Shown here in pieces: positions 1 through 64,000 of a DNA stretch of 64,000 nt. Origin of the DNA: Methylotenera sp. (GTDB taxonomy: Bacteria; Pseudomonadota; Gammaproteobacteria; Burkholderiales; Methylophilaceae); contig PERG01000003.1 of the NCBI GenBank assembly GCA_002928535.1, positions 1 through 64,000 of the forward strand. The letters run 5' to 3'. The position numbers and the translations under genes are program-made. Every line of letters starts with the position of its first letter. The stretch's first letter is position 1. The notes under the pieces are model-generated. The model was not told the origin of the DNA and ran no database searches. It was given only the letters and a program-made list of their open reading frames with translations.

Positions 1-66
1 AATCGAAGTACCACGAAACACAGTTCCATCTGCAAGTACTAGTATGGCGGGCAGGTTTTGTGGCAC
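1..66 (-). CDS. carA: Carbamoyl-phosphate synthase small subunit, N-terminus (truncated by window edge)
   Basis: Reverse complement reads GTG-CCA-CAA-AAC... = MPQNLPAILVLADGTVFRGTSI, a CarA-like N-terminus; AAGGAG SD at 72-77. Confidence 0.8.
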   Translation of the reverse strand, partial: MPQNLPAILVLADGTVFRGTSI

Positions 67-89
67 AGTAACTCCTTGTTTTGCAAAGT

Positions 90-131
90 TTAAAGCTTTG
101 CAGCGTAAAAATAATTGTCTTTGTCCATCAT
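90..131 (-). CDS. Possible leader mini-ORF upstream of carA (MMDKDNYFYAAKL)
   Basis: ATGATG...TAA on minus strand between a promoter-like sequence and carA; no strong SD seen. Confidence 0.3.
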   Translation of the reverse strand: MMDKDNYFYAAKL

Positions 132-151
132 GAGCAGATGGCAGATATGCA

Positions 152-181
152 AAACGGGAGGAGCGAATACTCTTCCCGTTT
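152..181 (-). promoter_or_regulatory. Hairpin in carA leader (possible attenuator or terminator)
   Basis: AAACGGGAGGAG-CGAATA-CTCTTCCCGTTT, 12-bp stem with one mismatch; short TTTT run after it on the minus strand. Confidence 0.5.
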
Positions 182-193
182 CAGAATTAACGA

Positions 194-222
194 ATTATAG
201 CGAAAAAAATGCCACTAATCAA
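194..222 (-). promoter_or_regulatory. Predicted sigma70 promoter for carA
   Basis: Minus strand TTGATT-N17-TATAAT. Confidence 0.6.
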
Positions 223-851
223 CGTCGCACTTGCATCTCACTCATTTGTTTATCGTGTAATTTACTTAATAATACTTGCGCCGTAAGTGCCCCAAGTAGG
301 GCCAAAAACATATCCCATTGGGTATCCCAAACATCACCTTGTGTGCCTAAAAATGCCTCAGCATCAGTCCCGGAAGCAATAGCTACCCACCACTCGATAA
401 ATTCATAACAGACACTAATACTCAAGCAAATACAGCTCACAATGAAAAATAGCCAGCGTCCTTGTTTTAATGGCGACTGCTTAAGCAATATCTCACGGGT
501 AATGATGGCAGGTACAAAACCTTGGGCTAAGTGTCCCACACGGTCATAATAATTACGCGACAAATCAAATGCATCACGTAACCAGTTAAAAGCCGGCACT
601 TCTGCATAAGTGTAATGTCCGCCCACCATCAAGATGATGGCATGTACCAAAATCAGGTTGTAGGCTAAATGTGTGAATTGAAAACGGGGATAAGTGAAGA
701 CTAAGAGCGGTAATGCGATCAATACGGGCAAGACTTCCAGCCACCAAGTAAAGCGATCAAGCGGGGATATAGCAGACCAGGCAAATACCAGCGAGAGAAT
801 GGCTAGTAGAATTAAGAAAAAGTAACTTTGGCTATAACGCTGGTTCTGCAT
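219..851 (-). CDS. DUF2238/YjdF-like inner membrane protein
   Basis: 210-aa hydrophobic ORF with RDAFDLSRNYYDRVGHLAQGF and GTQGDVWDTQWDMFLALLGA motifs. Confidence 0.8.
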   Translation of the reverse strand: MQNQRYSQSYFFLILLAILSLVFAWSAISPLDRFTWWLEVLPVLIALPLLVFTYPRFQFTHLAYNLILVHAIILMVGGHYTYAEVPAFNWLRDAFDLSRNYYDRVGHLAQGFVPAIITREILLKQSPLKQGRWLFFIVSCICLSISVCYEFIEWWVAIASGTDAEAFLGTQGDVWDTQWDMFLALLGALTAQVLLSKLHDKQMSEMQVRR

Positions 852-872
852 CCTATTTGTTACTGGATTACT

Positions 873-1682
873 TTAGCGCAGACCCAGCACGTCTTGCATG
901 TCATACATGCCATGCTGCTTGTCACGCAAGAATTTGGCGGCACGCAATGCACCCAAGGCAAATGTAGCGCGGCTGCTGGCTTTATGGGTTAACTCGACAC
1001 GCTCACCAACGCCCGCTAGCACCACAGTGTGATCACCGACTACATCTCCGCCACGCATGGTTGCAAAGCCAATCTTTCCCGCCTCACGTTCGCCAGTTAC
1101 ACCCTCCCGCGCATAGATGGCACAATCATCCAAACGCTGCCCCAATCCTTTAGCTGCAGCCTCGCCCAACCGTAACGCTGTACCGGAGGGTGCGTCTACT
1201 TTATGGCGATGATGCATCTCAACAACCTCTATATCATACCCATCACTTAATACTTTAGCGGCCTGCTCAACCAGGTTGATCAGCAATGTCACGCCCACAC
1301 TCATATTCGGCGCAAATACGATACTGATATGTTGCGCTGCCAATTCAATTAACCGTTTTTGTTCGGAAGTAAAACCAGTCGTCCCGATGATCATTTTTAC
1401 ATTGGCTTTTTTGCAAGCCTCGAGATAAACCATGCTCGCTTCCGGGCGCGTGAAATCTACCAGCACATCAGCACCTTGCAAGGCCTGCGCAAGGTCATCG
1501 GTTACTTTAACGTTAGAGACTTTACCGAGAAACTCGCCGGCATCGCGCCCTAACTGGGGGTTGTTGGCGCGATCCATAGCGCCATGCAATACCAAATCAG
1601 CATCTGCAAACACGCTTTCTAGCAAGGCATGCCCCATGCGACCTGAACAACCTGCAATAACGACTTTTAATGGATTAGCCAT
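873..1682 (-). CDS. dapB: 4-hydroxy-tetrahydrodipicolinate reductase
   Basis: [17 protein letters not shown]-terminus; [21 protein letters not shown] motif. Confidence 0.97.
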
Positions 1683-1751
1683 AAATAGAATTACCTAAAA
1701 CTGAACAGTATAAATTGTTAACTGGCATGAAGTTTAGAAGCTGAAAATCGA

Positions 1752-2765
1752 TTAAAACCCAATTTTTTCTAACATCCTCTCAAAGAAGTCCGGGTCACTT
1801 TCAGGCGGCAATTCTTTGGGTGCTGGTGGTGTTTTATTATCGGAACGTGCAGGCGCTGCTGAGGCTGGCTGAACATCTGCTGCTGGCTTAACTTCACTTG
1901 GAGAGGCTACAGCGGGCTGCGGCGCATTGTTCATTTCCAGGTTACGGTCGAACTGCATCCCAGATGGAGGCTCATATGGCGCTTCTGACGCAGCTGGCGT
2001 TTCGCTGGCAGGTTCTGGTTGCGATGTTTGTGCCGGGCTTTGGCTAGAGGACGGCTCTACTGGAGTCGGCTCCGCTTGGGCTGGGGCTGGCTCAGCCATA
2101 GGTTGTGATGGCGATGCCGGCACTTCCATAGGTACCGTTAATATAGATTTAGGCTCTTCTGCCGGAGGCGCTTGTTCTGTCGCGCTGGAAGGCGCATCAG
2201 GCTGGGTGGGCGCCGACTCTGGCGCCTGGGGTGCCGTTGCTGGCGTAGTGTCAATTTGCGATGGCACTTGATTTGCCTTATCTGCTGGTGGCACTACCAC
2301 CGGAGGAACGTCGTCTTTCTTCCAGAATTTAAGCTTATCCATAAGACCTTTGTCTTTGGATTTATCTACAGGCTGAACGGTACGCGTACCCGTATTGCCC
2401 GATTCGGATTCTTTAGGACCTGAACCTGCGGGAATAACATCCCCACGTACGGATTTCAATAACTCATTCTCAAAATCAAGAATGACACGGCGCTGCTCAA
2501 CAATTTTGCCTTTTTCACGCAACTGATACACATAATCCCAGCGATTGCCATGAAAGCTATCTTGAATCAAGGGCGTACCCATGATGAATCGTACTTGTGA
2601 TTTGGTCATGCCGGGGCGTAACTGCAGCAGCATTTTTGACGTGACGACATTACCCTGTTGTACATCTAATTTATAGGGTTTTACTGTGGGCAAGGCGGTA
2701 CCACAAGCAGTGCACAAAAGAACGAGTGAAACGAGAAGATACCGTAAACTGAAAATATAACGCAT
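1752..2765 (-). CDS. bamE: Outer membrane assembly factor BamE (SmpA/OmlA) with long Pro/Ala/Ser/Glu-rich C-terminal extension
   Basis: Lipobox CTACG, RPGMTKSQVRFIMGTPLIQDSFHGNRWDYVY; divergent from fur. Confidence 0.92.
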   Translation of the reverse strand: MRYIFSLRYLLVSLVLLCTACGTALPTVKPYKLDVQQGNVVTSKMLLQLRPGMTKSQVRFIMGTPLIQDSFHGNRWDYVYQLREKGKIVEQRRVILDFENELLKSVRGDVIPAGSGPKESESGNTGTRTVQPVDKSKDKGLMDKLKFWKKDDVPPVVVPPADKANQVPSQIDTTPATAPQAPESAPTQPDAPSSATEQAPPAEEPKSILTVPMEVPASPSQPMAEPAPAQAEPTPVEPSSSQSPAQTSQPEPASETPAASEAPYEPPSGMQFDRNLEMNNAPQPAVASPSEVKPAADVQPASAAPARSDNKTPPAPKELPPESDPDFFERMLEKIGF

Positions 2766-2852
2766 ATCATGACTTTAGTTGGAATTGGCGTTAATATACC
2801 ACGTAGACAGCCAACCCAAAACACTGTCACTGTTAATTGTGAGCGAACTACT

Positions 2853-3275
2853 ATGCATGATCAAAAAGATTTAAAGAACGCCGGCCTCAAAGCCACCCTA
2901 CCAAGGTTGAAAGTATTAAGCCTGTTTGAAAACAGCAAAGATCGACACTTGTCGGCTGAAGACATCTATAAAGTCATGATTAACTCGGGCGAAGATGTCG
3001 GGCTGGCTACGGTGTACCGCGTGCTGACGCAATTTGAACAAGCTGGCTTGTTAATACGCCACCATTTTGAAAGTGGTAAAGCGGTATTTGAATTGAACGG
3101 CGGCGGACACCACGACCACATTGTCTGTGTTAAATGCGGTCGTGTAGAAGAGTTTTATGACGAAGAGATCGAGAAACGCCAGAAAAATGCGGCTGAATCG
3201 CTAGGCTTTAAAATGCAAGATCATTCACTAACGATTTATGGTATTTGCAGCAAACAACCTTGCACTAAAAATTAA
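2853..3275 (+). CDS. fur: Ferric uptake regulator
   Basis: MHDQKDLKNAGLKATLPRLKVL; GGGHHDHIVCVKCGRVEEF metal-binding motif; ORF start moved from 2769 to 2853. Confidence 0.96.
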   Translation: MHDQKDLKNAGLKATLPRLKVLSLFENSKDRHLSAEDIYKVMINSGEDVGLATVYRVLTQFEQAGLLIRHHFESGKAVFELNGGGHHDHIVCVKCGRVEEFYDEEIEKRQKNAAESLGFKMQDHSLTIYGICSKQPCTKN

Positions 3276-3317
3276 GCCAATACTTAATGTTTTCTCGTAT
3301 TAAGTCATCAATCTAAT

Positions 3318-4982
3318 TCAATAGGCCAACATTTCCCGTGCATGTTGACGGGTGATTTCGGTCATCTCCAGGCCGCCCAGCATACGGGCCACTTCATCTA
3401 CACGTGCGCTTTCATTTAGCACTTCTATCGTACTTAAAGTTTGCTGATTTACCTGCGATTTACTGACGCGCAGATGATGCCTGCCTTGGGCTGCGACCTG
3501 CGGCAAGTGGGTAATGACGAGGACTTGCCGCTGTTTGGCTCCATCTTCACCAAGTTGTTTAAGTAACTGCCCCACCACCTCAGCAACCCCACCACCAATA
3601 CCCACATCAACCTCATCGAAAATCATTGTAGGAATATTTTCTTTTTGCGCAGTTACCACCCGAATCGCCAAACTGATACGGGATAACTCGCCACCGGAAG
3701 CGACTTTGCTTAATGGTCGCGCAGTGACACCTGCGTGTCCTGCCACCAAGAAGTCCACCTGCTCCAAGCCATTAACACTCGGTGCCTGCGGGGTTAACGC
3801 CACTTCAAACTTACCCCCGGCTAAAGACAAACGTTGCATTTCCGTACTGATTTTGTCACCAAGTTTTATAGCAGCAGTTTTACGTGCCGCACTTAATCGC
3901 TCTGCTGACTGCATATAATCTGCTAATGCTACTGCTTCTTGCTGGGCAAGAGCGCCATCATCTGCAAACAGCTCCAACTCTTGCATGCGCACTTGCGATT
4001 GGGTTAATAAAGCTGTTAAACCTTCAGGCTGTATGCGGTATTTACGCGCTGTGGTGTGAAGTGTTTGAATCTTGTTATCAAGCTCAGCTAAACGAGCCGG
4101 GTCCAGCTCAGTACGTTGCAGATAACGATTGAGAAAACGGTCTACTTCCTCTAACTGAATAATGGCAGAATCCAGCGTCTCAGCCGCTTCATTTAAACTA
4201 GTATCGAACTCGGCAAGGCCCTGTAACTTGTGCTGGATTTGGGTAAGCATCTGTAATGCAGATACTTCATTTTCACTGAGCAATTCTCGGCAAGTTTCTC
4301 CACCACTTAGTAAACTGGCGCCATTAGAAAGCTTATGATGCTCCTGCTGGAGTTCTTCCCATTCCTCAGGCGTGATGGCCAATTGGGATAATTCACGGAT
4401 TTGGTCACGCACTTCTGCCAACTCATCTGCGTACAAGCCAGCATTTCTTTCGGCTTCCACACGTTGCAAATGTAAGCGATGCCAAACTTTGTAATAGGTG
4501 GCCACCTCGGCCGCTAAGGTTGAAACACCACCAAAATCATCTAAAACGTTTCTTTGTGTAGCGGATTTTAGCAAAGAATGATGGGCATTCTGGCTATAAA
4601 TATCGACCAGGTATTCACCCAGCTCTTTTAATTGCGCAACCGTAACGGTAGAACCGTTAATAAAAGCACGTGAGCGCCCATCCGAATACATCACCCGGCG
4701 CAATACCAACTCTAAAGCATCATGCTCTATTTCAGCTTCATCCAGCCAGTTTTGGGCTTCCATGTTTTGTTGGATATTGAAAATTGCACTGATTTCAGCT
4801 TTCTCAGACCCGGCCCGAGTTACGCCGCCTTCGCCTCTCGCCCCAAGCGCCAGCGATAATGCATCAATGAGGATGGATTTACCCGCACCGGTTTCGCCGG
4901 TTAATACGGTAAACCCTGTAGAAAAATCCAGGTCAAGCTGGCTAACAATGACAAAATCACGGATAGATAAATTCTGCAGCAT
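3318..4982 (-). CDS. recN: DNA repair protein RecN
   Basis: VLTGETGAGKSILIDALSLALGARG Walker A; MIFDEVDVGIGG. Confidence 0.97.
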   Translation of the reverse strand: MLQNLSIRDFVIVSQLDLDFSTGFTVLTGETGAGKSILIDALSLALGARGEGGVTRAGSEKAEISAIFNIQQNMEAQNWLDEAEIEHDALELVLRRVMYSDGRSRAFINGSTVTVAQLKELGEYLVDIYSQNAHHSLLKSATQRNVLDDFGGVSTLAAEVATYYKVWHRLHLQRVEAERNAGLYADELAEVRDQIRELSQLAITPEEWEELQQEHHKLSNGASLLSGGETCRELLSENEVSALQMLTQIQHKLQGLAEFDTSLNEAAETLDSAIIQLEEVDRFLNRYLQRTELDPARLAELDNKIQTLHTTARKYRIQPEGLTALLTQSQVRMQELELFADDGALAQQEAVALADYMQSAERLSAARKTAAIKLGDKISTEMQRLSLAGGKFEVALTPQAPSVNGLEQVDFLVAGHAGVTARPLSKVASGGELSRISLAIRVVTAQKENIPTMIFDEVDVGIGGGVAEVVGQLLKQLGEDGAKQRQVLVITHLPQVAAQGRHHLRVSKSQVNQQTLSTIEVLNESARVDEVARMLGGLEMTEITRQHAREMLAY

Positions 4983-4985
4983 GCA

Positions 4986-5855
4986 TTAACCCCAGTTAAG
5001 CTTAATGCGCAACATATCAAAATAACAATATTCACTCGGATGCAGCAAGGAGATAGTTCTTTCAGCACGCTGGACCAACACCCTATCACCACAAGTCAAT
5101 GCCACTTGTTGCTGGCCGTCAAAACTGAGTTGCGCTTCATCAAACTGCACCATCAGCAACTCGATTTTACTGGCGCTCGGTACCGCAATAGGACGGTTAC
5201 TCAGTGTGTGTGGGCAGATTGGCACCAATGAAATTGCTTCTAATTTAGGATGTAAGATAGGACCACCAGAGGATAATGCGTAGGCCGTAGTACCGGTAGG
5301 TGTACTTAAGATCAGGCCATCCGCGCGCTGACGATATACGAACTGGTCGTCGATTTTGACTTCAAGCTCAATCAGACGCAAATCGCTTTTAACTACTACA
5401 TCGTTCAATGCACAGCCGGAATATAATACTTCGCCATTCCTGATGACTTGCGCTGTCAATAACATACGCGGCTCAATAGCGTATTCCCCAGCTAGAATGC
5501 GGTCAATTGCCAGTAACATATCTTCAGTACGTAAATCTGTTAAAAAACCAAAACGTCCGCGATTAATCCCAACCAGCGGCACATCTGCTTCCAGCAGACT
5601 TCGCGCAACACTCAGCATGGTGCCATCACCGCCCATGACGATGGCCAAGTCGACTTTTTCACCAATTTGTTCAAGGTCTATACTGGAAAAATCATCTAGC
5701 TTGGCATGCTGTGCAGTATTGGTCTCTACATATACTTGCAAACCCTGCTGTTGAAGGTGTTGCGCTAAAGCGATTAACTCTGCACGCATTTGCAGCAGCG
5801 CGCTTGGATTCATGTATTTGCCAATAATGGCAATCGTCTTAAAAGAAATTTGCAT
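4986..5855 (-). CDS. nadK: NAD kinase
   Basis: VMGGDGTMLSVAR; GINRGRFGFLTDL; TPTGTTAYALSSGGPI. Confidence 0.97.
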   Translation of the reverse strand: MQISFKTIAIIGKYMNPSALLQMRAELIALAQHLQQQGLQVYVETNTAQHAKLDDFSSIDLEQIGEKVDLAIVMGGDGTMLSVARSLLEADVPLVGINRGRFGFLTDLRTEDMLLAIDRILAGEYAIEPRMLLTAQVIRNGEVLYSGCALNDVVVKSDLRLIELEVKIDDQFVYRQRADGLILSTPTGTTAYALSSGGPILHPKLEAISLVPICPHTLSNRPIAVPSASKIELLMVQFDEAQLSFDGQQQVALTCGDRVLVQRAERTISLLHPSEYCYFDMLRIKLNWG

Positions 5856-6116
5856 GTCGAAATTAAATCACAGTTGCAGACCGCCCGCAAAACAATCTCA
5901 CTCTAAGTTGGCAAATGATCCCTGCAGATGACTTTAAAAATTACAATTCATCCATATTTACTTTTAGGGGAATGTTTATTTGGTATTCATAACCACCATT
6001 TAAACTACTAGATCAGGACGAATTCGGGCAAAATGCTAACTGTAAACAAACTATGCATCATTGACGTTAAGTATGTGGATTAAAATGCTTTTTTAGGCAG
6101 ATATCGGGATTAAGCA

Positions 6117-7133
6117 TTGGATAAACGGGCACAAATCTTACTAAAAACCTTGGTTGAACATTACATCAGTGATGGACAGCCTGTCGGTTCGCGCACTTTA
6201 CTGCAGCGTTCAGGATTAGATGTAAGCGCCGCAACTATCCGTAATGTGATGAGCGATTTGGAACAGATGGGATTTATTAGTAGTCCACACACTTCTGCAG
6301 GCCGCATCCCCACGCAAAAAGGATACCGCTTATTTGTGGATTCGCTTTTAACCGTACAACCGCTGGAATCAAAAGCCGTAGCGCAATTAAGAAATGGGCT
6401 TAAATCCCCGGATCCTGTCGAGCTTATTTCCAGTGCGGCAGATATGCTATCGCAATTGACACAGTTTGCCGGCCTGGTTTTAACACCTAAACGCAAACGC
6501 ATCGCTTTCAAGCATTTGGAATTCCTGCCCTTATCGGATAAGAAAATATTGGTCATTATCGTCACTAACGATGGTAACGTGCAGAACCGCATTATTATTG
6601 CCGATAAACCCTATTCTGCAAGTGAGCTAGTACAAGCCAGCAATTACTTTAATACCAATTTTTCTGGCCAGACCTTTGAAGAAGTGCGGCAAAAGCTGCA
6701 TCTCGAGTTGCAACAAATGCAAAGCGATATGAATCACCTCATGTCCGCAGCACTTGACGCGAGTCACAAAGCCGTTGAAAACGATAAAGATGGCGTCGTG
6801 ATTGCAGGTGAACGTAACCTGCTACAAGTCAATGAACTCTCAACCAATGTCACTAGCTTGCGCAAGCTATTTGACATCTTTGAACGCAGAACTTCATTGA
6901 TGCAATTGTTGGATAATAGCCAGCGCGCCGAAGGCATACAAATCTTCATTGGCGGCGAAAGTGGTTACTTACCCTTGGATGAATGCAGCATGGTTACGGC
7001 GCCATATGAAGCCGATGGACAAGTAGTTGGCACTTTAGGCGTCATTGGTCCAACTCGCATGGCCTATGAACGCGTCATTCCTATTGTAGACGTGACGGCA
7101 AAGTTACTCTCAAACGCACTCTCAAACACCTAA
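6117..7133 (+). CDS. hrcA: Heat-inducible transcription repressor HrcA (TTG start)
   Basis: SAATIRNVMSDLEQMGFISSPHTSAGRIPTQKGYRLFVD. Confidence 0.97.
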   Translation: MDKRAQILLKTLVEHYISDGQPVGSRTLLQRSGLDVSAATIRNVMSDLEQMGFISSPHTSAGRIPTQKGYRLFVDSLLTVQPLESKAVAQLRNGLKSPDPVELISSAADMLSQLTQFAGLVLTPKRKRIAFKHLEFLPLSDKKILVIIVTNDGNVQNRIIIADKPYSASELVQASNYFNTNFSGQTFEEVRQKLHLELQQMQSDMNHLMSAALDASHKAVENDKDGVVIAGERNLLQVNELSTNVTSLRKLFDIFERRTSLMQLLDNSQRAEGIQIFIGGESGYLPLDECSMVTAPYEADGQVVGTLGVIGPTRMAYERVIPIVDVTAKLLSNALSNT

Positions 7134-7151
7134 AAATTCTTAGAAAAATAC

Positions 7152-8258
7152 ATGGCCTATTACAACCCGGAACCACCCTTTCAGCACGGCGACCAAGCCA
7201 AAGTTGGCATTTTGCTCGTTAATCTGGGTACACCAGATGCGCCAACCGCAAAAGCACTGAGGCCTTACCTCAAACAATTTTTAATGGATAGACGCGTGGT
7301 TGAAATTCCACGTTTCATCTGGTGCTGGATTTTGTATGGCATCATCTTAGTGTTCCGCCCAAGTAAATCTGCAGAAAAATACGCACAGATCTGGAGCAAA
7401 GAAGGCGCGCCTTTATTGGTGCATGCGCAAAAACAAGCTTTATTATTGCGTGGTTTTTTAGGGCAGAAGATCAAGTCACCCTTTGTAGTAGAGTTAGGCA
7501 TGAGCTACGGCAATCCCAGTATGCAAGAAGCGATGGCAAAACTAAAGGCTCAGCACTGCAACAAGATATTGGTTTTCCCACTGTATCCGCAATATGCCGC
7601 CAGCAGCACGGCAGCGGCATTGGATGCCGTATGGAAAATATTATTAAGAATGCGTAACGTGCCAGCGATCCGCACCATCCGAAACTATCATGACCACCCT
7701 GCCTATATTACCGCCTTAGCCGCAAGTGTACGCCAGCATTGGCAAGTGAATGGCAACCCCAGCAAGTTGGTCATGAGCTTTCATGGCGTGCCGAAATTCC
7801 ATCTGCTCAAAGGTGACCCTTACCATTGCGAGTGTCATAAAACGGCGCGCTTATTGGCAGAAGCCCTTGAGCTAAATAAAGACGAATATACCGTTGCCTT
7901 TCAATCGCGCTTTGGTAAGCAAGAGTGGTTGCAACCTTATTTAGCGAACGTACTAACCGCGTTAGGCAAAGCCAAAACCAAACGTATCGATGTGATTTGC
8001 CCGGGCTTTAGCAGTGACTGCCTGGAAACGCTGGAAGAAATTGCCATCGAAGGTAAGGTCATATTTACCGAAGCGGGTGGTGGCGTATATCACTACATTC
8101 CAGCGCTGAATGAAAATGAAGCCTGGATCCATGCCATGACCACGATTGCAATGGAAAATCTGCAGGGCTGGGTGTCCACTGACTGGGATATTGCACTGGC
8201 AAAAAACACCGCGGAAATGACGAAATTACGGGCGCAGGCTATGGGCGCCAAACAATAA
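7152..8258 (+). CDS. hemH: Ferrochelatase
   Basis: ILLVNLGTPDAPT; VMSFHGVPKFHLLKGDPYHCEC; CPGFSSDCLETLEEI. Confidence 0.97.
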   Translation: MAYYNPEPPFQHGDQAKVGILLVNLGTPDAPTAKALRPYLKQFLMDRRVVEIPRFIWCWILYGIILVFRPSKSAEKYAQIWSKEGAPLLVHAQKQALLLRGFLGQKIKSPFVVELGMSYGNPSMQEAMAKLKAQHCNKILVFPLYPQYAASSTAAALDAVWKILLRMRNVPAIRTIRNYHDHPAYITALAASVRQHWQVNGNPSKLVMSFHGVPKFHLLKGDPYHCECHKTARLLAEALELNKDEYTVAFQSRFGKQEWLQPYLANVLTALGKAKTKRIDVICPGFSSDCLETLEEIAIEGKVIFTEAGGGVYHYIPALNENEAWIHAMTTIAMENLQGWVSTDWDIALAKNTAEMTKLRAQAMGAKQ

Positions 8259-8283
8259 GCGTTATACTTTTAAATTACAAAAT

Positions 8284-8398
8284 TCTTGCTATGAAGTGCA
8301 AGGAGCCGCGGAACGAATGACCCAAGAAATTATGAAAAATAAAATGCATCGGCAAGGAATAAGTGAGCACACGACACAGCGATGCGCTCACGGAATGG
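8284..8398 (+). repeat. Family-2 intergenic element, copy 1 (upstream of hldD)
   Basis: CAAGGAGCCGCGGAACGAATGACCCAAG...AGTGAGCACACGACACAGCGATG matches minus strand of 35373-35476. Confidence 0.75.
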
Positions 8399-8402
8399 AT
8401 TT

Positions 8403-9404
8403 ATGATAGTAATTACCGGTGGTGCAGGCATGATAGGTTCCATGATCGCCTGGCACCTCAACCAAAATTCGGGCACTCACCCTGGACGCGACGATTTAGT
8501 GATTGTTGACCACCTGACCCATACCGAGCAGTGGCAAAATCTGGTGAAGCGCCAATATGCCCAATACCTGGACAAGACCGAGTTGCTGGAGTGGCTACAA
8601 GGACGCAAAGACATCAGCGCAGTGATTCATATGGGCGCCATCAGCGCCACCACTGAGCGGGATTTTAATAAGCTAGTGACAGATAATATCCATTACAGCC
8701 AGCAATTATGGCAATGGTGTGTTACGCAAAATGTACCGTTCTTCTACGCAAGCTCTGCTGCAACTTATGGCGATGGTGAGCAGGGTTACGATGATGCTTC
8801 CATTGATAACTTGCGCCCGCTCAATGGCTATGGTTATTCCAAGCACTTTTTCGACCAATGGGCGTTACGCCAGGTCAATACGCAACAGCCTACCCCGCCA
8901 GCTTGGGCTGGATTCAAGTTCTTTAATGTGTATGGTCCGAACGAATACCATAAAGAGCGCATGGCCAGTGTCGCCTTGCACAGCTTTAACCAATTCAGAA
9001 CAACAGATACGGTCAAGCTGTTTAAAAGCCATCGCGAGGGTTATGCGGACGGCATGCAATTGCGCGACTTTGTATATGTGAAAGATGCGGCGGCAGTAGT
9101 TGTCTTCTTTCTGGAAAAAGCTTTGCAAGGAAAGAGCAGCACTAATGGCATCTACAACGTAGGCACCGGCCAGGCACGCGCCTTTAAGGATCTTGCCACA
9201 ACCGTGATGACCAGCATGGGTAGAACTCCACACATTACCTACATTGACATGCCAGATGACTTAAAAGGTAAATATCAATACTTTACTGAAGCTAATATGA
9301 CTAAATTGCGCGCCGCCGGTTATACACAAGCTTTTTATAGCTTGGAAGAAGGCGTACAAGATTACGTGCAGAACTACTTACTGCATGATGATGCCTATTG
9401 CTAA
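8403..9404 (+). CDS. hldD: ADP-L-glycero-D-manno-heptose 6-epimerase
   Basis: MIVITGGAGMIGSMIAWHLN; start at 8403 preferred over 8382 because 8382 lies inside the upstream repeat. Confidence 0.95.
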   Translation: MIVITGGAGMIGSMIAWHLNQNSGTHPGRDDLVIVDHLTHTEQWQNLVKRQYAQYLDKTELLEWLQGRKDISAVIHMGAISATTERDFNKLVTDNIHYSQQLWQWCVTQNVPFFYASSAATYGDGEQGYDDASIDNLRPLNGYGYSKHFFDQWALRQVNTQQPTPPAWAGFKFFNVYGPNEYHKERMASVALHSFNQFRTTDTVKLFKSHREGYADGMQLRDFVYVKDAAAVVVFFLEKALQGKSSTNGIYNVGTGQARAFKDLATTVMTSMGRTPHITYIDMPDDLKGKYQYFTEANMTKLRAAGYTQAFYSLEEGVQDYVQNYLLHDDAYC

Positions 9405-9427
9405 CCAATTAACACAGAGACCTTATT

Positions 9428-10003
9428 TTGACTACTAACAGCTCACAGCACGAATATTTGTTAAGTGAATGGCGCGCCCATAACGATATGTACGCACAGC
9501 TGCAAAGCCTATTCCCCCTGGTGGTGGAAGTGGCGAATGAATTGCGTGCGACCATCGCCCGCGGCGGCAAAATCCTTATCATGGGTAACGGCGGCAGTGC
9601 AGCTGATAGCCAGCATATTGCGGCTGAAATTGTTGGACGCTATAAAAAAGAACGTAGAGGCTGGCCAGCAATTGCCTTGACTACAGATACTTCAATTTTG
9701 ACTTCGGTAGGCAATGACTATGGGTATGACTATGTATTTGCTCGCCAAATCGAAGGTTTATGCCGCCCTGAAGATGCTGTAATTGGCATCACCACTTCCG
9801 GCAATAGCAAGAATATTGTAAATGCCATTATAGAAGCAAATGCCATTGGTGCAACGACTATTGGATTAACGGGTGGGAGCGGTGGAAAACTGACTGAGTT
9901 ATGCAAATACAATCTGGTGATGCCGAGCAGCGATACACCTCGTATTCAGGAAGCCCATATATTCATTGGCCACAGTTTGTGCGGCATGTTAGAGGCAGAC
10001 TAG
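9428..10003 (+). CDS. gmhA: Sedoheptulose-7-phosphate isomerase
   Basis: ILIMGNGGSAADSQHIAAEIVGRYKKERRGWPAIALTTDTS; TTG start. Confidence 0.95.
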   Translation: MTTNSSQHEYLLSEWRAHNDMYAQLQSLFPLVVEVANELRATIARGGKILIMGNGGSAADSQHIAAEIVGRYKKERRGWPAIALTTDTSILTSVGNDYGYDYVFARQIEGLCRPEDAVIGITTSGNSKNIVNAIIEANAIGATTIGLTGGSGGKLTELCKYNLVMPSSDTPRIQEAHIFIGHSLCGMLEAD

Positions 10004-10016
10004 GATAGATGTTCGC

Positions 10017-11480
10017 ATGAATGCTCATCTGATTGAAACTGTTCGCCAATTCACCGACACTAAAAAAGTGGTACTAGTGATTGGCGACGTCATGCTGGAT
10101 CGTTACCTGATTGGTAACGTGAACCGTATCTCACCTGAAGCACCGGTACCCGTCGTACTATTAAATCGTTCCGAAGCGCGTGCCGGTGGCGCGGCTAATG
10201 TCGCGGCTAATCTGAGCGGCCTGGGATTATCTGCGCAAATCATTGGTTGCATCGCACACGATGACGCCGGTCATACCCTCAAACGTCTCATGAATGAAGC
10301 AGGGATTGATACCAGCCATCTGATGATTTCTGATAGCAGACCTACTGTCGCCAAAACCCGCGTTATGAGTGGCAATCAGCAGATCGTACGTATCGATGAA
10401 GAAAGTACAAGTGCTTTCAGTCAGCAAGAGGCAGACATGCTGTTGAAACAAGTGAACCAGGCGCTTCACCAAAAACCCGCTATGGTGATCCTATCCGACT
10501 ATGCAAAAGGTCTACTGAATACAGAAGTTTGCCAAGCGATTATCACGTTGTGTAAACAGTTGCGTATTCCGGTAATTGCAGACCCCAAAGGCCGTGATTA
10601 CAGCAAATATCATGGAGCCAGTGCTTTAACGCCTAACAAAAAAGAAACTGCCGAAGCATGTGGCGTTCCGCTTCACGAAACCGAAACATTATTGCAAGCT
10701 GCCAAGCAGCTTAAAGACCACCTCGCGCTGAATTTCCTGGCGGTGACGCGTGGTGAAGAAGGTATTTCATTTATTGATGATACGCATATAGAGCATATCC
10801 CTGCTACAGCCAAGCAAGTCTATGATGTATCCGGCGCAGGCGATACCGTGATTGCTACGCTGGCAGCTGGCCTGGTACATAATTTAAATCCGCATGATGC
10901 ATTGCAACTCGCCAACATTGCCGCAGGTATCGTAGTAGGCAAAGTAGGTACAGTACCCGTGTCTCAAGCTGAACTCCTGAAAACCTTAATCAGTGAAGAC
11001 GGTCAGTCACAAGTCGATAAGATTTGTGACCGTGCGCAATTAATATCTTTGGTTAAGGATTGGCGAGACCAAGGCCAAAAAATTGTATTTACCAATGGTT
11101 GCTTTGACCTGCTACATGCCGGCCATGTAACCTATCTGGAAGCGGCCAAGAAAACTGGTGATAAACTGATCTTGGGACTTAATACAGATCGCTCCGTGAG
11201 TGCACTCAAGGGTCCAACCCGTCCAGTAGTGCATGAAGGTGACCGAGCTCGCGTATTGGCCGCATTAGCTTCTGTAGATGCTGTGATACTTTTCGATGAA
11301 GACACTCCGTTGGCACTTATCGATCTTGTTCGTCCGGATGTGATTGTCAAAGGCGATGACTATACCGAAGACCAGGTAGTTGGCGGCAAAGAAGTAAAGT
11401 CCTGGGGTGGCAGCGTCAAACTGATCCCTCTAGTGCAAGGTCGCAGCACCAGCAATATCATCAAAAAACTAGGTACATAG
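10017..11480 (+). CDS. hldE: Bifunctional heptose kinase/adenylyltransferase
   Basis: PfkB kinase domain (VSGAGDTVIATLAAGL) plus TNGCFDLLHAGHVTYLE adenylyltransferase. Confidence 0.96.
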   Translation: MNAHLIETVRQFTDTKKVVLVIGDVMLDRYLIGNVNRISPEAPVPVVLLNRSEARAGGAANVAANLSGLGLSAQIIGCIAHDDAGHTLKRLMNEAGIDTSHLMISDSRPTVAKTRVMSGNQQIVRIDEESTSAFSQQEADMLLKQVNQALHQKPAMVILSDYAKGLLNTEVCQAIITLCKQLRIPVIADPKGRDYSKYHGASALTPNKKETAEACGVPLHETETLLQAAKQLKDHLALNFLAVTRGEEGISFIDDTHIEHIPATAKQVYDVSGAGDTVIATLAAGLVHNLNPHDALQLANIAAGIVVGKVGTVPVSQAELLKTLISEDGQSQVDKICDRAQLISLVKDWRDQGQKIVFTNGCFDLLHAGHVTYLEAAKKTGDKLILGLNTDRSVSALKGPTRPVVHEGDRARVLAALASVDAVILFDEDTPLALIDLVRPDVIVKGDDYTEDQVVGGKEVKSWGGSVKLIPLVQGRSTSNIIKKLGT

Positions 11481-11484
11481 GAAG

Positions 11485-12513
11485 ATGGCGGGCGCTCAAA
11501 CCACCTCACCTAAAATTTTGGTGTTAGGGCCTTCGTGGGTGGGTGACATGGTGCTCGCACAAAGCCTTTTTAAAACGCTTAAAGAACGATTTACTAACTG
11601 TATCATCGATGTAGCAGCGCCGACCTGGACCTTACCTTTATTGGAACGCATGCCTGAAGTACGTAACGGCATTGCCCTCCCTTTTAAACATGGTCAACTC
11701 GCATTGCTGGAGCGCATCCGTTTTGGAAAAAGCTTGCAGACTGAGCAATATGATCAAGCGATTATCCTGACCAACTCCTTTAAGTCCGCAATTTTGCCAT
11801 TTGCTGCGCGCATTCCCGTGCGCACCAGTTTCTTAGGCGAAATGCGCTATGGCTTAGTCAATGATATCCGCGCTTTAAATAAGACCAAATTACCGCGTAC
11901 CGTAGATCGATTTGTGGCATTAGGATTAACCAAAGATGAAGCGCCGGGAAACATTCAAAATCCTGCCCTTATCGCAAACCGACAAAATGCATTCGCTGCT
12001 CTAGAGAGTCTAGGTCTAAAAGAACCCGTCAATCAAATATTAGGGCTATGTCCAGGTGCAGAATATGGAGAGGCTAAGCGCTGGCCTGCCGAATATTATG
12101 CAGAGGTTGCGAACGCAGCACTGAATAATGGCTGGCATGTATGGCTTTTTGGCTCAGATAAAGACATTCCTGTGACTGATGAAATTAATCACTTCACACA
12201 GAATCGATGTCTAGACTTAGGTGGAAAAACGAAATTAGGACAGGCCATTGATCTGATGTCCATGTGTGACGCAGTAGTCAGCAACGACTCTGGTTTAATG
12301 CACGTGGCTGCGGCATTAGATAAAAAGTTGGTTGCCATTTACGGCTCTTCTGACCCCTATCACACCCCACCCATGAGTAGCAAAGCCGTGGTTGAATATT
12401 TGGGTTTAGAATGTAGCCCTTGTTTTCAAAGACAGTGCCCATTAATACATCTAAATTGCCTCAAAAATATTCCACCCTCCCAAGTGATTAATCACCTTAT
12501 AAAAACAATATGA
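11485..12513 (+). CDS. waaF: ADP-heptose:LPS heptosyltransferase II
   Basis: ILVLGPSWVGDMVLAQSLFKTL; LGLCPGAEYGEAKRWP; NDSGLMHVAAAL. Confidence 0.96.
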   Translation: MAGAQTTSPKILVLGPSWVGDMVLAQSLFKTLKERFTNCIIDVAAPTWTLPLLERMPEVRNGIALPFKHGQLALLERIRFGKSLQTEQYDQAIILTNSFKSAILPFAARIPVRTSFLGEMRYGLVNDIRALNKTKLPRTVDRFVALGLTKDEAPGNIQNPALIANRQNAFAALESLGLKEPVNQILGLCPGAEYGEAKRWPAEYYAEVANAALNNGWHVWLFGSDKDIPVTDEINHFTQNRCLDLGGKTKLGQAIDLMSMCDAVVSNDSGLMHVAAALDKKLVAIYGSSDPYHTPPMSSKAVVEYLGLECSPCFQRQCPLIHLNCLKNIPPSQVINHLIKTI

Positions 12514-14057
12514 TTTCTTTACTTCTAAATAAAACTAAAAACATCTCGATTATCACATTTCAACTGGGATCAGTCTTATTGGCCATGTTACTGGCGGCTC
12601 AAATTCAGTACATCCAACATGGGTGGATTAACCCGGACTCTGTACTCTATTTTGAGTCTGCAAGACTATTTGCATTGGGTGAATGGCAACAAGGTTTCAA
12701 AGTATTTCAATGGCCCTTATATGCGCTATTAATTGCCTTTACCCATCAAATTACTACATTAGAAATTCAAACTTCAGCCCAACTATTAAGTATGATTTTT
12801 TTTGGCATCACCACTGCCAGTTTTTTGAAAATCATTGAGCTAGCAGGGGGTGGTAAAAATGTGATGTGTGCGGGTATTTTGATCCTATTTAGCTCCAATT
12901 ATTTAGTGGGTGATGTACTTGAAATGCTGATGAGAGATCAAGGCTTTTGGGCATTTTTTCTAATGAGTTTGGTTTTTTTCATTCGCTTTTATAAAAACCG
13001 CAACTATCTAGATGCATTCTTTTGGCAGGTTTACATGATTACGGCTACGCTATTTAGGATTGAAGGTATTACTTATCTTATTGCACTACCTTTAATGCTT
13101 TTTTTCGACCAGAAGCAATTACTTGCTCAGTCTGTAATAGACTTTTTAAAAAGTAACTTTCTCAATATCAGCTTAATCATTTTAATGATTGCAGCCTTAA
13201 TGCTTAATATTATCCCTATAGAAAGCTTTGGTAGACTTAATGAAATACTAACGATTAATGACCAATTAACGGAAAAATTATTTGCCCAATCTGCCATTAT
13301 GGGTACCCATGTATTGGGTCAATATTTGGATGAGTTTGCCTTACCCGGCATCTTACTGACCTTTGTGTACGTATTAATTATAAAAACAATACATGCAACA
13401 GGGTATGTCAATGTAGGGCTAGCAGTCCTAACGATTCGATCTAAACCAGCTCTGTTGGATGATAAAGTAGCAAAGGTCTTAAACATTGCCGCCGTGATCG
13501 CACTCATTAATATGGCATTGATTATCACGAAAGTATTTGTACTATCCGGACGCTATGTTTTAGCCTTATCTCTAATTTTAATGATTTTCGCATCCTTTTA
13601 CTTTGGGGCAATTTTCAAGCATTTGCAAACATCATCGCAAACGAATAAGAAAATGAAATGGCTGGTTATCGCATTAATAGCATTCATGTCCTTAAGTCTA
13701 GTAAAGAACATTCTACCGAAACGGGATGGCTACAATTATGTCCAGGACGCCGTAACATGGTTAAATGCAAAGAATTCATCTAAGAAACCAGTTTTTTACG
13801 ACGATACTAGGGCAAGATATTACGCAGGTGCTCCCTTTATAGGGACTTGGGAAGACAACTGGGCAATCTTGAAAAAATCTATAGAGAATGGCGATATCCA
13901 TCAATATGAGTACCTGGTGATTAACCACGCGCTGAAACACAGCGATAGAGAACAGCAATTAGCTCAGAAAATCCCACAATTCACACCTATTAAGAAATTC
14001 AGCGATGCCAACCATAAAAAATCTATTGTTATTTACCAGAGAAATACATCTAGATAA
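12510..14057 (+). CDS. Polytopic membrane protein, GT39/ArnT-like glycosyltransferase
   Basis: 515 aa, many TM segments, start overlaps waaF by 4 nt; AT-rich. Confidence 0.6.
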   Translation: MISLLLNKTKNISIITFQLGSVLLAMLLAAQIQYIQHGWINPDSVLYFESARLFALGEWQQGFKVFQWPLYALLIAFTHQITTLEIQTSAQLLSMIFFGITTASFLKIIELAGGGKNVMCAGILILFSSNYLVGDVLEMLMRDQGFWAFFLMSLVFFIRFYKNRNYLDAFFWQVYMITATLFRIEGITYLIALPLMLFFDQKQLLAQSVIDFLKSNFLNISLIILMIAALMLNIIPIESFGRLNEILTINDQLTEKLFAQSAIMGTHVLGQYLDEFALPGILLTFVYVLIIKTIHATGYVNVGLAVLTIRSKPALLDDKVAKVLNIAAVIALINMALIITKVFVLSGRYVLALSLILMIFASFYFGAIFKHLQTSSQTNKKMKWLVIALIAFMSLSLVKNILPKRDGYNYVQDAVTWLNAKNSSKKPVFYDDTRARYYAGAPFIGTWEDNWAILKKSIENGDIHQYEYLVINHALKHSDREQQLAQKIPQFTPIKKFSDANHKKSIVIYQRNTSR

Positions 14058-14076
14058 TATATCTCTATAGCATGGT

Positions 14077-15159
14077 CTAAAAAGGGAGTGCACGAGCAAG
14101 CTCTTTAATTCGCGCATCCCATGTGTATTCTTTTAAGAATCGTTCGTGGCCCCTGGCAGCAATCCGTTTGCGCTCCTCGGGATGATTGAGGTAATAATCT
14201 ACCTTTTCTTTTAACTCTTGGGCATTTCTAAAAACCTCAATCTCCTCGCCAATGACAAATAACTCAGCGACTTCTTCACAATAATCAGTGAGTAAAAAAC
14301 AACCTGCTGATAAGGCTTCAAATATTCTTAGGTTTACCCCGGTTTCTGCCCCATAAAACTGGCTCCGGGTAATGTTGAGTACGATTTTGGAGTCGTGCAA
14401 TAATGTGTATAAGCGTTCTCCCCATACACCACTATCCGTTACGTTTTGCATAAGTTGTTCTGAAATTAAGGGGACATTTCTTTTCCATCGGTCGCCGTAT
14501 ATGGTTACTTGATCTTTAATATGCTCGAGTAAAAATATCCGTCTGAGATCACAACTCCCCACAAACAATACGTCATTAGAAGGATGCAAATTGGTATTTG
14601 GATCAAGTTTTACAGCTCCAAATGGGAAAAAACTGGCTTTTAAGTTTCTGGTTTCTTTGAAAAACTTCGTCGTTACTTTCGAAAAAGAGAATATTTGGTT
14701 ATAAATCGGCAATTCCTGTTCAATGAAAAACACGAACTCTCTTCTTTTTGAATATAGATTACAGCTGTCCGTGTCATACAAGAATAAGGAAATATGATAT
14801 TGACGCTTAATTTTGTCTAAAAACTGAGGACTGAGGAATTTATAAGCAAAGCCAATGATTAGAATAACTGTTGGGGATACAGTCTGAATATAAGCCTCAA
14901 AATTAGCCTCATCCAGCTTAGGAAAATGATAAAAACTATCTGCATTTTCGCGCTTATTGAGTGCTTTTCTTAAGGCGGACCTTAGGCCATACCATCGTTT
15001 TTGCTTAAACTTTTTAAAGTCAGCGTACACTGCGTTAATGTCGATATCACGAAACGCTTGATGCATTTCCTTGCCAAGAGGCACACCACTAATGCCATCC
15101 AATACCAGAAGTTTATTAATTTTCTTATCGCCTATAGTTGGATGCATATCAACCATCAT
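14077..15159 (-). CDS. CgeB-like glycosyltransferase (GT4-type C-terminus)
   Basis: C-terminal NLRIFEALSAGCFLLTDYCEEVAELF...RKRIAARGHERFLKEYTWDARI. Confidence 0.75.
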   Translation of the reverse strand: MMVDMHPTIGDKKINKLLVLDGISGVPLGKEMHQAFRDIDINAVYADFKKFKQKRWYGLRSALRKALNKRENADSFYHFPKLDEANFEAYIQTVSPTVILIIGFAYKFLSPQFLDKIKRQYHISLFLYDTDSCNLYSKRREFVFFIEQELPIYNQIFSFSKVTTKFFKETRNLKASFFPFGAVKLDPNTNLHPSNDVLFVGSCDLRRIFLLEHIKDQVTIYGDRWKRNVPLISEQLMQNVTDSGVWGERLYTLLHDSKIVLNITRSQFYGAETGVNLRIFEALSAGCFLLTDYCEEVAELFVIGEEIEVFRNAQELKEKVDYYLNHPEERKRIAARGHERFLKEYTWDARIKELARALPF

Positions 15160-16013
15160 TATGGTTCAAGATATTTAAACGTTGAAAAAATAGCTTGGTA
15201 TCTTTTGGGCACAAAATAAACATTTGAGTAACGCTTATTTGGATGGAAACCAGATAAGCACCAAGTATTCTCAAACCATTTATAGTAAATGCGTTTGCAG
15301 AATCCAAACCAATTTTTGGCATGAACTTTTTTACTACTCGCATAGGTGAGTGCGTAAAACTTATAGCCTGGAAACAATTTATTAAATAAATCTGCATCTT
15401 CAAAGGACAGGCTCGTATTAGCGCTTTTCCACTCTAGAAGCAGTAGGGGTTGGTTTTTCTGAATTGTCTTTTCCAATCCCAATAAGGCTGCTGCCTCATG
15501 CCCTTCAACATCCATTTTGATAAAATCAATCTGCCCAGATTCTAGATGCTCCTGTAAATAAGCATCCCCTATAACCGTTTTAATTTCGAGAAACGACCCT
15601 TCCCCCTCCACCGCCTCTAGGCTTGAAGAGCCAAGATTCCCATTCTTAGGTATAAAGATTTTTTTGGTAGATTGATCAACTGAAAGTCCAAAATTGACGG
15701 CTATTGCATTGCCTAATTTATTTTGCGCCAAGTTATTTTTTAACACCTCATAAATAAATGTCACTGGTTCAAATGCAATGAGTTTCTGACTAAGCGGGGC
15801 GATTGCCAAAGCATGGTTACCAATGTTGGCACCTACATCGAGACTAATTTGAGGCTTTATCAAGCCTAAAATATCTCGAATGGACTTTAAAGTATTGCCG
15901 TCATATTCACCGCAACTCTGAATCTCTCTGGTAATTGAGTCGCCCTCGAATGCGCTCAAAGTGACGCCTTTTTTGGTAATAATTGTTATTGTTTTTTGAT
16001 TACACATGATCAA
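15159..16013 (-). CDS. FkbM-family methyltransferase
   Basis: LDVGANIGNHALAIAPLSQKLIAFEPV; IDFIKMDVEGHEAAALLGLEKT. Confidence 0.85.
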   Translation of the reverse strand: MIMCNQKTITIITKKGVTLSAFEGDSITREIQSCGEYDGNTLKSIRDILGLIKPQISLDVGANIGNHALAIAPLSQKLIAFEPVTFIYEVLKNNLAQNKLGNAIAVNFGLSVDQSTKKIFIPKNGNLGSSSLEAVEGEGSFLEIKTVIGDAYLQEHLESGQIDFIKMDVEGHEAAALLGLEKTIQKNQPLLLLEWKSANTSLSFEDADLFNKLFPGYKFYALTYASSKKVHAKNWFGFCKRIYYKWFENTWCLSGFHPNKRYSNVYFVPKRYQAIFSTFKYLEP

Positions 16014-16022
16014 CTCTATTTA

Positions 16023-17132
16023 TTAAGATTTGTTCGTTAAATGAATAAACTTAGAAACCCAAGGTATTTTCCAAAAATTTGACCTCACTGCTTCGTCAGA
16101 AAAATGACTATTGAGTTTTTCTATTAACAGGCTTGAAGTAGTGCTATTACTGTTGTATACATCAATGATGTTCTGGGCAAGCACATGATGATCGCCAAAT
16201 GGAAACAACGTCCCCACGCCTCTGACAACTTCCGCACCGCCTCCGCAATCAGCACAAATAAGGGGTAATTCGGCTGCCATTGCTTCAAGTAACACCATCC
16301 CGAAGGGTTCACGATCTGACGTTAATGCAAACACATCAAATGCTTTGAAATACTTCCGGCCATCTTTTATATTGCCAGTAAATATGACACGCCCTGATAT
16401 GTCTAGACTGGCGACTAGGGCTTTTAAAGTTAACTCTAAAGGCCCAGCGCCCATGATAACTAAAAGGCTATTATTGGGTAGTTTAGGTAAGGCATCGTGA
16501 AACGCATGAATTAATGTTTTTTGATCTTTATCGTGATGTAAGCGCCCTACATTACCTATCACCCAAGCACTGTCTGGCAACCCTAGAAATTGCCTTGCTT
16601 CAGTCTTTCCAAGCATATCAGCCTTGGTAGCTTCAACATCAATGCGGTTATATAACGTTTGAATCTCTTCAAGCGGCCAAGTGCTTAAATCCCTGCGCAG
16701 ATCATCGCGTACTGAATCCGACACGCCCAGCATGAGCAATCTATTCTTGAAAAAGTTGATGAACCACCGTCGTGAGAGTCGAGTGTAGTCATTATAGTTA
16801 TGATGCACACTAATCACCGGTAATTTACTAGCAAGCAATGCAACGTAAGTGGGTTTGACGCGGTGTGCAATACAGAAGGCAAAATGGTGATCGCGGATAA
16901 TTTGCCGAAGTTTAGCAATAGCCCCTAGCTTGAGTCCACGTACCTGGCGACTTTTATAACCTAAAAATATGACCTTATCCGAACAGGTTTTCCGGGCCAC
17001 TTCCGCATCCTCTTCACCCGTCAGGTAAACAGTAACCACTTGATGTTCCGAACCATGGAATAAAGCCGCATATTGCCGGGCGCAATCGAGAAACGGCGGG
17101 TAATAACTATGGCAAATTTGTAAGACTTGCAA
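16023..17132 (-). CDS. Glycosyltransferase family 4
   Basis: GNVGRLHHDKDQKTLIHAF; SDREPFGMVLLEAMAAELPLICADCGGGAEVV. Confidence 0.88.
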   Translation of the reverse strand: MQVLQICHSYYPPFLDCARQYAALFHGSEHQVVTVYLTGEEDAEVARKTCSDKVIFLGYKSRQVRGLKLGAIAKLRQIIRDHHFAFCIAHRVKPTYVALLASKLPVISVHHNYNDYTRLSRRWFINFFKNRLLMLGVSDSVRDDLRRDLSTWPLEEIQTLYNRIDVEATKADMLGKTEARQFLGLPDSAWVIGNVGRLHHDKDQKTLIHAFHDALPKLPNNSLLVIMGAGPLELTLKALVASLDISGRVIFTGNIKDGRKYFKAFDVFALTSDREPFGMVLLEAMAAELPLICADCGGGAEVVRGVGTLFPFGDHHVLAQNIIDVYNSNSTTSSLLIEKLNSHFSDEAVRSNFWKIPWVSKFIHLTNKS

Positions 17133-17134
17133 GA

Positions 17135-17824
17135 TTAAGACTCGTCTGGTTGTAAATGCGGTTGGTAGCGTATTTTGCTGAGTAATCTATCGCTCTGACT
17201 TTGACTCAAGCCAGCATGCTGGATATACGCATCCATAATGGCTGAACGATTGTCCTGACCAAGTTTTAACATATCTTCATGGTACTTCTGGATACGTTTG
17301 AAATTCCTGATGCGGGTTGAAATACTGAGCGGCCATCCGTAAATATTCATGTCAGCTATATCGATTAAGCCAAATTGTTCATTGTGCATAAGGAGGACAT
17401 TGCCGAAATGGAGCGATCTAAAATAGATACCGAGCTGATGCAACTGCGCCACAAAAGCGCCTAACTGATTGCAAATTTCAGGAGTGATTGCACTCTGCTT
17501 CAATAAATCTCGTAAGGTCGTGCCTTTTAAGGGCTGATACAAAACAGCGGTATCCATTGAACCTTCAAAACGATAAAGTTTAAGTATCTTTACCGTAGGA
17601 ATTCCTAAAATATCAAGCCGTTCTGCATTTCTGCAAAAACTGCGGGCATTGGAATATAGGGTATCCCTACTCCAGAAACTACGCGGCCGGAAAATTTTAA
17701 GAATGGTTTTATTAGTGAGTAAGTAGACCTTAGGCCCGCGCTCATCTTGTTCCAACACCACGGCCCCATCTTGCATGGTTGCATATTGAAGCTGAGTTAA
17801 AGGATGGCTAGGTCTAAACAGCAT
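17135..17824 (-). CDS. InaA/WaaP/Kdo-kinase-like lipopolysaccharide kinase family protein
   Basis: QLHQLGIYFRSLHFGNVLL...FGLIDIADM kinase-like loop. Confidence 0.7.
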   Translation of the reverse strand: MLFRPSHPLTQLQYATMQDGAVVLEQDERGPKVYLLTNKTILKIFRPRSFWSRDTLYSNARSFCRNAERLDILGIPTVKILKLYRFEGSMDTAVLYQPLKGTTLRDLLKQSAITPEICNQLGAFVAQLHQLGIYFRSLHFGNVLLMHNEQFGLIDIADMNIYGWPLSISTRIRNFKRIQKYHEDMLKLGQDNRSAIMDAYIQHAGLSQSQSDRLLSKIRYQPHLQPDES

Positions 17825-18509
17825 GAGTTAGCAATGATTGGATATTGGGTAACACATGTATCTTATGTAATTTACAGTATTCTTGCCAATCAGGCACTTC
17901 CGTCCAATCACTCAAGAATACAAAATCCATTCCAGCGCGTACGGCAGCTTCATGGTCATATTTGCTGTCGCCTAAAAATAAAGCTGGGCGCTTGATATTA
18001 TCGTTTGCTATTTCCCGGGCTAATACCGTGTCTTTATTATCCGGACTGCCGAACAATCCGCCATCAAATAAGCTTGCTAAAGTTTTTTTGGATTCCTCCG
18101 TACGTTTCGCGAACAATGCACGGATTTCTTCCTGGTCACCGCCAGAAAGTATTAGCCAATTAGCATCTGCTGTCTTCGCGCGCAATTCAGCTAGTCCTTT
18201 TGCTATTTCACACGCCATTAAACCAGCTTCAAGCTCTTTAGCAAAGCCATCTAGTAATGTTTCTAATGCTGCTTCAGTTACTGGCTGATGTAATACTTCG
18301 CTCAAATACCACTCAAATTTATGGTAGCGCGAAATTCCGCCTAGTTTTACATGGTAATCCACTAAAGCCTGCGCCTGCGCATCGGTAGCGCCCAATTTTT
18401 TGGCCACACGGAAATAGGCTTCTGTTTTAACAACATTTGAATCAAGCACGACGCCATCGCAGTCGAATACGAAGGTTTTGTATTTTTTAATATCAATATT
18501 ATCTTGCAA
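17814..18509 (-). CDS. HAD-superfamily hydrolase
   Basis: FVFDCDGVVLDSNVVKTEAY; LILSGGDQEE; ALFLGDSKYDHEAA. Confidence 0.88.
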   Translation of the reverse strand: MQDNIDIKKYKTFVFDCDGVVLDSNVVKTEAYFRVAKKLGATDAQAQALVDYHVKLGGISRYHKFEWYLSEVLHQPVTEAALETLLDGFAKELEAGLMACEIAKGLAELRAKTADANWLILSGGDQEEIRALFAKRTEESKKTLASLFDGGLFGSPDNKDTVLAREIANDNIKRPALFLGDSKYDHEAAVRAGMDFVFLSDWTEVPDWQEYCKLHKIHVLPNIQSLLTHAV

Positions 18510-18550
18510 GGTACATCCTGTAATTTATTAATGCTTTATATAAAAAATAA

Positions 18551-18577
18551 AGGGTTTTGCCTTCCGGCAAAACCCTC
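18551..18577 (-). terminator. Rho-independent terminator of eda
   Basis: AGGGTTTTGCC-TTCC-GGCAAAACCCT followed on minus strand by TTATTTTTTAT. Confidence 0.85.
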
Positions 18578-18612
18578 ATTATATCCAGTTAGATATAATC
18601 AAGCCGGTCTGA

Positions 18613-19239
18613 TTAAGCTGGCTTGATCGCGCTGGCTTCTTTAGCTAATTTGGTAATATGCGCCCAATCGCCGCGCGCTACAGCATCTGCCGGGGTTAAC
18701 CAAGTACCCCCACAAACGACAACGTTAGGCAGGCTCAGGAATTGTGGGGCTGACTCAACCGTTACGCCGCCTGTAGGGCAGAACTTCACATCGCCGAATG
18801 GGCCTGAAAAACCTTTGAGTAAATTGATGCCGCCCACTGCTACTGCAGGGAATAATTTCAAGAAATAGTAATCATCGGCATTCGCCATCATGATTTCTGA
18901 ACCGGTAGAAACCCCTGGCAACAAAGGCAAACCGATCTTACGTGCGAACTGGCCTAGCTCCGCTGTGTAGCCAGGGCTCACTGCAAATTGACAACCCGCA
19001 TCTTTTGACGCTTGTGCATCTTTCAAATTACGTACCGTGCCGGAACCCAAAATTGCATCTGGTACATGTTTCGCAATTTGTTCCATACCTGCCAATGCGC
19101 AAGATGTACGTAGAGTCACTTCAAGCACCTTGATACCGCCAGCAAGTAAAGCTTCTGCCATAGGCACAGCATCTTCAACGCGGTTAATCACGATCACAGG
19201 AATGACTGGGCCGTGATTGGCTAGATCTAATGTATTCAT
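18613..19239 (-). CDS. eda: 2-dehydro-3-deoxyphosphogluconate aldolase (KDPG aldolase)
   Basis: EVTLRTSCALAGMEQIAKHVPDAILGSGTV; KLFPAVAVGGINLLKGFSGPF...FCPTGGV. Confidence 0.96.
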   Translation of the reverse strand: MNTLDLANHGPVIPVIVINRVEDAVPMAEALLAGGIKVLEVTLRTSCALAGMEQIAKHVPDAILGSGTVRNLKDAQASKDAGCQFAVSPGYTAELGQFARKIGLPLLPGVSTGSEIMMANADDYYFLKLFPAVAVGGINLLKGFSGPFGDVKFCPTGGVTVESAPQFLSLPNVVVCGGTWLTPADAVARGDWAHITKLAKEASAIKPA

Positions 19240-19289
19240 ATTGTTTCTCTGATTAAGTTAATTCGAAATTTTTATTTGGAATTCAAGGC

Positions 19290-19381
19290 GTTTCAAAAGC
19301 AATTTAGGCAAGGCATTTAAGCAAGACAGTACGAAAAGTACGGCGAGCGAAAATAACGCTGCCTAAATTATATTTTCAAAC
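19290..19381. repeat. Family-1 palindromic intergenic element between edd and eda
   Basis: Arms GTTTCAAAAGCAATTTAGGCA / TGCCTAAATTATATTTTCAAAC; core AGACAGTACGAAAAGTACGGCGAGCGAA. Confidence 0.75.
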
Positions 19382-19383
19382 GG

Positions 19384-21213
19384 CTATAGCCAGGTGATAG
19401 CACCCTCTTCGGCTGACAGTACGTTTCTCCGCATCCCACCAAACAACTCACGACCAATCCCATGTGAGTTGTAATGACGTTTGCTGTCAGATAACTCTTC
19501 AACTTCGCGCTCTGCCCAGGTGTCTTCATCCACCAGTACGTTCAATGTGCCTACTGCTGCATTCAAGCGAATGATATCGCCATTACGCACTTTGGCTAAA
19601 GAACCGCCTGCAGAAGCTTCCGGGCTCAGGTGGATCGCAGCAGGAATCTTGCCTGACGCGCCGCTCATCCGGCCATCTGTAACAATTGCCACCATAAAGC
19701 CTTTATTCTGCAATACCGCCAATGGTGGTGTGAGTTTATGCAACTCCGGCATGCCATTCGCTTTTGGTCCTTGGAAACGTACCACTGCAACAAAATCGCG
19801 TTCCAATTCACCACGATCAAATGCCGCCAATAGTTCTTCCTGTGCATCAAACACAATCGCAGGCGCTTCAATGATATGACGATCTTCAGGAACGGCTGAA
19901 ATCTTAATCACTGACCGACCTAAATTGCCTTTCAGCAAGCGTAAACCGCCTGATTCGTTGAATGGGAAAGCAGCGGTACGCACGATGGTTTCATCGGTGC
20001 TTTCTTTCGGTAAATCTTTCCACACAATCGTTTTATTGTTTTGTGCATCAGTTTCTAAAGTCGGTAATTTACCGTAATCGCGTAAGCCGCCATAAGCCAC
20101 TGTAAAGACGTCGGGATACATGTAACCTGCATCGATCAGTTCGCGGATCACGAATGCCGGACCACCTGCCGCCTGGAATTGATTCACATCAGCTTTGCCA
20201 TTCGGATAAACACTCGCCAATAGCGGTGTTGCTTTGGCCAGATAATGGAAATCAGTCCAGTCGATAATGATACCTGCTGCACGGGCTACTGCTACCCAGT
20301 GAATCAGGTGATTGGTAGAACCGCCCGTGGCAAGCAAAGCCACCATTGCATTTACAATTACGTGTTCATCAACAAGCTTGCCAATCGGGGTGAAACGTTG
20401 TTTCTGGGTATTAGCCAACACCATCTTAACGGCTTCACGTGTCAATGTTTCACGCAGGCCATCATGCGGATGTACGAATGCCGCACCAGGTACATGCAAG
20501 CCCATGGCTTCGAGCAACATCTGATTACTATTGGCAGTACCATAGAAAGTACAGGTACCGGCGCCGTGGTAGGCCGCTGATTCGGACTCTAACAGCTCCT
20601 GACGGCCAACTTTACCTTGTGCATATTGTTCACGTACTTTGGATTTTGCAGTGTTATCCAGACCGGTACTCATAGGACCTGCGGGTACGAACACACAAGG
20701 TAAATGACCAAAATGCAAGGCGCCGATTAATAAGCCTGGAACGATCTTGTCGCAGACGCCTAATAATAATGCCGCATCAAATACGTCATGCGACAAAGCG
20801 ATAGCAGTACTCATGGCAATGGTGTCGCGGCTGAACAGACTTAACTCCATGCCCGGTTCACCTTGTGTTACGCCATCACACATTGCGGGTACGCCGCCCG
20901 CCACTTGCACAGTGGCACCACGTTTATGCGCTTCGTCACGGATAATGTCGGGATAATTCACATAGGGCTGATGTGCAGACAACATTTCGTTATATGCCGT
21001 CACGATTCCAATATGTGGATTCTTCTCGGCGACTAAACGTAATTTGTCATTCTGCGGCAACACAGCAAACGCATGGGCGACATTTGCACAGCCCAAGCGG
21101 TCAGAACCGCGAGGACGGTTAATAATTTCATCAACACGCTGCAAATAAGCTTTTCTGGTCGGTCGACTACGTTCGCGTATACGCTCGGTAACTTCTATAT
21201 GGGATTGTTTCAT
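19384..21213 (-). CDS. edd: 6-phosphogluconate dehydratase
   Basis: GIVTAYNEMLSAHQPYVNYPDIIRDEAH; VTDGRMSGASGKIPAAIHLSPEA. Confidence 0.96.
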   Translation of the reverse strand: MKQSHIEVTERIRERSRPTRKAYLQRVDEIINRPRGSDRLGCANVAHAFAVLPQNDKLRLVAEKNPHIGIVTAYNEMLSAHQPYVNYPDIIRDEAHKRGATVQVAGGVPAMCDGVTQGEPGMELSLFSRDTIAMSTAIALSHDVFDAALLLGVCDKIVPGLLIGALHFGHLPCVFVPAGPMSTGLDNTAKSKVREQYAQGKVGRQELLESESAAYHGAGTCTFYGTANSNQMLLEAMGLHVPGAAFVHPHDGLRETLTREAVKMVLANTQKQRFTPIGKLVDEHVIVNAMVALLATGGSTNHLIHWVAVARAAGIIIDWTDFHYLAKATPLLASVYPNGKADVNQFQAAGGPAFVIRELIDAGYMYPDVFTVAYGGLRDYGKLPTLETDAQNNKTIVWKDLPKESTDETIVRTAAFPFNESGGLRLLKGNLGRSVIKISAVPEDRHIIEAPAIVFDAQEELLAAFDRGELERDFVAVVRFQGPKANGMPELHKLTPPLAVLQNKGFMVAIVTDGRMSGASGKIPAAIHLSPEASAGGSLAKVRNGDIIRLNAAVGTLNVLVDEDTWAEREVEELSDSKRHYNSHGIGRELFGGMRRNVLSAEEGAITWL

Positions 21214-21243
21214 CTGATCGATTGCTCTGTAAGGGGGCGCAAA

Positions 21244-21348
21244 ATGCGCAATAACGGTGCAAAAATTAATAAACTATCTCAATTATCCCCCGAAGCAGGG
21301 CGCACCGTCAAACAAGACTTGCAGCATATGCGCCTTTTTATTGAATGA
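21244..21348 (+). CDS. Possible 34-aa small protein of unknown function
   Basis: MRNNGAKINKLSQLSPEAGRTVKQDLQHMRLFIE with GGGGG-type SD about 7 nt upstream; divergent from edd. Confidence 0.3.
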   Translation: MRNNGAKINKLSQLSPEAGRTVKQDLQHMRLFIE

Positions 21349-21396
21349 CTTAAGTAATAATTAAACGTAAAAAATGCCTAAAAAACGACCTACTAA

Positions 21397-23115
21397 CTAA
21401 GTTTTAGTTACCAGGATATCTTCCATCATGAGGTATTCCAGGTCGCAACCAAAGAACATATTCAGCGCATCCGTAGGTGTACAGATCATCGGTTCACCAC
21501 GACGGTTCAAGGAAGTATTCAATACGACCGGTACACCGCGCAACTTTTCCAGATGCTCGATCAACTCATAATAGCGCGGATTGGTAGCCCTGGTCACCAC
21601 TTGCGCACGTGCAGTGCCATCCTCATGCACCACTTCTGGTATGCGTGATTTCCAATGTTCTGCCACATCAAACGTAAACGTCATGTACGGTGCCGGATGT
21701 TTGGTTTGCAGGATGTCCGGCGCAACACGGTCTAGCATGCTTGGGCAGAATGGGCGCCAGCGTTCTCGGTATTTAATCTGTGCATTGATGCGATCTGCAA
21801 CACCGGGATAACTAGGATCGCCTAAGATACTGCGGCATCCTAGAGAGCGTGGCCCAAATTCCATACGGCCCTGTAGCCAGGCCAGTGGATTACCGCTGGC
21901 AAGTAACTCTGCGCCTCTATGCGCTGCATTCTCAACGCGGGTGAATTTAGGTTTGGCCGGATGTGCCTCACAAGCAGCGATACACTCTTCAGTGGTAAAA
22001 GCCGGGCCTAAATACGCATGCTCCATTTTATGGATGGTATCTCCCGCCAAATGTGCGGCATATGTGGCTGCACCTAAGGAAGTGCCGTTATCACCGGATG
22101 CCGGCTGCACAAATAATTCTTTTACATGCGGCATGGCAATAATGCGCTGGTTCAGTTTCACATTGAGTGCTACGCCACCTGCCATTGCGATACGGCCGGT
22201 TTCTTTGATAATATCGCCTAAATAGTAGTCGATCATTTTCAAGGCAACATCTTCCAGCAAAGCTTGCACTGAAGCTGCATAATGAATATAAGGATCGTCA
22301 ATTTCATCGCCATGGCGTTTGGGGCCTAACCATTCGACCAACTCCGGCGTAAAGTAATAGCCTTTGCCGTTTTCTTTATAGCGACGTAGTCCGACAACAT
22401 TCACCAGTTTGGTATTAACGCGTAAATCACCATCTTCAAAGGTAATGAGCTTAGACAAGTCATATTTGCTGGCGTCACCGTAAGGCGCCATGCCCATCAC
22501 TTTGAACTCACCGTCCAGCATTTCAAAACCCAGATACTCGGTAATGGCGCCGTACATGCCGCCTAAAGAATCCGGGTCGTAGAACTCTTTGATTTTGTGG
22601 ATTTTGCCGTTTTCGCCGTAGCCGAAGAACGTCGTGGCGTACTCGCCTTTGCCATCAATGCCGACAATAGCGGTTTTTTCTTTAAAACCACTTAGGTGAT
22701 AGGCACTGGAAGCATGTGAAAGATGGTGTTCAACCGGCACGAACTTGGCTTTGCTTAAGCCTAAATCGGCCATCAGCTTTAGAGATTTATCGCGATTACG
22801 GCGATAGCGGCGATTGCCATTAAAAATTGCATCCAGTGCACGGTCAGGCGCGTACCAATGGCGTTTAGCATAATGCCAACGCGCTTTGGTACTTAACGGG
22901 ATTTCTGCATATGGAAACGCGACGATATCCACGTCTTCCGGCTTGATGCCCGCTTGCTTCATGCAGAATTTAGCAGCTTCATACGGAAACTGATTTTTGG
23001 CGTGTTTATCACGAATAAAGCGCTCTTCTTCCGCAGCAGCAATGATTTTGCCATCGACGAGAATTGCCGCCGAAGCATCGTGACCTAAAGCACCAGATAA
23101 TCCTAAAACAATCAT
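21397..23115 (-). CDS. NodU/CmcH-family carbamoyltransferase
   Basis: VLGLSGALGHDASAAILVDGKIIAAAEEERF; EHHLSHASSAY; RMEFGPRSLGCRSILGDP; FCPSML; VVLNTSLNRRGEPMICTP. Confidence 0.95.
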   Translation of the reverse strand: MIVLGLSGALGHDASAAILVDGKIIAAAEEERFIRDKHAKNQFPYEAAKFCMKQAGIKPEDVDIVAFPYAEIPLSTKARWHYAKRHWYAPDRALDAIFNGNRRYRRNRDKSLKLMADLGLSKAKFVPVEHHLSHASSAYHLSGFKEKTAIVGIDGKGEYATTFFGYGENGKIHKIKEFYDPDSLGGMYGAITEYLGFEMLDGEFKVMGMAPYGDASKYDLSKLITFEDGDLRVNTKLVNVVGLRRYKENGKGYYFTPELVEWLGPKRHGDEIDDPYIHYAASVQALLEDVALKMIDYYLGDIIKETGRIAMAGGVALNVKLNQRIIAMPHVKELFVQPASGDNGTSLGAATYAAHLAGDTIHKMEHAYLGPAFTTEECIAACEAHPAKPKFTRVENAAHRGAELLASGNPLAWLQGRMEFGPRSLGCRSILGDPSYPGVADRINAQIKYRERWRPFCPSMLDRVAPDILQTKHPAPYMTFTFDVAEHWKSRIPEVVHEDGTARAQVVTRATNPRYYELIEHLEKLRGVPVVLNTSLNRRGEPMICTPTDALNMFFGCDLEYLMMEDILVTKT

Positions 23116-23136
23116 GTAGAGTTCTCAAAAAACTAA

Positions 23137-24624
23137 TTAATGAATATGTGCCAACTTGAGCGGCTGATGATCTGCATAGACCGCCTTGAATACTTTTTTA
23201 AAGGCATTGCTTAAAGCCTCATCATGCTGCCAATTGCGCATGAATCGTCTTAAATCACGCGCATGCTGGTGTTTTGCCATCAAACCGAAACGATGCTGCT
23301 GCATACTATCCAGATCGATTAGCAACGGCTTCCCGTCTACAATCATGATATTGCTAGCCTTCATATCGCCATGCGATATTTGTAGCAAATATAAACGGTA
23401 AAACATTTCAACCAGCTGTTTGACCAGTTCAGCTCTTTTTGCTTTATCTGTCTCTGCAGCAAAAACAATATCTACCGTAGGCGCTTCAATATACTCGCTT
23501 AGGAAATAACTTTTACCGCGGAGTAGATTTAAGAAGTAACGCTGTTCAAGCAAACTCACGGGCTGTATCGCCGGCACTCCTAAAAGGCGGAGACGATGCG
23601 CATTCGACCATGAGGCGGCGGCACGTGTTTTTCTGAAACTGCGCATCATGCCATGCCATAAACTTTTCACATTGTACCGCTTGATGACTATTTTTTGGGC
23701 ATCTTTAGCACCAAAAGAGGCTGTAAGCAGACCCACTGTACAGGTGTTACCGCTTTTAAAAGCAGGCACTTGCAGGCATTGATCAAACATCAGTGCATTT
23801 TGCACATCCATAACAGTTCGATACGCACTGACCACTGCCAGGAACTGGCCTTGGCTGCGATGTACCTGCACATCAGTACAAGTTCGAAATACTTTTTTAT
23901 CCGCATAGGCATTGGTAACTGTGCAGCGATGGACTGCAATCAGGTGCTGCAACAAAGTTAATCTCGGTAAAGTTTGCCAGCCTCTAGCATCTCCGTAGGT
24001 TTTCAATAGCTGCGGCAGCCATTTTACAATTTCAAGCACATCAAATTTGGACAATAAGGCTGCCAAATTCCTGAGCGCCGATTGGCCTTCATTATGCTTT
24101 GGCAAGGGTCTAATGCCATCGCCATCAAGCGTGAATACGCGATCATCTTGAAGTAGGAAGTTCTTAAGATAAAGGTCCGTCTGCTGCAACCCTGCCTTGT
24201 GATGCTGAGCGACTTCCCTAATCAGCTGAGTGGCAATCTGCAGGCGTAGACTTGATCCTAAAGCCAATGCATTCCAGACTTGCTCTGCATTTGCAGCGCC
24301 TGATATTTCCTTTAAGACCAGCACATAGGCTGATTGATCTGTCAAAACCTGATAGGTGAGTACTTCGGGGGTCAATATGCGTGCAGCTAATAATTGCTGG
24401 ATGCCCTCTAAATCGCGTTGTGCATATTTTTCTGCCTGCTTTCCGAAAAATAGCTTTGCATACACCGGCTTATCATGCCAAATAGCTTGAAAGACCTGCC
24501 GCTTCCCCGGCACTTCCCTCACTAGTCGTATGGGTTTTAAAATACTCCTATCTGCCAACATAAATGGAGCCAAAACAGGAGAAGTCTCTGAATGCACAGT
24601 GGTGTCGGAAATAGCGCTCACCAT
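23137..24624 (-). CDS. Two-domain LPS-kinase-like protein (InaA/WaaP superfamily)
   Basis: C-terminal half ISHGDMKASNIMIVDGKPLLIDLDSMQ; N-terminal half degenerate QTDLYLKNFLLQDDRVFTLDGDGI. Confidence 0.8.
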   Translation of the reverse strand: MVSAISDTTVHSETSPVLAPFMLADRSILKPIRLVREVPGKRQVFQAIWHDKPVYAKLFFGKQAEKYAQRDLEGIQQLLAARILTPEVLTYQVLTDQSAYVLVLKEISGAANAEQVWNALALGSSLRLQIATQLIREVAQHHKAGLQQTDLYLKNFLLQDDRVFTLDGDGIRPLPKHNEGQSALRNLAALLSKFDVLEIVKWLPQLLKTYGDARGWQTLPRLTLLQHLIAVHRCTVTNAYADKKVFRTCTDVQVHRSQGQFLAVVSAYRTVMDVQNALMFDQCLQVPAFKSGNTCTVGLLTASFGAKDAQKIVIKRYNVKSLWHGMMRSFRKTRAAASWSNAHRLRLLGVPAIQPVSLLEQRYFLNLLRGKSYFLSEYIEAPTVDIVFAAETDKAKRAELVKQLVEMFYRLYLLQISHGDMKASNIMIVDGKPLLIDLDSMQQHRFGLMAKHQHARDLRRFMRNWQHDEALSNAFKKVFKAVYADHQPLKLAHIH

Positions 24625-25502
24625 GAACCAAACAACTTTTTGAGCTTATTAATAATGCCAGTGGTGTTTTCTGCATGCATTTTTTTGGCCCGTTTTTCAC
24701 GCTTGGCAGCCAACTTCTTAGCCTGCGCAATATTTTCAGGCGTGTCATTAGGCCTAGCCACATACAAGGTATGCCGGGATTCCCCCACAGCATTCTCAAT
24801 GGCTTGGGCGGTATAGTAATAAAGCGCGATAGATTTACGCGTCACATCAGGGGGCGTGGTTAACGGATCCGGATGCCCATGAAAACTATCGCAGTCAGTG
24901 TTAAATATAACGCAACGGTTAAACAGTGGCGCAACGCTTTTAACTTTTTGCTGCATCGTCTTATCCCACAGTTCCAGTTCGCCACCGTATTCAGGCTTCC
25001 AATCCTTGTTGAGATAAATCAGCACATTGATGCGGCGACGTAACTGCAATGCTTCGTTCACTTGAAAGTCCGCATGGATGCCCAGCATACCGCCTGTGCT
25101 AATCTCATGCAGACCCCCGCCTGCAAAATACGGATCAGGAATTAAGCCTTTGATATTCGTTAAGCCTTCTAAAAACGCCAGCATGGCCGGCGAATTGAAA
25201 AAGGCAAAAGCACTTTGCATCCATACATCACAACCATAGGGCGAGATTTGACGCTTGAACTGGCCGCCATAGCCCTTTTCATAGTTTTTATCATGCGGCT
25301 TTGCTTCCGCAGGGAAATGCGCCAGTAATTCGTTCGCGACATCTGAGGGTAAAAATTGGTCAATGACCGTATGGGCAAAGGGCTCAGCAAACGCATAGGC
25401 TTCCATGCCTGCCATACCGATTTCTCTCGCCAGCCCTACATCTAACTGCAAGCCCTGATGATGAGCGATAGGTAATAAACCATCTATCGTAATAGTATTC
25501 AA
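24618..25502 (-). CDS. 2OG-Fe(II) oxygenase (prolyl-4-hydroxylase-like)
   Basis: GMLGIHADFQVNEALQLRRRINVLIYLNKDW...YGGELELWD...SFHGHPDPLTTPPDVTRKSIALYYYT (HxD...H and R). Confidence 0.85.
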   Translation of the reverse strand: MNTITIDGLLPIAHHQGLQLDVGLAREIGMAGMEAYAFAEPFAHTVIDQFLPSDVANELLAHFPAEAKPHDKNYEKGYGGQFKRQISPYGCDVWMQSAFAFFNSPAMLAFLEGLTNIKGLIPDPYFAGGGLHEISTGGMLGIHADFQVNEALQLRRRINVLIYLNKDWKPEYGGELELWDKTMQQKVKSVAPLFNRCVIFNTDCDSFHGHPDPLTTPPDVTRKSIALYYYTAQAIENAVGESRHTLYVARPNDTPENIAQAKKLAAKREKRAKKMHAENTTGIINKLKKLFGSW

Positions 25503-26299
25503 TTCAAATTCTCAGGAAATTGATCAATCTTTTTTAAGATCTTCATTTTACGCTTTACCCGACGATTCAATTCATCATATCCCAACAGCAGGCCCACTGT
25601 ACCAGCCTCTACGTGATCCAGATATTTGAATAACTTCATCGGTGAAATCAGGCGGATATTTTTGCCTTGATTAAGCAAAATTTCTTGCAGGGCATAGCTT
25701 GGAATGCGATCTTCCATGAGAAATGTGTAACCATGCTGCTTCATCCACTTAACATTCCATAATGCAAAAAAACTTTTGATATATTGCTCACGCCAAGCTT
25801 TTGGGTCCCGCGCTGGAATACCGATTACACGTTTGGCACGTCGGCTGTAATGTTTAAGAAAACGTGAAAATAAGCGCCAACCAGTCCTGAAGTAACCACG
25901 ATTGACTTGTTCTCGACAACCTTCTGCAACCGTTTGTGAAGAACATAACCGTAAAAAATCATTAAACACTTCCGGCTCATAGACAAAAGTATCGGTATGC
26001 ATCAGAAATAAATAATCGTCCTCTATTTTTTCCAGGATCATATCCAATGCCCGTCCATGGGCAATAAAGCCTTTTTCCTTGACTGCAGGTACACGCTCTA
26101 TCAAATGAATCCAATCCAAGCTGCGCAAATAATCCGTGCTGGCATCTTGGGAATCGTTATCAACCACCCAAACTTTGACCCGTTTGGCATCCAACAAGCC
26201 GTTATCGAAATGCTGTTTAAGCAAGGTTAAACAAATCTTGGTGAGTTCTAAAGTTTTATAATTCACCAGTGCAATTGAAAAATTTGGCAATGCATCCAT
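25499..26299 (-). CDS. Glycosyltransferase family 2-like protein
   Basis: FSIALVNYKTLELTKICLTLL; VWVVDNDSQDASTDYLR; LFLMHTDTFVYEPEVF. Confidence 0.75.
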   Translation of the reverse strand: MDALPNFSIALVNYKTLELTKICLTLLKQHFDNGLLDAKRVKVWVVDNDSQDASTDYLRSLDWIHLIERVPAVKEKGFIAHGRALDMILEKIEDDYLFLMHTDTFVYEPEVFNDFLRLCSSQTVAEGCREQVNRGYFRTGWRLFSRFLKHYSRRAKRVIGIPARDPKAWREQYIKSFFALWNVKWMKQHGYTFLMEDRIPSYALQEILLNQGKNIRLISPMKLFKYLDHVEAGTVGLLLGYDELNRRVKRKMKILKKIDQFPENLN

Positions 26300-26303
26300 A
26301 CGT

Positions 26304-27062
26304 TTATCGATTGGCCCGCTGTAATATCATTTTGTAAAACCATCGATTTCGATAACTCAATAGAGACTCTCTACAATATGCCCTAAAAAAAACGAGCTGC
26401 TCATCTTTACTTAACCATGGCGCATGCCTAAATAATGCGGCAATATCCAAATAGGTGCGATACCAGCCCATGGCTGTCAATCGAGCTTTTTCCAGATCGA
26501 TCACTGCAATCTTATCGGGATGCTGTGTATTGATAAAAATATGCTTGGGATACAACGCACGATGCACAATGCCCAATGAATGAAAGTGCCGAATATTCTG
26601 CCCTAAGGTTTGCAAAAAACCCATTTTTTGCGCTTCACTTAATTGAGAATAACCAGGCTCTAACCATTCATCTAGACTTTGATATTGATCCAATGCCAGT
26701 GTGATCAGAATGGCACGCTGATGCAAGGCATGATCTTCTGCAAAATAAACGACCTCAGGCGCTGCAAAAGCGCGTTTTTTTAAAAACTGTAGATTCTTGA
26801 ACTCTCGTTTGAAAGTAGGTTCGCCTTTGATAGGATGCCTAAACGTAAAACGGCCATGATTCTGCTGTTTTTTTACATATAATAAAACTTCTTCACCTGT
26901 ACTGGCTGTCAGACGCAACTGCCCTACACCGCTCCACCCACCTCGTCTCTCATTAGGTGCTTCAAACCAATCGACTTCCACATCCCAAAGTGCATAAAAG
27001 CTATTGAGTTGGTGTTCTTTTAATAATTGCTGATATTGCAGATGGGTAAATGTTGTATTCAT
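26304..27062 (-). CDS. Lipopolysaccharide kinase InaA-family protein
   Basis: FHSLGIVHRALYPKHIFINTQHPDKIAVIDLEKAR. Confidence 0.88.
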   Translation of the reverse strand: MNTTFTHLQYQQLLKEHQLNSFYALWDVEVDWFEAPNERRGGWSGVGQLRLTASTGEEVLLYVKKQQNHGRFTFRHPIKGEPTFKREFKNLQFLKKRAFAAPEVVYFAEDHALHQRAILITLALDQYQSLDEWLEPGYSQLSEAQKMGFLQTLGQNIRHFHSLGIVHRALYPKHIFINTQHPDKIAVIDLEKARLTAMGWYRTYLDIAALFRHAPWLSKDEQLVFFRAYCRESLLSYRNRWFYKMILQRANR

Positions 27063-27901
27063 TGCTCTAATGCGCTTTTTTCAATCCGCAACCGTTTCTG
27101 AAATTTATCACTGTGGAATTTTCTATAAAGCTTATTGGCCCTGCGCATCACCTGCTGCCAAAAAGAGGTATTCGCAGCCCGGAAATCTTTAGCATAATAA
27201 TATTTAAAGCGTAAATAATCACGCGCTGTAAATCCCAAATCCATGCTGGAAAAGTAAAGGGCAGCGATGTCTTTCATATTGGCCCGGCGATTGGTAGTCG
27301 CCTGAATCAACATCCGGTGTAAATCAATTAAATAAAGTTTAATTTCAGAATTTCTAAAAGCAACGCCCTCTAAACAAAGATGACACAGGTAAAAATCCCG
27401 GTGATTCATCCCATGTTCATGTAAGTTGCGTGCGATTTGCGCGACTGCCACAATAAGCTTCCGCTTGAATTTTGGCTCTGGTGGGTTTTGCTTCCACGCC
27501 CCACAAAAATGTTCGAGCGAGATAATATCGCCTAGATCCCGTGTGATCAGAAACGATTGTTGTTGTGCGGGATTACCACCGCGTTCCGCAAACGCCACCA
27601 GCGGCGTGGTGGCAATGCCGATTTCATCTAGTTTCTGAATAGCGTTTTTTTCGGTGCGTGCACTGATAATCGGCCAGCGTAGAGTCAGCAGGTTCTTGAA
27701 TATCTCGCCCCATCCCACACCGAAATGCTGTTTGATAAAGTAACTGTTCCCGCCCAACTGCACACGGATAGTTTTACGTCCCGGCACATCGCGAAAGATC
27801 TCACCTTGCATGGCCATCACTTGCGGAAATACATCGCCCGGCTTGAGATGTTGTTTAATCTCATCCGGCATGAGCAACATGTCTGAATCTACGGGCTTCA
27901 T
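27059..27901 (-). CDS. waaP: Lipopolysaccharide core heptose(I) kinase
   Basis: VFPQVMAMQGEIFRDVPGRKTIRVQLGGNSYFIKQHFGVGWGEIFKNLL; MNHRDFYLCHLCLEG; LIDLHRM. Confidence 0.92.
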   Translation of the reverse strand: MKPVDSDMLLMPDEIKQHLKPGDVFPQVMAMQGEIFRDVPGRKTIRVQLGGNSYFIKQHFGVGWGEIFKNLLTLRWPIISARTEKNAIQKLDEIGIATTPLVAFAERGGNPAQQQSFLITRDLGDIISLEHFCGAWKQNPPEPKFKRKLIVAVAQIARNLHEHGMNHRDFYLCHLCLEGVAFRNSEIKLYLIDLHRMLIQATTNRRANMKDIAALYFSSMDLGFTARDYLRFKYYYAKDFRAANTSFWQQVMRRANKLYRKFHSDKFQKRLRIEKSALEQ

Positions 27902-29070
27902 GCGTTCATCACTTTATTTTGACGCGAGACTTTTTGTTCTGCCAGGCGAATCAATATATTCGCTTCCGCACTGCCGTCATTCTGCTCCATTAACAATTGT
28001 GCATGTGCTAAACCGTTACGCGCCCATATCTGTTTATCAGCGGAATCAATCATCTGCTTGAAAAAACCATTAAATTGCGCCTGATCGAATGGTAATGGCA
28101 TGACTTTGCCAGCACCGCTTTCCGCTACATGATGTGCATAACCGCAACTTTCTGTCACCAGCATCGGGGTTCCACTAGCCAGGGCCTCTAATATCACCAG
28201 CCCAGTATTCTCCCGGTAAGCCGGATGAACGCAGATATCGGCACCTTGCATAAGTTGCGGGATATCCGGCCGGCCTTTGGAAATAACGAGGTTGCTTGCC
28301 ACACCCAGTTTTTTTGCCATGTTCTCGAAAGGCTTTGGGTTGTCCTGGCCAACCGCCAACAATTTTACGCGGTTCAAATAATCAGCAGGCAAGGCTGCAA
28401 GTGCGCGAATCGCACGATCCAAACCCTTCATATGAAAGCCTGAACCTGTCAGCATAAAGACGAAATCTTCCTTGTCGAAGCCAAAGGTATTGCGCAGATG
28501 GCTGCGCATCGCTGCCTTATCTTGCAGCTCAAAGCGTGCTTTGGATAAGTAAGGGGGAATGAAATGAAAGCGTGCTTCCGGCGTCTGATACCAATGCTGG
28601 AAATGCACTTTTTCAACTTCTGAAACCATTAATATATGCGTCTCTGCTTTTGCATCGAATATCACCCGCTCGCATTCTGCAAACCATTTGACGCGTGGTA
28701 GCCAACGGTATAAAAAACCGCGATGCGAAGCGCGTTCCCTAAAACAGGGGTCAGCCGCAAAATGTGCGTCCAGCCCTGTCATGCGGTTATAGCCAAAAAT
28801 GTAATCGATATTACCGGCTTGACGGATAGCCGCCTGGGCATTGGCGATAAATTTTTGGTAGCGTAGATAGTTAAATAAACCGGTGGCTGGCATCACATGC
28901 ACTTGGATACCACCTACAGGCAAATCGCCACTCCATGACATGCAGTAAATTTCAACGGTGTGGCCGCGTTTCACCAGTTCATTTGCCGTGCGCAACATAT
29001 CTCGTTGCATGCCACCATAGGGGAAATATTTGAAAATCAGAAAGGCAAATTTCAAAATTGCGCACTTCAA
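27898..29070 (-). CDS. waaG: Glycosyltransferase family 4, WaaG-like LPS core glucosyltransferase
   Basis: KYFPYGGMQRDMLRTANELVKRGHTVEIYCMSW; VHPAYRENTGLVILEALASGTPMLVTESCGYAHHV. Confidence 0.9.
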   Translation of the reverse strand: MKCAILKFAFLIFKYFPYGGMQRDMLRTANELVKRGHTVEIYCMSWSGDLPVGGIQVHVMPATGLFNYLRYQKFIANAQAAIRQAGNIDYIFGYNRMTGLDAHFAADPCFRERASHRGFLYRWLPRVKWFAECERVIFDAKAETHILMVSEVEKVHFQHWYQTPEARFHFIPPYLSKARFELQDKAAMRSHLRNTFGFDKEDFVFMLTGSGFHMKGLDRAIRALAALPADYLNRVKLLAVGQDNPKPFENMAKKLGVASNLVISKGRPDIPQLMQGADICVHPAYRENTGLVILEALASGTPMLVTESCGYAHHVAESGAGKVMPLPFDQAQFNGFFKQMIDSADKQIWARNGLAHAQLLMEQNDGSAEANILIRLAEQKVSRQNKVMNA

Positions 29071-29106
29071 TCATTAAAAGTTGAATTGTATGCGAAAATC
29101 TCGCCT

Positions 29107-30072
29107 ATGCTGAAATTGCTTATTATTAAAACCTCTTCGCTAGGCGATGTCATCCATAACCTGCCTATCATTGCTGACATCCGCACACACTATAAAGAGA
29201 TCGAAATTGATTGGTTAGTAGAAGCTAGTTTTGCTGATATCCCTAAGTTGCATCCTGCTGTCAATGAGGTCATACCCATATCCATTCGGCAATGGCGAAA
29301 AGCACTTTTCAGCAAAAAGACCTGGCAGGATATTGGCGAATTAAAGCAACGCTTGGCCGCTAAACAATATGACATTGTGCTCGACAGCCAGGGTTTGCTA
29401 AAAAGTGCGTTGCTCGGAACTTTAGCCAATGGCAAAAAACATGGCTATGATCGAAGCTCTATCCGCGAGCCCATCGCCAGCCTGTTTTACCAGGTGAAGC
29501 ATACAGTTTCCCGTAAGCAGCACGCCGTAGCGCGCAACCGCACGTTGGCAGCTGCCACCTTTGGCTATAGCCTGCCCAGCCAGTTACCGGATTTCGGCAT
29601 TCAGGCGTCTGCTCATGTATCGGCAAATATTCCCTCGCCATATGTCATGGGATTACATGGCACTAGCCGTGACAGTAAACTATGGGAAACCGCCAGCTGG
29701 ATCAGCCTAGGCCAGGCCCTAGCCGAACGGCAATTGCATTTAGTATTACCCTGGTCAAATGAACAGGAGCTAAAACGTGCCAATTTTATTGCTTCCAAAC
29801 TTGCCAATGCTACTGTGCTGCCCAAACTCGGTATTGCGCAGTTAGCTTCTGTCATTAGCCAAGCAAAAGCAGCTATTGGAGTGGATACGGGCTTATCCCA
29901 TTTAGCGGCTGCACTGAACATACCTACCGTGGCGATTTACACGGACACTAACCCTACCTTAACCGGTGTTTGCCCGGGCGCTTATGCAAGGGCCATCAAT
30001 TTAGGCGGCATTCAACTATCGCCCTCTGTTAGCGAGGTTAGCGAAGCGCTTACACAAATCATTCAAAGCTAA
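29107..30072 (+). CDS. waaC: LPS heptosyltransferase I
   Basis: MLKLLIIKTSSLGDVIHNLPIIADI; GVDTGLSHLAAAL; ORF start moved from 28960 to 29107. Confidence 0.93.
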   Translation: MLKLLIIKTSSLGDVIHNLPIIADIRTHYKEIEIDWLVEASFADIPKLHPAVNEVIPISIRQWRKALFSKKTWQDIGELKQRLAAKQYDIVLDSQGLLKSALLGTLANGKKHGYDRSSIREPIASLFYQVKHTVSRKQHAVARNRTLAAATFGYSLPSQLPDFGIQASAHVSANIPSPYVMGLHGTSRDSKLWETASWISLGQALAERQLHLVLPWSNEQELKRANFIASKLANATVLPKLGIAQLASVISQAKAAIGVDTGLSHLAAALNIPTVAIYTDTNPTLTGVCPGAYARAINLGGIQLSPSVSEVSEALTQIIQS

Positions 30073-30121
30073 GTTAGAAATAGAGCAAAAACATAAACCC
30101 ACAATTATTTTGTGGTTTGGG

Positions 30122-30150
30122 CTTGAAAAGCTTTGCGCCTTCCCCCAAAT
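30122..30150 (+). promoter_or_regulatory. Predicted sigma32 promoter upstream of grpE
   Basis: CTTGAAA-N14-CCCCAAAT, close to heat-shock consensus CTTGAAA-N13/14-CCCCATNT. Confidence 0.75.
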
Positions 30151-30238
30151 TGAACTTATCACCGTTCAATCTACCAGATTAATTTACCGTCATTAACGAC
30201 TAAAACTTACAACTAATTAAAAGTTGAGTGAGGACTTT

Positions 30239-30796
30239 ATGCAACAACAAAACCCGACTAACGAAGAAGATACTCAGACAGAGACGCAGGAAACACAAGG
30301 GCTACAAAACGAGCAAGATCTACCCGAAAATGGTGCAGCCGGCTCGTTAGATGCACGTTTAGGTGAGCTTGAGACTCAATTAACCGAAGCTAAAGCGGCT
30401 GTACTCTATGTAAAAGCGGAAGGCGAGAACATTCGCCGTCGTGCGACGGAAGATATTGAAAAAGCCCGCAAATTCGCTTTAGAAAAATTTTCCAACGAAT
30501 TACTGGCTGTTAAAGACAGTCTGGATGCAGCCTTATTAATTGAAGCGACCGATGTGCAAAGCTACAAAGATGGCGTTGAACTCACGGCTAAACAGCTTAG
30601 CTCGGTATTCGATAAATTTAATATCGCAGAATTAAACCCGGTGGGCGAAAAATTCGATCCAAACAAACACCAGGCAATCAGTATGTTGGAAAGCGAAAAA
30701 GAACCAAATACGGTACTTACAGTATTGCAAAAAGGTTACACGCTGAATGACCGCGTGCTTCGTCCGGCCTTAGTGACTGTGGCAAAAGCAAAATAG
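30239..30796 (+). CDS. grpE: Nucleotide exchange factor GrpE
   Basis: [62 protein letters not shown]. Confidence 0.95.
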
Positions 30797-30827
30797 ATTT
30801 ATATCAAGCCCCTATCCTGAATAGGGA

Positions 30828-30855
30828 CTTGAAAACAAAAAAAATAGCCCAATGA
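30828..30855 (+). promoter_or_regulatory. Possible secondary sigma32 promoter upstream of dnaK
   Basis: CTTGAAA-N13-CCCAATGA. Confidence 0.4.
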
Positions 30856-30908
30856 TTAAGTCATTGGAAGTTAACCAAATTTGATGAATATAAAGTAAGG
30901 ATTACAAA

Positions 30909-32825
30909 ATGGGAAAAATTATCGGGATTGACTTAGGCACCACCAACTCATGCGTTGCTGTGATGGAAGGTGGCAAACCGCGTGTGATCGAAAACGCTGA
31001 AGGTGCACGTACCACCCCTTCAATTATTGCATATCAGGAAGATGGCGAAATTTTGGCGGGAGCTCCGGCAAAACGCCAGGCTGTAACCAACCCTAAAAAT
31101 ACACTTTACGCAGTGAAGCGTTTGATTGGCCGTCGTTTTGAAGAAAAAGAAGTGCAGAAAGACATTCAATTAATGCCTTACACCATTGCCAAAGCAGATA
31201 ACGGCGATGCATGGGTAGAAGTGCGCGGCCAAAAAATGGCACCGCCGCAAATCTCGGCTGAAGTGCTTCGTAAAATGAAGAAAACTGCTGAAGACTATTT
31301 GGGCGAAGAAGTAACTGAAGCCGTGATTACCGTGCCGGCTTATTTTAACGACAGCCAACGTCAAGCAACTAAAGATGCTGGCCGTATCGCTGGTCTGGAT
31401 GTTAAACGCATCATCAACGAACCAACTGCTGCTGCATTGGCATTTGGCCTTGATAAGCAAGAAGGTGATCGTAAAATCGCCGTATATGACTTAGGCGGCG
31501 GTACATTCGACGTTTCTATTATTGAAATTTCTACCATTGATGGCGAACACCAATTCGAAGTGTTATCGACCAATGGCGATACATTCCTGGGTGGTGAAGA
31601 CTTCGATAACCGTTTGATTGACTATTTAGCAGATGAATTCAAGAAAGAAAATGGCTTAGACCTGCGTAACGACTTACTGGCTAAACAACGCCTCAAAGAA
31701 GCCGCGGAAAAAGCCAAAATCGAGTTATCTGGCGCAACCCAAACTGAAGTGAACTTGCCGTATATCACAGCCGATGCAACAGGTCCTAAACACTTGGTCG
31801 TGAAAATCACCCGTGCAAAACTGGAATCTTTAGTGGATGACTTGATTGAGCGCACGATCGCCCCTTGTCGTACAGCGATTAAAGACGCCGGCGTGTCAAT
31901 TGATGACATCACTGATGTGATCTTGGTCGGCGGTCAAAGCCGTATGCCAAAAGTGCAAGAGAAAGTAAAAGAGATTTTCGGCAAAGAGCCACGTAAAGAT
32001 GTGAACCCTGATGAAGCCGTTGCCGTTGGTGCAGCAATCCAGGGCGGTGTGTTACAAGGCGACGTGAAAGACGTGTTATTACTTGACGTAACGCCATTGT
32101 CATTGGGTATCGAAACCCTGGGTGGCGTGATGACGAAACTCATCAAGAAAAATACCACGATCCCTACCAAGGCATCGCAAGTGTTCTCCACCGCCGATGA
32201 CAATCAAAATGCTGTGACCATTCAAGTGTTGCAAGGTGAGCGTGAAATGGCGTCTGGCAATAAGAGCTTGGGCCAATTCAACTTGAGCGACATTCCACCG
32301 GCGCCACGTGGCATTCCACAGATTGAAGTGACCTTCGACATCGATGCCAACGGTATCTTGCACGTGTCTGCTAAAGACAAAGCAACCGGTAAAGAGAACA
32401 AGATTACGATCAAAGCAAACAGCGGTTTGTCTGAAGCGGAAATTCAGCAGATGGAAGAAGACGCAGTGAAATACGCTGAAGAAGACCGTAAATTGCGCGA
32501 GTTGGTTGACGCCCGCAATGCCGCAGATGGCATGGTGCACTCAGTGAAAAAATCGTTAACTGAACACGGCGATAAATTAGATGCATCTGAAAAAGAAGCG
32601 ATCGAAAATGCGCTGAAAGACGTTGAAGAAGCCATGAAAGCCGACGACAAAGACGCTATCGAAGCAAAAACCAATGCCTTGATGGAAGCTTCGCAAAAAT
32701 TGGGTGAAAAGGTTTATGCTGAACAACAGGCACAAGCGAATACTGAAAGTGCGCAGCCACAAGGCGAGAAAACGGTAGATGCGGAAGTGGTTGATGCTGA
32801 GTTTGAAGAAGTGAAAAAAGACTAA
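30909..32825 (+). CDS. dnaK: Chaperone protein DnaK
   Basis: [22 protein letters not shown]; full-length Hsp70, 638 aa. Confidence 0.99.
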
Positions 32826-32876
32826 TTTCTTAGCGATGTAAGTTAGCAATGTGCAATACTTTGTGCTAAAAAGATG

Positions 32877-32900
32877 AAAGCCACGACCTTCGTGGCTTTT
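32877..32900 (+). terminator. Hairpin between dnaK and dnaJ (terminator or attenuator)
   Basis: AAAGCCACGA-CCT-TCGTGGCTTTT. Confidence 0.65.
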
Positions 32901-32946
32901 GTCTGTGACTAACTGTATGGTTCACTTTCAAGTATTTGGATAAAAA

Positions 32947-34080
32947 ATGGCTGCCAAAAAAGACTATTACGAGATATTGGGCGTTAATAAAGACGCTTCC
33001 AGTGAGGATATCAAAAAATCCTATCGCAAACTGGCGATGAAGTACCACCCTGATCGCAACCCGGATAACCCTAAAGCGGAAGAGCAATTCAAAGAGGCAA
33101 AAGAAGCCTATGAAATGCTAACCGATGAGCAAAAACGGGCGGCTTATGATCAATATGGTCATGCCGGTGTAGACCCTAGCATGGCAAGTAGTGGTGGCGG
33201 TTTTGGCGGCGCAGGCTTCGGCGATGCATTTGGTGATATCTTCGGTGATATTTTCGGTGGCGGAGCGCGCGGCGGTCAGCGTAACAATGTCTATCGTGGT
33301 GCGGATTTGCGTTACAACATGGAAATTTCGCTGGAAGATGCAGCCAAAGGTACTGAAACCAAAATCCGTATTCCAGTGCAAGCCAAATGCGAAACCTGTA
33401 ATGGTTCTGGTGCTAAACCTGGTAAATCGCCAGTCACTTGTGGTACCTGCGGTGGCCAAGGCCAAGTCCGTATGCAACAAGGTTTCTTCTCAGTGCAGCA
33501 AACCTGTCCGAAATGTCATGGTGGCGGCAAAACCATCAAAGAAGAAGATAAATGTGGCACTTGCCACGGTGCAGGCCGCGTTAAATTGAACAAAACGCTA
33601 TCCGTCAAAATTCCAGCCGGCGTGGATGAAGGCGACCGCATTCGTTTATCCGGTGAAGGTGAAGCCGGCGTGAATGGCGGCCCTACCGGCGACTTATACG
33701 TTGTCGTGCATTTAAAACCACATGAAATCTTCCAACGTGATGGCGGCAACCTGCATTGCGAAATGCCCATCAGCTTTAGTACTGCTGCATTGGGTGGGGA
33801 AATTGAAGTACCTACTTTAGGCGGTTCTGCCAAAATGAAGATTCCGGCAGAAACACAAACCGGTGGCGTATTTAGATTGAAAGGCAAAGGCATCAAGCCC
33901 CTGCGTCAATCTGAGCATGGTGACCTAATGGTGCATGTGGTGGTAGAAACTCCGGTGAAATTGACCGAAAAACAGAAAGAGTTATTACGTGAGTTTGAAA
34001 TCAGTACCCAAGCAGACTCCGGGAAACACAGTCCGCGTAATAAATCGTGGATGGATAAGGTAAAAGGTTTTTTTGAATAA
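32947..34080 (+). CDS. dnaJ: Chaperone protein DnaJ
   Basis: J-domain with HPD, G/F-rich linker, four CxxCxGxG zinc repeats. Confidence 0.99.
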
Positions 34081-34105
34081 ATCAAAATCACTCGGCTTAA
34101 AAAAT

Positions 34106-34130
34106 AAACTCCCGTCATGGGAGTTTTATT
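34106..34130 (+). terminator. Rho-independent terminator after dnaJ
   Basis: AAACTCCC-GTCAT-GGGAGTTTTATTTTT. Confidence 0.8.
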
Positions 34131-34157
34131 TTTGGCGATAACTGAGCATTAGAATCC

Positions 34158-34415
34158 TTAGTCTTTAACGTTACTTTCCAAGGATTCCAATATGGCCTGG
34201 AGCTCTAACGTGCTGTTAGTAAAATCTTCATAAAGGTGACCAGTACCCCGCGCATACCAGTAACGGCTATTCCAGGCATCACCTTCAATTTTATGCAGTA
34301 CTGCATGAATCCAGTTTGCCGTGCCATCGCTATATTCTTGCGCAATATTATGGGCCGTATGCCAGTCGCCTTTAAGTGCTGCTTCTACTGCTGCTTTAAG
34401 CTCAAGCTGATTCAT
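34158..34415 (-). CDS. Conserved-looking hypothetical protein
   Basis: [46 protein letters not shown]...; overlaps end of upstream GIY-YIG gene. Confidence 0.7.
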
Positions 34416-34668
34416 GGGAATAGCCTTCATCAAAATACCTCAGCTTTTGATTTCTCGGCAAACTTTTCAATTGTGCTTCTGCCACGCTTGCAGCCGAGCG
34501 ATCCACATAAGCTTTAGAAGCCAGCACTTTTACTGGCGGGTTTGCCCGGGTATAACGTGCACCTTTCCCAGCTACATGGGCTTCGAACCTGGACTCAAGA
34601 TTATTGGTAATGCCGGCATAATACGCACCGTTTTTGCACTCCAGTAAATAAAGCACCCAGGTCATCAT
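34402..34668 (-). CDS. GIY-YIG nuclease superfamily protein (YhbQ-like)
   Basis: [37 protein letters not shown]. Confidence 0.92.
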
Positions 34669-34692
34669 TTAAGTAACGGATGGTATGTGAAT

Positions 34693-35082
34693 TTAATAAG
34701 TACCAGCTTGAATAAACTCAACTTTATAACCATCCGGATCTTCTACAAAGGCAATGACAGTCTTGCCATGCATCATGGGTCCTGCTTCACGGATGACTTT
34801 GCCACCTGACTGCTTTACTTTTTCACAGGCAGCATAGGCATCATCTACTTCAAGTGCGATATGGCCGTAAGCCTTGCCCATGTCATAGCTTTCCACACCA
34901 TAGTTATAAGTCAGCTCAAGTACGGTATGACTAGTTTCCGGTCCGTAGCCTACAAATGCCAGCGTAAATTTTCCGTCAGGATAATCCTGATGCCGCAGCA
35001 CTTGCATGCCTAGCACCTCCGTATAGAACTTGATAGAGCGTTCTAAATTACCCACGCGAAGCATGGTATGTAACATGCGCAT
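34693..35082 (-). CDS. gloA: Lactoylglutathione lyase (glyoxalase I)
   Basis: [44 protein letters not shown]. Confidence 0.96.
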
Positions 35083-35103
35083 ATTGATATCCTTTTACTC
35101 GAT

Positions 35104-35476
<373 letters not shown>

Positions 35477-35487
35477 TACAAATTTCA

Positions 35488-36030
35488 TTATTTTTCATGC
35501 GTTAACTTTTGCTTGATGGCTTGTTCAATCACCGGTGAAACGAAAGCATGGATATCACCGCCTAGGGTAGCCACTTCTCGAACCAGGCTTGAAGAAATAA
35601 ACATAAACTGTTCTGCCGGTGTCAGGAATAAAGTCTCAAATTGCGGATATAGCTTGCGGTTCATGCCAGCTAACTGAAATTCGTATTCAAAATCTGCAGT
35701 AGCGCGTAAGCCGCGAATCACCATCTGTGCGTTCTGGGTTTGGACAAATTGCATGAGCAATCCGGAAAAGCCGATGACTTCTACATTATCCAGGTTCTTA
35801 AACACAGCTTTAGCATGGCTGACGCGTTCTTCAAGACTGAACATGGTTTTTTTATTGGTATTGCTCGCCACTGCAACAATCACCTTAGGAAATAAACTGG
35901 CGGCACGATGCACCAAATCCTCATGGCCTAATGTCACTGGGTCAAATGTGCCAGGGTAGACAACTTTGAGGGCGCTATGAGGCATTGAAATAGTGGGCGT
36001 TGGAATAATATGCGGTGAGGAATCAGTCAT
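35488..36030 (-). CDS. coaD: Pantetheine-phosphate adenylyltransferase
   Basis: VVYPGTFDPVTLGHEDLVHRAASLF; FISSSLVREVATLGGDIHAFVSP. Confidence 0.95.
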   Translation of the reverse strand: MTDSSPHIIPTPTISMPHSALKVVYPGTFDPVTLGHEDLVHRAASLFPKVIVAVASNTNKKTMFSLEERVSHAKAVFKNLDNVEVIGFSGLLMQFVQTQNAQMVIRGLRATADFEYEFQLAGMNRKLYPQFETLFLTPAEQFMFISSSLVREVATLGGDIHAFVSPVIEQAIKQKLTHEK

Positions 36031-36604
36031 GGCTCGATTTTAGCAGATGATAAAAAACATTGCCCGCTTTGCCGGCTTTAGTCACTTGCCAGTCCACTTC
36101 GGGTTGCAATGCATATTCAGCTTCCACATAGATCACCCCGTCCTGCTGCAAGTGTGGTTTGAGTAAAGGCAGCAGCTTGGGCAGCCATTGTAGATTGTAA
36201 GGCGGGTCGAGAAATATCAGGCTGAAACGCTGCTGATTGTTGGCAAGAAACTGCACTGCATCCTGTTGGTAGACTTGTGCTTGCGTAGCGTTTAATAAGC
36301 GTTTGTTTTCCAGTAAGGCTTGGAAAGCAGCGGGTGCTTTTTCCACCAAAGTCACGGTGCTGGCGCCACGGGACAGGGCTTCAAAGCCCATCACCCCCGT
36401 GCCTGCAAATAAATCCAGGCAGTTTTGTCCGGTAAGGTCCTGACCCAGCCAATTGAACAAAGTCTGGCGCACGCGATCCGGCGTTGGACGCAGGCCTGCC
36501 ACATCAGGAAATTTCAAGATACGACTGCGCCATTCCCCGGCGTTAATACGTACGCTATTAAGTTTTTTCTGTGCAGCGTGAGCCAATGCAAACCTAATGG
36601 ACAA
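36023..36604 (-). CDS. rsmD: 16S rRNA (guanine966-N2)-methyltransferase
   Basis: RINAGEWRSRILKFPDVAGLRPTPDRVRQTLFNWL; LDLFAGTGVMGFEALSRGA; LIFLDPPY. Confidence 0.95.
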   Translation of the reverse strand: MSIRFALAHAAQKKLNSVRINAGEWRSRILKFPDVAGLRPTPDRVRQTLFNWLGQDLTGQNCLDLFAGTGVMGFEALSRGASTVTLVEKAPAAFQALLENKRLLNATQAQVYQQDAVQFLANNQQRFSLIFLDPPYNLQWLPKLLPLLKPHLQQDGVIYVEAEYALQPEVDWQVTKAGKAGNVFYHLLKSSHD

Positions 36605-36687
36605 AATAAAATATTATTTTACTATGACTGCAGGCACACCCCGGACTTTTAGTGCAAAAACCTAATGTGGATATTTGCTGAAATAGC

Positions 36688-38013
36688 TTATTTGGCGTTC
36701 ACATCCCCGACAATCACTGTGACAAAGTTTTCGGGTTTAATCCGACGGTTAAACGCATCTTTAATCTGGGCCGTAGTGACTTTTGCAACGTTAGCGTTAT
36801 ATTCATCCAGATAATTCAGCGGCAATTTATAAAAACCAATCACCGCTAGGTAATCAAGAATCTTGCTATTGCTATCGATACGCATAGGAAAGCCGCCGAT
36901 GATATTGGCTTTTGCCGCTTTCAGTTCAGCCTCTGTCACTCCTTTTTTTAGAAATTTGTCTAAGGTTTCATTCACCAATTGAATCGCGTCTTGTGCCTGT
37001 TCTTTTTTAGTTTGCAAGCCAATCTGGAACGGGCCTAACTCGCCCATGGGCATAAAATAACTATATACGCTATAGACCAAGCCACGTTTTTCACGCACTT
37101 CCTCCGTTAAGCGTGAGACAAAACCACCGCCCCCGAGAATGTAATTACCCACATACAAAGGAAACAGATCTGGATCACCGCGCTTAATGCCGGGATAACC
37201 CAGGAGGATGTGTGATTGCGAAGCCGGATGGGCGATGCGCTGTTCCACAGCTTTTGCCGGCAAAGCTACACTCGCGATCGGCATTGGAGTAGCAGATTGT
37301 GGCATGCCACTCACCAGGCTTTCCGCAATCTGGTTGGCTTGATCACGCGTTAAGTCACCTATCATGGCAATCACTGAGCTTTGGGCGCTGTAGTATTGAG
37401 TATAAAAGGTTTGCAAGTCTTCACGCTTAATCTTGGTGACTGTGTCGATCTCACCACTTTCATCGAGGCTATACGGATGCATGCCATACATGGCTTTCAT
37501 AAACGCGCGGTTACCAATACTTTCCGGCTGAGTGGCAGCTTCCTGCAAACCGGAAATAATGCGGGCCTTTTCGCGGCTCAACACACTTTCAGGAAAGTCC
37601 GGCTTCTGCAGGATTTTGGTAAATACATCCAGCGCTTGTTTTTGCTCACGCGCACTGCTTAATGTTCGAAGCTTAAAAGCCGCACGATCTGTATCGAACT
37701 CACCCCCTAAAACTGCGCCTACATCCGCGAGCTGATTTGAAATCGCTTCATCACTCAAGCCTGCAGCGCCTAATGTCATCATGTAACGCGTAATGCCGGC
37801 AACACCAGATTTGTCGGCGGTATCGCGAGAACTCCCTGCTGGGAAATTCACGCTAACATCGACAATCGGCAAATCATGGTTTTCAACAAAATACACATGG
37901 GCGCCGGTGCTGGTTTGCCAATGCTGAATATTAACGGCCGCATGTGCGGTTAAATGCATCACAAATAACAACAAGGTCAACAGTAATCGATTTTTAATAT
38001 TAGATTGGTTCAT
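36688..38013 (-). CDS. M16-family peptidase (likely non-catalytic partner)
   Basis: M16 fold sequence without an HxxEH motif; paired with the neighbouring catalytic M16 gene. Confidence 0.9.
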   Translation of the reverse strand: MNQSNIKNRLLLTLLLFVMHLTAHAAVNIQHWQTSTGAHVYFVENHDLPIVDVSVNFPAGSSRDTADKSGVAGITRYMMTLGAAGLSDEAISNQLADVGAVLGGEFDTDRAAFKLRTLSSAREQKQALDVFTKILQKPDFPESVLSREKARIISGLQEAATQPESIGNRAFMKAMYGMHPYSLDESGEIDTVTKIKREDLQTFYTQYYSAQSSVIAMIGDLTRDQANQIAESLVSGMPQSATPMPIASVALPAKAVEQRIAHPASQSHILLGYPGIKRGDPDLFPLYVGNYILGGGGFVSRLTEEVREKRGLVYSVYSYFMPMGELGPFQIGLQTKKEQAQDAIQLVNETLDKFLKKGVTEAELKAAKANIIGGFPMRIDSNSKILDYLAVIGFYKLPLNYLDEYNANVAKVTTAQIKDAFNRRIKPENFVTVIVGDVNAK

Positions 38014-38052
38014 GTAGTTTCACTCATTTAGTCATGGCAAAGGGTAGCAGCA

Positions 38053-39423
38053 TTAATGGCTATGCGGCTGTCCTTGCGGTTTGGCGTTCGGGTCCAAAGG
38101 CTGGGGATCCAAGGTGGCGATCGTTAAGTTGTCTTTAACCAGGTATTTCTTCGCTACCGCTTGTACCTGTTCAGGCGTGACGGCACGCAATTTATCCGGG
38201 TAATCCAAAATAATTTGCCATGGGAAGCCAGTTGTTTCTATTGTGCCCAACTGCATGGCCTGATAAAACATCGAATCACGTTGATAAACATCCGCAGCAA
38301 TGACGCCTGCTTTAACCCGATCCAACTCTTCTTTGGTCACGCCGGATTGTTTAATATTTTCAATCTGCTGCAGAATTGCCGCTTCAAGTTCAATTACAGT
38401 TTTACCTTCACTTGGTGTGCCATCCAGCTCAAACAAGCTTTGGCGGCTGCGTGACAAAATGTCGTAACCCGCACTAGCGTCAATAGCTAACTGGGTCTCG
38501 CGTACCAGCTTTTGGTTTAAACGTGCAGAAGGATTGCCACTCAACACGCCGGCCAATACTTCCAAAGCATAAGGCTCCCAATCTGATTCAGGGGTTTGGA
38601 GTGCCGGTACATGGTAGCCCATCAGTAAATACGGCAATTTTGCCGGTGCTTTGACGATTACGCGGCGTTCACCAATTTGCGCTGGCTCAGTCTGTGGTTT
38701 ACGCACGGGCAGTTTTTTAGCTTTGATTTTGCCAAAATACTGCTGCGCCAGTCTGTAAACTTCCTGGGCTTTCACATCTCCAACGACCACCAGCGTGGCA
38801 TTATTAGGGGCGTACCAGTTGTGGTACCACTCGCGCGCATCTTCAACCGTCATATTCTCCAGGTCATTCATGAAGCCAACCACTGGGCGTGAATAAGGAT
38901 GGGCACGATAAACCGTTCCTTGAAAAGCTTCATTAACTTTGGATTGAGGTTTATCCTCAGTACGCCAACGGCGCTCTTCCATGACCACTTTAATTTCTTT
39001 GGCGAACTCTTCTTTGGTTAACTGCAGGTTCACCATACGGTCCGCCTCTAACTTAAAAGCAAGCGGTAGTTTGGATTTCTCCAACTGCTGGAAATAGCAC
39101 GTGTAGTCGGTGCCAGTAAAAGCGTTTTCTTTGCCGCCAGCCGCGGCAATCTGGCGTGAGAATTGTCCGGCTTTTACTTGCTTGGTGCCTTTGAACATCA
39201 TATGTTCAAGTACGTGCGCAACGCCGGTTTTACCATTCACTTCATCAATACTGCCCGCGCGGTACCAAAGTTGCGACACCACGACAGGTGAACGATGGTC
39301 TTCCTGTACGATAAGTTTTAACCCATTTTTGAGCTTAAATTCTTCTATTTTTGCTTGTGCTGTGATTGAGTAGAGACAGGGTAGCAAAGCACAAACGAGC
39401 AATAATTTTTTTATGATGGACAT
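38053..39423 (-). CDS. M16-family zinc metallopeptidase
   Basis: GVAHVLEHMMFKGTK contains HxxEH (HVLEH). Confidence 0.94.
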   Translation of the reverse strand: MSIIKKLLLVCALLPCLYSITAQAKIEEFKLKNGLKLIVQEDHRSPVVVSQLWYRAGSIDEVNGKTGVAHVLEHMMFKGTKQVKAGQFSRQIAAAGGKENAFTGTDYTCYFQQLEKSKLPLAFKLEADRMVNLQLTKEEFAKEIKVVMEERRWRTEDKPQSKVNEAFQGTVYRAHPYSRPVVGFMNDLENMTVEDAREWYHNWYAPNNATLVVVGDVKAQEVYRLAQQYFGKIKAKKLPVRKPQTEPAQIGERRVIVKAPAKLPYLLMGYHVPALQTPESDWEPYALEVLAGVLSGNPSARLNQKLVRETQLAIDASAGYDILSRSRQSLFELDGTPSEGKTVIELEAAILQQIENIKQSGVTKEELDRVKAGVIAADVYQRDSMFYQAMQLGTIETTGFPWQIILDYPDKLRAVTPEQVQAVAKKYLVKDNLTIATLDPQPLDPNAKPQGQPHSH

Positions 39424-39641
39424 ATTTAATCTATTTAATGTGTTTAACGAGACAGGCTAAGCATATACCTAGCCACAGACCCAAAGTATAAGGATTTAGT
39501 TCTGTGCAGTTATGCAACTTAAACTTACCGCACTGAGACTTACTATTTATTAGCGTCAATCGATGGCAGTTATCAGCAAATCCAAGCGCGCAAGCTAGCA
39601 AGTTTACGCTAAAATACAATCATTCCAACCCACACTTAATT

Positions 39642-40601
39642 ATGTTTAACCTCTTTAAAAAAAACCCTGCTGCTGAACAGTCCCCTAATCCTCAACCCAG
39701 CTTTACCGAGCGCCTCAAACAAGGTTTAGCGAAAACACGCAAGCAATTTGGTAGTCAAGTTGCTGGCCTATTCAATGGCGGCAAAATTGATGCTGAAGTG
39801 TATGAGGAACTAGAAACCATATTACTTACGTCAGATGTCGGCGTGAATGCCACTGCTAATCTTTTAGCTGATATCAAAACCCGCGTAAAAAGACAAAACC
39901 TAGATGACACAGCACAACTCAAAATTGCATTGAAAGAGTCGTTAACTGATCTGTTATTGCCTTTACAGAAACCGTTGCTCACTGAGCAACATCGCCCATT
40001 TGTCATTATGCTGGCAGGTGTAAACGGCGCAGGCAAAACCACCACCATTGGCAAGTTAGCCCATGCATTTCAAGCGCAAGGTAAATCAGTGCTGATCGCA
40101 GCAGGCGATACTTTTAGGGCCGCAGCGCGTGAACAACTACAAGTTTGGGGCGAACGTAATAATGTACATGTAGTATCACAAACCAGTGGCGATCCTGCCG
40201 CGGTCATGTTTGATGCCATCAATTCCGCACGGGCCAAAAATATTGATATCGTATTAGCAGATACTGCCGGCCGCTTGCCTACGCAGATGCACCTTATGGA
40301 AGAAATTGCCAAGGTAAAACGCGTGATGGATAAAGCATTACCCGGTGCGCCACATGAAGTGTTGTTGGTGCTGGATGCCAATACCGGCCAGAATGCTGTA
40401 ACGCAGGTTAAAACATTTGACGATGCCTTGGGCGTAACAGGTTTAGTGCTTAGCAAGCTTGATGGCACAGCTAAGGGTGGCGTCATTGCAGCGATTGCCG
40501 AAGCAAGACCAATCCCCATTCGGTATATTGGCATTGGCGAGGCTATTGACGATTTACGGCCTTTTAAAGTCGAGGAATTTGTTGATGCCATGTTCGATTA
40601 A
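39642..40601 (+). CDS. ftsY: Signal recognition particle receptor FtsY
   Basis: GVNGAGKTTTIGKLAHAF; AAGDTFRAAAREQLQVWGERN; DTAGRLPTQMHLMEE. Confidence 0.97.
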   Translation: MFNLFKKNPAAEQSPNPQPSFTERLKQGLAKTRKQFGSQVAGLFNGGKIDAEVYEELETILLTSDVGVNATANLLADIKTRVKRQNLDDTAQLKIALKESLTDLLLPLQKPLLTEQHRPFVIMLAGVNGAGKTTTIGKLAHAFQAQGKSVLIAAGDTFRAAAREQLQVWGERNNVHVVSQTSGDPAAVMFDAINSARAKNIDIVLADTAGRLPTQMHLMEEIAKVKRVMDKALPGAPHEVLLVLDANTGQNAVTQVKTFDDALGVTGLVLSKLDGTAKGGVIAAIAEARPIPIRYIGIGEAIDDLRPFKVEEFVDAMFD

Positions 40602-40660
40602 TGCATGAGTAACTAAGTCCGACACACTTTATGGATCAAGATTAACGATACAATGCCAAC

Positions 40661-41365
40661 ATGATTCAATTCGACCACGTGACCAAACGCTATCCGGGCA
40701 GCAACGAAGCCTTGAAAAATGTCAGCTTGAATATTGAAGCGGGCGAGTTTGTATTTGTTACTGGACACTCGGGCGCCGGCAAAAGCACCTTGCTTAAATT
40801 GATTGCCGCCATTGAGCGCCCAACCGGCGGCACGGTACTGATTGCCAACCAAAATATCAGCAAACTTAAAAGCAATGCCATTCCTTATATGCGTCGGCGT
40901 TTTGGCCTGATCTTTCAGGATCATAAGCTATTGTATGACCGGAATTGTTTTGAAAATGTCATGTTACCTTTGCGCATCAATGGCATTTTCGGTACTGAAG
41001 CGGCAAAACGCAGTCGCGCAGCACTAGATAAGGTAGGACTTCTACATAAAGAAAAAGCCATGCCCATTACATTGTCCGGTGGCGAACAACAAAGATTGGC
41101 AATCGCACGGGCAGTGGTAGGTCGGCCTTCCATCCTTATTGCAGATGAGCCCACCGGCAATCTCGATGCAGTCTACGCGGCAGACATCATGAGTATTTTT
41201 CAGGCTTTTCATCAAGTGGGCGTGACCGTCATTGTCGCCACCCATGATGCTACGGGCATCAGTGCCACGCAAAGAAGGGTGTTGCATATCAACCAGGGTG
41301 AGCTCCACAGCAATGAGGTAATTCAAGCAGCAGATCATACGCAAAATTCAGGATATCCGATTTAA
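40661..41365 (+). CDS. ftsE: Cell division ATP-binding protein FtsE
   Basis: MIQFDHVTKRYPGSNEALKNVSL; GHSGAGKSTLLKL; LSGGEQQRLAIARAVVGRPSILIADEPTGNLD. Confidence 0.97.
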   Translation: MIQFDHVTKRYPGSNEALKNVSLNIEAGEFVFVTGHSGAGKSTLLKLIAAIERPTGGTVLIANQNISKLKSNAIPYMRRRFGLIFQDHKLLYDRNCFENVMLPLRINGIFGTEAAKRSRAALDKVGLLHKEKAMPITLSGGEQQRLAIARAVVGRPSILIADEPTGNLDAVYAADIMSIFQAFHQVGVTVIVATHDATGISATQRRVLHINQGELHSNEVIQAADHTQNSGYPI

Positions 41366-42274
41366 ATGAATCATTGGCTAAATCATCATGCGCAGGCATT
41401 CAAGCTGGTACTGACACGCATGCGACAAAACACGCTTTCTTCGTTGTTGATCAGTTTAGTTATCGGGGTTGCCATGTGTATCCCTGCGCTGTTTTATGTA
41501 GGCGTAGATAACCTATCGACTTTGACACATCACATGCAAAATGATAATGAGATCAGCCTATTTTTAAAACTGGATGTGAGCTCGGAAAACATAGAACAGA
41601 TTGAGCAATTGCTTTCCAAGCATCCGAACATCCAAAAACATCGGCTAGTTACCAAAGAAGAAGCCTGGCAACAACTTCAAGCCAAGTCCGATACCAATCC
41701 TGCCATTCAGGAATTGAGTAAAAATCCCCTTCCTGATGCGTTTTTTATCCAAGCCAATAAGGTTGAGCCTGAAGCGTTAGATTCACTCAGATTAGAGATG
41801 CAAGCGATTGAAGGTGTAGATCAAGCAGTCTTTAACGCGGATTGGACCAAACGATTAGCGGTATTACTGGCACTGGGTGAAAAGATTATTTACTTCGTCG
41901 CCGCCTTATTGGCGATTGCATTGTTGGTAATTATCGGCAATACCGTGCGCATGCAGATACTCACGCAAAAAGACGAAATTGAAGTCAGTAAACTCATTGG
42001 GGCTACCAATAGCTTTATTCGGATGCCATTTTTATATGCGGGTGTACTGTATGGTGCATTTGGTGCGCTTTTCGCGATTGTAATGATGGCTAGCATTATC
42101 ATGATTTTCAATCATTCAGTGGCACAACTTTCAGACTTATACAGCAGCGATTTCCGCCTAACCATTTTTGATAGCAAACTCTTTCTTAGCATGACGGGCA
42201 TTGCGATCTTCATTGGCTGGTTAGGATCTTATATTGCGGTTAACCGAGCCATAAGTGCCATGAAAATTGATTAA
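41366..42274 (+). CDS. ftsX: Cell division protein FtsX
   Basis: Four-TM permease directly downstream of ftsE; EISLFLKLDVSSENIEQIEQLL. Confidence 0.95.
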   Translation: MNHWLNHHAQAFKLVLTRMRQNTLSSLLISLVIGVAMCIPALFYVGVDNLSTLTHHMQNDNEISLFLKLDVSSENIEQIEQLLSKHPNIQKHRLVTKEEAWQQLQAKSDTNPAIQELSKNPLPDAFFIQANKVEPEALDSLRLEMQAIEGVDQAVFNADWTKRLAVLLALGEKIIYFVAALLAIALLVIIGNTVRMQILTQKDEIEVSKLIGATNSFIRMPFLYAGVLYGAFGALFAIVMMASIIMIFNHSVAQLSDLYSSDFRLTIFDSKLFLSMTGIAIFIGWLGSYIAVNRAISAMKID

Positions 42275-42302
42275 CATTTGCATTGTTTGAATGTTTTTTG
42301 AG

Positions 42303-42752
42303 CTAAACATCTACCACTTTTCTCAAAGCCACGGCATTCATGCAATAGCGTAGGCCTGAAGGTGCCGGCCCATCTGGAAATACATGTCCTAAGTGCGCAT
42401 CACAGGTGTTACACACCGCTTCAATCCTGGTCATGCCGTACTTGCCATCGTTATGATAAGCAATTGCATTGGGCTTGATCGGTTGACCAAATGAGGGCCA
42501 GCCGGTACCAGAATCGAACTTTTGCCGTGCATCGAATAATATCGAGTCACAACATAAGCAGGCGTAGATACCAGGCTCCAGCACGCTACACATATCTGAA
42601 CTAAATGCAGGCTCAGTACCAGCTTCACGGGTAACCCGATATTGTTCTTCGGTCAACTGCTCATGCCACTCCGCTTCTGTTTTACTTATTTTTCTCTCGG
42701 GTGTGGGATTCCCCTCTTGGGCAAACCGTGTCACATCGTTCCATTTCAACAT
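42303..42752 (-). CDS. msrB: Peptide-methionine (R)-S-oxide reductase
   Basis: KFDSGTGWPSFGQPI; CNTCDAHLGHVFPDGPAPSGLRYCMNAVAL. Confidence 0.96.
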   Translation of the reverse strand: MLKWNDVTRFAQEGNPTPERKISKTEAEWHEQLTEEQYRVTREAGTEPAFSSDMCSVLEPGIYACLCCDSILFDARQKFDSGTGWPSFGQPIKPNAIAYHNDGKYGMTRIEAVCNTCDAHLGHVFPDGPAPSGLRYCMNAVALRKVVDV

Positions 42753-42840
42753 GATTGACTCCTCATTAGATGGTATTAGCGCGTTATTGATGGATATTGA
42801 TACTTAAAAATGTTTTACGCATCCTCTTATTCCTCACAAG

Positions 42841-43299
42841 TTATTTCCCTTTCCACTCGCGATCCTTATGTTCTGGGCGTTCTTTTTTCTTGACCCAACG
42901 CGTCCAGCCAGGAAAAGACTGCAAACTTAAGGTGCCATAAATAATGGCAGCACATAATCCAGCCAACATATACATGCCGAATGCCGCTGCCATCCCTACG
43001 GCCGCTGTAGCCCATAAGGTTGCAGCAGTCGTGAGCCCTTGCACGTGGCCACGCACTTGCAAAATAACCCCTGCACCGATAAACCCCATGCCGGTGACCA
43101 CTTGTGCCGCAATGCGTGAGGGATCACCAGATACATATTGAGATACTGTACTGAAAGCACAAGAGCCTACTGCGACTGCCATATAGGTACGTATTCCTGC
43201 ATCTCGATCCCTGTTCTCGCGCTCCCAACCTATAATGCCGCCTAGTATCGCGGCAAATATAATTCTGCCAGCCAGCAAAAACTCCAGATTCCAATCCAT
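42841..43299 (-). CDS. MgtC/SapB-family inner membrane protein
   Basis: AAILGGIIGWERENRDRDAGIRTYMAVAVGSCAF; GMGFIGAGVILQ. Confidence 0.92.
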   Translation of the reverse strand: MDWNLEFLLAGRIIFAAILGGIIGWERENRDRDAGIRTYMAVAVGSCAFSTVSQYVSGDPSRIAAQVVTGMGFIGAGVILQVRGHVQGLTTAATLWATAAVGMAAAFGMYMLAGLCAAIIYGTLSLQSFPGWTRWVKKKERPEHKDREWKGK

Positions 43300-43436
43300 A
43301 CACCCCCCTTGTTAGTAACTTACGTTTCGACACCATGTTCAATTAAAGTATCCTCGAAATCGATTCTTTATATTAACTATCTATTTGATTACGCATTTTA
43401 TTGTAGACCTCATAAATAGATTGCAACTTTTTCACT

Positions 43437-43463
43437 CTAGCACTCTCATAAGTAGAGTGCTAA
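43437..43463. promoter_or_regulatory. CIRCE operator (HrcA binding site) upstream of rpoH
   Basis: CTAGCACTC-TCATAAGTA-GAGTGCTAA; 17/18 arm positions match TTAGCACTC-N9-GAGTGCTAA. Confidence 0.92.
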
Positions 43464-43494
43464 AATAGTAATCTATAGGAGGATTAATTTCTTA

Positions 43495-44361
43495 ATGACT
43501 AACGCTTTGACATTACCTGTATTAACCGCAACAGATAGCCTGGAGCACTACTCCCGTCTTATCAAGGCCTACCCCATCCTGACTGCGGATGAAGAATACA
43601 CGCTTGCCGTGAAATTCAAGGAAGAGAATGACCTTGAAGCTGCTCGTCAGCTAATTGTGTCGCATTTACGTTTGGTAGCAAGCATTGCCCGGGGCTATAT
43701 GGGCTATGGGCTGCCTCAAGCTGACTTGATTCAAGAAGGTAATATTGGGCTAATGAAGGCCGTCAAACGCTACGACCCAGAACGTGGCGTGCGCCTGGTA
43801 TCTTTTGCTATGCATTGGATTAAGGCTGAAATTCACGAATATATTGTACGTAATTGGCGTCTGGTAAAAATCGCTACGACTAAAGCGCAACGTAAACTGT
43901 TTTTTAATTTACGTAGCATGAAAACAGGCCTACATAGCCTGCAACCTGCTGAAGTAGCGCATATTGCCCGCGAGTTAAATGTTAAGCCAGAAGAAGTCTT
44001 GGAGATGGAATCCAGGCTGGATGGTCATGAGATTTCGTTAGAAGCCAACATCGATGACGATAGCGACGAACATTACAGTCCCATTGCATATTTGCAAGAT
44101 GAGGGTTTAGAACCTTTAGAGGCCATCGAAGCTAAACAGAGTGAAATCGCTGACTCGACCGGCTTGGCACATGCTTTGGAAAGTTTGGATGACCGTAGCC
44201 GTCGCGTTGTGGAAGCGCGCTGGTTACAACAGGACAATACCAGCAAAACATTGCATGAACTGGCTGATGAGTTTGGCGTTTCGGCTGAGCGTATCCGCCA
44301 GATTGAACAAAAAGCGATGCAAAAAATGAAAACCTTGATGATCGAATATCGCCAAGATTAA
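43495..44361 (+). CDS. rpoH: RNA polymerase sigma-32 factor
   Basis: SLEHYSRLIKAYPILTADEEYTLA; LIQEGNIGLMKAVKRYDPERGVRLVSFAMHWIKAEIHEYI. Confidence 0.97.
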   Translation: MTNALTLPVLTATDSLEHYSRLIKAYPILTADEEYTLAVKFKEENDLEAARQLIVSHLRLVASIARGYMGYGLPQADLIQEGNIGLMKAVKRYDPERGVRLVSFAMHWIKAEIHEYIVRNWRLVKIATTKAQRKLFFNLRSMKTGLHSLQPAEVAHIARELNVKPEEVLEMESRLDGHEISLEANIDDDSDEHYSPIAYLQDEGLEPLEAIEAKQSEIADSTGLAHALESLDDRSRRVVEARWLQQDNTSKTLHELADEFGVSAERIRQIEQKAMQKMKTLMIEYRQD

Positions 44362-44380
44362 GATTTAAAGTAGGAAAATA

Positions 44381-44407
44381 AAAAAGGCTGCAATTGCAGC
44401 CTTTTTT
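44381..44407. terminator. Bidirectional terminator between rpoH and dynamin-like gene
   Basis: AAAAAAGGCTGCAATTGCAGCCTTTTTT. Confidence 0.9.
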
Positions 44408-44431
44408 ATTAAATCAATGCATTACAGATAT

Positions 44432-46390
44432 CTATGCGGCTTTAGCTTCTTCAGCAGGTTCAAAAGCCAGTGCATTATTCATATGCATACGCAGCACTTT
44501 CAAATCATCCAACTGTGCCTGAATACTTTTCTCGATGGCTTCCAATTCCTGGATACGGTCTTCCAACGTATCGGTCGCCTTGTAAATACGCTTAATACTT
44601 TCCAAGCGGCGACGCAACTGCAATTGATGCTCTCGCACTTGAGATTCCATCGGCGCAATGACTGCTTTTAGCCAATTTTCAATATCACGGTTTGCCACTT
44701 CAAATACATGAATGACACGGCTGGCAAGTGTTTCAAAAAACTTGGTGGTTAAGGTCATTTTTTCGTTGGCAATCATATTGAATGCGGTATTGAACTGCTC
44801 TTTATAAGCGCGTTCCAATTTCGCCAATTCTTTTTGATAACGCAAGGTTGAAAACGCAGGCGGCTCAGATTTACGTAAGCCATGTTCTTTAGCGAATTTT
44901 TCATACATCACGTCCATCATTTTCTTAATCTCATCAATTTGCGTATCAGATGAAATCAGGCGCGTTTTTAGCTCACTAAAGAAATTGTCCATGGCGTCAC
45001 GGATCGTTTTAGTGAAACTCGCATGCGTCATGGTTTCGCGCGTGCTATGCACATGCAACTTAAGCGCTTCCATGCCCAGCAAGGTAAACAAACGATTGGT
45101 ATGCTGCGAGAAAATACTGCGCAAAGCCTGGAAACGCTGCAAACCTTTTTCAAAGTTTTCTTTATCCACTTTGACTTTGTTCATCATGTGTTCAACTACA
45201 TCTTCATTCTTGCCGCGTAAGCCTTGCAACTCGACCAACTGATCGTTAATGCCAGAGAAGCGCGCTTCTAGAATAAGCTGTGAATTGGCAATTAAATCTT
45301 CAATTTCGTTTTGGGTGTTATCACGAACGATTTCTTTTTTGGAAGGAATCAATTCATCTGACAAAGCCTTTTCCAAGGCTAGAATGCGGCTCTTCACCAA
45401 CAACTCATCGTCATTGCTGACTTTAGCCAGCAAGCCTTTTTGCGCAGAAATCGGGAAAATCTGGTTTGCATCCAACCCCAGAAGTTCAGCGCTGGTTTTC
45501 ACCTGTTTGGCGATTTCTTTTTCAATATCGTCTTCGTTTTTCAGCTCATCCCAAAGACCATCAATTTTATTCAGCACGGCTAAGCGGCCTTTTTGCTTCC
45601 AACGTGTACCGCTAATATATTGACGCCAAACTTCGATTTCTGATTTGGTCACGCCAGTATCTGCCGCGAGGATAAATAGCACAGCATGTGCATTTGGCAA
45701 CATATTCAGTGTTAACTCCGGCTCCGTACCAATCGCGTTCAAACCCGGGGTATCCAGAATTACTAAGCCCTGCTCCAGCAAAGGATGAGGAAAATTAATC
45801 ACAGCGTAACGCCAGCAAGGTACATCAATGGTGCCATCTTTATTGATGCTCATCGCATCGTCTGCACTGTTAGGATCGAACAAGCCAAATTTTTCTGCAT
45901 CCTCTACCGACACAGATTTAGTGCTACTGACTTCTTTAAAAGCCTCGACCATACTGTCATTCGACTCCATCTCGAATGGCACTGTCTTCCACTCATCTGG
46001 GTAACGTTTATACTCAGTGGTTGTCGCATCGGATAGTCGGGTTTCGATCGGCAAGAGCATGATAGAGCTGGGCTTGGTCTTGTCGTATAACAATTCGGTT
46101 GGACACATGGTGGTACGGCCGGCACTTGAAGGTAACAGGCGTTGACCATAGTTGGCAAAGAAAATCGCATTAATCAGCTCTGATTTACCGCGCGAGAATT
46201 CGGCGACAAAAGCGACATTCAGTTTATCTTCGCGAAGCCGGTCTAGCAGATGCTGGATACGCTGATCTACCTGAGCATCGTTCAGCTCTTGCTCATTGAG
46301 CCAGCTACGATAATCACAAATAGTATCAACTAAGGCTTTGCGCCATTCAGAATAGGCGGCGAATTGGTATGCTAATTTATTTTCAGCCAT
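44432..46390 (-). CDS. Dynamin-like large GTPase family protein
   Basis: VAEFSRGKSELINAIFF; LLPSSAGRTTMCPTEL; LVILDTPGLNAIGTEPELT; AVLNKIDGLWDEL; long coiled-coil C-terminus. Confidence 0.85.
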   Translation of the reverse strand: MAENKLAYQFAAYSEWRKALVDTICDYRSWLNEQELNDAQVDQRIQHLLDRLREDKLNVAFVAEFSRGKSELINAIFFANYGQRLLPSSAGRTTMCPTELLYDKTKPSSIMLLPIETRLSDATTTEYKRYPDEWKTVPFEMESNDSMVEAFKEVSSTKSVSVEDAEKFGLFDPNSADDAMSINKDGTIDVPCWRYAVINFPHPLLEQGLVILDTPGLNAIGTEPELTLNMLPNAHAVLFILAADTGVTKSEIEVWRQYISGTRWKQKGRLAVLNKIDGLWDELKNEDDIEKEIAKQVKTSAELLGLDANQIFPISAQKGLLAKVSNDDELLVKSRILALEKALSDELIPSKKEIVRDNTQNEIEDLIANSQLILEARFSGINDQLVELQGLRGKNEDVVEHMMNKVKVDKENFEKGLQRFQALRSIFSQHTNRLFTLLGMEALKLHVHSTRETMTHASFTKTIRDAMDNFFSELKTRLISSDTQIDEIKKMMDVMYEKFAKEHGLRKSEPPAFSTLRYQKELAKLERAYKEQFNTAFNMIANEKMTLTTKFFETLASRVIHVFEVANRDIENWLKAVIAPMESQVREHQLQLRRRLESIKRIYKATDTLEDRIQELEAIEKSIQAQLDDLKVLRMHMNNALAFEPAEEAKAA

Positions 46391-46583
46391 GATGGTCCTT
46401 AAACCATTATTAACGATTATAACTCTATCATTTTAACGAATTTAATCAAATTAATCAGTTAACTATTCGCGGTATTTCAAATAAAATTCAGATAAGCGGT
46501 TCAAATGTAATGATAAACGGCTAGAACTAATGCAATATTAAACAAAACCATTCTGTTATCATCCTGATTTTGAAGATTGAAAT

Positions 46584-46970
46584 GTGATGAGCGGCCTGAC
46601 CACCACTTCTCCCCGACCGCTGGATATTCGTTTACACCAAGCCTCGCGATTATTGGAAATCAAATTTGATAACAATACCGAATGCATGCTGTCATGCGAA
46701 TTTCTGCGCGTCTATTCGCCATCGGCAGAAGTACGCGGCCATGGGCATGGCCAGGAAGTTTTGCAGACTGGCAAGGAAAATGTCAATATTACCGGGATAG
46801 AACCGATCGGTAATTATGCAGTCAGGCTAACATTCTCCGATGGCCACGATACCGGCCTGTATTCATGGGATTATCTCTATGAATTAGCCGGTAATTATGA
46901 CGCGTTATGGATGGATTATTTAGGCAAACTTGAAGCTGCAGGTATTAAACGAGTTTCGACACCACAATGA
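46584..46970 (+). CDS. DUF971 (GBBH-like N-terminal domain) protein
   Basis: IGNYAVRLTFSDGHDTGLYSWDYLYELA; directly upstream of ubiE. Confidence 0.9.
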   Translation: MMSGLTTTSPRPLDIRLHQASRLLEIKFDNNTECMLSCEFLRVYSPSAEVRGHGHGQEVLQTGKENVNITGIEPIGNYAVRLTFSDGHDTGLYSWDYLYELAGNYDALWMDYLGKLEAAGIKRVSTPQ

Positions 46971-47009
46971 TGATCATTCAATCATACATGGATGAAAAGA
47001 CAGAAATTT

Positions 47010-47750
47010 ATGGCAACTGATCCCAAAACCCACTTTGGTTATAAAACCGTAGCAGAATCCGAAAAAGCCAAAAAAGTTGGCGAAGTATTCCATTCGGTCG
47101 CCAGCAAATACGACCTGATGAATGACGTGATGTCAGCGGGTCTGCATCGCACCTGGAAACGATTTGCGGTGGATATCAGCGGTGTTAAAGCCGGCGATAA
47201 GGTGTTGGATATCGCGGGCGGCAGTGGTGACCTTTCAAAGCTTTTTGCACAAAAAGTAGGCAAAAATGGTCAAGTAATCCTGACCGACATTAACGCTTCA
47301 ATGCTGGGCGTAGGGCGGGATCGCATGCTGGACGCCGGTTTGGATGTGCCGGCCTTACAATGTGACGCCGAGAAACTGCCATTTCCAGATGGGCACTTTG
47401 ATTGCGTGATCGTTGCATTTGGCTTACGGAATATGACGCATAAAGAGCTTGCCCTCGCTGAAATGCAACGGGTACTGAAGGTCGGCGGCAGATTACTGGT
47501 ATTGGAATTCTCCAAAGTGTGGCAGCCATTCACTAAAATCTATGATGCGTATTCATTTAAGTTACTTCCATTGATGGGTAAGCTTTTTGCTAAAGACGCC
47601 GAAAGCTATCAGTACCTGGCAGAATCCATCCGTATGCATCCCGATCAAGAAACGTTGAAACAGATGATGACGGATGCAGGCTTGACCAAGGTGGATTATT
47701 ACAACTTGGCTGCAGGTGTCGTAGCCTTGCATAAAGGTTATAAAACCTAA
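47010..47750 (+). CDS. ubiE: Demethylmenaquinone/ubiquinone C-methyltransferase
   Basis: [44 protein letters not shown]. Confidence 0.97.
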
Positions 47751-48349
47751 TGTTTAAAAGTGCAGCAACCCGTTTATTGCAACACCTGCTTGCCCAGAAC
47801 AGCTGGGCGCATGCTTTGTTACAGCCTTTTACCGGAAAGTCGGTGAAGCTGGATTTCATGCTCATTGATTTCAGCCTGGTGATCCTTGAGAACGGTGATC
47901 TTGCTATGGCGGGTGAGACCAATACAGCCGATGCCACAGTCAGGATTTCACCGAGCACTCTAATGCGGCTGTTAGCCAAAGATGAAGCAGCCAAACTACA
48001 GATTTCGGTAGAAGGAGATACCGAACTGGCAACGGAGCTCGCTAAAGTATTTACTAACATGCGTTGGGATTATGAGGATGACCTTAGTAAAGTTGTCGGC
48101 GATATTCCCGCCAGTAAATTTGGTCGACTGCTGCGTACAACATCACATCAAATTAAGGACACAGGCACCAATTTAGGTGAAATGTTGTTTGAATACTGGC
48201 AGGAAGAAAACCCCCTGATCGCCAAAAAACGCCATGTAGAACAGTTCAACCAGGATGTTGATACTTTACGCGCGGATGTTGATCGCATGGAAAAAAGACT
48301 TGAGAAATTAGCCCAAAAACTCAGCAATCCTTCTCCACCTAAATCATAA
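47750..48349 (+). CDS. ubiJ: Ubiquinone biosynthesis accessory factor UbiJ (SCP2 domain)
   Basis: Position between ubiE and ubiB; VEGDTELATELAKVFTNMRWDYEDDLSKVVGDIPA. Confidence 0.92.
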   Translation: MFKSAATRLLQHLLAQNSWAHALLQPFTGKSVKLDFMLIDFSLVILENGDLAMAGETNTADATVRISPSTLMRLLAKDEAAKLQISVEGDTELATELAKVFTNMRWDYEDDLSKVVGDIPASKFGRLLRTTSHQIKDTGTNLGEMLFEYWQEENPLIAKKRHVEQFNQDVDTLRADVDRMEKRLEKLAQKLSNPSPPKS

Positions 48350-48354
48350 AAACT

Positions 48355-49947
48355 ATGCGTATCTTCCGGCTTTTTTACATCATTTATGTGGCTTTGCGCT
48401 TTGGTTTAGACGAATTCATTTTTGATTGCCAGCCTAGCCAAAATTTTGGTCCTAGCCCAAATGAAGAAAGCTTGAAGTTTAAGTTACTTAGAGGAACGAT
48501 TAAAGGCGCTTTATGCTGGCGCAGCAAAAAGCTCAACCGTGGTGTTCGGTTAAGATTAGCTTTAGAAACGTTAGGGCCAATCTTTGTTAAGTTTGGACAA
48601 CTCCTCTCTACACGCCGTGACCTCATACCGCTAGATGTTGCCGACGAACTGGCCAAACTCCAAGACCAAGTACCGCCTTTTCCATATAAAGACGTTGAAA
48701 CAATCATTCAACAAACCTACAACCTGCCAATTGATCAAGTCTTCTCAGACTTTGATCAAATCGCCGTGGCGAGTGCATCCGTGGCGCAAGTCCATTTCGC
48801 CTACTTGCTGGATGGTACGCCGGTAGCCGTTAAAATATTGCGTCCCGGCATTGCCGCAGTGATTAATAAAGACTTGGTATTGCTAGACACCGCGGCCTGG
48901 TTACTTGAATCTCTATCCACAGAAGGCAAGCGTTTGAATCCGCGGGAAATTGTGGCTGAGTTCTCGATGCACACCCACAGTGAGCTTAACCTGACCTTGG
49001 AAGCGGCTAACTGCTCTCAGCTTGCACGCAACTTCCCAGATAAAAGTCTACTTGTGCCAGAAGTCTATTGGGACTTTTGTCGTGAGCAGGTGATGGTGAT
49101 GCAGCGCATGCAAGGCACGCCCGTGAGCCAGCTTGCCACCCTGCGTGCTAAAAACATTGATCTCACTAAATTGGCCCGCGATGGCGTCGAGATATTTTTT
49201 ACTCAGGTATTCCGTGATGGATTCTTTCATGCAGACATGCATCCAGGCAATATCCAGGTGGCGGATGATGGCCGTTATATAGCACTGGACTTCGGCATCA
49301 TGGGCACGCTGTCGGATAACGACAAATACTACCTGGCCCGTAATTTCCTGGCGTTTTTCAACCGAGATTATCGTGACGTCGCCATCGCCCATATTGAAGC
49401 CGGCTGGGTACCCAAAAATACTAACGCAGAAGCGCTGGAAACCGCAGTACGTGCCATTTGCGAACCGATCTTCGATAAACCGCTTAAGGATATTTCTTTC
49501 GGTAGGACCTTATTGAGTCTCTTCCAAATGTCGCGCAGGTTCGGCGTGATTATCCAGCCGCAACTCATCATGCTGCAAAAAACCTTATTGAATATTGAAG
49601 GTTTAGGTCGCGACTTGGATCCAAATCTTGACCTATGGAAAAGTGCGCAGCCGTTCTTAACCAAATGGATGGATGAACAAATCGGCTGGCGCAGCATTGT
49701 GAAAAACCTGCGTACCGAATTACCTTACATCGCTAAAAATTTACCCAAAATGCCCCGCCTGGTACGCCAGTTTCTAAACCAGCAGACGGTAGCCGAAGAC
49801 GAAGCGCCTATTCGCCTGGTAATGTATGACTTGATAAAAGTGCAGCAGCAGCAAGCACGCTGGCAAAAAAGACTGACCTTAGCTATTATTTTATTGTTAG
49901 TGCTGCAAGTGGCGGGTGTGGTGGCTTTTGGTTTTGTAGCCATCTAA
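48355..49947 (+). CDS. ubiB: Ubiquinone biosynthesis protein kinase-like UbiB
   Basis: KFGQLLSTRRDLIPLDVADELAKLQDQVPPF; DGFFHADMHPGNIQV. Confidence 0.97.
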   Translation: MRIFRLFYIIYVALRFGLDEFIFDCQPSQNFGPSPNEESLKFKLLRGTIKGALCWRSKKLNRGVRLRLALETLGPIFVKFGQLLSTRRDLIPLDVADELAKLQDQVPPFPYKDVETIIQQTYNLPIDQVFSDFDQIAVASASVAQVHFAYLLDGTPVAVKILRPGIAAVINKDLVLLDTAAWLLESLSTEGKRLNPREIVAEFSMHTHSELNLTLEAANCSQLARNFPDKSLLVPEVYWDFCREQVMVMQRMQGTPVSQLATLRAKNIDLTKLARDGVEIFFTQVFRDGFFHADMHPGNIQVADDGRYIALDFGIMGTLSDNDKYYLARNFLAFFNRDYRDVAIAHIEAGWVPKNTNAEALETAVRAICEPIFDKPLKDISFGRTLLSLFQMSRRFGVIIQPQLIMLQKTLLNIEGLGRDLDPNLDLWKSAQPFLTKWMDEQIGWRSIVKNLRTELPYIAKNLPKMPRLVRQFLNQQTVAEDEAPIRLVMYDLIKVQQQQARWQKRLTLAIILLLVLQVAGVVAFGFVAI

Positions 49948-50017
49948 TGGATTTGGAGTAAATTAATTATAATTTGCAGGGGCTTGCCCCATGTGATCAT
50001 GTCAGGGGGAAGCTTTC

Positions 50018-51484
50018 GTGTTGATCTGGTTTGTAGTCATTTACCTGTTAATTTCCATCAGCATTGGCCTGGTGGCCGCAACACGTGTTAAAAATACCAA
50101 AGATTATGCAGTTGCTGGCCGCCACTTGCCTTTACCCGTGGTGATTGCCACTGTATTTGCTACCTGGTTTGGTGCCGAAGCCGTATTTGGTGTCTCTGCC
50201 ACGTTCGTGCAGGAAGGCTTGAACGGCGTGGTTGCCGATCCATTCGGCTCCAGCATGTGCCTCATCATTGCTGGCTTCTTTTTCTCTACGCAGTTATACA
50301 AACTCAACATCATCACGCTGGGTGATTTTTACCGTATGCGTTACAACCGCACGGTGGAAGTACTTACGACCATTGCCATTGTGGTTTCCTACCTAGGGTG
50401 GGTAGCCGCGCAAATTAAGGCTTTGGGCCTCATTTTCAACCTCATCAGCAACGGCGCCATCAGTGAAGATGCCGGTATGGTGCTCGGTACTGCCATCGTG
50501 CTCACCTATACCACGCTAGGTGGTATGCTATCCGTAGCGATTCTGGACTTTGTACAGATGATCGTCGTCATTGGGGGTTTGCTGTTCATTGGCTATGTGG
50601 TTTCCGGCATGACCGGGGGCGTAATGCCGGTCATCGAACATGCCGACGCAGCTGGCAAACTGGACTTCTGGCCGAAAGGGGATGTCTGGATGTGGATTAC
50701 CTTTATTGGCGCCTGGATGACCATGATGCTAGGGTCAATACCGCAACAAGACGTATTTCAGCGCATTACTTCGGCGAAAAGTGCCAAGATCGCACTCTGG
50801 GGTTCAATTTTCGGTGCCTCTATCTACTTCTGCTTTACTTTCGTGCCGATGTTTATTGCTTACGCAGCTACGATGATAGATCCGGCTTTTTTTGGCAAAA
50901 TGGTGATAGAAGATTCCCAGCGTGTATTACCTACACTGGTATTACAACATACGCCGTTATTGGCGCAGGCTATCTTCTTTGGCGCAGTGTTATCCGCCAT
51001 CATGAGCTGCTCATCTGCGACTTTACTCGCGCCCTCGGTTTCTTTTGCTGAAAATATCGTTAAAGGCTATATGCCCCATTTAACCGATAAAGGTTTTCTG
51101 AAAGTAATGCGTATCTGCCTGGTAGGGTTCTCTGGCTGCGTACTGCTATATGCCCTGAACTCAGAGCGGTCTATTTTTGGCATGGTGGAATCGGCTTATA
51201 AAATTACCTTGGCAGGCGCTTTTGTACCCTTATTCTTTGGTGCTTTCTGGAAAAAAGCTACTAATCAAGGTGCTCTGGCAGCCATTATTGGGGGTATAAG
51301 TACTTGGGTCTTAGTTGAGGCTCTAATTGGCAAAGCGAGTTTGGTACCACCACAATTGATTGGCCTGGGCGTCAGTATCATCGCCATGATTGCAGGCTCA
51401 CTGTTACCGCAAAAGATTGCCCATACGTTGCCGGAGCAGGCTAGTTATCTCCATGCGCATGCATCACATCCACACCAGCATTAA
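50018..51484 (+). CDS. Sodium:solute symporter family protein (GTG start)
   Basis: KDYAVAGRHLPLPVVIATVFATWFGAEAVFGVSA; 13-TM-like SSS architecture. Confidence 0.9.
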   Translation: MLIWFVVIYLLISISIGLVAATRVKNTKDYAVAGRHLPLPVVIATVFATWFGAEAVFGVSATFVQEGLNGVVADPFGSSMCLIIAGFFFSTQLYKLNIITLGDFYRMRYNRTVEVLTTIAIVVSYLGWVAAQIKALGLIFNLISNGAISEDAGMVLGTAIVLTYTTLGGMLSVAILDFVQMIVVIGGLLFIGYVVSGMTGGVMPVIEHADAAGKLDFWPKGDVWMWITFIGAWMTMMLGSIPQQDVFQRITSAKSAKIALWGSIFGASIYFCFTFVPMFIAYAATMIDPAFFGKMVIEDSQRVLPTLVLQHTPLLAQAIFFGAVLSAIMSCSSATLLAPSVSFAENIVKGYMPHLTDKGFLKVMRICLVGFSGCVLLYALNSERSIFGMVESAYKITLAGAFVPLFFGAFWKKATNQGALAAIIGGISTWVLVEALIGKASLVPPQLIGLGVSIIAMIAGSLLPQKIAHTLPEQASYLHAHASHPHQH

Positions 51485-51488
51485 TGGG

Positions 51489-52322
51489 TCATAACTTACG
51501 CTTTTGGCAGGATGCGCAATAAAAAGTTGAGCGCTGTCCAAGACGTATGCATTTGATCGGCTTAAGGCATACTTTACATGGCTCATTAGTGCGGCCATAG
51601 ACATAATAGCTTTGCTGAAAATAACCAGGGTTTCCATCGGCACCGAAAAAATCCCTTAAGCTGCTGCCTCCCGCTGCCAACGCGTCACTCAAAGTAGCCT
51701 TAATTTCAGCTACCAGTTTTTTACATTGCGCTAAGGTGAGGACTTTCGCTGGTGTTTCCGGATGGATACGCGCCCTGAACAAGGATTCGGAAGCATAGAT
51801 ATTCCCGACCCCTACCACTACATGCCCGTCCATAATGGCATTCTTAATCGCCAGCGTTTTATTGGCTAATGCACGGTGCAGATATGGTCCATTGAAATCC
51901 TCATCAAGCGGCTCAGGCCCCAGTGAATCAAGCAGCATATGGCGAGGCTTATCGTGCGCAGCATCCTTTTCCAGCCACAGTACAGCACCGAAACGGCGAG
52001 GATCACGCAATCGCAAGACCTGAACACTTTCAAATTCAATGTCAAAATGATCGTGTTTTTCAGCCGGGTAATGGTCATCGAGCAAGCAGATGCGGCCCGA
52101 CATACCCAGATGCAGCAATAAAGTGCCGCTATCGAATTCACACAGGATATATTTAGCGCGACGCGTCAGCGCACGCAAAGTTTGGTGTGGGAGGGTTTCA
52201 ACAAGATGTTGCGGAATTGGCCAGCGCAGCGTGACATGCCGGATGGTAACCGACTTAACCGTCTGGCCGACTAGCGGTAACATCCCGCGCCGTGTGGTCT
52301 CAACCTCTGGTAATTCAGGCAT
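51489..52322 (-). CDS. mutM: Formamidopyrimidine-DNA glycosylase
   Basis: MPELPEVETTRRGM; VVGVGNIYASESLFRARIHP; C-terminal zinc finger. Confidence 0.98.
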   Translation of the reverse strand: MPELPEVETTRRGMLPLVGQTVKSVTIRHVTLRWPIPQHLVETLPHQTLRALTRRAKYILCEFDSGTLLLHLGMSGRICLLDDHYPAEKHDHFDIEFESVQVLRLRDPRRFGAVLWLEKDAAHDKPRHMLLDSLGPEPLDEDFNGPYLHRALANKTLAIKNAIMDGHVVVGVGNIYASESLFRARIHPETPAKVLTLAQCKKLVAEIKATLSDALAAGGSSLRDFFGADGNPGYFQQSYYVYGRTNEPCKVCLKPIKCIRLGQRSTFYCASCQKRKL

Positions 52323-52343
52323 GCGCTTTTATGTATCCATCAA

Positions 52344-53237
52344 CTATTTATCAAGGTTGATCGGCGGATTCAACATGGTAAAACCTGCATCCGGCGGAAA
52401 GTGATACAGCAATCCTTCGTCAGGCCGCGCCAATATCAATTCCGGTGATTCCTGGATTTTGTCAAAATGAACTTTGCCACCATCACGCAATTTGATTTCA
52501 AATGACGGGTAAGTCGTTTTGCGATCCGGCGTATAGAGCTCTACAGCTTTTGCCTGTGTTTGCAGCCAGGAAAAATCCAGCCATTCGTTGAGCTCATTTT
52601 GCTGGGGCTTAGCCTTGGCAATTGAAACCTTCCATTGACCGTCAACTAAATCCAAGTTTAGTCGTGACTCTTCCCACTGCTCGAGGCGGCTGAAATCAAA
52701 GCCTGCTACTTTTTCGGTTGGCTTCAAAGGCGCTTTATCGACCATTTCAATCACTTGCGTGGCCGCTGCTTCTGAATAACTATTCGGCAATAGGTAAATG
52801 ACCTTATCGTGCATTACATATTGCTCGTCAGTCACCGGATTATAAGTACCGAACAAAAAGATTTCGACATCGTTTTTATTGCGGAATAGTTGAAGTTTGA
52901 TGGCAGGATTCTGTAAGCCGTATTTTTCCAAATCACTACTATTGACTTTAGCTTCAGTCTTGGCGGCAATCACGCTTAAAATCCGTTGCACAGAGGCTTG
53001 ATCAGCGCGGGCTTTATAAGGTGCTGTTAATTGCCAGTAACCACCCACTTTTTCAAATGTCACCGGCGCTTTGGTCGGGAATTCAATGCTGATAGCATTG
53101 AATTCTGCCATCTTATAATTCGAGACTTCATAGGTGGTATCAGTCTCAGCACCTGGTTTAGGCCGTAAATAAAGAAATGCTACTAAGCCTGCCACCACCA
53201 ACAATAGGATGAGATTAAGCAACCAACGATTTTTCAT
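52344..53237 (-). CDS. DUF4340 domain protein
   Basis: N-terminal TM then YEVSNYKMAEFNAISIEFPTKAPVTFEKVGGYWQLTAPYKARADQASVQRILSVI; adjacent to GldG-like gene. Confidence 0.85.
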   Translation of the reverse strand: MKNRWLLNLILLLVVAGLVAFLYLRPKPGAETDTTYEVSNYKMAEFNAISIEFPTKAPVTFEKVGGYWQLTAPYKARADQASVQRILSVIAAKTEAKVNSSDLEKYGLQNPAIKLQLFRNKNDVEIFLFGTYNPVTDEQYVMHDKVIYLLPNSYSEAAATQVIEMVDKAPLKPTEKVAGFDFSRLEQWEESRLNLDLVDGQWKVSIAKAKPQQNELNEWLDFSWLQTQAKAVELYTPDRKTTYPSFEIKLRDGGKVHFDKIQESPELILARPDEGLLYHFPPDAGFTMLNPPINLDK

Positions 53238-53305
53238 GCCTGACTCACTTAACTTTATCTATAAGAATATCTGCGCGTTTCACACTTAAATTGCTAACTA
53301 ATACA

Positions 53306-54691
53306 TTAAGCTTTTCTGCGTTTCCACCAGAAATAGAATCCGGCAACTAAAAAGCCTAGTGGAATAAAGTATTGAAAGCCGTGGAATACTGTCCATGCCA
53401 CCATGCGGGCAGTCGCAGTATCCGGAATGCTGACATTAATATCTTTAAGCGGCATCGGCTGGATGGTAATCAACTGATCATCACCCGCTAGCCAGTTCAC
53501 GATATTGACACCCAGGTCCAGGTTTCCACCATTGGTAATAAAGGTGTTGGACAGGAAATTCGCATTACCCATCACAACCACACGTTGGCCTTTTTTACCG
53601 TAGACACGTTCCAAAGCCACGCCAATATTGACCGGGCCGCGTTTATCCTTGGCTTCGTTGAATACCGGCTTTTCATCTTTAGCCAGCTTTTTGGAAGATA
53701 ACCAGCCGTTAGGGGCCACTTCCACCAGATTGCTGACTTTCCAGCCATTCTCTTCAGTACCCTTCGCCGTGACTTCGTGCGCTTCGGGGAATAAAGTACG
53801 CAACATGAAGTTGGTGGTAATCGGGTGTTCACCATATAAGCTGGCGAAAGATACCCGTGCATCGGCGCCATATTGGGCAGAGGCCATATCCAAAGTAATC
53901 CCAGGCGAAACTTGCAAGCCCAGGTAATCCGCGACTTCTTGCAAACCGCGTAGATTGTTATCATCCAGCAGCCATAACAAATTACCACCTGACTCCAGAT
54001 AAGCCTTGATTTTTTTAGCCTCAACTTCGCTAACATCCACTTGCGGACTTGCGATCACCAGCATGGCACCGTTACTTGGCACGGCTTGGGCAATCGTTAA
54101 ATCCGGGTTGGCAAATTTAAAGCCTTTTAATTCGAGCTGTTTACCGAATTCACCGATATCGTGGTTTTTAACGCCTAATAAATTGCGCTCGCCATGGCCA
54201 TCGAGGTACATCACGGCTTGCTGATTGGTGCGTGATAAGCGCACCAACAAGTTGGTCATATCCTGCTCGGCAATCGGCGGCGTAATGTGTTCAGTACGCT
54301 TCTGGTATTCAACAATGACTTCACCATCGCTTTTAATGCCCGCATCCTGCGCCAATTTTGGCTCTTCAGACGGGTTAATAAATGTGAGGGAAATATCTTT
54401 TTTCTCGCGCTGATAACGGGCAACAAAATCGATCATGCCTTTACGGAAATTATCACCGCTTGAGGCGTCGTCTTTGGTCGCGAACACGGTAATGTTAATG
54501 GGTGCTTTCATCTGCTTAAGCACGTTCACACTGCCTTGCGTGAGGATATTACGGTTAGCCTGTGTAATATCTTTAGCCACACGGTATTGGCTTGCCAGAT
54601 AACCCAGCAAAACCACTAGTAATAAAAACAGCACTACAAAGAAACTGTTTTGAACCAGGAGTTGGAAACGTAATTTACGATTGATTTTCAT
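53306..54691 (-). CDS. GldG-like ABC-type auxiliary protein
   Basis: VNVLKQMKAPINITVFATKDD; MYLDGHGERNLLGVKNHDIGEFGKQLELKGF; C-terminal TM plus RRKA. Confidence 0.88.
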   Translation of the reverse strand: MKINRKLRFQLLVQNSFFVVLFLLLVVLLGYLASQYRVAKDITQANRNILTQGSVNVLKQMKAPINITVFATKDDASSGDNFRKGMIDFVARYQREKKDISLTFINPSEEPKLAQDAGIKSDGEVIVEYQKRTEHITPPIAEQDMTNLLVRLSRTNQQAVMYLDGHGERNLLGVKNHDIGEFGKQLELKGFKFANPDLTIAQAVPSNGAMLVIASPQVDVSEVEAKKIKAYLESGGNLLWLLDDNNLRGLQEVADYLGLQVSPGITLDMASAQYGADARVSFASLYGEHPITTNFMLRTLFPEAHEVTAKGTEENGWKVSNLVEVAPNGWLSSKKLAKDEKPVFNEAKDKRGPVNIGVALERVYGKKGQRVVVMGNANFLSNTFITNGGNLDLGVNIVNWLAGDDQLITIQPMPLKDINVSIPDTATARMVAWTVFHGFQYFIPLGFLVAGFYFWWKRRKA

Positions 54692-54705
54692 TTTACTAAT
54701 TCCAA

Positions 54706-55452
54706 TTAACCGCGCAGGCGGTCAGCATCTAAGCGACGTACTGTCAGGGTTAAAAATGTCACGATAAAGAGGGCAAAATAGGCAATGTCGCCGCTATCAA
54801 TCAAGCCGCCAGAAAACGACTGAAAGTGGCGCATCAATGAGAGGCTGGCCATAGTATTGCTTGGGTCGCCAGCAAAGAAACGATCCAAGATCATTAAGGC
54901 AAATAACGCGACAAAAGTGAGGATACCCGCCACAACTGGCTGCTGCGTGAGGCTAGAGAAATAAAGGCCCATTGCAGAAAAGCTTGCCACCAATAGCCAT
55001 AAACCAATCGAATTGGCGATAATGTAGCCGAAATCGATATCGGCCCAGATGTTAAGCGTAGACAACATCAAGGCAATGTAAACAATCAGGATCGTCAGGA
55101 AGCCTACCAAGCCCAAGAATTTACCCACGACGATTTCTGTGAGAGAAATCGGTGCGCTAATCAGAAATGGCATAGTTTGGCTACGGCGTTCTTCACTCAC
55201 CAAACGCATGGAAAGCAAAGGCACGGCGAACAACATAATAAAGGAAGCCAAGCCATATACCGTTTGGCCGACAAATTGAGTCACGCCGGTACGTTCTGCT
55301 GGCCGCATTGCGCCGGACATCACCGCGAAATAATCGTTAATGCCATTCAGGTAATGGGTACCAAACGCGAACATCAGCAATGACAGAATCACCCAGCCCA
55401 TAGGCGAGGCAAATACACTTTTAAGTTCTTTTCTTGCAACATTGATAATCAT
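54706..55452 (-). CDS. ABC-2 type permease (GldF-like)
   Basis: ARKELKSVFASPMGWVILSLLMF; ERRSQTMPFLISAPISLTEIVVGKFLG. Confidence 0.9.
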   Translation of the reverse strand: MIINVARKELKSVFASPMGWVILSLLMFAFGTHYLNGINDYFAVMSGAMRPAERTGVTQFVGQTVYGLASFIMLFAVPLLSMRLVSEERRSQTMPFLISAPISLTEIVVGKFLGLVGFLTILIVYIALMLSTLNIWADIDFGYIIANSIGLWLLVASFSAMGLYFSSLTQQPVVAGILTFVALFALMILDRFFAGDPSNTMASLSLMRHFQSFSGGLIDSGDIAYFALFIVTFLTLTVRRLDADRLRG

Positions 55453-55479
55453 GATTTGACCTTGATTGAATGATGGCGG

Positions 55480-56445
55480 TTATTGACCAGTAGGCTGATG
55501 CGGGATTGATTGATCCTGATAAGTCAGCTGCACGAATACATCTTCCAAACTCGTCTGGTCCGGCGCGATCTGGTACAAACCCCACTGGTTAGCAACCGCG
55601 GCTTGCACAATAGATTCAGCAGGATCAGCATCATCCGCAAAGCGGACACGCACTAAGCCGCTCGGCAACACCTCAGCTTCAGTCACACCAGCCACTTTCA
55701 ATAACGCATCCGCTTGAGGTGGATTACGCAGGCCGATCAATAGCTTATTGCCGATACGCTGGCGCTTAAGCACGTCGATAGAGCCGTTAAAGACCAGCTT
55801 GCCTTTGTCGATAATTTGCACACGATCACAGACCATTTCGACTTCCGGCAGAATGTGGGTAGAAATAATCACGCTGTGTTCTTGGCCCAATTCGCGGATC
55901 AAGGCGCGGATATCGCGAATCTGGATCGGGTCTAGGCCTACTGTCGGTTCATCCAGAATAATGACCATCGGGTTGTGAATAATCGCTTGTGCGATACCCA
56001 CGCGTTGTTGATAGCCATTGGAAAGATTCTCAATCAAGCGCTTGCTCATATGGCCTAAACCGCAACGCTCTTTTGCCACTTCAATGGCTTTTTTGATATT
56101 TTTCGGGCTCACACGGTGCAAGCGTGCAGCAACGTCTAGATACTCATCAACCGTCAACTCTTTATATAAAGGTCGCATTTCCGGCAGGTAGCCAATTAAT
56201 GCTTTCGCTTCTTTCGGGTTATCGATCATATCGATACCGCAAATTTTGACACTGCCGTTACTAGGCGCCAAGTTACCGGTCAACATTTTCATGGTGGTGG
56301 ATTTGCCAGCGCCATTAGGCCCTAAAAATCCTAACACTTCACCCTTACTCAGATTGAAACTGACATTACTGACGGCCTCACGTCCACCATATAGGCGCGT
56401 GAGTTCGGTTGCCTCTACTGTAAAATTATCCATGGCCACTATCAT
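55480..56445 (-). CDS. ABC transporter ATP-binding protein (GldA-like)
   Basis: GFLGPNGAGKSTTMKMLTG; LSNGYQQRVGIAQAIIHNPMVIILDEPTVGLDPIQ. Confidence 0.95.
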   Translation of the reverse strand: MIVAMDNFTVEATELTRLYGGREAVSNVSFNLSKGEVLGFLGPNGAGKSTTMKMLTGNLAPSNGSVKICGIDMIDNPKEAKALIGYLPEMRPLYKELTVDEYLDVAARLHRVSPKNIKKAIEVAKERCGLGHMSKRLIENLSNGYQQRVGIAQAIIHNPMVIILDEPTVGLDPIQIRDIRALIRELGQEHSVIISTHILPEVEMVCDRVQIIDKGKLVFNGSIDVLKRQRIGNKLLIGLRNPPQADALLKVAGVTEAEVLPSGLVRVRFADDADPAESIVQAAVANQWGLYQIAPDQTSLEDVFVQLTYQDQSIPHQPTGQ

Positions 56446-56581
56446 CTCAATTATTAATGCCGCCGACGCTAGTCGGCAATATTCAGCCAGCCAAACGCGC
56501 CCTTTTCCAACTAGGCAATCGTTCTCTGTATGCTACGGATTTATTTAAAACATGTTGCGAACTGACGGATGGAAAGTTCTG

Positions 56582-56609
56582 TTGACATGCGCTATAGTCA
56601 ATACATAAT
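56582..56609 (+). promoter_or_regulatory. Predicted sigma70 promoter for TPR-lolB-ispE unit
   Basis: TTGACA-N16-CATAAT. Confidence 0.5.
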
Positions 56610-56724
56610 TATGTAGGAACTTGCGACACCTGTCACGGACTAAGAAAGACCAGCACTTTATTTACGATTTACGCCAGTCAACGTTACTACCAACCACTTT
56701 TATATATAAGACCTGAATCAACCT

Positions 56725-58494
56725 ATGGGCTCACCACACAATACTTCTGCAACTTACCAACCAAAACGTATGACGCAAGCCATCGTATATGCATGCCTAC
56801 TGACTGGGGTATTCACTTTACCTGGTTGTGCCAGCCCATCCAGAACGAAAATCGAATCGACTGTAGCGCGTAACGGCCCTACAAAGATAGACAGCAGTGA
56901 ACTCAGTGCAGAATTTGTCTATAAATATTTAATCGCAGAAGTCGCAGGCCAACGTGGCGACTTTGCAACCTCAGGCTCAATTTTTTACGACCTTGCAAAA
57001 GAAACCGGCGATGCGAGATTAGCTGAACGTGCAGCGCGCACAGCCGCCTTCGGCAATGTAGGCAATCTCACAATGCCTGCAGTTAAACTATGGGCCGTAT
57101 TGGATCCAAGCTCCACTGAAGCGCAGCAAGCCATGACGGAGATGTTGATTTCGTCTGGTCAGTTTGACGAAGCAGAACCCTATCTAGCCAAATTACTAAG
57201 CAAACCAGAAACACGCGCCAGCGGCTTTTTATATTTAAATGCACTCCTGGGTAAAAGCCCTGACAAAGCCAAAGTATTAAGCGTGATCCAATCATTGGCT
57301 AAGCCTTATCCTAATGTACCTGAAGCCCATTTTGCCGTAGCGCAAGCTGCCTGGGCAGCGACCCAAGACTTGGTGGCCTTGGCTGCATTAGATCGTGCCG
57401 AAGCACTGAAACCCGGCTGGAATATTGCCGCATTATTAAAAGGTCAGGTCTTGTTCAACCAATCGCCACAGGCTGCGATTGAACATTATGAAACGTATTT
57501 GGAGGCGCATCCTACTTCCAATGAAATCCGCATTAATCTGGCCAAATTATTGGTGAGCCAGAAACAGTTTGAAGAGGCAAAAGAGCAGTTCCCTATCATT
57601 CTGCAAGAAGCTGAAACCAGCCAAGCCAAGAATCTGGCTGAAATTACGACGGTGGTAGGTTTGCTGGCTTATCAAGCTGGTGATTATCAGGCAGCTGAAG
57701 GCTATTTCCAACAGGCATTGAAAGCCGGGTTTAAAGATGTCGATCAAATTTATATCTACTTGGCACAAACCGCAGAAAAACAAGACCATAACCAGGTAGC
57801 CACGGATTGGTATAACAAAGTTTTACCAGGGCCGCGTTATCTGGAAGCACAAATTAATTTGGCGAACTTGATCGCCCGCACCCAAAATGTGGATAAAGCC
57901 ATCGAGAAGCTGGATGCCATTGATGACTTAACGACTGAACAGCAGATCATTGTGATTCAGACTGAGGCAGCTCTACTATCCAGGGCCAAGCGTAACCAGG
58001 AGTCTTTTAACCTGCTCGAAAAAGCCGTTAAGAATTTGCCCAATACGCCGGAGCTGGTGTACGACTACGCGCTTGCTGCAGAGCGCATTAAAAAGCTGGA
58101 CCTGATGGAAACCGAGTTACGCAAGGCGATTGCTGCTAAACCGGATTTTGCAGCCGCTTACAATGCACTAGGCTACTCTTATGCAGACCGCAATATCAAG
58201 CTGGATGAGGCGCAACAATTGATCGAAAAAGCCTTGTCGCTATCACCCAACGACCACTATATGTTGGATAGCCTGGGTTGGGTACATTACCGCAAAGGCA
58301 ATTTGGACAAGGCGATCACCTATTTGCAAAAAGCTTATAACATGAACCCGGATCCTGAAATTGCGGCGCATTTAGGCGAAGTGTTATGGCAAAAAGGCCA
58401 ACATGAAGAAGCTAAAAAAATCTGGCGTGATGCATTAATTGCCGACCCGGATAATGAAGTGCTGATTATGGCTGCCAATAAATTCAAATCTTGA
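56725..58494 (+). CDS. TPR-repeat lipoprotein
   Basis: Lipobox LPGCAS; TPR repeats (DFAAAYNALGYSYADRNIKLDEAQQLIEKALSLSPNDHYMLDSLGWVHYRKGNLDKAITYLQKAY). Confidence 0.9.
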   Translation: MGSPHNTSATYQPKRMTQAIVYACLLTGVFTLPGCASPSRTKIESTVARNGPTKIDSSELSAEFVYKYLIAEVAGQRGDFATSGSIFYDLAKETGDARLAERAARTAAFGNVGNLTMPAVKLWAVLDPSSTEAQQAMTEMLISSGQFDEAEPYLAKLLSKPETRASGFLYLNALLGKSPDKAKVLSVIQSLAKPYPNVPEAHFAVAQAAWAATQDLVALAALDRAEALKPGWNIAALLKGQVLFNQSPQAAIEHYETYLEAHPTSNEIRINLAKLLVSQKQFEEAKEQFPIILQEAETSQAKNLAEITTVVGLLAYQAGDYQAAEGYFQQALKAGFKDVDQIYIYLAQTAEKQDHNQVATDWYNKVLPGPRYLEAQINLANLIARTQNVDKAIEKLDAIDDLTTEQQIIVIQTEAALLSRAKRNQESFNLLEKAVKNLPNTPELVYDYALAAERIKKLDLMETELRKAIAAKPDFAAAYNALGYSYADRNIKLDEAQQLIEKALSLSPNDHYMLDSLGWVHYRKGNLDKAITYLQKAYNMNPDPEIAAHLGEVLWQKGQHEEAKKIWRDALIADPDNEVLIMAANKFKS

Positions 58495-58512
58495 TTTGTT
58501 GATCCTTAAGCT

Positions 58513-59154
58513 TTGAATTTTTCCTGTCCTCAACTATTTTGCTCGCAGTATCTGCGAGCATTATTTTTAGCGGCTTTAGTGGCTGTTATCGCAGGCTGCG
58601 CGAGTAGCCCTATTTCAAAACCTATTGAAACCCCAGCTTCCAAAAGCCTTCAACAGCAGCATTTAAATAGCATTGCAGCAATTAAAGCGTTTTCCCTAAA
58701 AGGGCGCATTGGTGTGCAAACCGAAGGCAAGGGCTTTTCGGGCAGCATGCAATGGCAACACGAAACTGCCGAGGACAATATTGCATTGTATTCACCACTG
58801 GGCGGACAAGTGGCTAGCATTAAAAAAGATGCTAACGCTGTCACATTGACAGAGGGCAATGGCAACTCCATTAGCGCCCAAGATGCAGAAACACTCACCG
58901 AAATGACCTTAGGCTGGAAGCTACCGCTTACTGGCCTTGCTGATTGGTCGTTAGGCCGTCCGACTGCCCAGCCCATTGATAAAATTAACTGGGATGAAAT
59001 GGGCCGAATCACGCATTTAGTGCAAGAAGGCTGGGATATAGAATATTCCGATTATTTAGCCCATGAAGGCAAACAACTGCCTAACAAGATTTACTTGCGC
59101 AGTCCCAAAGTGAATATCAAGCTCATCGTAGAAAATCGTTTTAGCACCCCATAG
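58513..59154 (+). CDS. lolB: Outer-membrane lipoprotein LolB (TTG start)
   Basis: Lipobox AGCASS; AFSLKGRIGVQTEGKGFSGSMQWQHETAEDNIALYSPLGGQVASI; upstream of ispE. Confidence 0.93.
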   Translation: MNFSCPQLFCSQYLRALFLAALVAVIAGCASSPISKPIETPASKSLQQQHLNSIAAIKAFSLKGRIGVQTEGKGFSGSMQWQHETAEDNIALYSPLGGQVASIKKDANAVTLTEGNGNSISAQDAETLTEMTLGWKLPLTGLADWSLGRPTAQPIDKINWDEMGRITHLVQEGWDIEYSDYLAHEGKQLPNKIYLRSPKVNIKLIVENRFSTP

Positions 59155-59195
59155 TTTTAACCACCATATCGTTTTAACACACCATCGTTTAGCAC
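59135..59195. repeat. Short degenerate tandem repeat at lolB 3' end
   Basis: ATCGTTTTAGCACCCCAT / AGTTTTAACCACCAT / ATCGTTTTAACACACCAT / CGTTTAGCAC. Confidence 0.5.
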
Positions 59196-59225
59196 TTCTT
59201 AGCCTCAATAAATTACAATACCGGC

Positions 59226-60116
59226 ATGTCACAACCCGATTACCTCAAGCAGGGCTTTCATGCCTTCGCTGCGCCTGCCAAAATCAACCTGTTCCTGCAT
59301 ATCGTCGGTCAGCGGGCTGACGGATACCATTTATTACAAACCGTGTTTCGCCTGCTCGATTTTTGCGACACCATTTATTTAAAACCTGTTCCACAATCCA
59401 GCATTACACGTGCTCACAACGTTGCCAGTGTTCCAGAAGCCCAGGACTTATGCATCCGTGCAGCGAAGCTGCTTCAGCAATACACTGGTTATAGGCATGG
59501 CGTTGAGATTGCAGTGGAAAAGCGCATTCCCATGGGGGGCGGATTAGGCGGCGGCAGCTCGGATGCGGCAACCGTTCTACTGGCATTGAATAAATTGTGG
59601 CAACTTAATTTACCGCGCCAAACATTAATGGATTTAGGATTGCAATTAGGGGCCGATGTGCCATTTTTCCTTTATGGCACAAATGCTTGGGCAGAAGGCG
59701 TTGGTGAGAAGTTACAGGCCATCGCCCTGAAACCTGCCTATTATGTGGTACTCAATCCAAACGTACATGTCTCAACCGCGCAAATATTTGCCAATAAGCA
59801 ATTGACAAAGAATGCGATTCCTAAGACAATGTCGGGCTTTTCAGGGATGGCAAATTCAGCTTCAGGAAATATCAAAGCTGACTACATTAACCACCTGGAA
59901 AACATCGTTTGTCAGGATTATCCAGCAGTTTCAGCGTGTCTTACATGGCTTAAACAATTTGGTGATGCGAGAATGAGCGGATCAGGTGCTTCGGTATTTT
60001 TAGAAGTGGCTGACGAGCAAACGGCAATTGATATTTGCAGCAAAAAACCGAGCGAAGTAAGCGGTTTTGTAGCAAGAGGGTTAGATCAGCACCCTGTTCA
60101 ATTAACACTTGAATAA
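59226..60116 (+). CDS. ispE: 4-diphosphocytidyl-2-C-methyl-D-erythritol kinase
   Basis: APAKINLFLHIVGQRADGYHLLQTVF; PMGGGLGGGSSDAATVLLALN. Confidence 0.97.
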   Translation: MSQPDYLKQGFHAFAAPAKINLFLHIVGQRADGYHLLQTVFRLLDFCDTIYLKPVPQSSITRAHNVASVPEAQDLCIRAAKLLQQYTGYRHGVEIAVEKRIPMGGGLGGGSSDAATVLLALNKLWQLNLPRQTLMDLGLQLGADVPFFLYGTNAWAEGVGEKLQAIALKPAYYVVLNPNVHVSTAQIFANKQLTKNAIPKTMSGFSGMANSASGNIKADYINHLENIVCQDYPAVSACLTWLKQFGDARMSGSGASVFLEVADEQTAIDICSKKPSEVSGFVARGLDQHPVQLTLE

Positions 60117-60130
60117 ACTGACTCAATTAT

Positions 60131-60207
60131 TGGGGAGTCGCCAAGCTGGTTAAGGCACCGGATTTTGATTCCGGCATGCGAAGGTTCGAATCCTTCCTCC
60201 CCAGCCA
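60131..60207 (+). tRNA. tRNA-Gln (anticodon TTG)
   Basis: Cloverleaf TGGGGAG...CCGGA-TTTTGAT-TCCGG...GGTTCGAATCC...CTCCCCA-GCCA with encoded CCA. Confidence 0.95.
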
Positions 60208-60250
60208 AATTCTTTGCATGCAGGTCAATTCACCTGCATGAGGTAAATAC

Positions 60251-60286
60251 AAGCGTGTAGATTTTTGATTTACGCGCTTTTATTTT
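60251..60286 (+). terminator. Probable terminator after tRNA-Gln
   Basis: AAGCGTGTA...TTTACGCGCTTTTATTTTTT. Confidence 0.6.
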
Positions 60287-60335
60287 TTAGTGGTTTTAGT
60301 TTGACGCTGGTACTGCCAGCACGATAGGAAATCAG

Positions 60336-61292
60336 ATGGTGTCTAGCAGCAGCAACATGATGGTTTTTACTGGCAACGCCAACCCTGTGCTAGCGCAAGA
60401 AGTTGCTACACATCTGGGGATTGAGCTTGGTCGTGCAGACGTAGGTAGATTCAGCGATGGCGAGATTATGGTTGAATTGCTGGAAAACGTACGCGGTCGC
60501 GACGTATTCGTATTGCAATCCACTAGCCACCCGACCAACGACAGCCTGATGGAAGTCATGGTCATGGTTGATGCGCTGCGTCGCTCTTCAGCCGCCCGTA
60601 TTACCGCTGCGATCCCCTACTTTGGTTATTCACGTCAAGATCGCCGTCCACGTTCAGCGCGTGTAGCGATTACTGCCAAAGTAGTAGCAAATATGTTAAC
60701 TGGCGTAGGTGTTAATCGCCTGCTGACCATGGATTTACACTCTGACCAGATTCAAGGTTTCTTTGATATTCCGGTTGATAATATTTATGCAACACCGATT
60801 CTGCTGGCTGATTTATGGCGCCAGAATCATGAAAATTTAGTCGTGGTTTCACCGGATGTAGGCGGCGTAGTCCGCGCACGTGCTTGTGCAAAACAGTTGA
60901 ATTCAGATTTGGCGATTATCGATAAACGCCGTCCAAAAGCCAACGTAGCCAAAGTAATGAACATCATTGGTGATGTGGCTGGCCGTACTTGCGTGATCAT
61001 GGATGACATGGTCGATACCGCAAATACATTGTGTGAAGCCGCTGCCGCGTTGAAAAAGCATGGCGCAGTTAAAGTGCTGGCGTATGCCACGCACCCGGTA
61101 TTATCCGGTGGGGCCGCAGAGCGCATTATGAATTCTGAACTGGATGAGTTAGTAGTGACTAACACCATTTCACTTGGTGCAGATTCAATCGCTTGCAGCA
61201 AAATCCGCCAATTGAGCGCCGCAGAATTACTCGCTGAAACGATTCGTCGTATCAGCTGTGAAGATTCAGTATCTTCACTGTTTATGGATTAA
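60336..61292 (+). CDS. prs: Ribose-phosphate pyrophosphokinase
   Basis: [68 protein letters not shown]. Confidence 0.98.
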
Positions 61293-61410
61293 TAGATAAA
61301 AATTAGATTTTTAAGTTTTCATCCTACAAGCTGGTCGCGGTTTGTAGATTTTAGTGTAGTAAGGCCCTCGAAAGCCTGTAGTAATAAGTAGTAAAACTAG
61401 GAGCAGTAAA

Positions 61411-62055
61411 ATGACTATCGAAATTAATGCAGTAAAACGTGACGACAGAGGTACGGGTGCGAGCCGCCGTTCACGTCGTGCTGGCAACGTGCCAGGTGTA
61501 GTGTACGGTGGTGGTAAAGAAGCCGTATCAGTTGAGTTCTCGCACAAGGAATTGTTTCTTGAGTTCCGTCATGAAGCATTCCATGCTTCTATCTTAAGCT
61601 TGAACCTGGATGGCAAAAAAGAAAACGTATTGTTACGTGACTACCAAATGCACCCAGTACGCAACACTATTCAACACGTTGATTTCCAACGCGTTAGCGC
61701 AACGGAAAAAATCCACGTTAAAGTGCCATTCCACTTCATCAATGCTGACATCGCTCCAGGCGTTAAATTAGGCGGCGGTATCGTGGCGCACATCATGACC
61801 GAAGCTGATGTAAGCTGCTTGGCAAAAGATTTGCCAGAGTTCATTGAAGTTGATTTGGCAACATTAGAAATGGGTGACGCTGTGCACTTGTCACAACTTA
61901 AATTGCCAAAAGGCGTTGAGTTCGTTCAATTAGCCCATGACAATGACGCAACCGTTGCCTCTATTGCTAAAACACGCGGCAGCTTAGCTGACGACGCAGC
62001 AGATGCTGCCGTTGCAGCGGATGCAGCAGAAGCATCAGCTACACCAGCAGTTTAA
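61411..62055 (+). CDS. rplY: 50S ribosomal protein L25/general stress protein Ctc
   Basis: EINAVKRDDRGTGASRRSRRAGNVPGVVYGGGKE; LLRDYQMHPVRNTIQHVDF. Confidence 0.97.
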   Translation: MTIEINAVKRDDRGTGASRRSRRAGNVPGVVYGGGKEAVSVEFSHKELFLEFRHEAFHASILSLNLDGKKENVLLRDYQMHPVRNTIQHVDFQRVSATEKIHVKVPFHFINADIAPGVKLGGGIVAHIMTEADVSCLAKDLPEFIEVDLATLEMGDAVHLSQLKLPKGVEFVQLAHDNDATVASIAKTRGSLADDAADAAVAADAAEASATPAV

Positions 62056-62072
62056 GTTTTTGCATGAAAAAC

Positions 62073-62106
62073 AACGCGCGCTTTTAATCGAAGTGCGCGT
62101 TTTTTA
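62073..62106 (+). terminator. Rho-independent terminator after rplY
   Basis: AACGCGCGCTT-TTAATCG-AAGTGCGCGTTTTTTATTT. Confidence 0.85.
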
Positions 62107-62137
62107 TTTAATGGAATAGTCGACTAAAATAGCACCC

Positions 62138-62710
62138 ATGAGCGGCATCAAACTATTAGTAGGGTTAGGCAATCCGGGCGATAAATATGTAGCCACGCGC
62201 CACAACGCCGGCTTTTGGTGGGTCGATCAACTCGCCAACAGCACCAATAGCAAGCTCGCACTAGATACCAAGTTTTTTGGCCAAGCTGGTAAGTTAAGCC
62301 CGCATGCCGATACCTGGTTGCTCAAGCCAACCACGTTTATGAATGCCAGTGGCAAAGCTGTTGCGGCACTTGCTAATTATTACAAACTCACGCCTGAACA
62401 GATTTTAGTGATTCATGATGAGCTGGATTTACCGCCAGAAACCGTGAAGCTTAAAAAAGGCGGCGGTCATGGCGGACATAACGGATTAAAAGATATTACC
62501 GCCGTATTAGGCACGCCGGATTTCTGGCGCTTGCGCTTAGGAATTGGCCACCCAGGTGACCGTAACGAAGTGGTTAATTTTGTGCTCAAAGCCCCATTAA
62601 AAGATGAACTGACTGCCATTAATCAATGCATAGATAAAAGTATCGAAGTAGTGCCACAGTTACTCAAAGGTGACTTTGAAAACGCAATGTTAAAATTGCA
62701 CACCAAATAA
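62138..62710 (+). CDS. pth: Peptidyl-tRNA hydrolase
   Basis: [42 protein letters not shown]. Confidence 0.98.
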
Positions 62711-62721
62711 TATTTAGCCTC

Positions 62722-62880
62722 AATTTTCCACCTGGTATTTTAGTTAAGTACAAAGCGGCAAGGATTGAGATGCAAGTAAGGAAAAGTCGATTCCAACTAG
62801 ATTTCACGCAAGGTCAAGGCGTTGAGGTTAGCGAAGATGAGACAGTACATTAGTACGGCGAAATCGCCAGAATGTAATTA
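62722..62880. repeat. Family-1 intergenic element, copy A (pth-ychF)
   Basis: Starts AATTTTCCACCTGGTATTTTAGTTAAGTACAAAGCGGCAAGGATTGAGATGC; core GAGACAGTACATTAGTACGGCGAA. Confidence 0.7.
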
Positions 62881-62889
62881 AGAAAACTC

Positions 62890-63021
62890 AATTTTCCACC
62901 TGTATTTTCGTTTAATACAAGGCGGCAAGGATTGAGATGCTGAAGACAGTACATTAAGTACGGCGAAGCAGCGAAGACGCTGCCAACGCAGTAATCAACG
63001 AAAAGATAGACTGGAAAATTT
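62890..63021. repeat. Family-1 intergenic element, copy B, palindromic and abutting ychF start codon
   Basis: Arms AATTTTCCACCTGTATTTTCGTT / AACGAAAAGATAGACTGGAAAATT; core AGACAGTACATTAAGTACGGCGAAGCAGCGAAGACGCTGCC. Confidence 0.8.
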
Positions 63022-64000
63022 ATGAAGTGTGGAATCGTGGGCTTACCCAACGTCGGCAAATCGACTTTATTCAATGCCATTACCAAGGCAGGCATCGCAG
63101 CAGAGAACTACCCTTTCTGCACTATCGAGCCTAACGTTGGCATTGTAGAAGTGCCTGACCCACGCTTGCAGCCGCTTATCGATATCGTAAAGCCACAGAA
63201 GGTACAACCGGCAATCGTTGAGTTTGTAGATATTGCAGGCTTGGTAGCTGGCGCTTCTAAAGGCGAAGGCTTGGGCAACAAGTTCCTCGCTAACATTCGC
63301 GAAACCGATGCTATTGCCCACGTGGTGCGCTGCTTTGAAGATGCTAACGTTATCCACGTTGCGAACAAAATCGACCCCCTATCCGATATTGAAGTGATCA
63401 ATACCGAGCTAGCCCTGGCGGACATGGAAACAGTTGAAAAAACCATGCAGCGCGAAGGCAAAAAAGCCAAAAGCGGCGATAAAGACGCCATCGCATTAAT
63501 GGCCGTATTAGAAAAAGTATTGCCGTGCCTGGATCAAGCCAAAGCGGTACGTACCTTAGGCTTGGATGATGATGAATTGCAATTACTCAAACCCTTATGC
63601 CTGATCACCGTCAAACCGGTGATGTACTTAGCCAATGTGGACGAAGCCGGTTTTGAAAACAACCCGCTATTAGACAAAGTGGTAGCGCTAGGCAAAGCAG
63701 AAAACGCGCCTGTAGTATGCATCTGCGCAAAAATCGAAGGTGAAATTTCTGAGCTGGAAGATGAAGACAAACTCCTATTCCTAAGCGAACTCGGCCAAGA
63801 TGAACCAGGCTTAAACCGCGTAATCCGCGCCGCTTATGATTTGCTAGGTCTGCAAACCTACTTCACCGCTGGCGTGCAAGAAGTGCGCGCCTGGACTGTG
63901 AAAAAAGGCGCAACTGCCCCACAAGCCGCTGGCGTGATCCATACCGACTTTGAACGCGGCTTCATCCGCGCAGAAGTGATTCAATATGATGAATACGTGA
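63022..64000 (+). CDS. ychF: Redox-regulated GTPase/ATPase YchF (truncated by window edge)
   Basis: ATG AAG TGT GGA ATC GTG GGC = [46 protein letters not shown], open to window end; not in the ORF track because it runs off the edge. Confidence 0.97.

Follow-up and report, generated by a model that had tools for sequence, protein, structure and literature searches.

The window, a 64,000-nt stretch of DNA from a Methylotenera genome, carries two copies of one element, upstream of hldD and of the ferredoxin gene yfhL. The features concerned are listed below; the E-values of the covariance models (R1 and R2, see below) are rough.

7152..8258, plus strand: hemH, ferrochelatase, upstream of copy 1 (TIGR00109, E 7.1e-89)
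8263..8268, plus strand: TATACT, -10-like box of hldD, shortly past the hemH stop (about 50 hldD upstream regions compared)
8273..8402, plus strand: element copy 1, predicted hldD leader (covariance model match C3:8273-8405 including the ATG, E 7.4e-20)
about 8273-8297, plus strand: left arm of copy 1, degenerate (by sequence reading)
about 8299-8326, plus strand: 5' strand of the copy 1 core (a variable tip lies between the 5' and 3' core strands)
about 8360-8382, plus strand: 3' strand of the copy 1 core
about 8384-8402, plus strand: right arm of copy 1, up to the hldD ATG
8403..9404, plus strand: hldD, ADP-glyceromanno-heptose 6-epimerase (TIGR02197, E 4.9e-121)
35104..35364, minus strand: yfhL, YfhL-family 4Fe-4S ferredoxin (NF033683, E 7e-40)
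35365..35486, minus strand: element copy 2, coaD-yfhL junction (covariance model match C3:35362-35486, minus, including the ATG, E 7.4e-31)
35488..36030, minus strand: coaD, pantetheine-phosphate adenylyltransferase (TIGR01510, E 8.4e-55)

Copy 1 is separated from the hemH stop codon by a 14 nt gap, and copy 2 fills the whole coaD-yfhL junction, beginning 1 nt past the coaD stop and ending directly at the ferredoxin ATG. The presence of two related copies at these places, which an earlier note on this DNA had described, is borne out: they share a 5' block (8304-8326, plus; 35455-35433, minus) and a 3' block (8362-8383, plus; 35405-35384, minus), neither of which matches anywhere else in the window when up to three mismatches are allowed, far above the shuffled-window expectation of 0.00 and 0.01, respectively. 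Sequence reading also agrees with the note that both copies are sense to the downstream gene, and that the spacing from TCAC (8388-8391; 35379-35376) to the ATG is exactly 11 nt in each. Target duplications and outer TIRs are found at neither copy, only the inner arms being kept, and neither folds well in isolation (z −0.1 to −2.0). The window copies are worn members of a much larger family.

The 5' block, searched for as a pattern, occurs only twice in the whole assembly, and when copy 1 was compared with its own genome by BLAST, not even copy 2 was retrieved. The picture of only two copies is an artefact, because that search used sequence alone. Pattern searching in 187 genomes from the same family added about 18 genuine copies, nearly all of them immediately preceding the start codons of different genes, in sense. 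R1, a covariance model built from 16 copies of that search, finds 13 copies in this assembly, 2 of them inside the window, and has matches in 87 of these 187 genomes, spread over 17 of 24 genera. The broader model R2 has matches in at least 28 of 399 sampled Pseudomonadota genomes, spread over the order's other families, the class's other families and other classes; these counts are minima, as the survey scored no more than 8 candidates per genome. Elements are about 125-260 bases long. A pattern scan of named genomes places them in Methylotenera, Gallionella, Sideroxydans and other Nitrosomonadales; 4 of the 42 matches it gave, which lie in Clostridia, Verrucomicrobia and Rhodobacteraceae, have no model match and are probably due to chance. 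The plasmid search yielded a single carrier, a Nitrosomonas plasmid, and the phage search no match of note.

The structure conserved in the family is a rod of ~120 nt, in which long covarying arms surround 2-bp steps split by conserved tandem G.A mismatches. The outer arms comprise ~16 bp and covary (e.g., TTTTGTGGG/CCCACAAAA, TTTTATGGG/CCCATAAAA and ATTCGTTTTG/CAAAACGAAT), and the inner rod sets 5'-GC(G)GA-GC-GA-AU-GA-C opposite 5'-G-GA-AU-GA-GC-GA-GC. Among 50 copies, 31 of 33 pairs show two-sided changes, with 245 two-sided-change cells compared to 68 when shuffled and about 49-75 in slid controls. In another set, of 64 distinct copies that R1 had found and from which R2 was not built, there are 567 two-sided cells against 179, and 90.4% are paired against 66.3%; a structure model tends to pick copies that agree with it, yet the slid controls score far lower. 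The G.A positions of the core are kept in about 35-44 of the 50 copies, and a G.A pair in the tip alternates between A.G (24) and G.A (15); the tandem pairs are probably sheared. The rod is also the unconstrained minimum-energy fold of several intact copies, L052, L118 and L285 among them, with z of about −2.7 to −8.5. Optional hairpin modules occupy the same points of the rod across different families. The earlier note had instead proposed a local GTGAGC...GCTCAC stem preserved through a G-U change. This stem is not conserved in the family, where 72.8% of its cells are paired compared to 71.9% after shuffling, whereas the 3' TCAC region pairs with the far 5' arm (92.0% against 73.4%, with 59 two-sided changes against 14.8). 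We therefore reject the local stem as a conserved structure, its pairing being no better than chance and the far arm being strongly supported.

Placement is equally well defined. Of 187 distinct copies, 130 (85 distinct loci) have their right end at a gene boundary: 76 are sense, with a start codon no more than 15 nt from that end (42 distinct loci), and 54 are antisense, with a stop codon at that end (43 distinct loci), though the gene calls behind these counts are ORF-based and the sense class may be inflated by the training of R1 on start-adjacent copies. In 28 of the 76, the ATG forms the last three model positions. Copies were again mostly start-adjacent in the scan of named genomes, whose pattern did not use the start codon. 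A start codon lies within 12 nt of the element at 33 of 59 sense loci compared to 9 of 40 antisense loci (Fisher p 0.001), and stop codons near the element show the reverse trend (20 of 59 compared to 31 of 40, p 3e-5). Random orientation and spacing of further copies, which the earlier note had named as the outcome that would speak against it, are thus not what is seen: spacing is strongly biased and orientation follows the gene end. Since orientation is tied to the gene end, the sequences suggest that the right end of the element, and not the left, may be compatible with translation initiation. Two descriptions offered by the note, a "mobile 5'-UTR cassette" and a "dispersed repeat that tends to sit at gene starts", are in essence correct, since the element is of the MITE type and its sense copies abut the starts of many unrelated genes; what they leave out is the antisense copies, which directly follow stop codons. 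Antisense copies occupy the atpD-atpC junction in this genome (L047, contig C7 of G000) and in G128 (L324), with the atpD stop inside the right arm, and the gap-pgk junction has comparable antisense copies (L050, L285, L301 and L339). At L151, in Sideroxydans, two copies with different ends (4097-4219 and 4921-5045) stand in one operon, preceding two nearby genes, PTS IIA-like and PTS enzyme I-like.

The mobility of the family is most clearly seen in two genomes, G405 and G456. G405, a single-contig genome of the same order, has near-identical copies bounded by CAGGCCGTTGAAAAAC inverted repeats, with 4-bp duplications CTAA, TTAG, TTAA, CTAG and GTAA; NTAN duplications of 4 bp flank nearly all copies examined in the two genomes. 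The CAGGCCGTTGAAAAAC-bounded elements span 142-258 bp, including further size variants of 173, 206, 236 and 258 bp, the last three of which carry hairpin modules just where Methylotenera and Gallionella copies have them. G456 also has a 1,325-bp element with the same CAGGCCGTTGAAAAAC ends and an intact IS5-family transposase frame (NF033581, transpos_IS5_4, E 4.5e-91). Such an IS resembles the shorter elements of G405 and G456 in its ends and NTAN duplications, but no counterpart of their core is seen inside it, and no autonomous partner with the Methylotenera ends turned up in a search of the Methylophilaceae. Other ends surround the same core elsewhere: GGAAACGCTGAAG with CTTA, CTAA or CTAT, TGAAACCTCTG with TTTG, and, in another class, GAGCTTGTGAATAAATCG. 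The core is therefore shared and the ends are exchangeable. In G133 and G135, which are Methylotenera-like, copies are bounded by the TIR AGGGCACTTCTATAAAT. Matches to this intact end number 68 in G135 and 41 in G133, compared to 9 and 6 in controls, in the same genus as the window, which suggests recent activity of the element in both; in the genome of the window, AGGGCACTTCTATAAAT is essentially absent, with 5 matches compared to 6 for the reversed control. The family has short non-coding bodies with TIRs, flanking target duplications, many dispersed and recently moved copies, and an autonomous partner with the same ends (in G456); to judge from these sequence features, it fits the definition of a MITE, and the window copies belong to it by descent, having lost the outermost repeats. 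NTAN-type targets account for the hits on stop codons (NTAA) and on TTATG starts, and in full-ended copies the target sequence runs into the start codon (e.g., GAGGTGCCC-TTATG at L334).

The history of insertion can be followed at both loci of the window. In most relatives, the coaD-yfhL junction is empty, coaD ending 0-11 nt ahead of the ferredoxin start; it is filled by the element in this genome, G129, G139, G160, G133, G135 and a few others, and by a sibling subfamily in G113 and G118. Upstream of hldD, a TTATACT/TTATAAT box is kept in nearly all orthologues, with or without the element. Short hldD alleles have the box about 37 nt ahead of the ATG, and in this genome, G121, G173 and others the element sits between the two, a position that predicts a 5' leader. 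The box is a putative promoter element, so called solely from its conservation; scanning the region ahead of hldD for promoters produced no hit above chance and no consensus -35. One-arm remnants also occur at hldD, with the right arm alone in G163 and G118 and the left half alone in G131. Copies at the same locus are mutual nearest neighbours in 48 of 64 cases, compared to 1.7 when shuffled, so most copies were inherited and not repeatedly acquired; the yfhL junction, with its two subfamilies, is an exception to this pattern. The hldD leader has other occupants as well. In several Methylophilaceae where the element is missing, the stretch from the -10 box to hldD holds a small, conserved ORF (MKNIxFNF...FNxTVKWLKxK, ~20-25 codons; L216, L218, L227, L229, L234, L238, L261 and L274). 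Another hairpin repeat (GGCGCGAxxAAAAAATTGCG...AGTAATTTTTTxTGAGC) is found in the leaders of L214 and L226 (G142 and G156), which makes this leader a hotspot where repeats of more than one family insert.

Taken together, the two elements are very probably worn copies of a widespread MITE-type element that inserted at gene boundaries and now form mRNA leaders or start regions. Mobilization would occur in trans, most likely by IS5-family transposases, whose shared ends are seen in one relative and extrapolated to the Methylophilaceae. Insertion would take place at TA-containing targets that overlap TAA/TAG stops and TTATG starts at co-directional junctions, the codon being restored by the target duplication or by the element's own end. 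The gene downstream of a sense copy would then take its leader and translation-start region from that copy, whose right arm ends at the AUG or contributes a GAGG-like ribosome site a few nt ahead of it. Such insertions happened at hldD and yfhL in this genome, with copies persisting by descent and some decaying to single-arm scars. Copy 1 would most likely act as the inherited leader of hldD, and copy 2 is most likely the coaD-yfhL spacer, its right arm being the predicted translation start region of yfhL. Transcription of the elements, as well as any effect on translation or mRNA stability, is inferred.

A different interpretation is a mobile cis-regulatory RNA in which the leader binds a host factor or forms an RNase III or ribosome-access switch, with hldD, yfhL and others as its regulon. 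Sense copies abut start codons far more than antisense copies do, the hldD copies lie between the conserved -10 box and the ATG, several copies are kept at the same locus across genera, and core changes among fdx orthologues are compensatory in 32 cases and broken in 17 (null 8 and 47). However, the core rod with its tandem G.A pairs forms on one strand only, and the antisense copies, whose mRNA is the complement without G.A pairs, hold the structure at least as well: their orthologues show 49 compensatory and 5 broken core changes (null 19 and 48), compared to 71 and 131 (null 28 and 189) in sense copies, a comparison that is suggestive only, as some antisense sets may be separate insertions. 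Were the rod in the mRNA what selection sees, antisense copies would be expected to lose it; selection acting on the element itself in single-stranded form, or on source copies, is an explanation at least as good. The hldD copies, moreover, show decay: they have 70 broken core changes, scars occur, and many orthologues are empty. A riboswitch or regulon would be expected to show linked downstream functions and structure only in sense; the 85 loci are unrelated and without a common theme, about half of them are antisense, and antisense copies are equally structured. We consider the cis-regulatory reading rather unlikely. A regulatory effect, as in the "shared post-transcriptional element" of the earlier note, is possible but unproven.

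Preservation of the structure in both orientations, and one core within different ends, would follow if the core had to act as single-stranded DNA, in a hairpin that is extruded while the DNA replicates or transposes and is read by a host protein or the transposase, with selection independent of orientation. Sheared G.A pairs form in DNA too, but we know of no requirement for single-stranded DNA hairpins in IS5-family (DDE) transposition, and we regard this reading as doubtful, if a serious candidate. A functionless dispersed palindrome, with arm covariation arising by template-switch quasi-palindrome correction and placement by purifying selection against insertions within genes, would suit the arms, which are imperfect palindromes, the mostly intergenic location, and the scars and decay. 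Template switching, however, would convert the core G.A pairs to Watson-Crick pairs, when in fact they are conserved, one of them swapping between A.G and G.A, and placement depends on orientation; this reading therefore appears very unlikely. Copy 2 is open for about 30 codons, but a small peptide gene ahead of hldD and yfhL is next to inconceivable and was rejected, given the frame-breaking indels and hairpin insertions between copies and the early stops of copy 1 in the same frame. The MITE-type reading itself leaves one feature unaccounted for, as a structured core across unrelated ends is unexplained by plain selfish mobility; to our knowledge, ordinary MITEs do not keep one. A tentative extension, which we think improbable, is that the tandem-G.A rod, with its optional hairpin domains, is reused as a MITE core with unrelated ends across Pseudomonadota because its sense insertion at a start codon is tolerable, the element being a ready-made leader, a self-insulating mobile 5' UTR, kept at hldD, yfhL and other housekeeping genes.

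Bacterial MITEs are usually viewed as structureless passengers between two inverted repeats. The general features of prokaryotic MITEs (PMC10969869) are all common to the present family: they are short, non-coding, TIR-bounded, dispersed, intergenic and hairpin-forming, they are flanked by target duplications, and an autonomous IS has the same ends. The present family differs in its detailed core, with conserved non-canonical pairs common to unrelated ends in several families, and in a placement locked to start and stop codons by orientation. By its description in PMC10969869, the Chunjie MITE of Geobacter uraniireducens (Chen et al. 2008) has similar size variants (178-235 bp) and likewise sits within an operon, whose structure it leaves undisturbed. 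REPs, which are 20-40 nt long and tied to RAYT tyrosine transposases (PMC2817692, PMC3116915), many of them with GTAG/CGTC tags (PMC3733652), are, like REPINs, dispersed, palindromic, extragenic and non-autonomous, as is the present family; unlike them, it is 125-260 nt long with IS5-type ends, and no such tag occurs at the element ends in the sequences examined. BOX/SPRITE repeats and QMITEs are small mobile repeats transcribed in UTRs with stable hairpins, but belong to other species and sequences, and the passages covered (PMC10969869, PMC5896051, PMC3049150) contain no tandem G.A rod. Thiomargarita MITEs (PMC4853749) are set apart, by description, by other duplications, and intrastrand triplex repeats (PMC4666352) were rejected, since their G-rich three-stem pattern mismatches the element.

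Rfam at the gathering threshold gave no match for the window elements or strong family members, and only chance-level matches at E up to 10; the open-access literature on such repeats in Betaproteobacteria yielded no description of the element. The kind of element, a MITE, is already known, and the new aspects are the shared structured core and the codon-level placement. A fold shared by many families with different ends poses the testable question of why a non-coding passenger conserves its fold, and base-exact placement that of how mobile DNA supplies new leaders to essential operon genes. For annotators, the family is a warning that like leaders before unrelated genes need not mean a regulon. 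The only Rfam match in the window is a tRNA gene at 60131-60204 on the plus strand.
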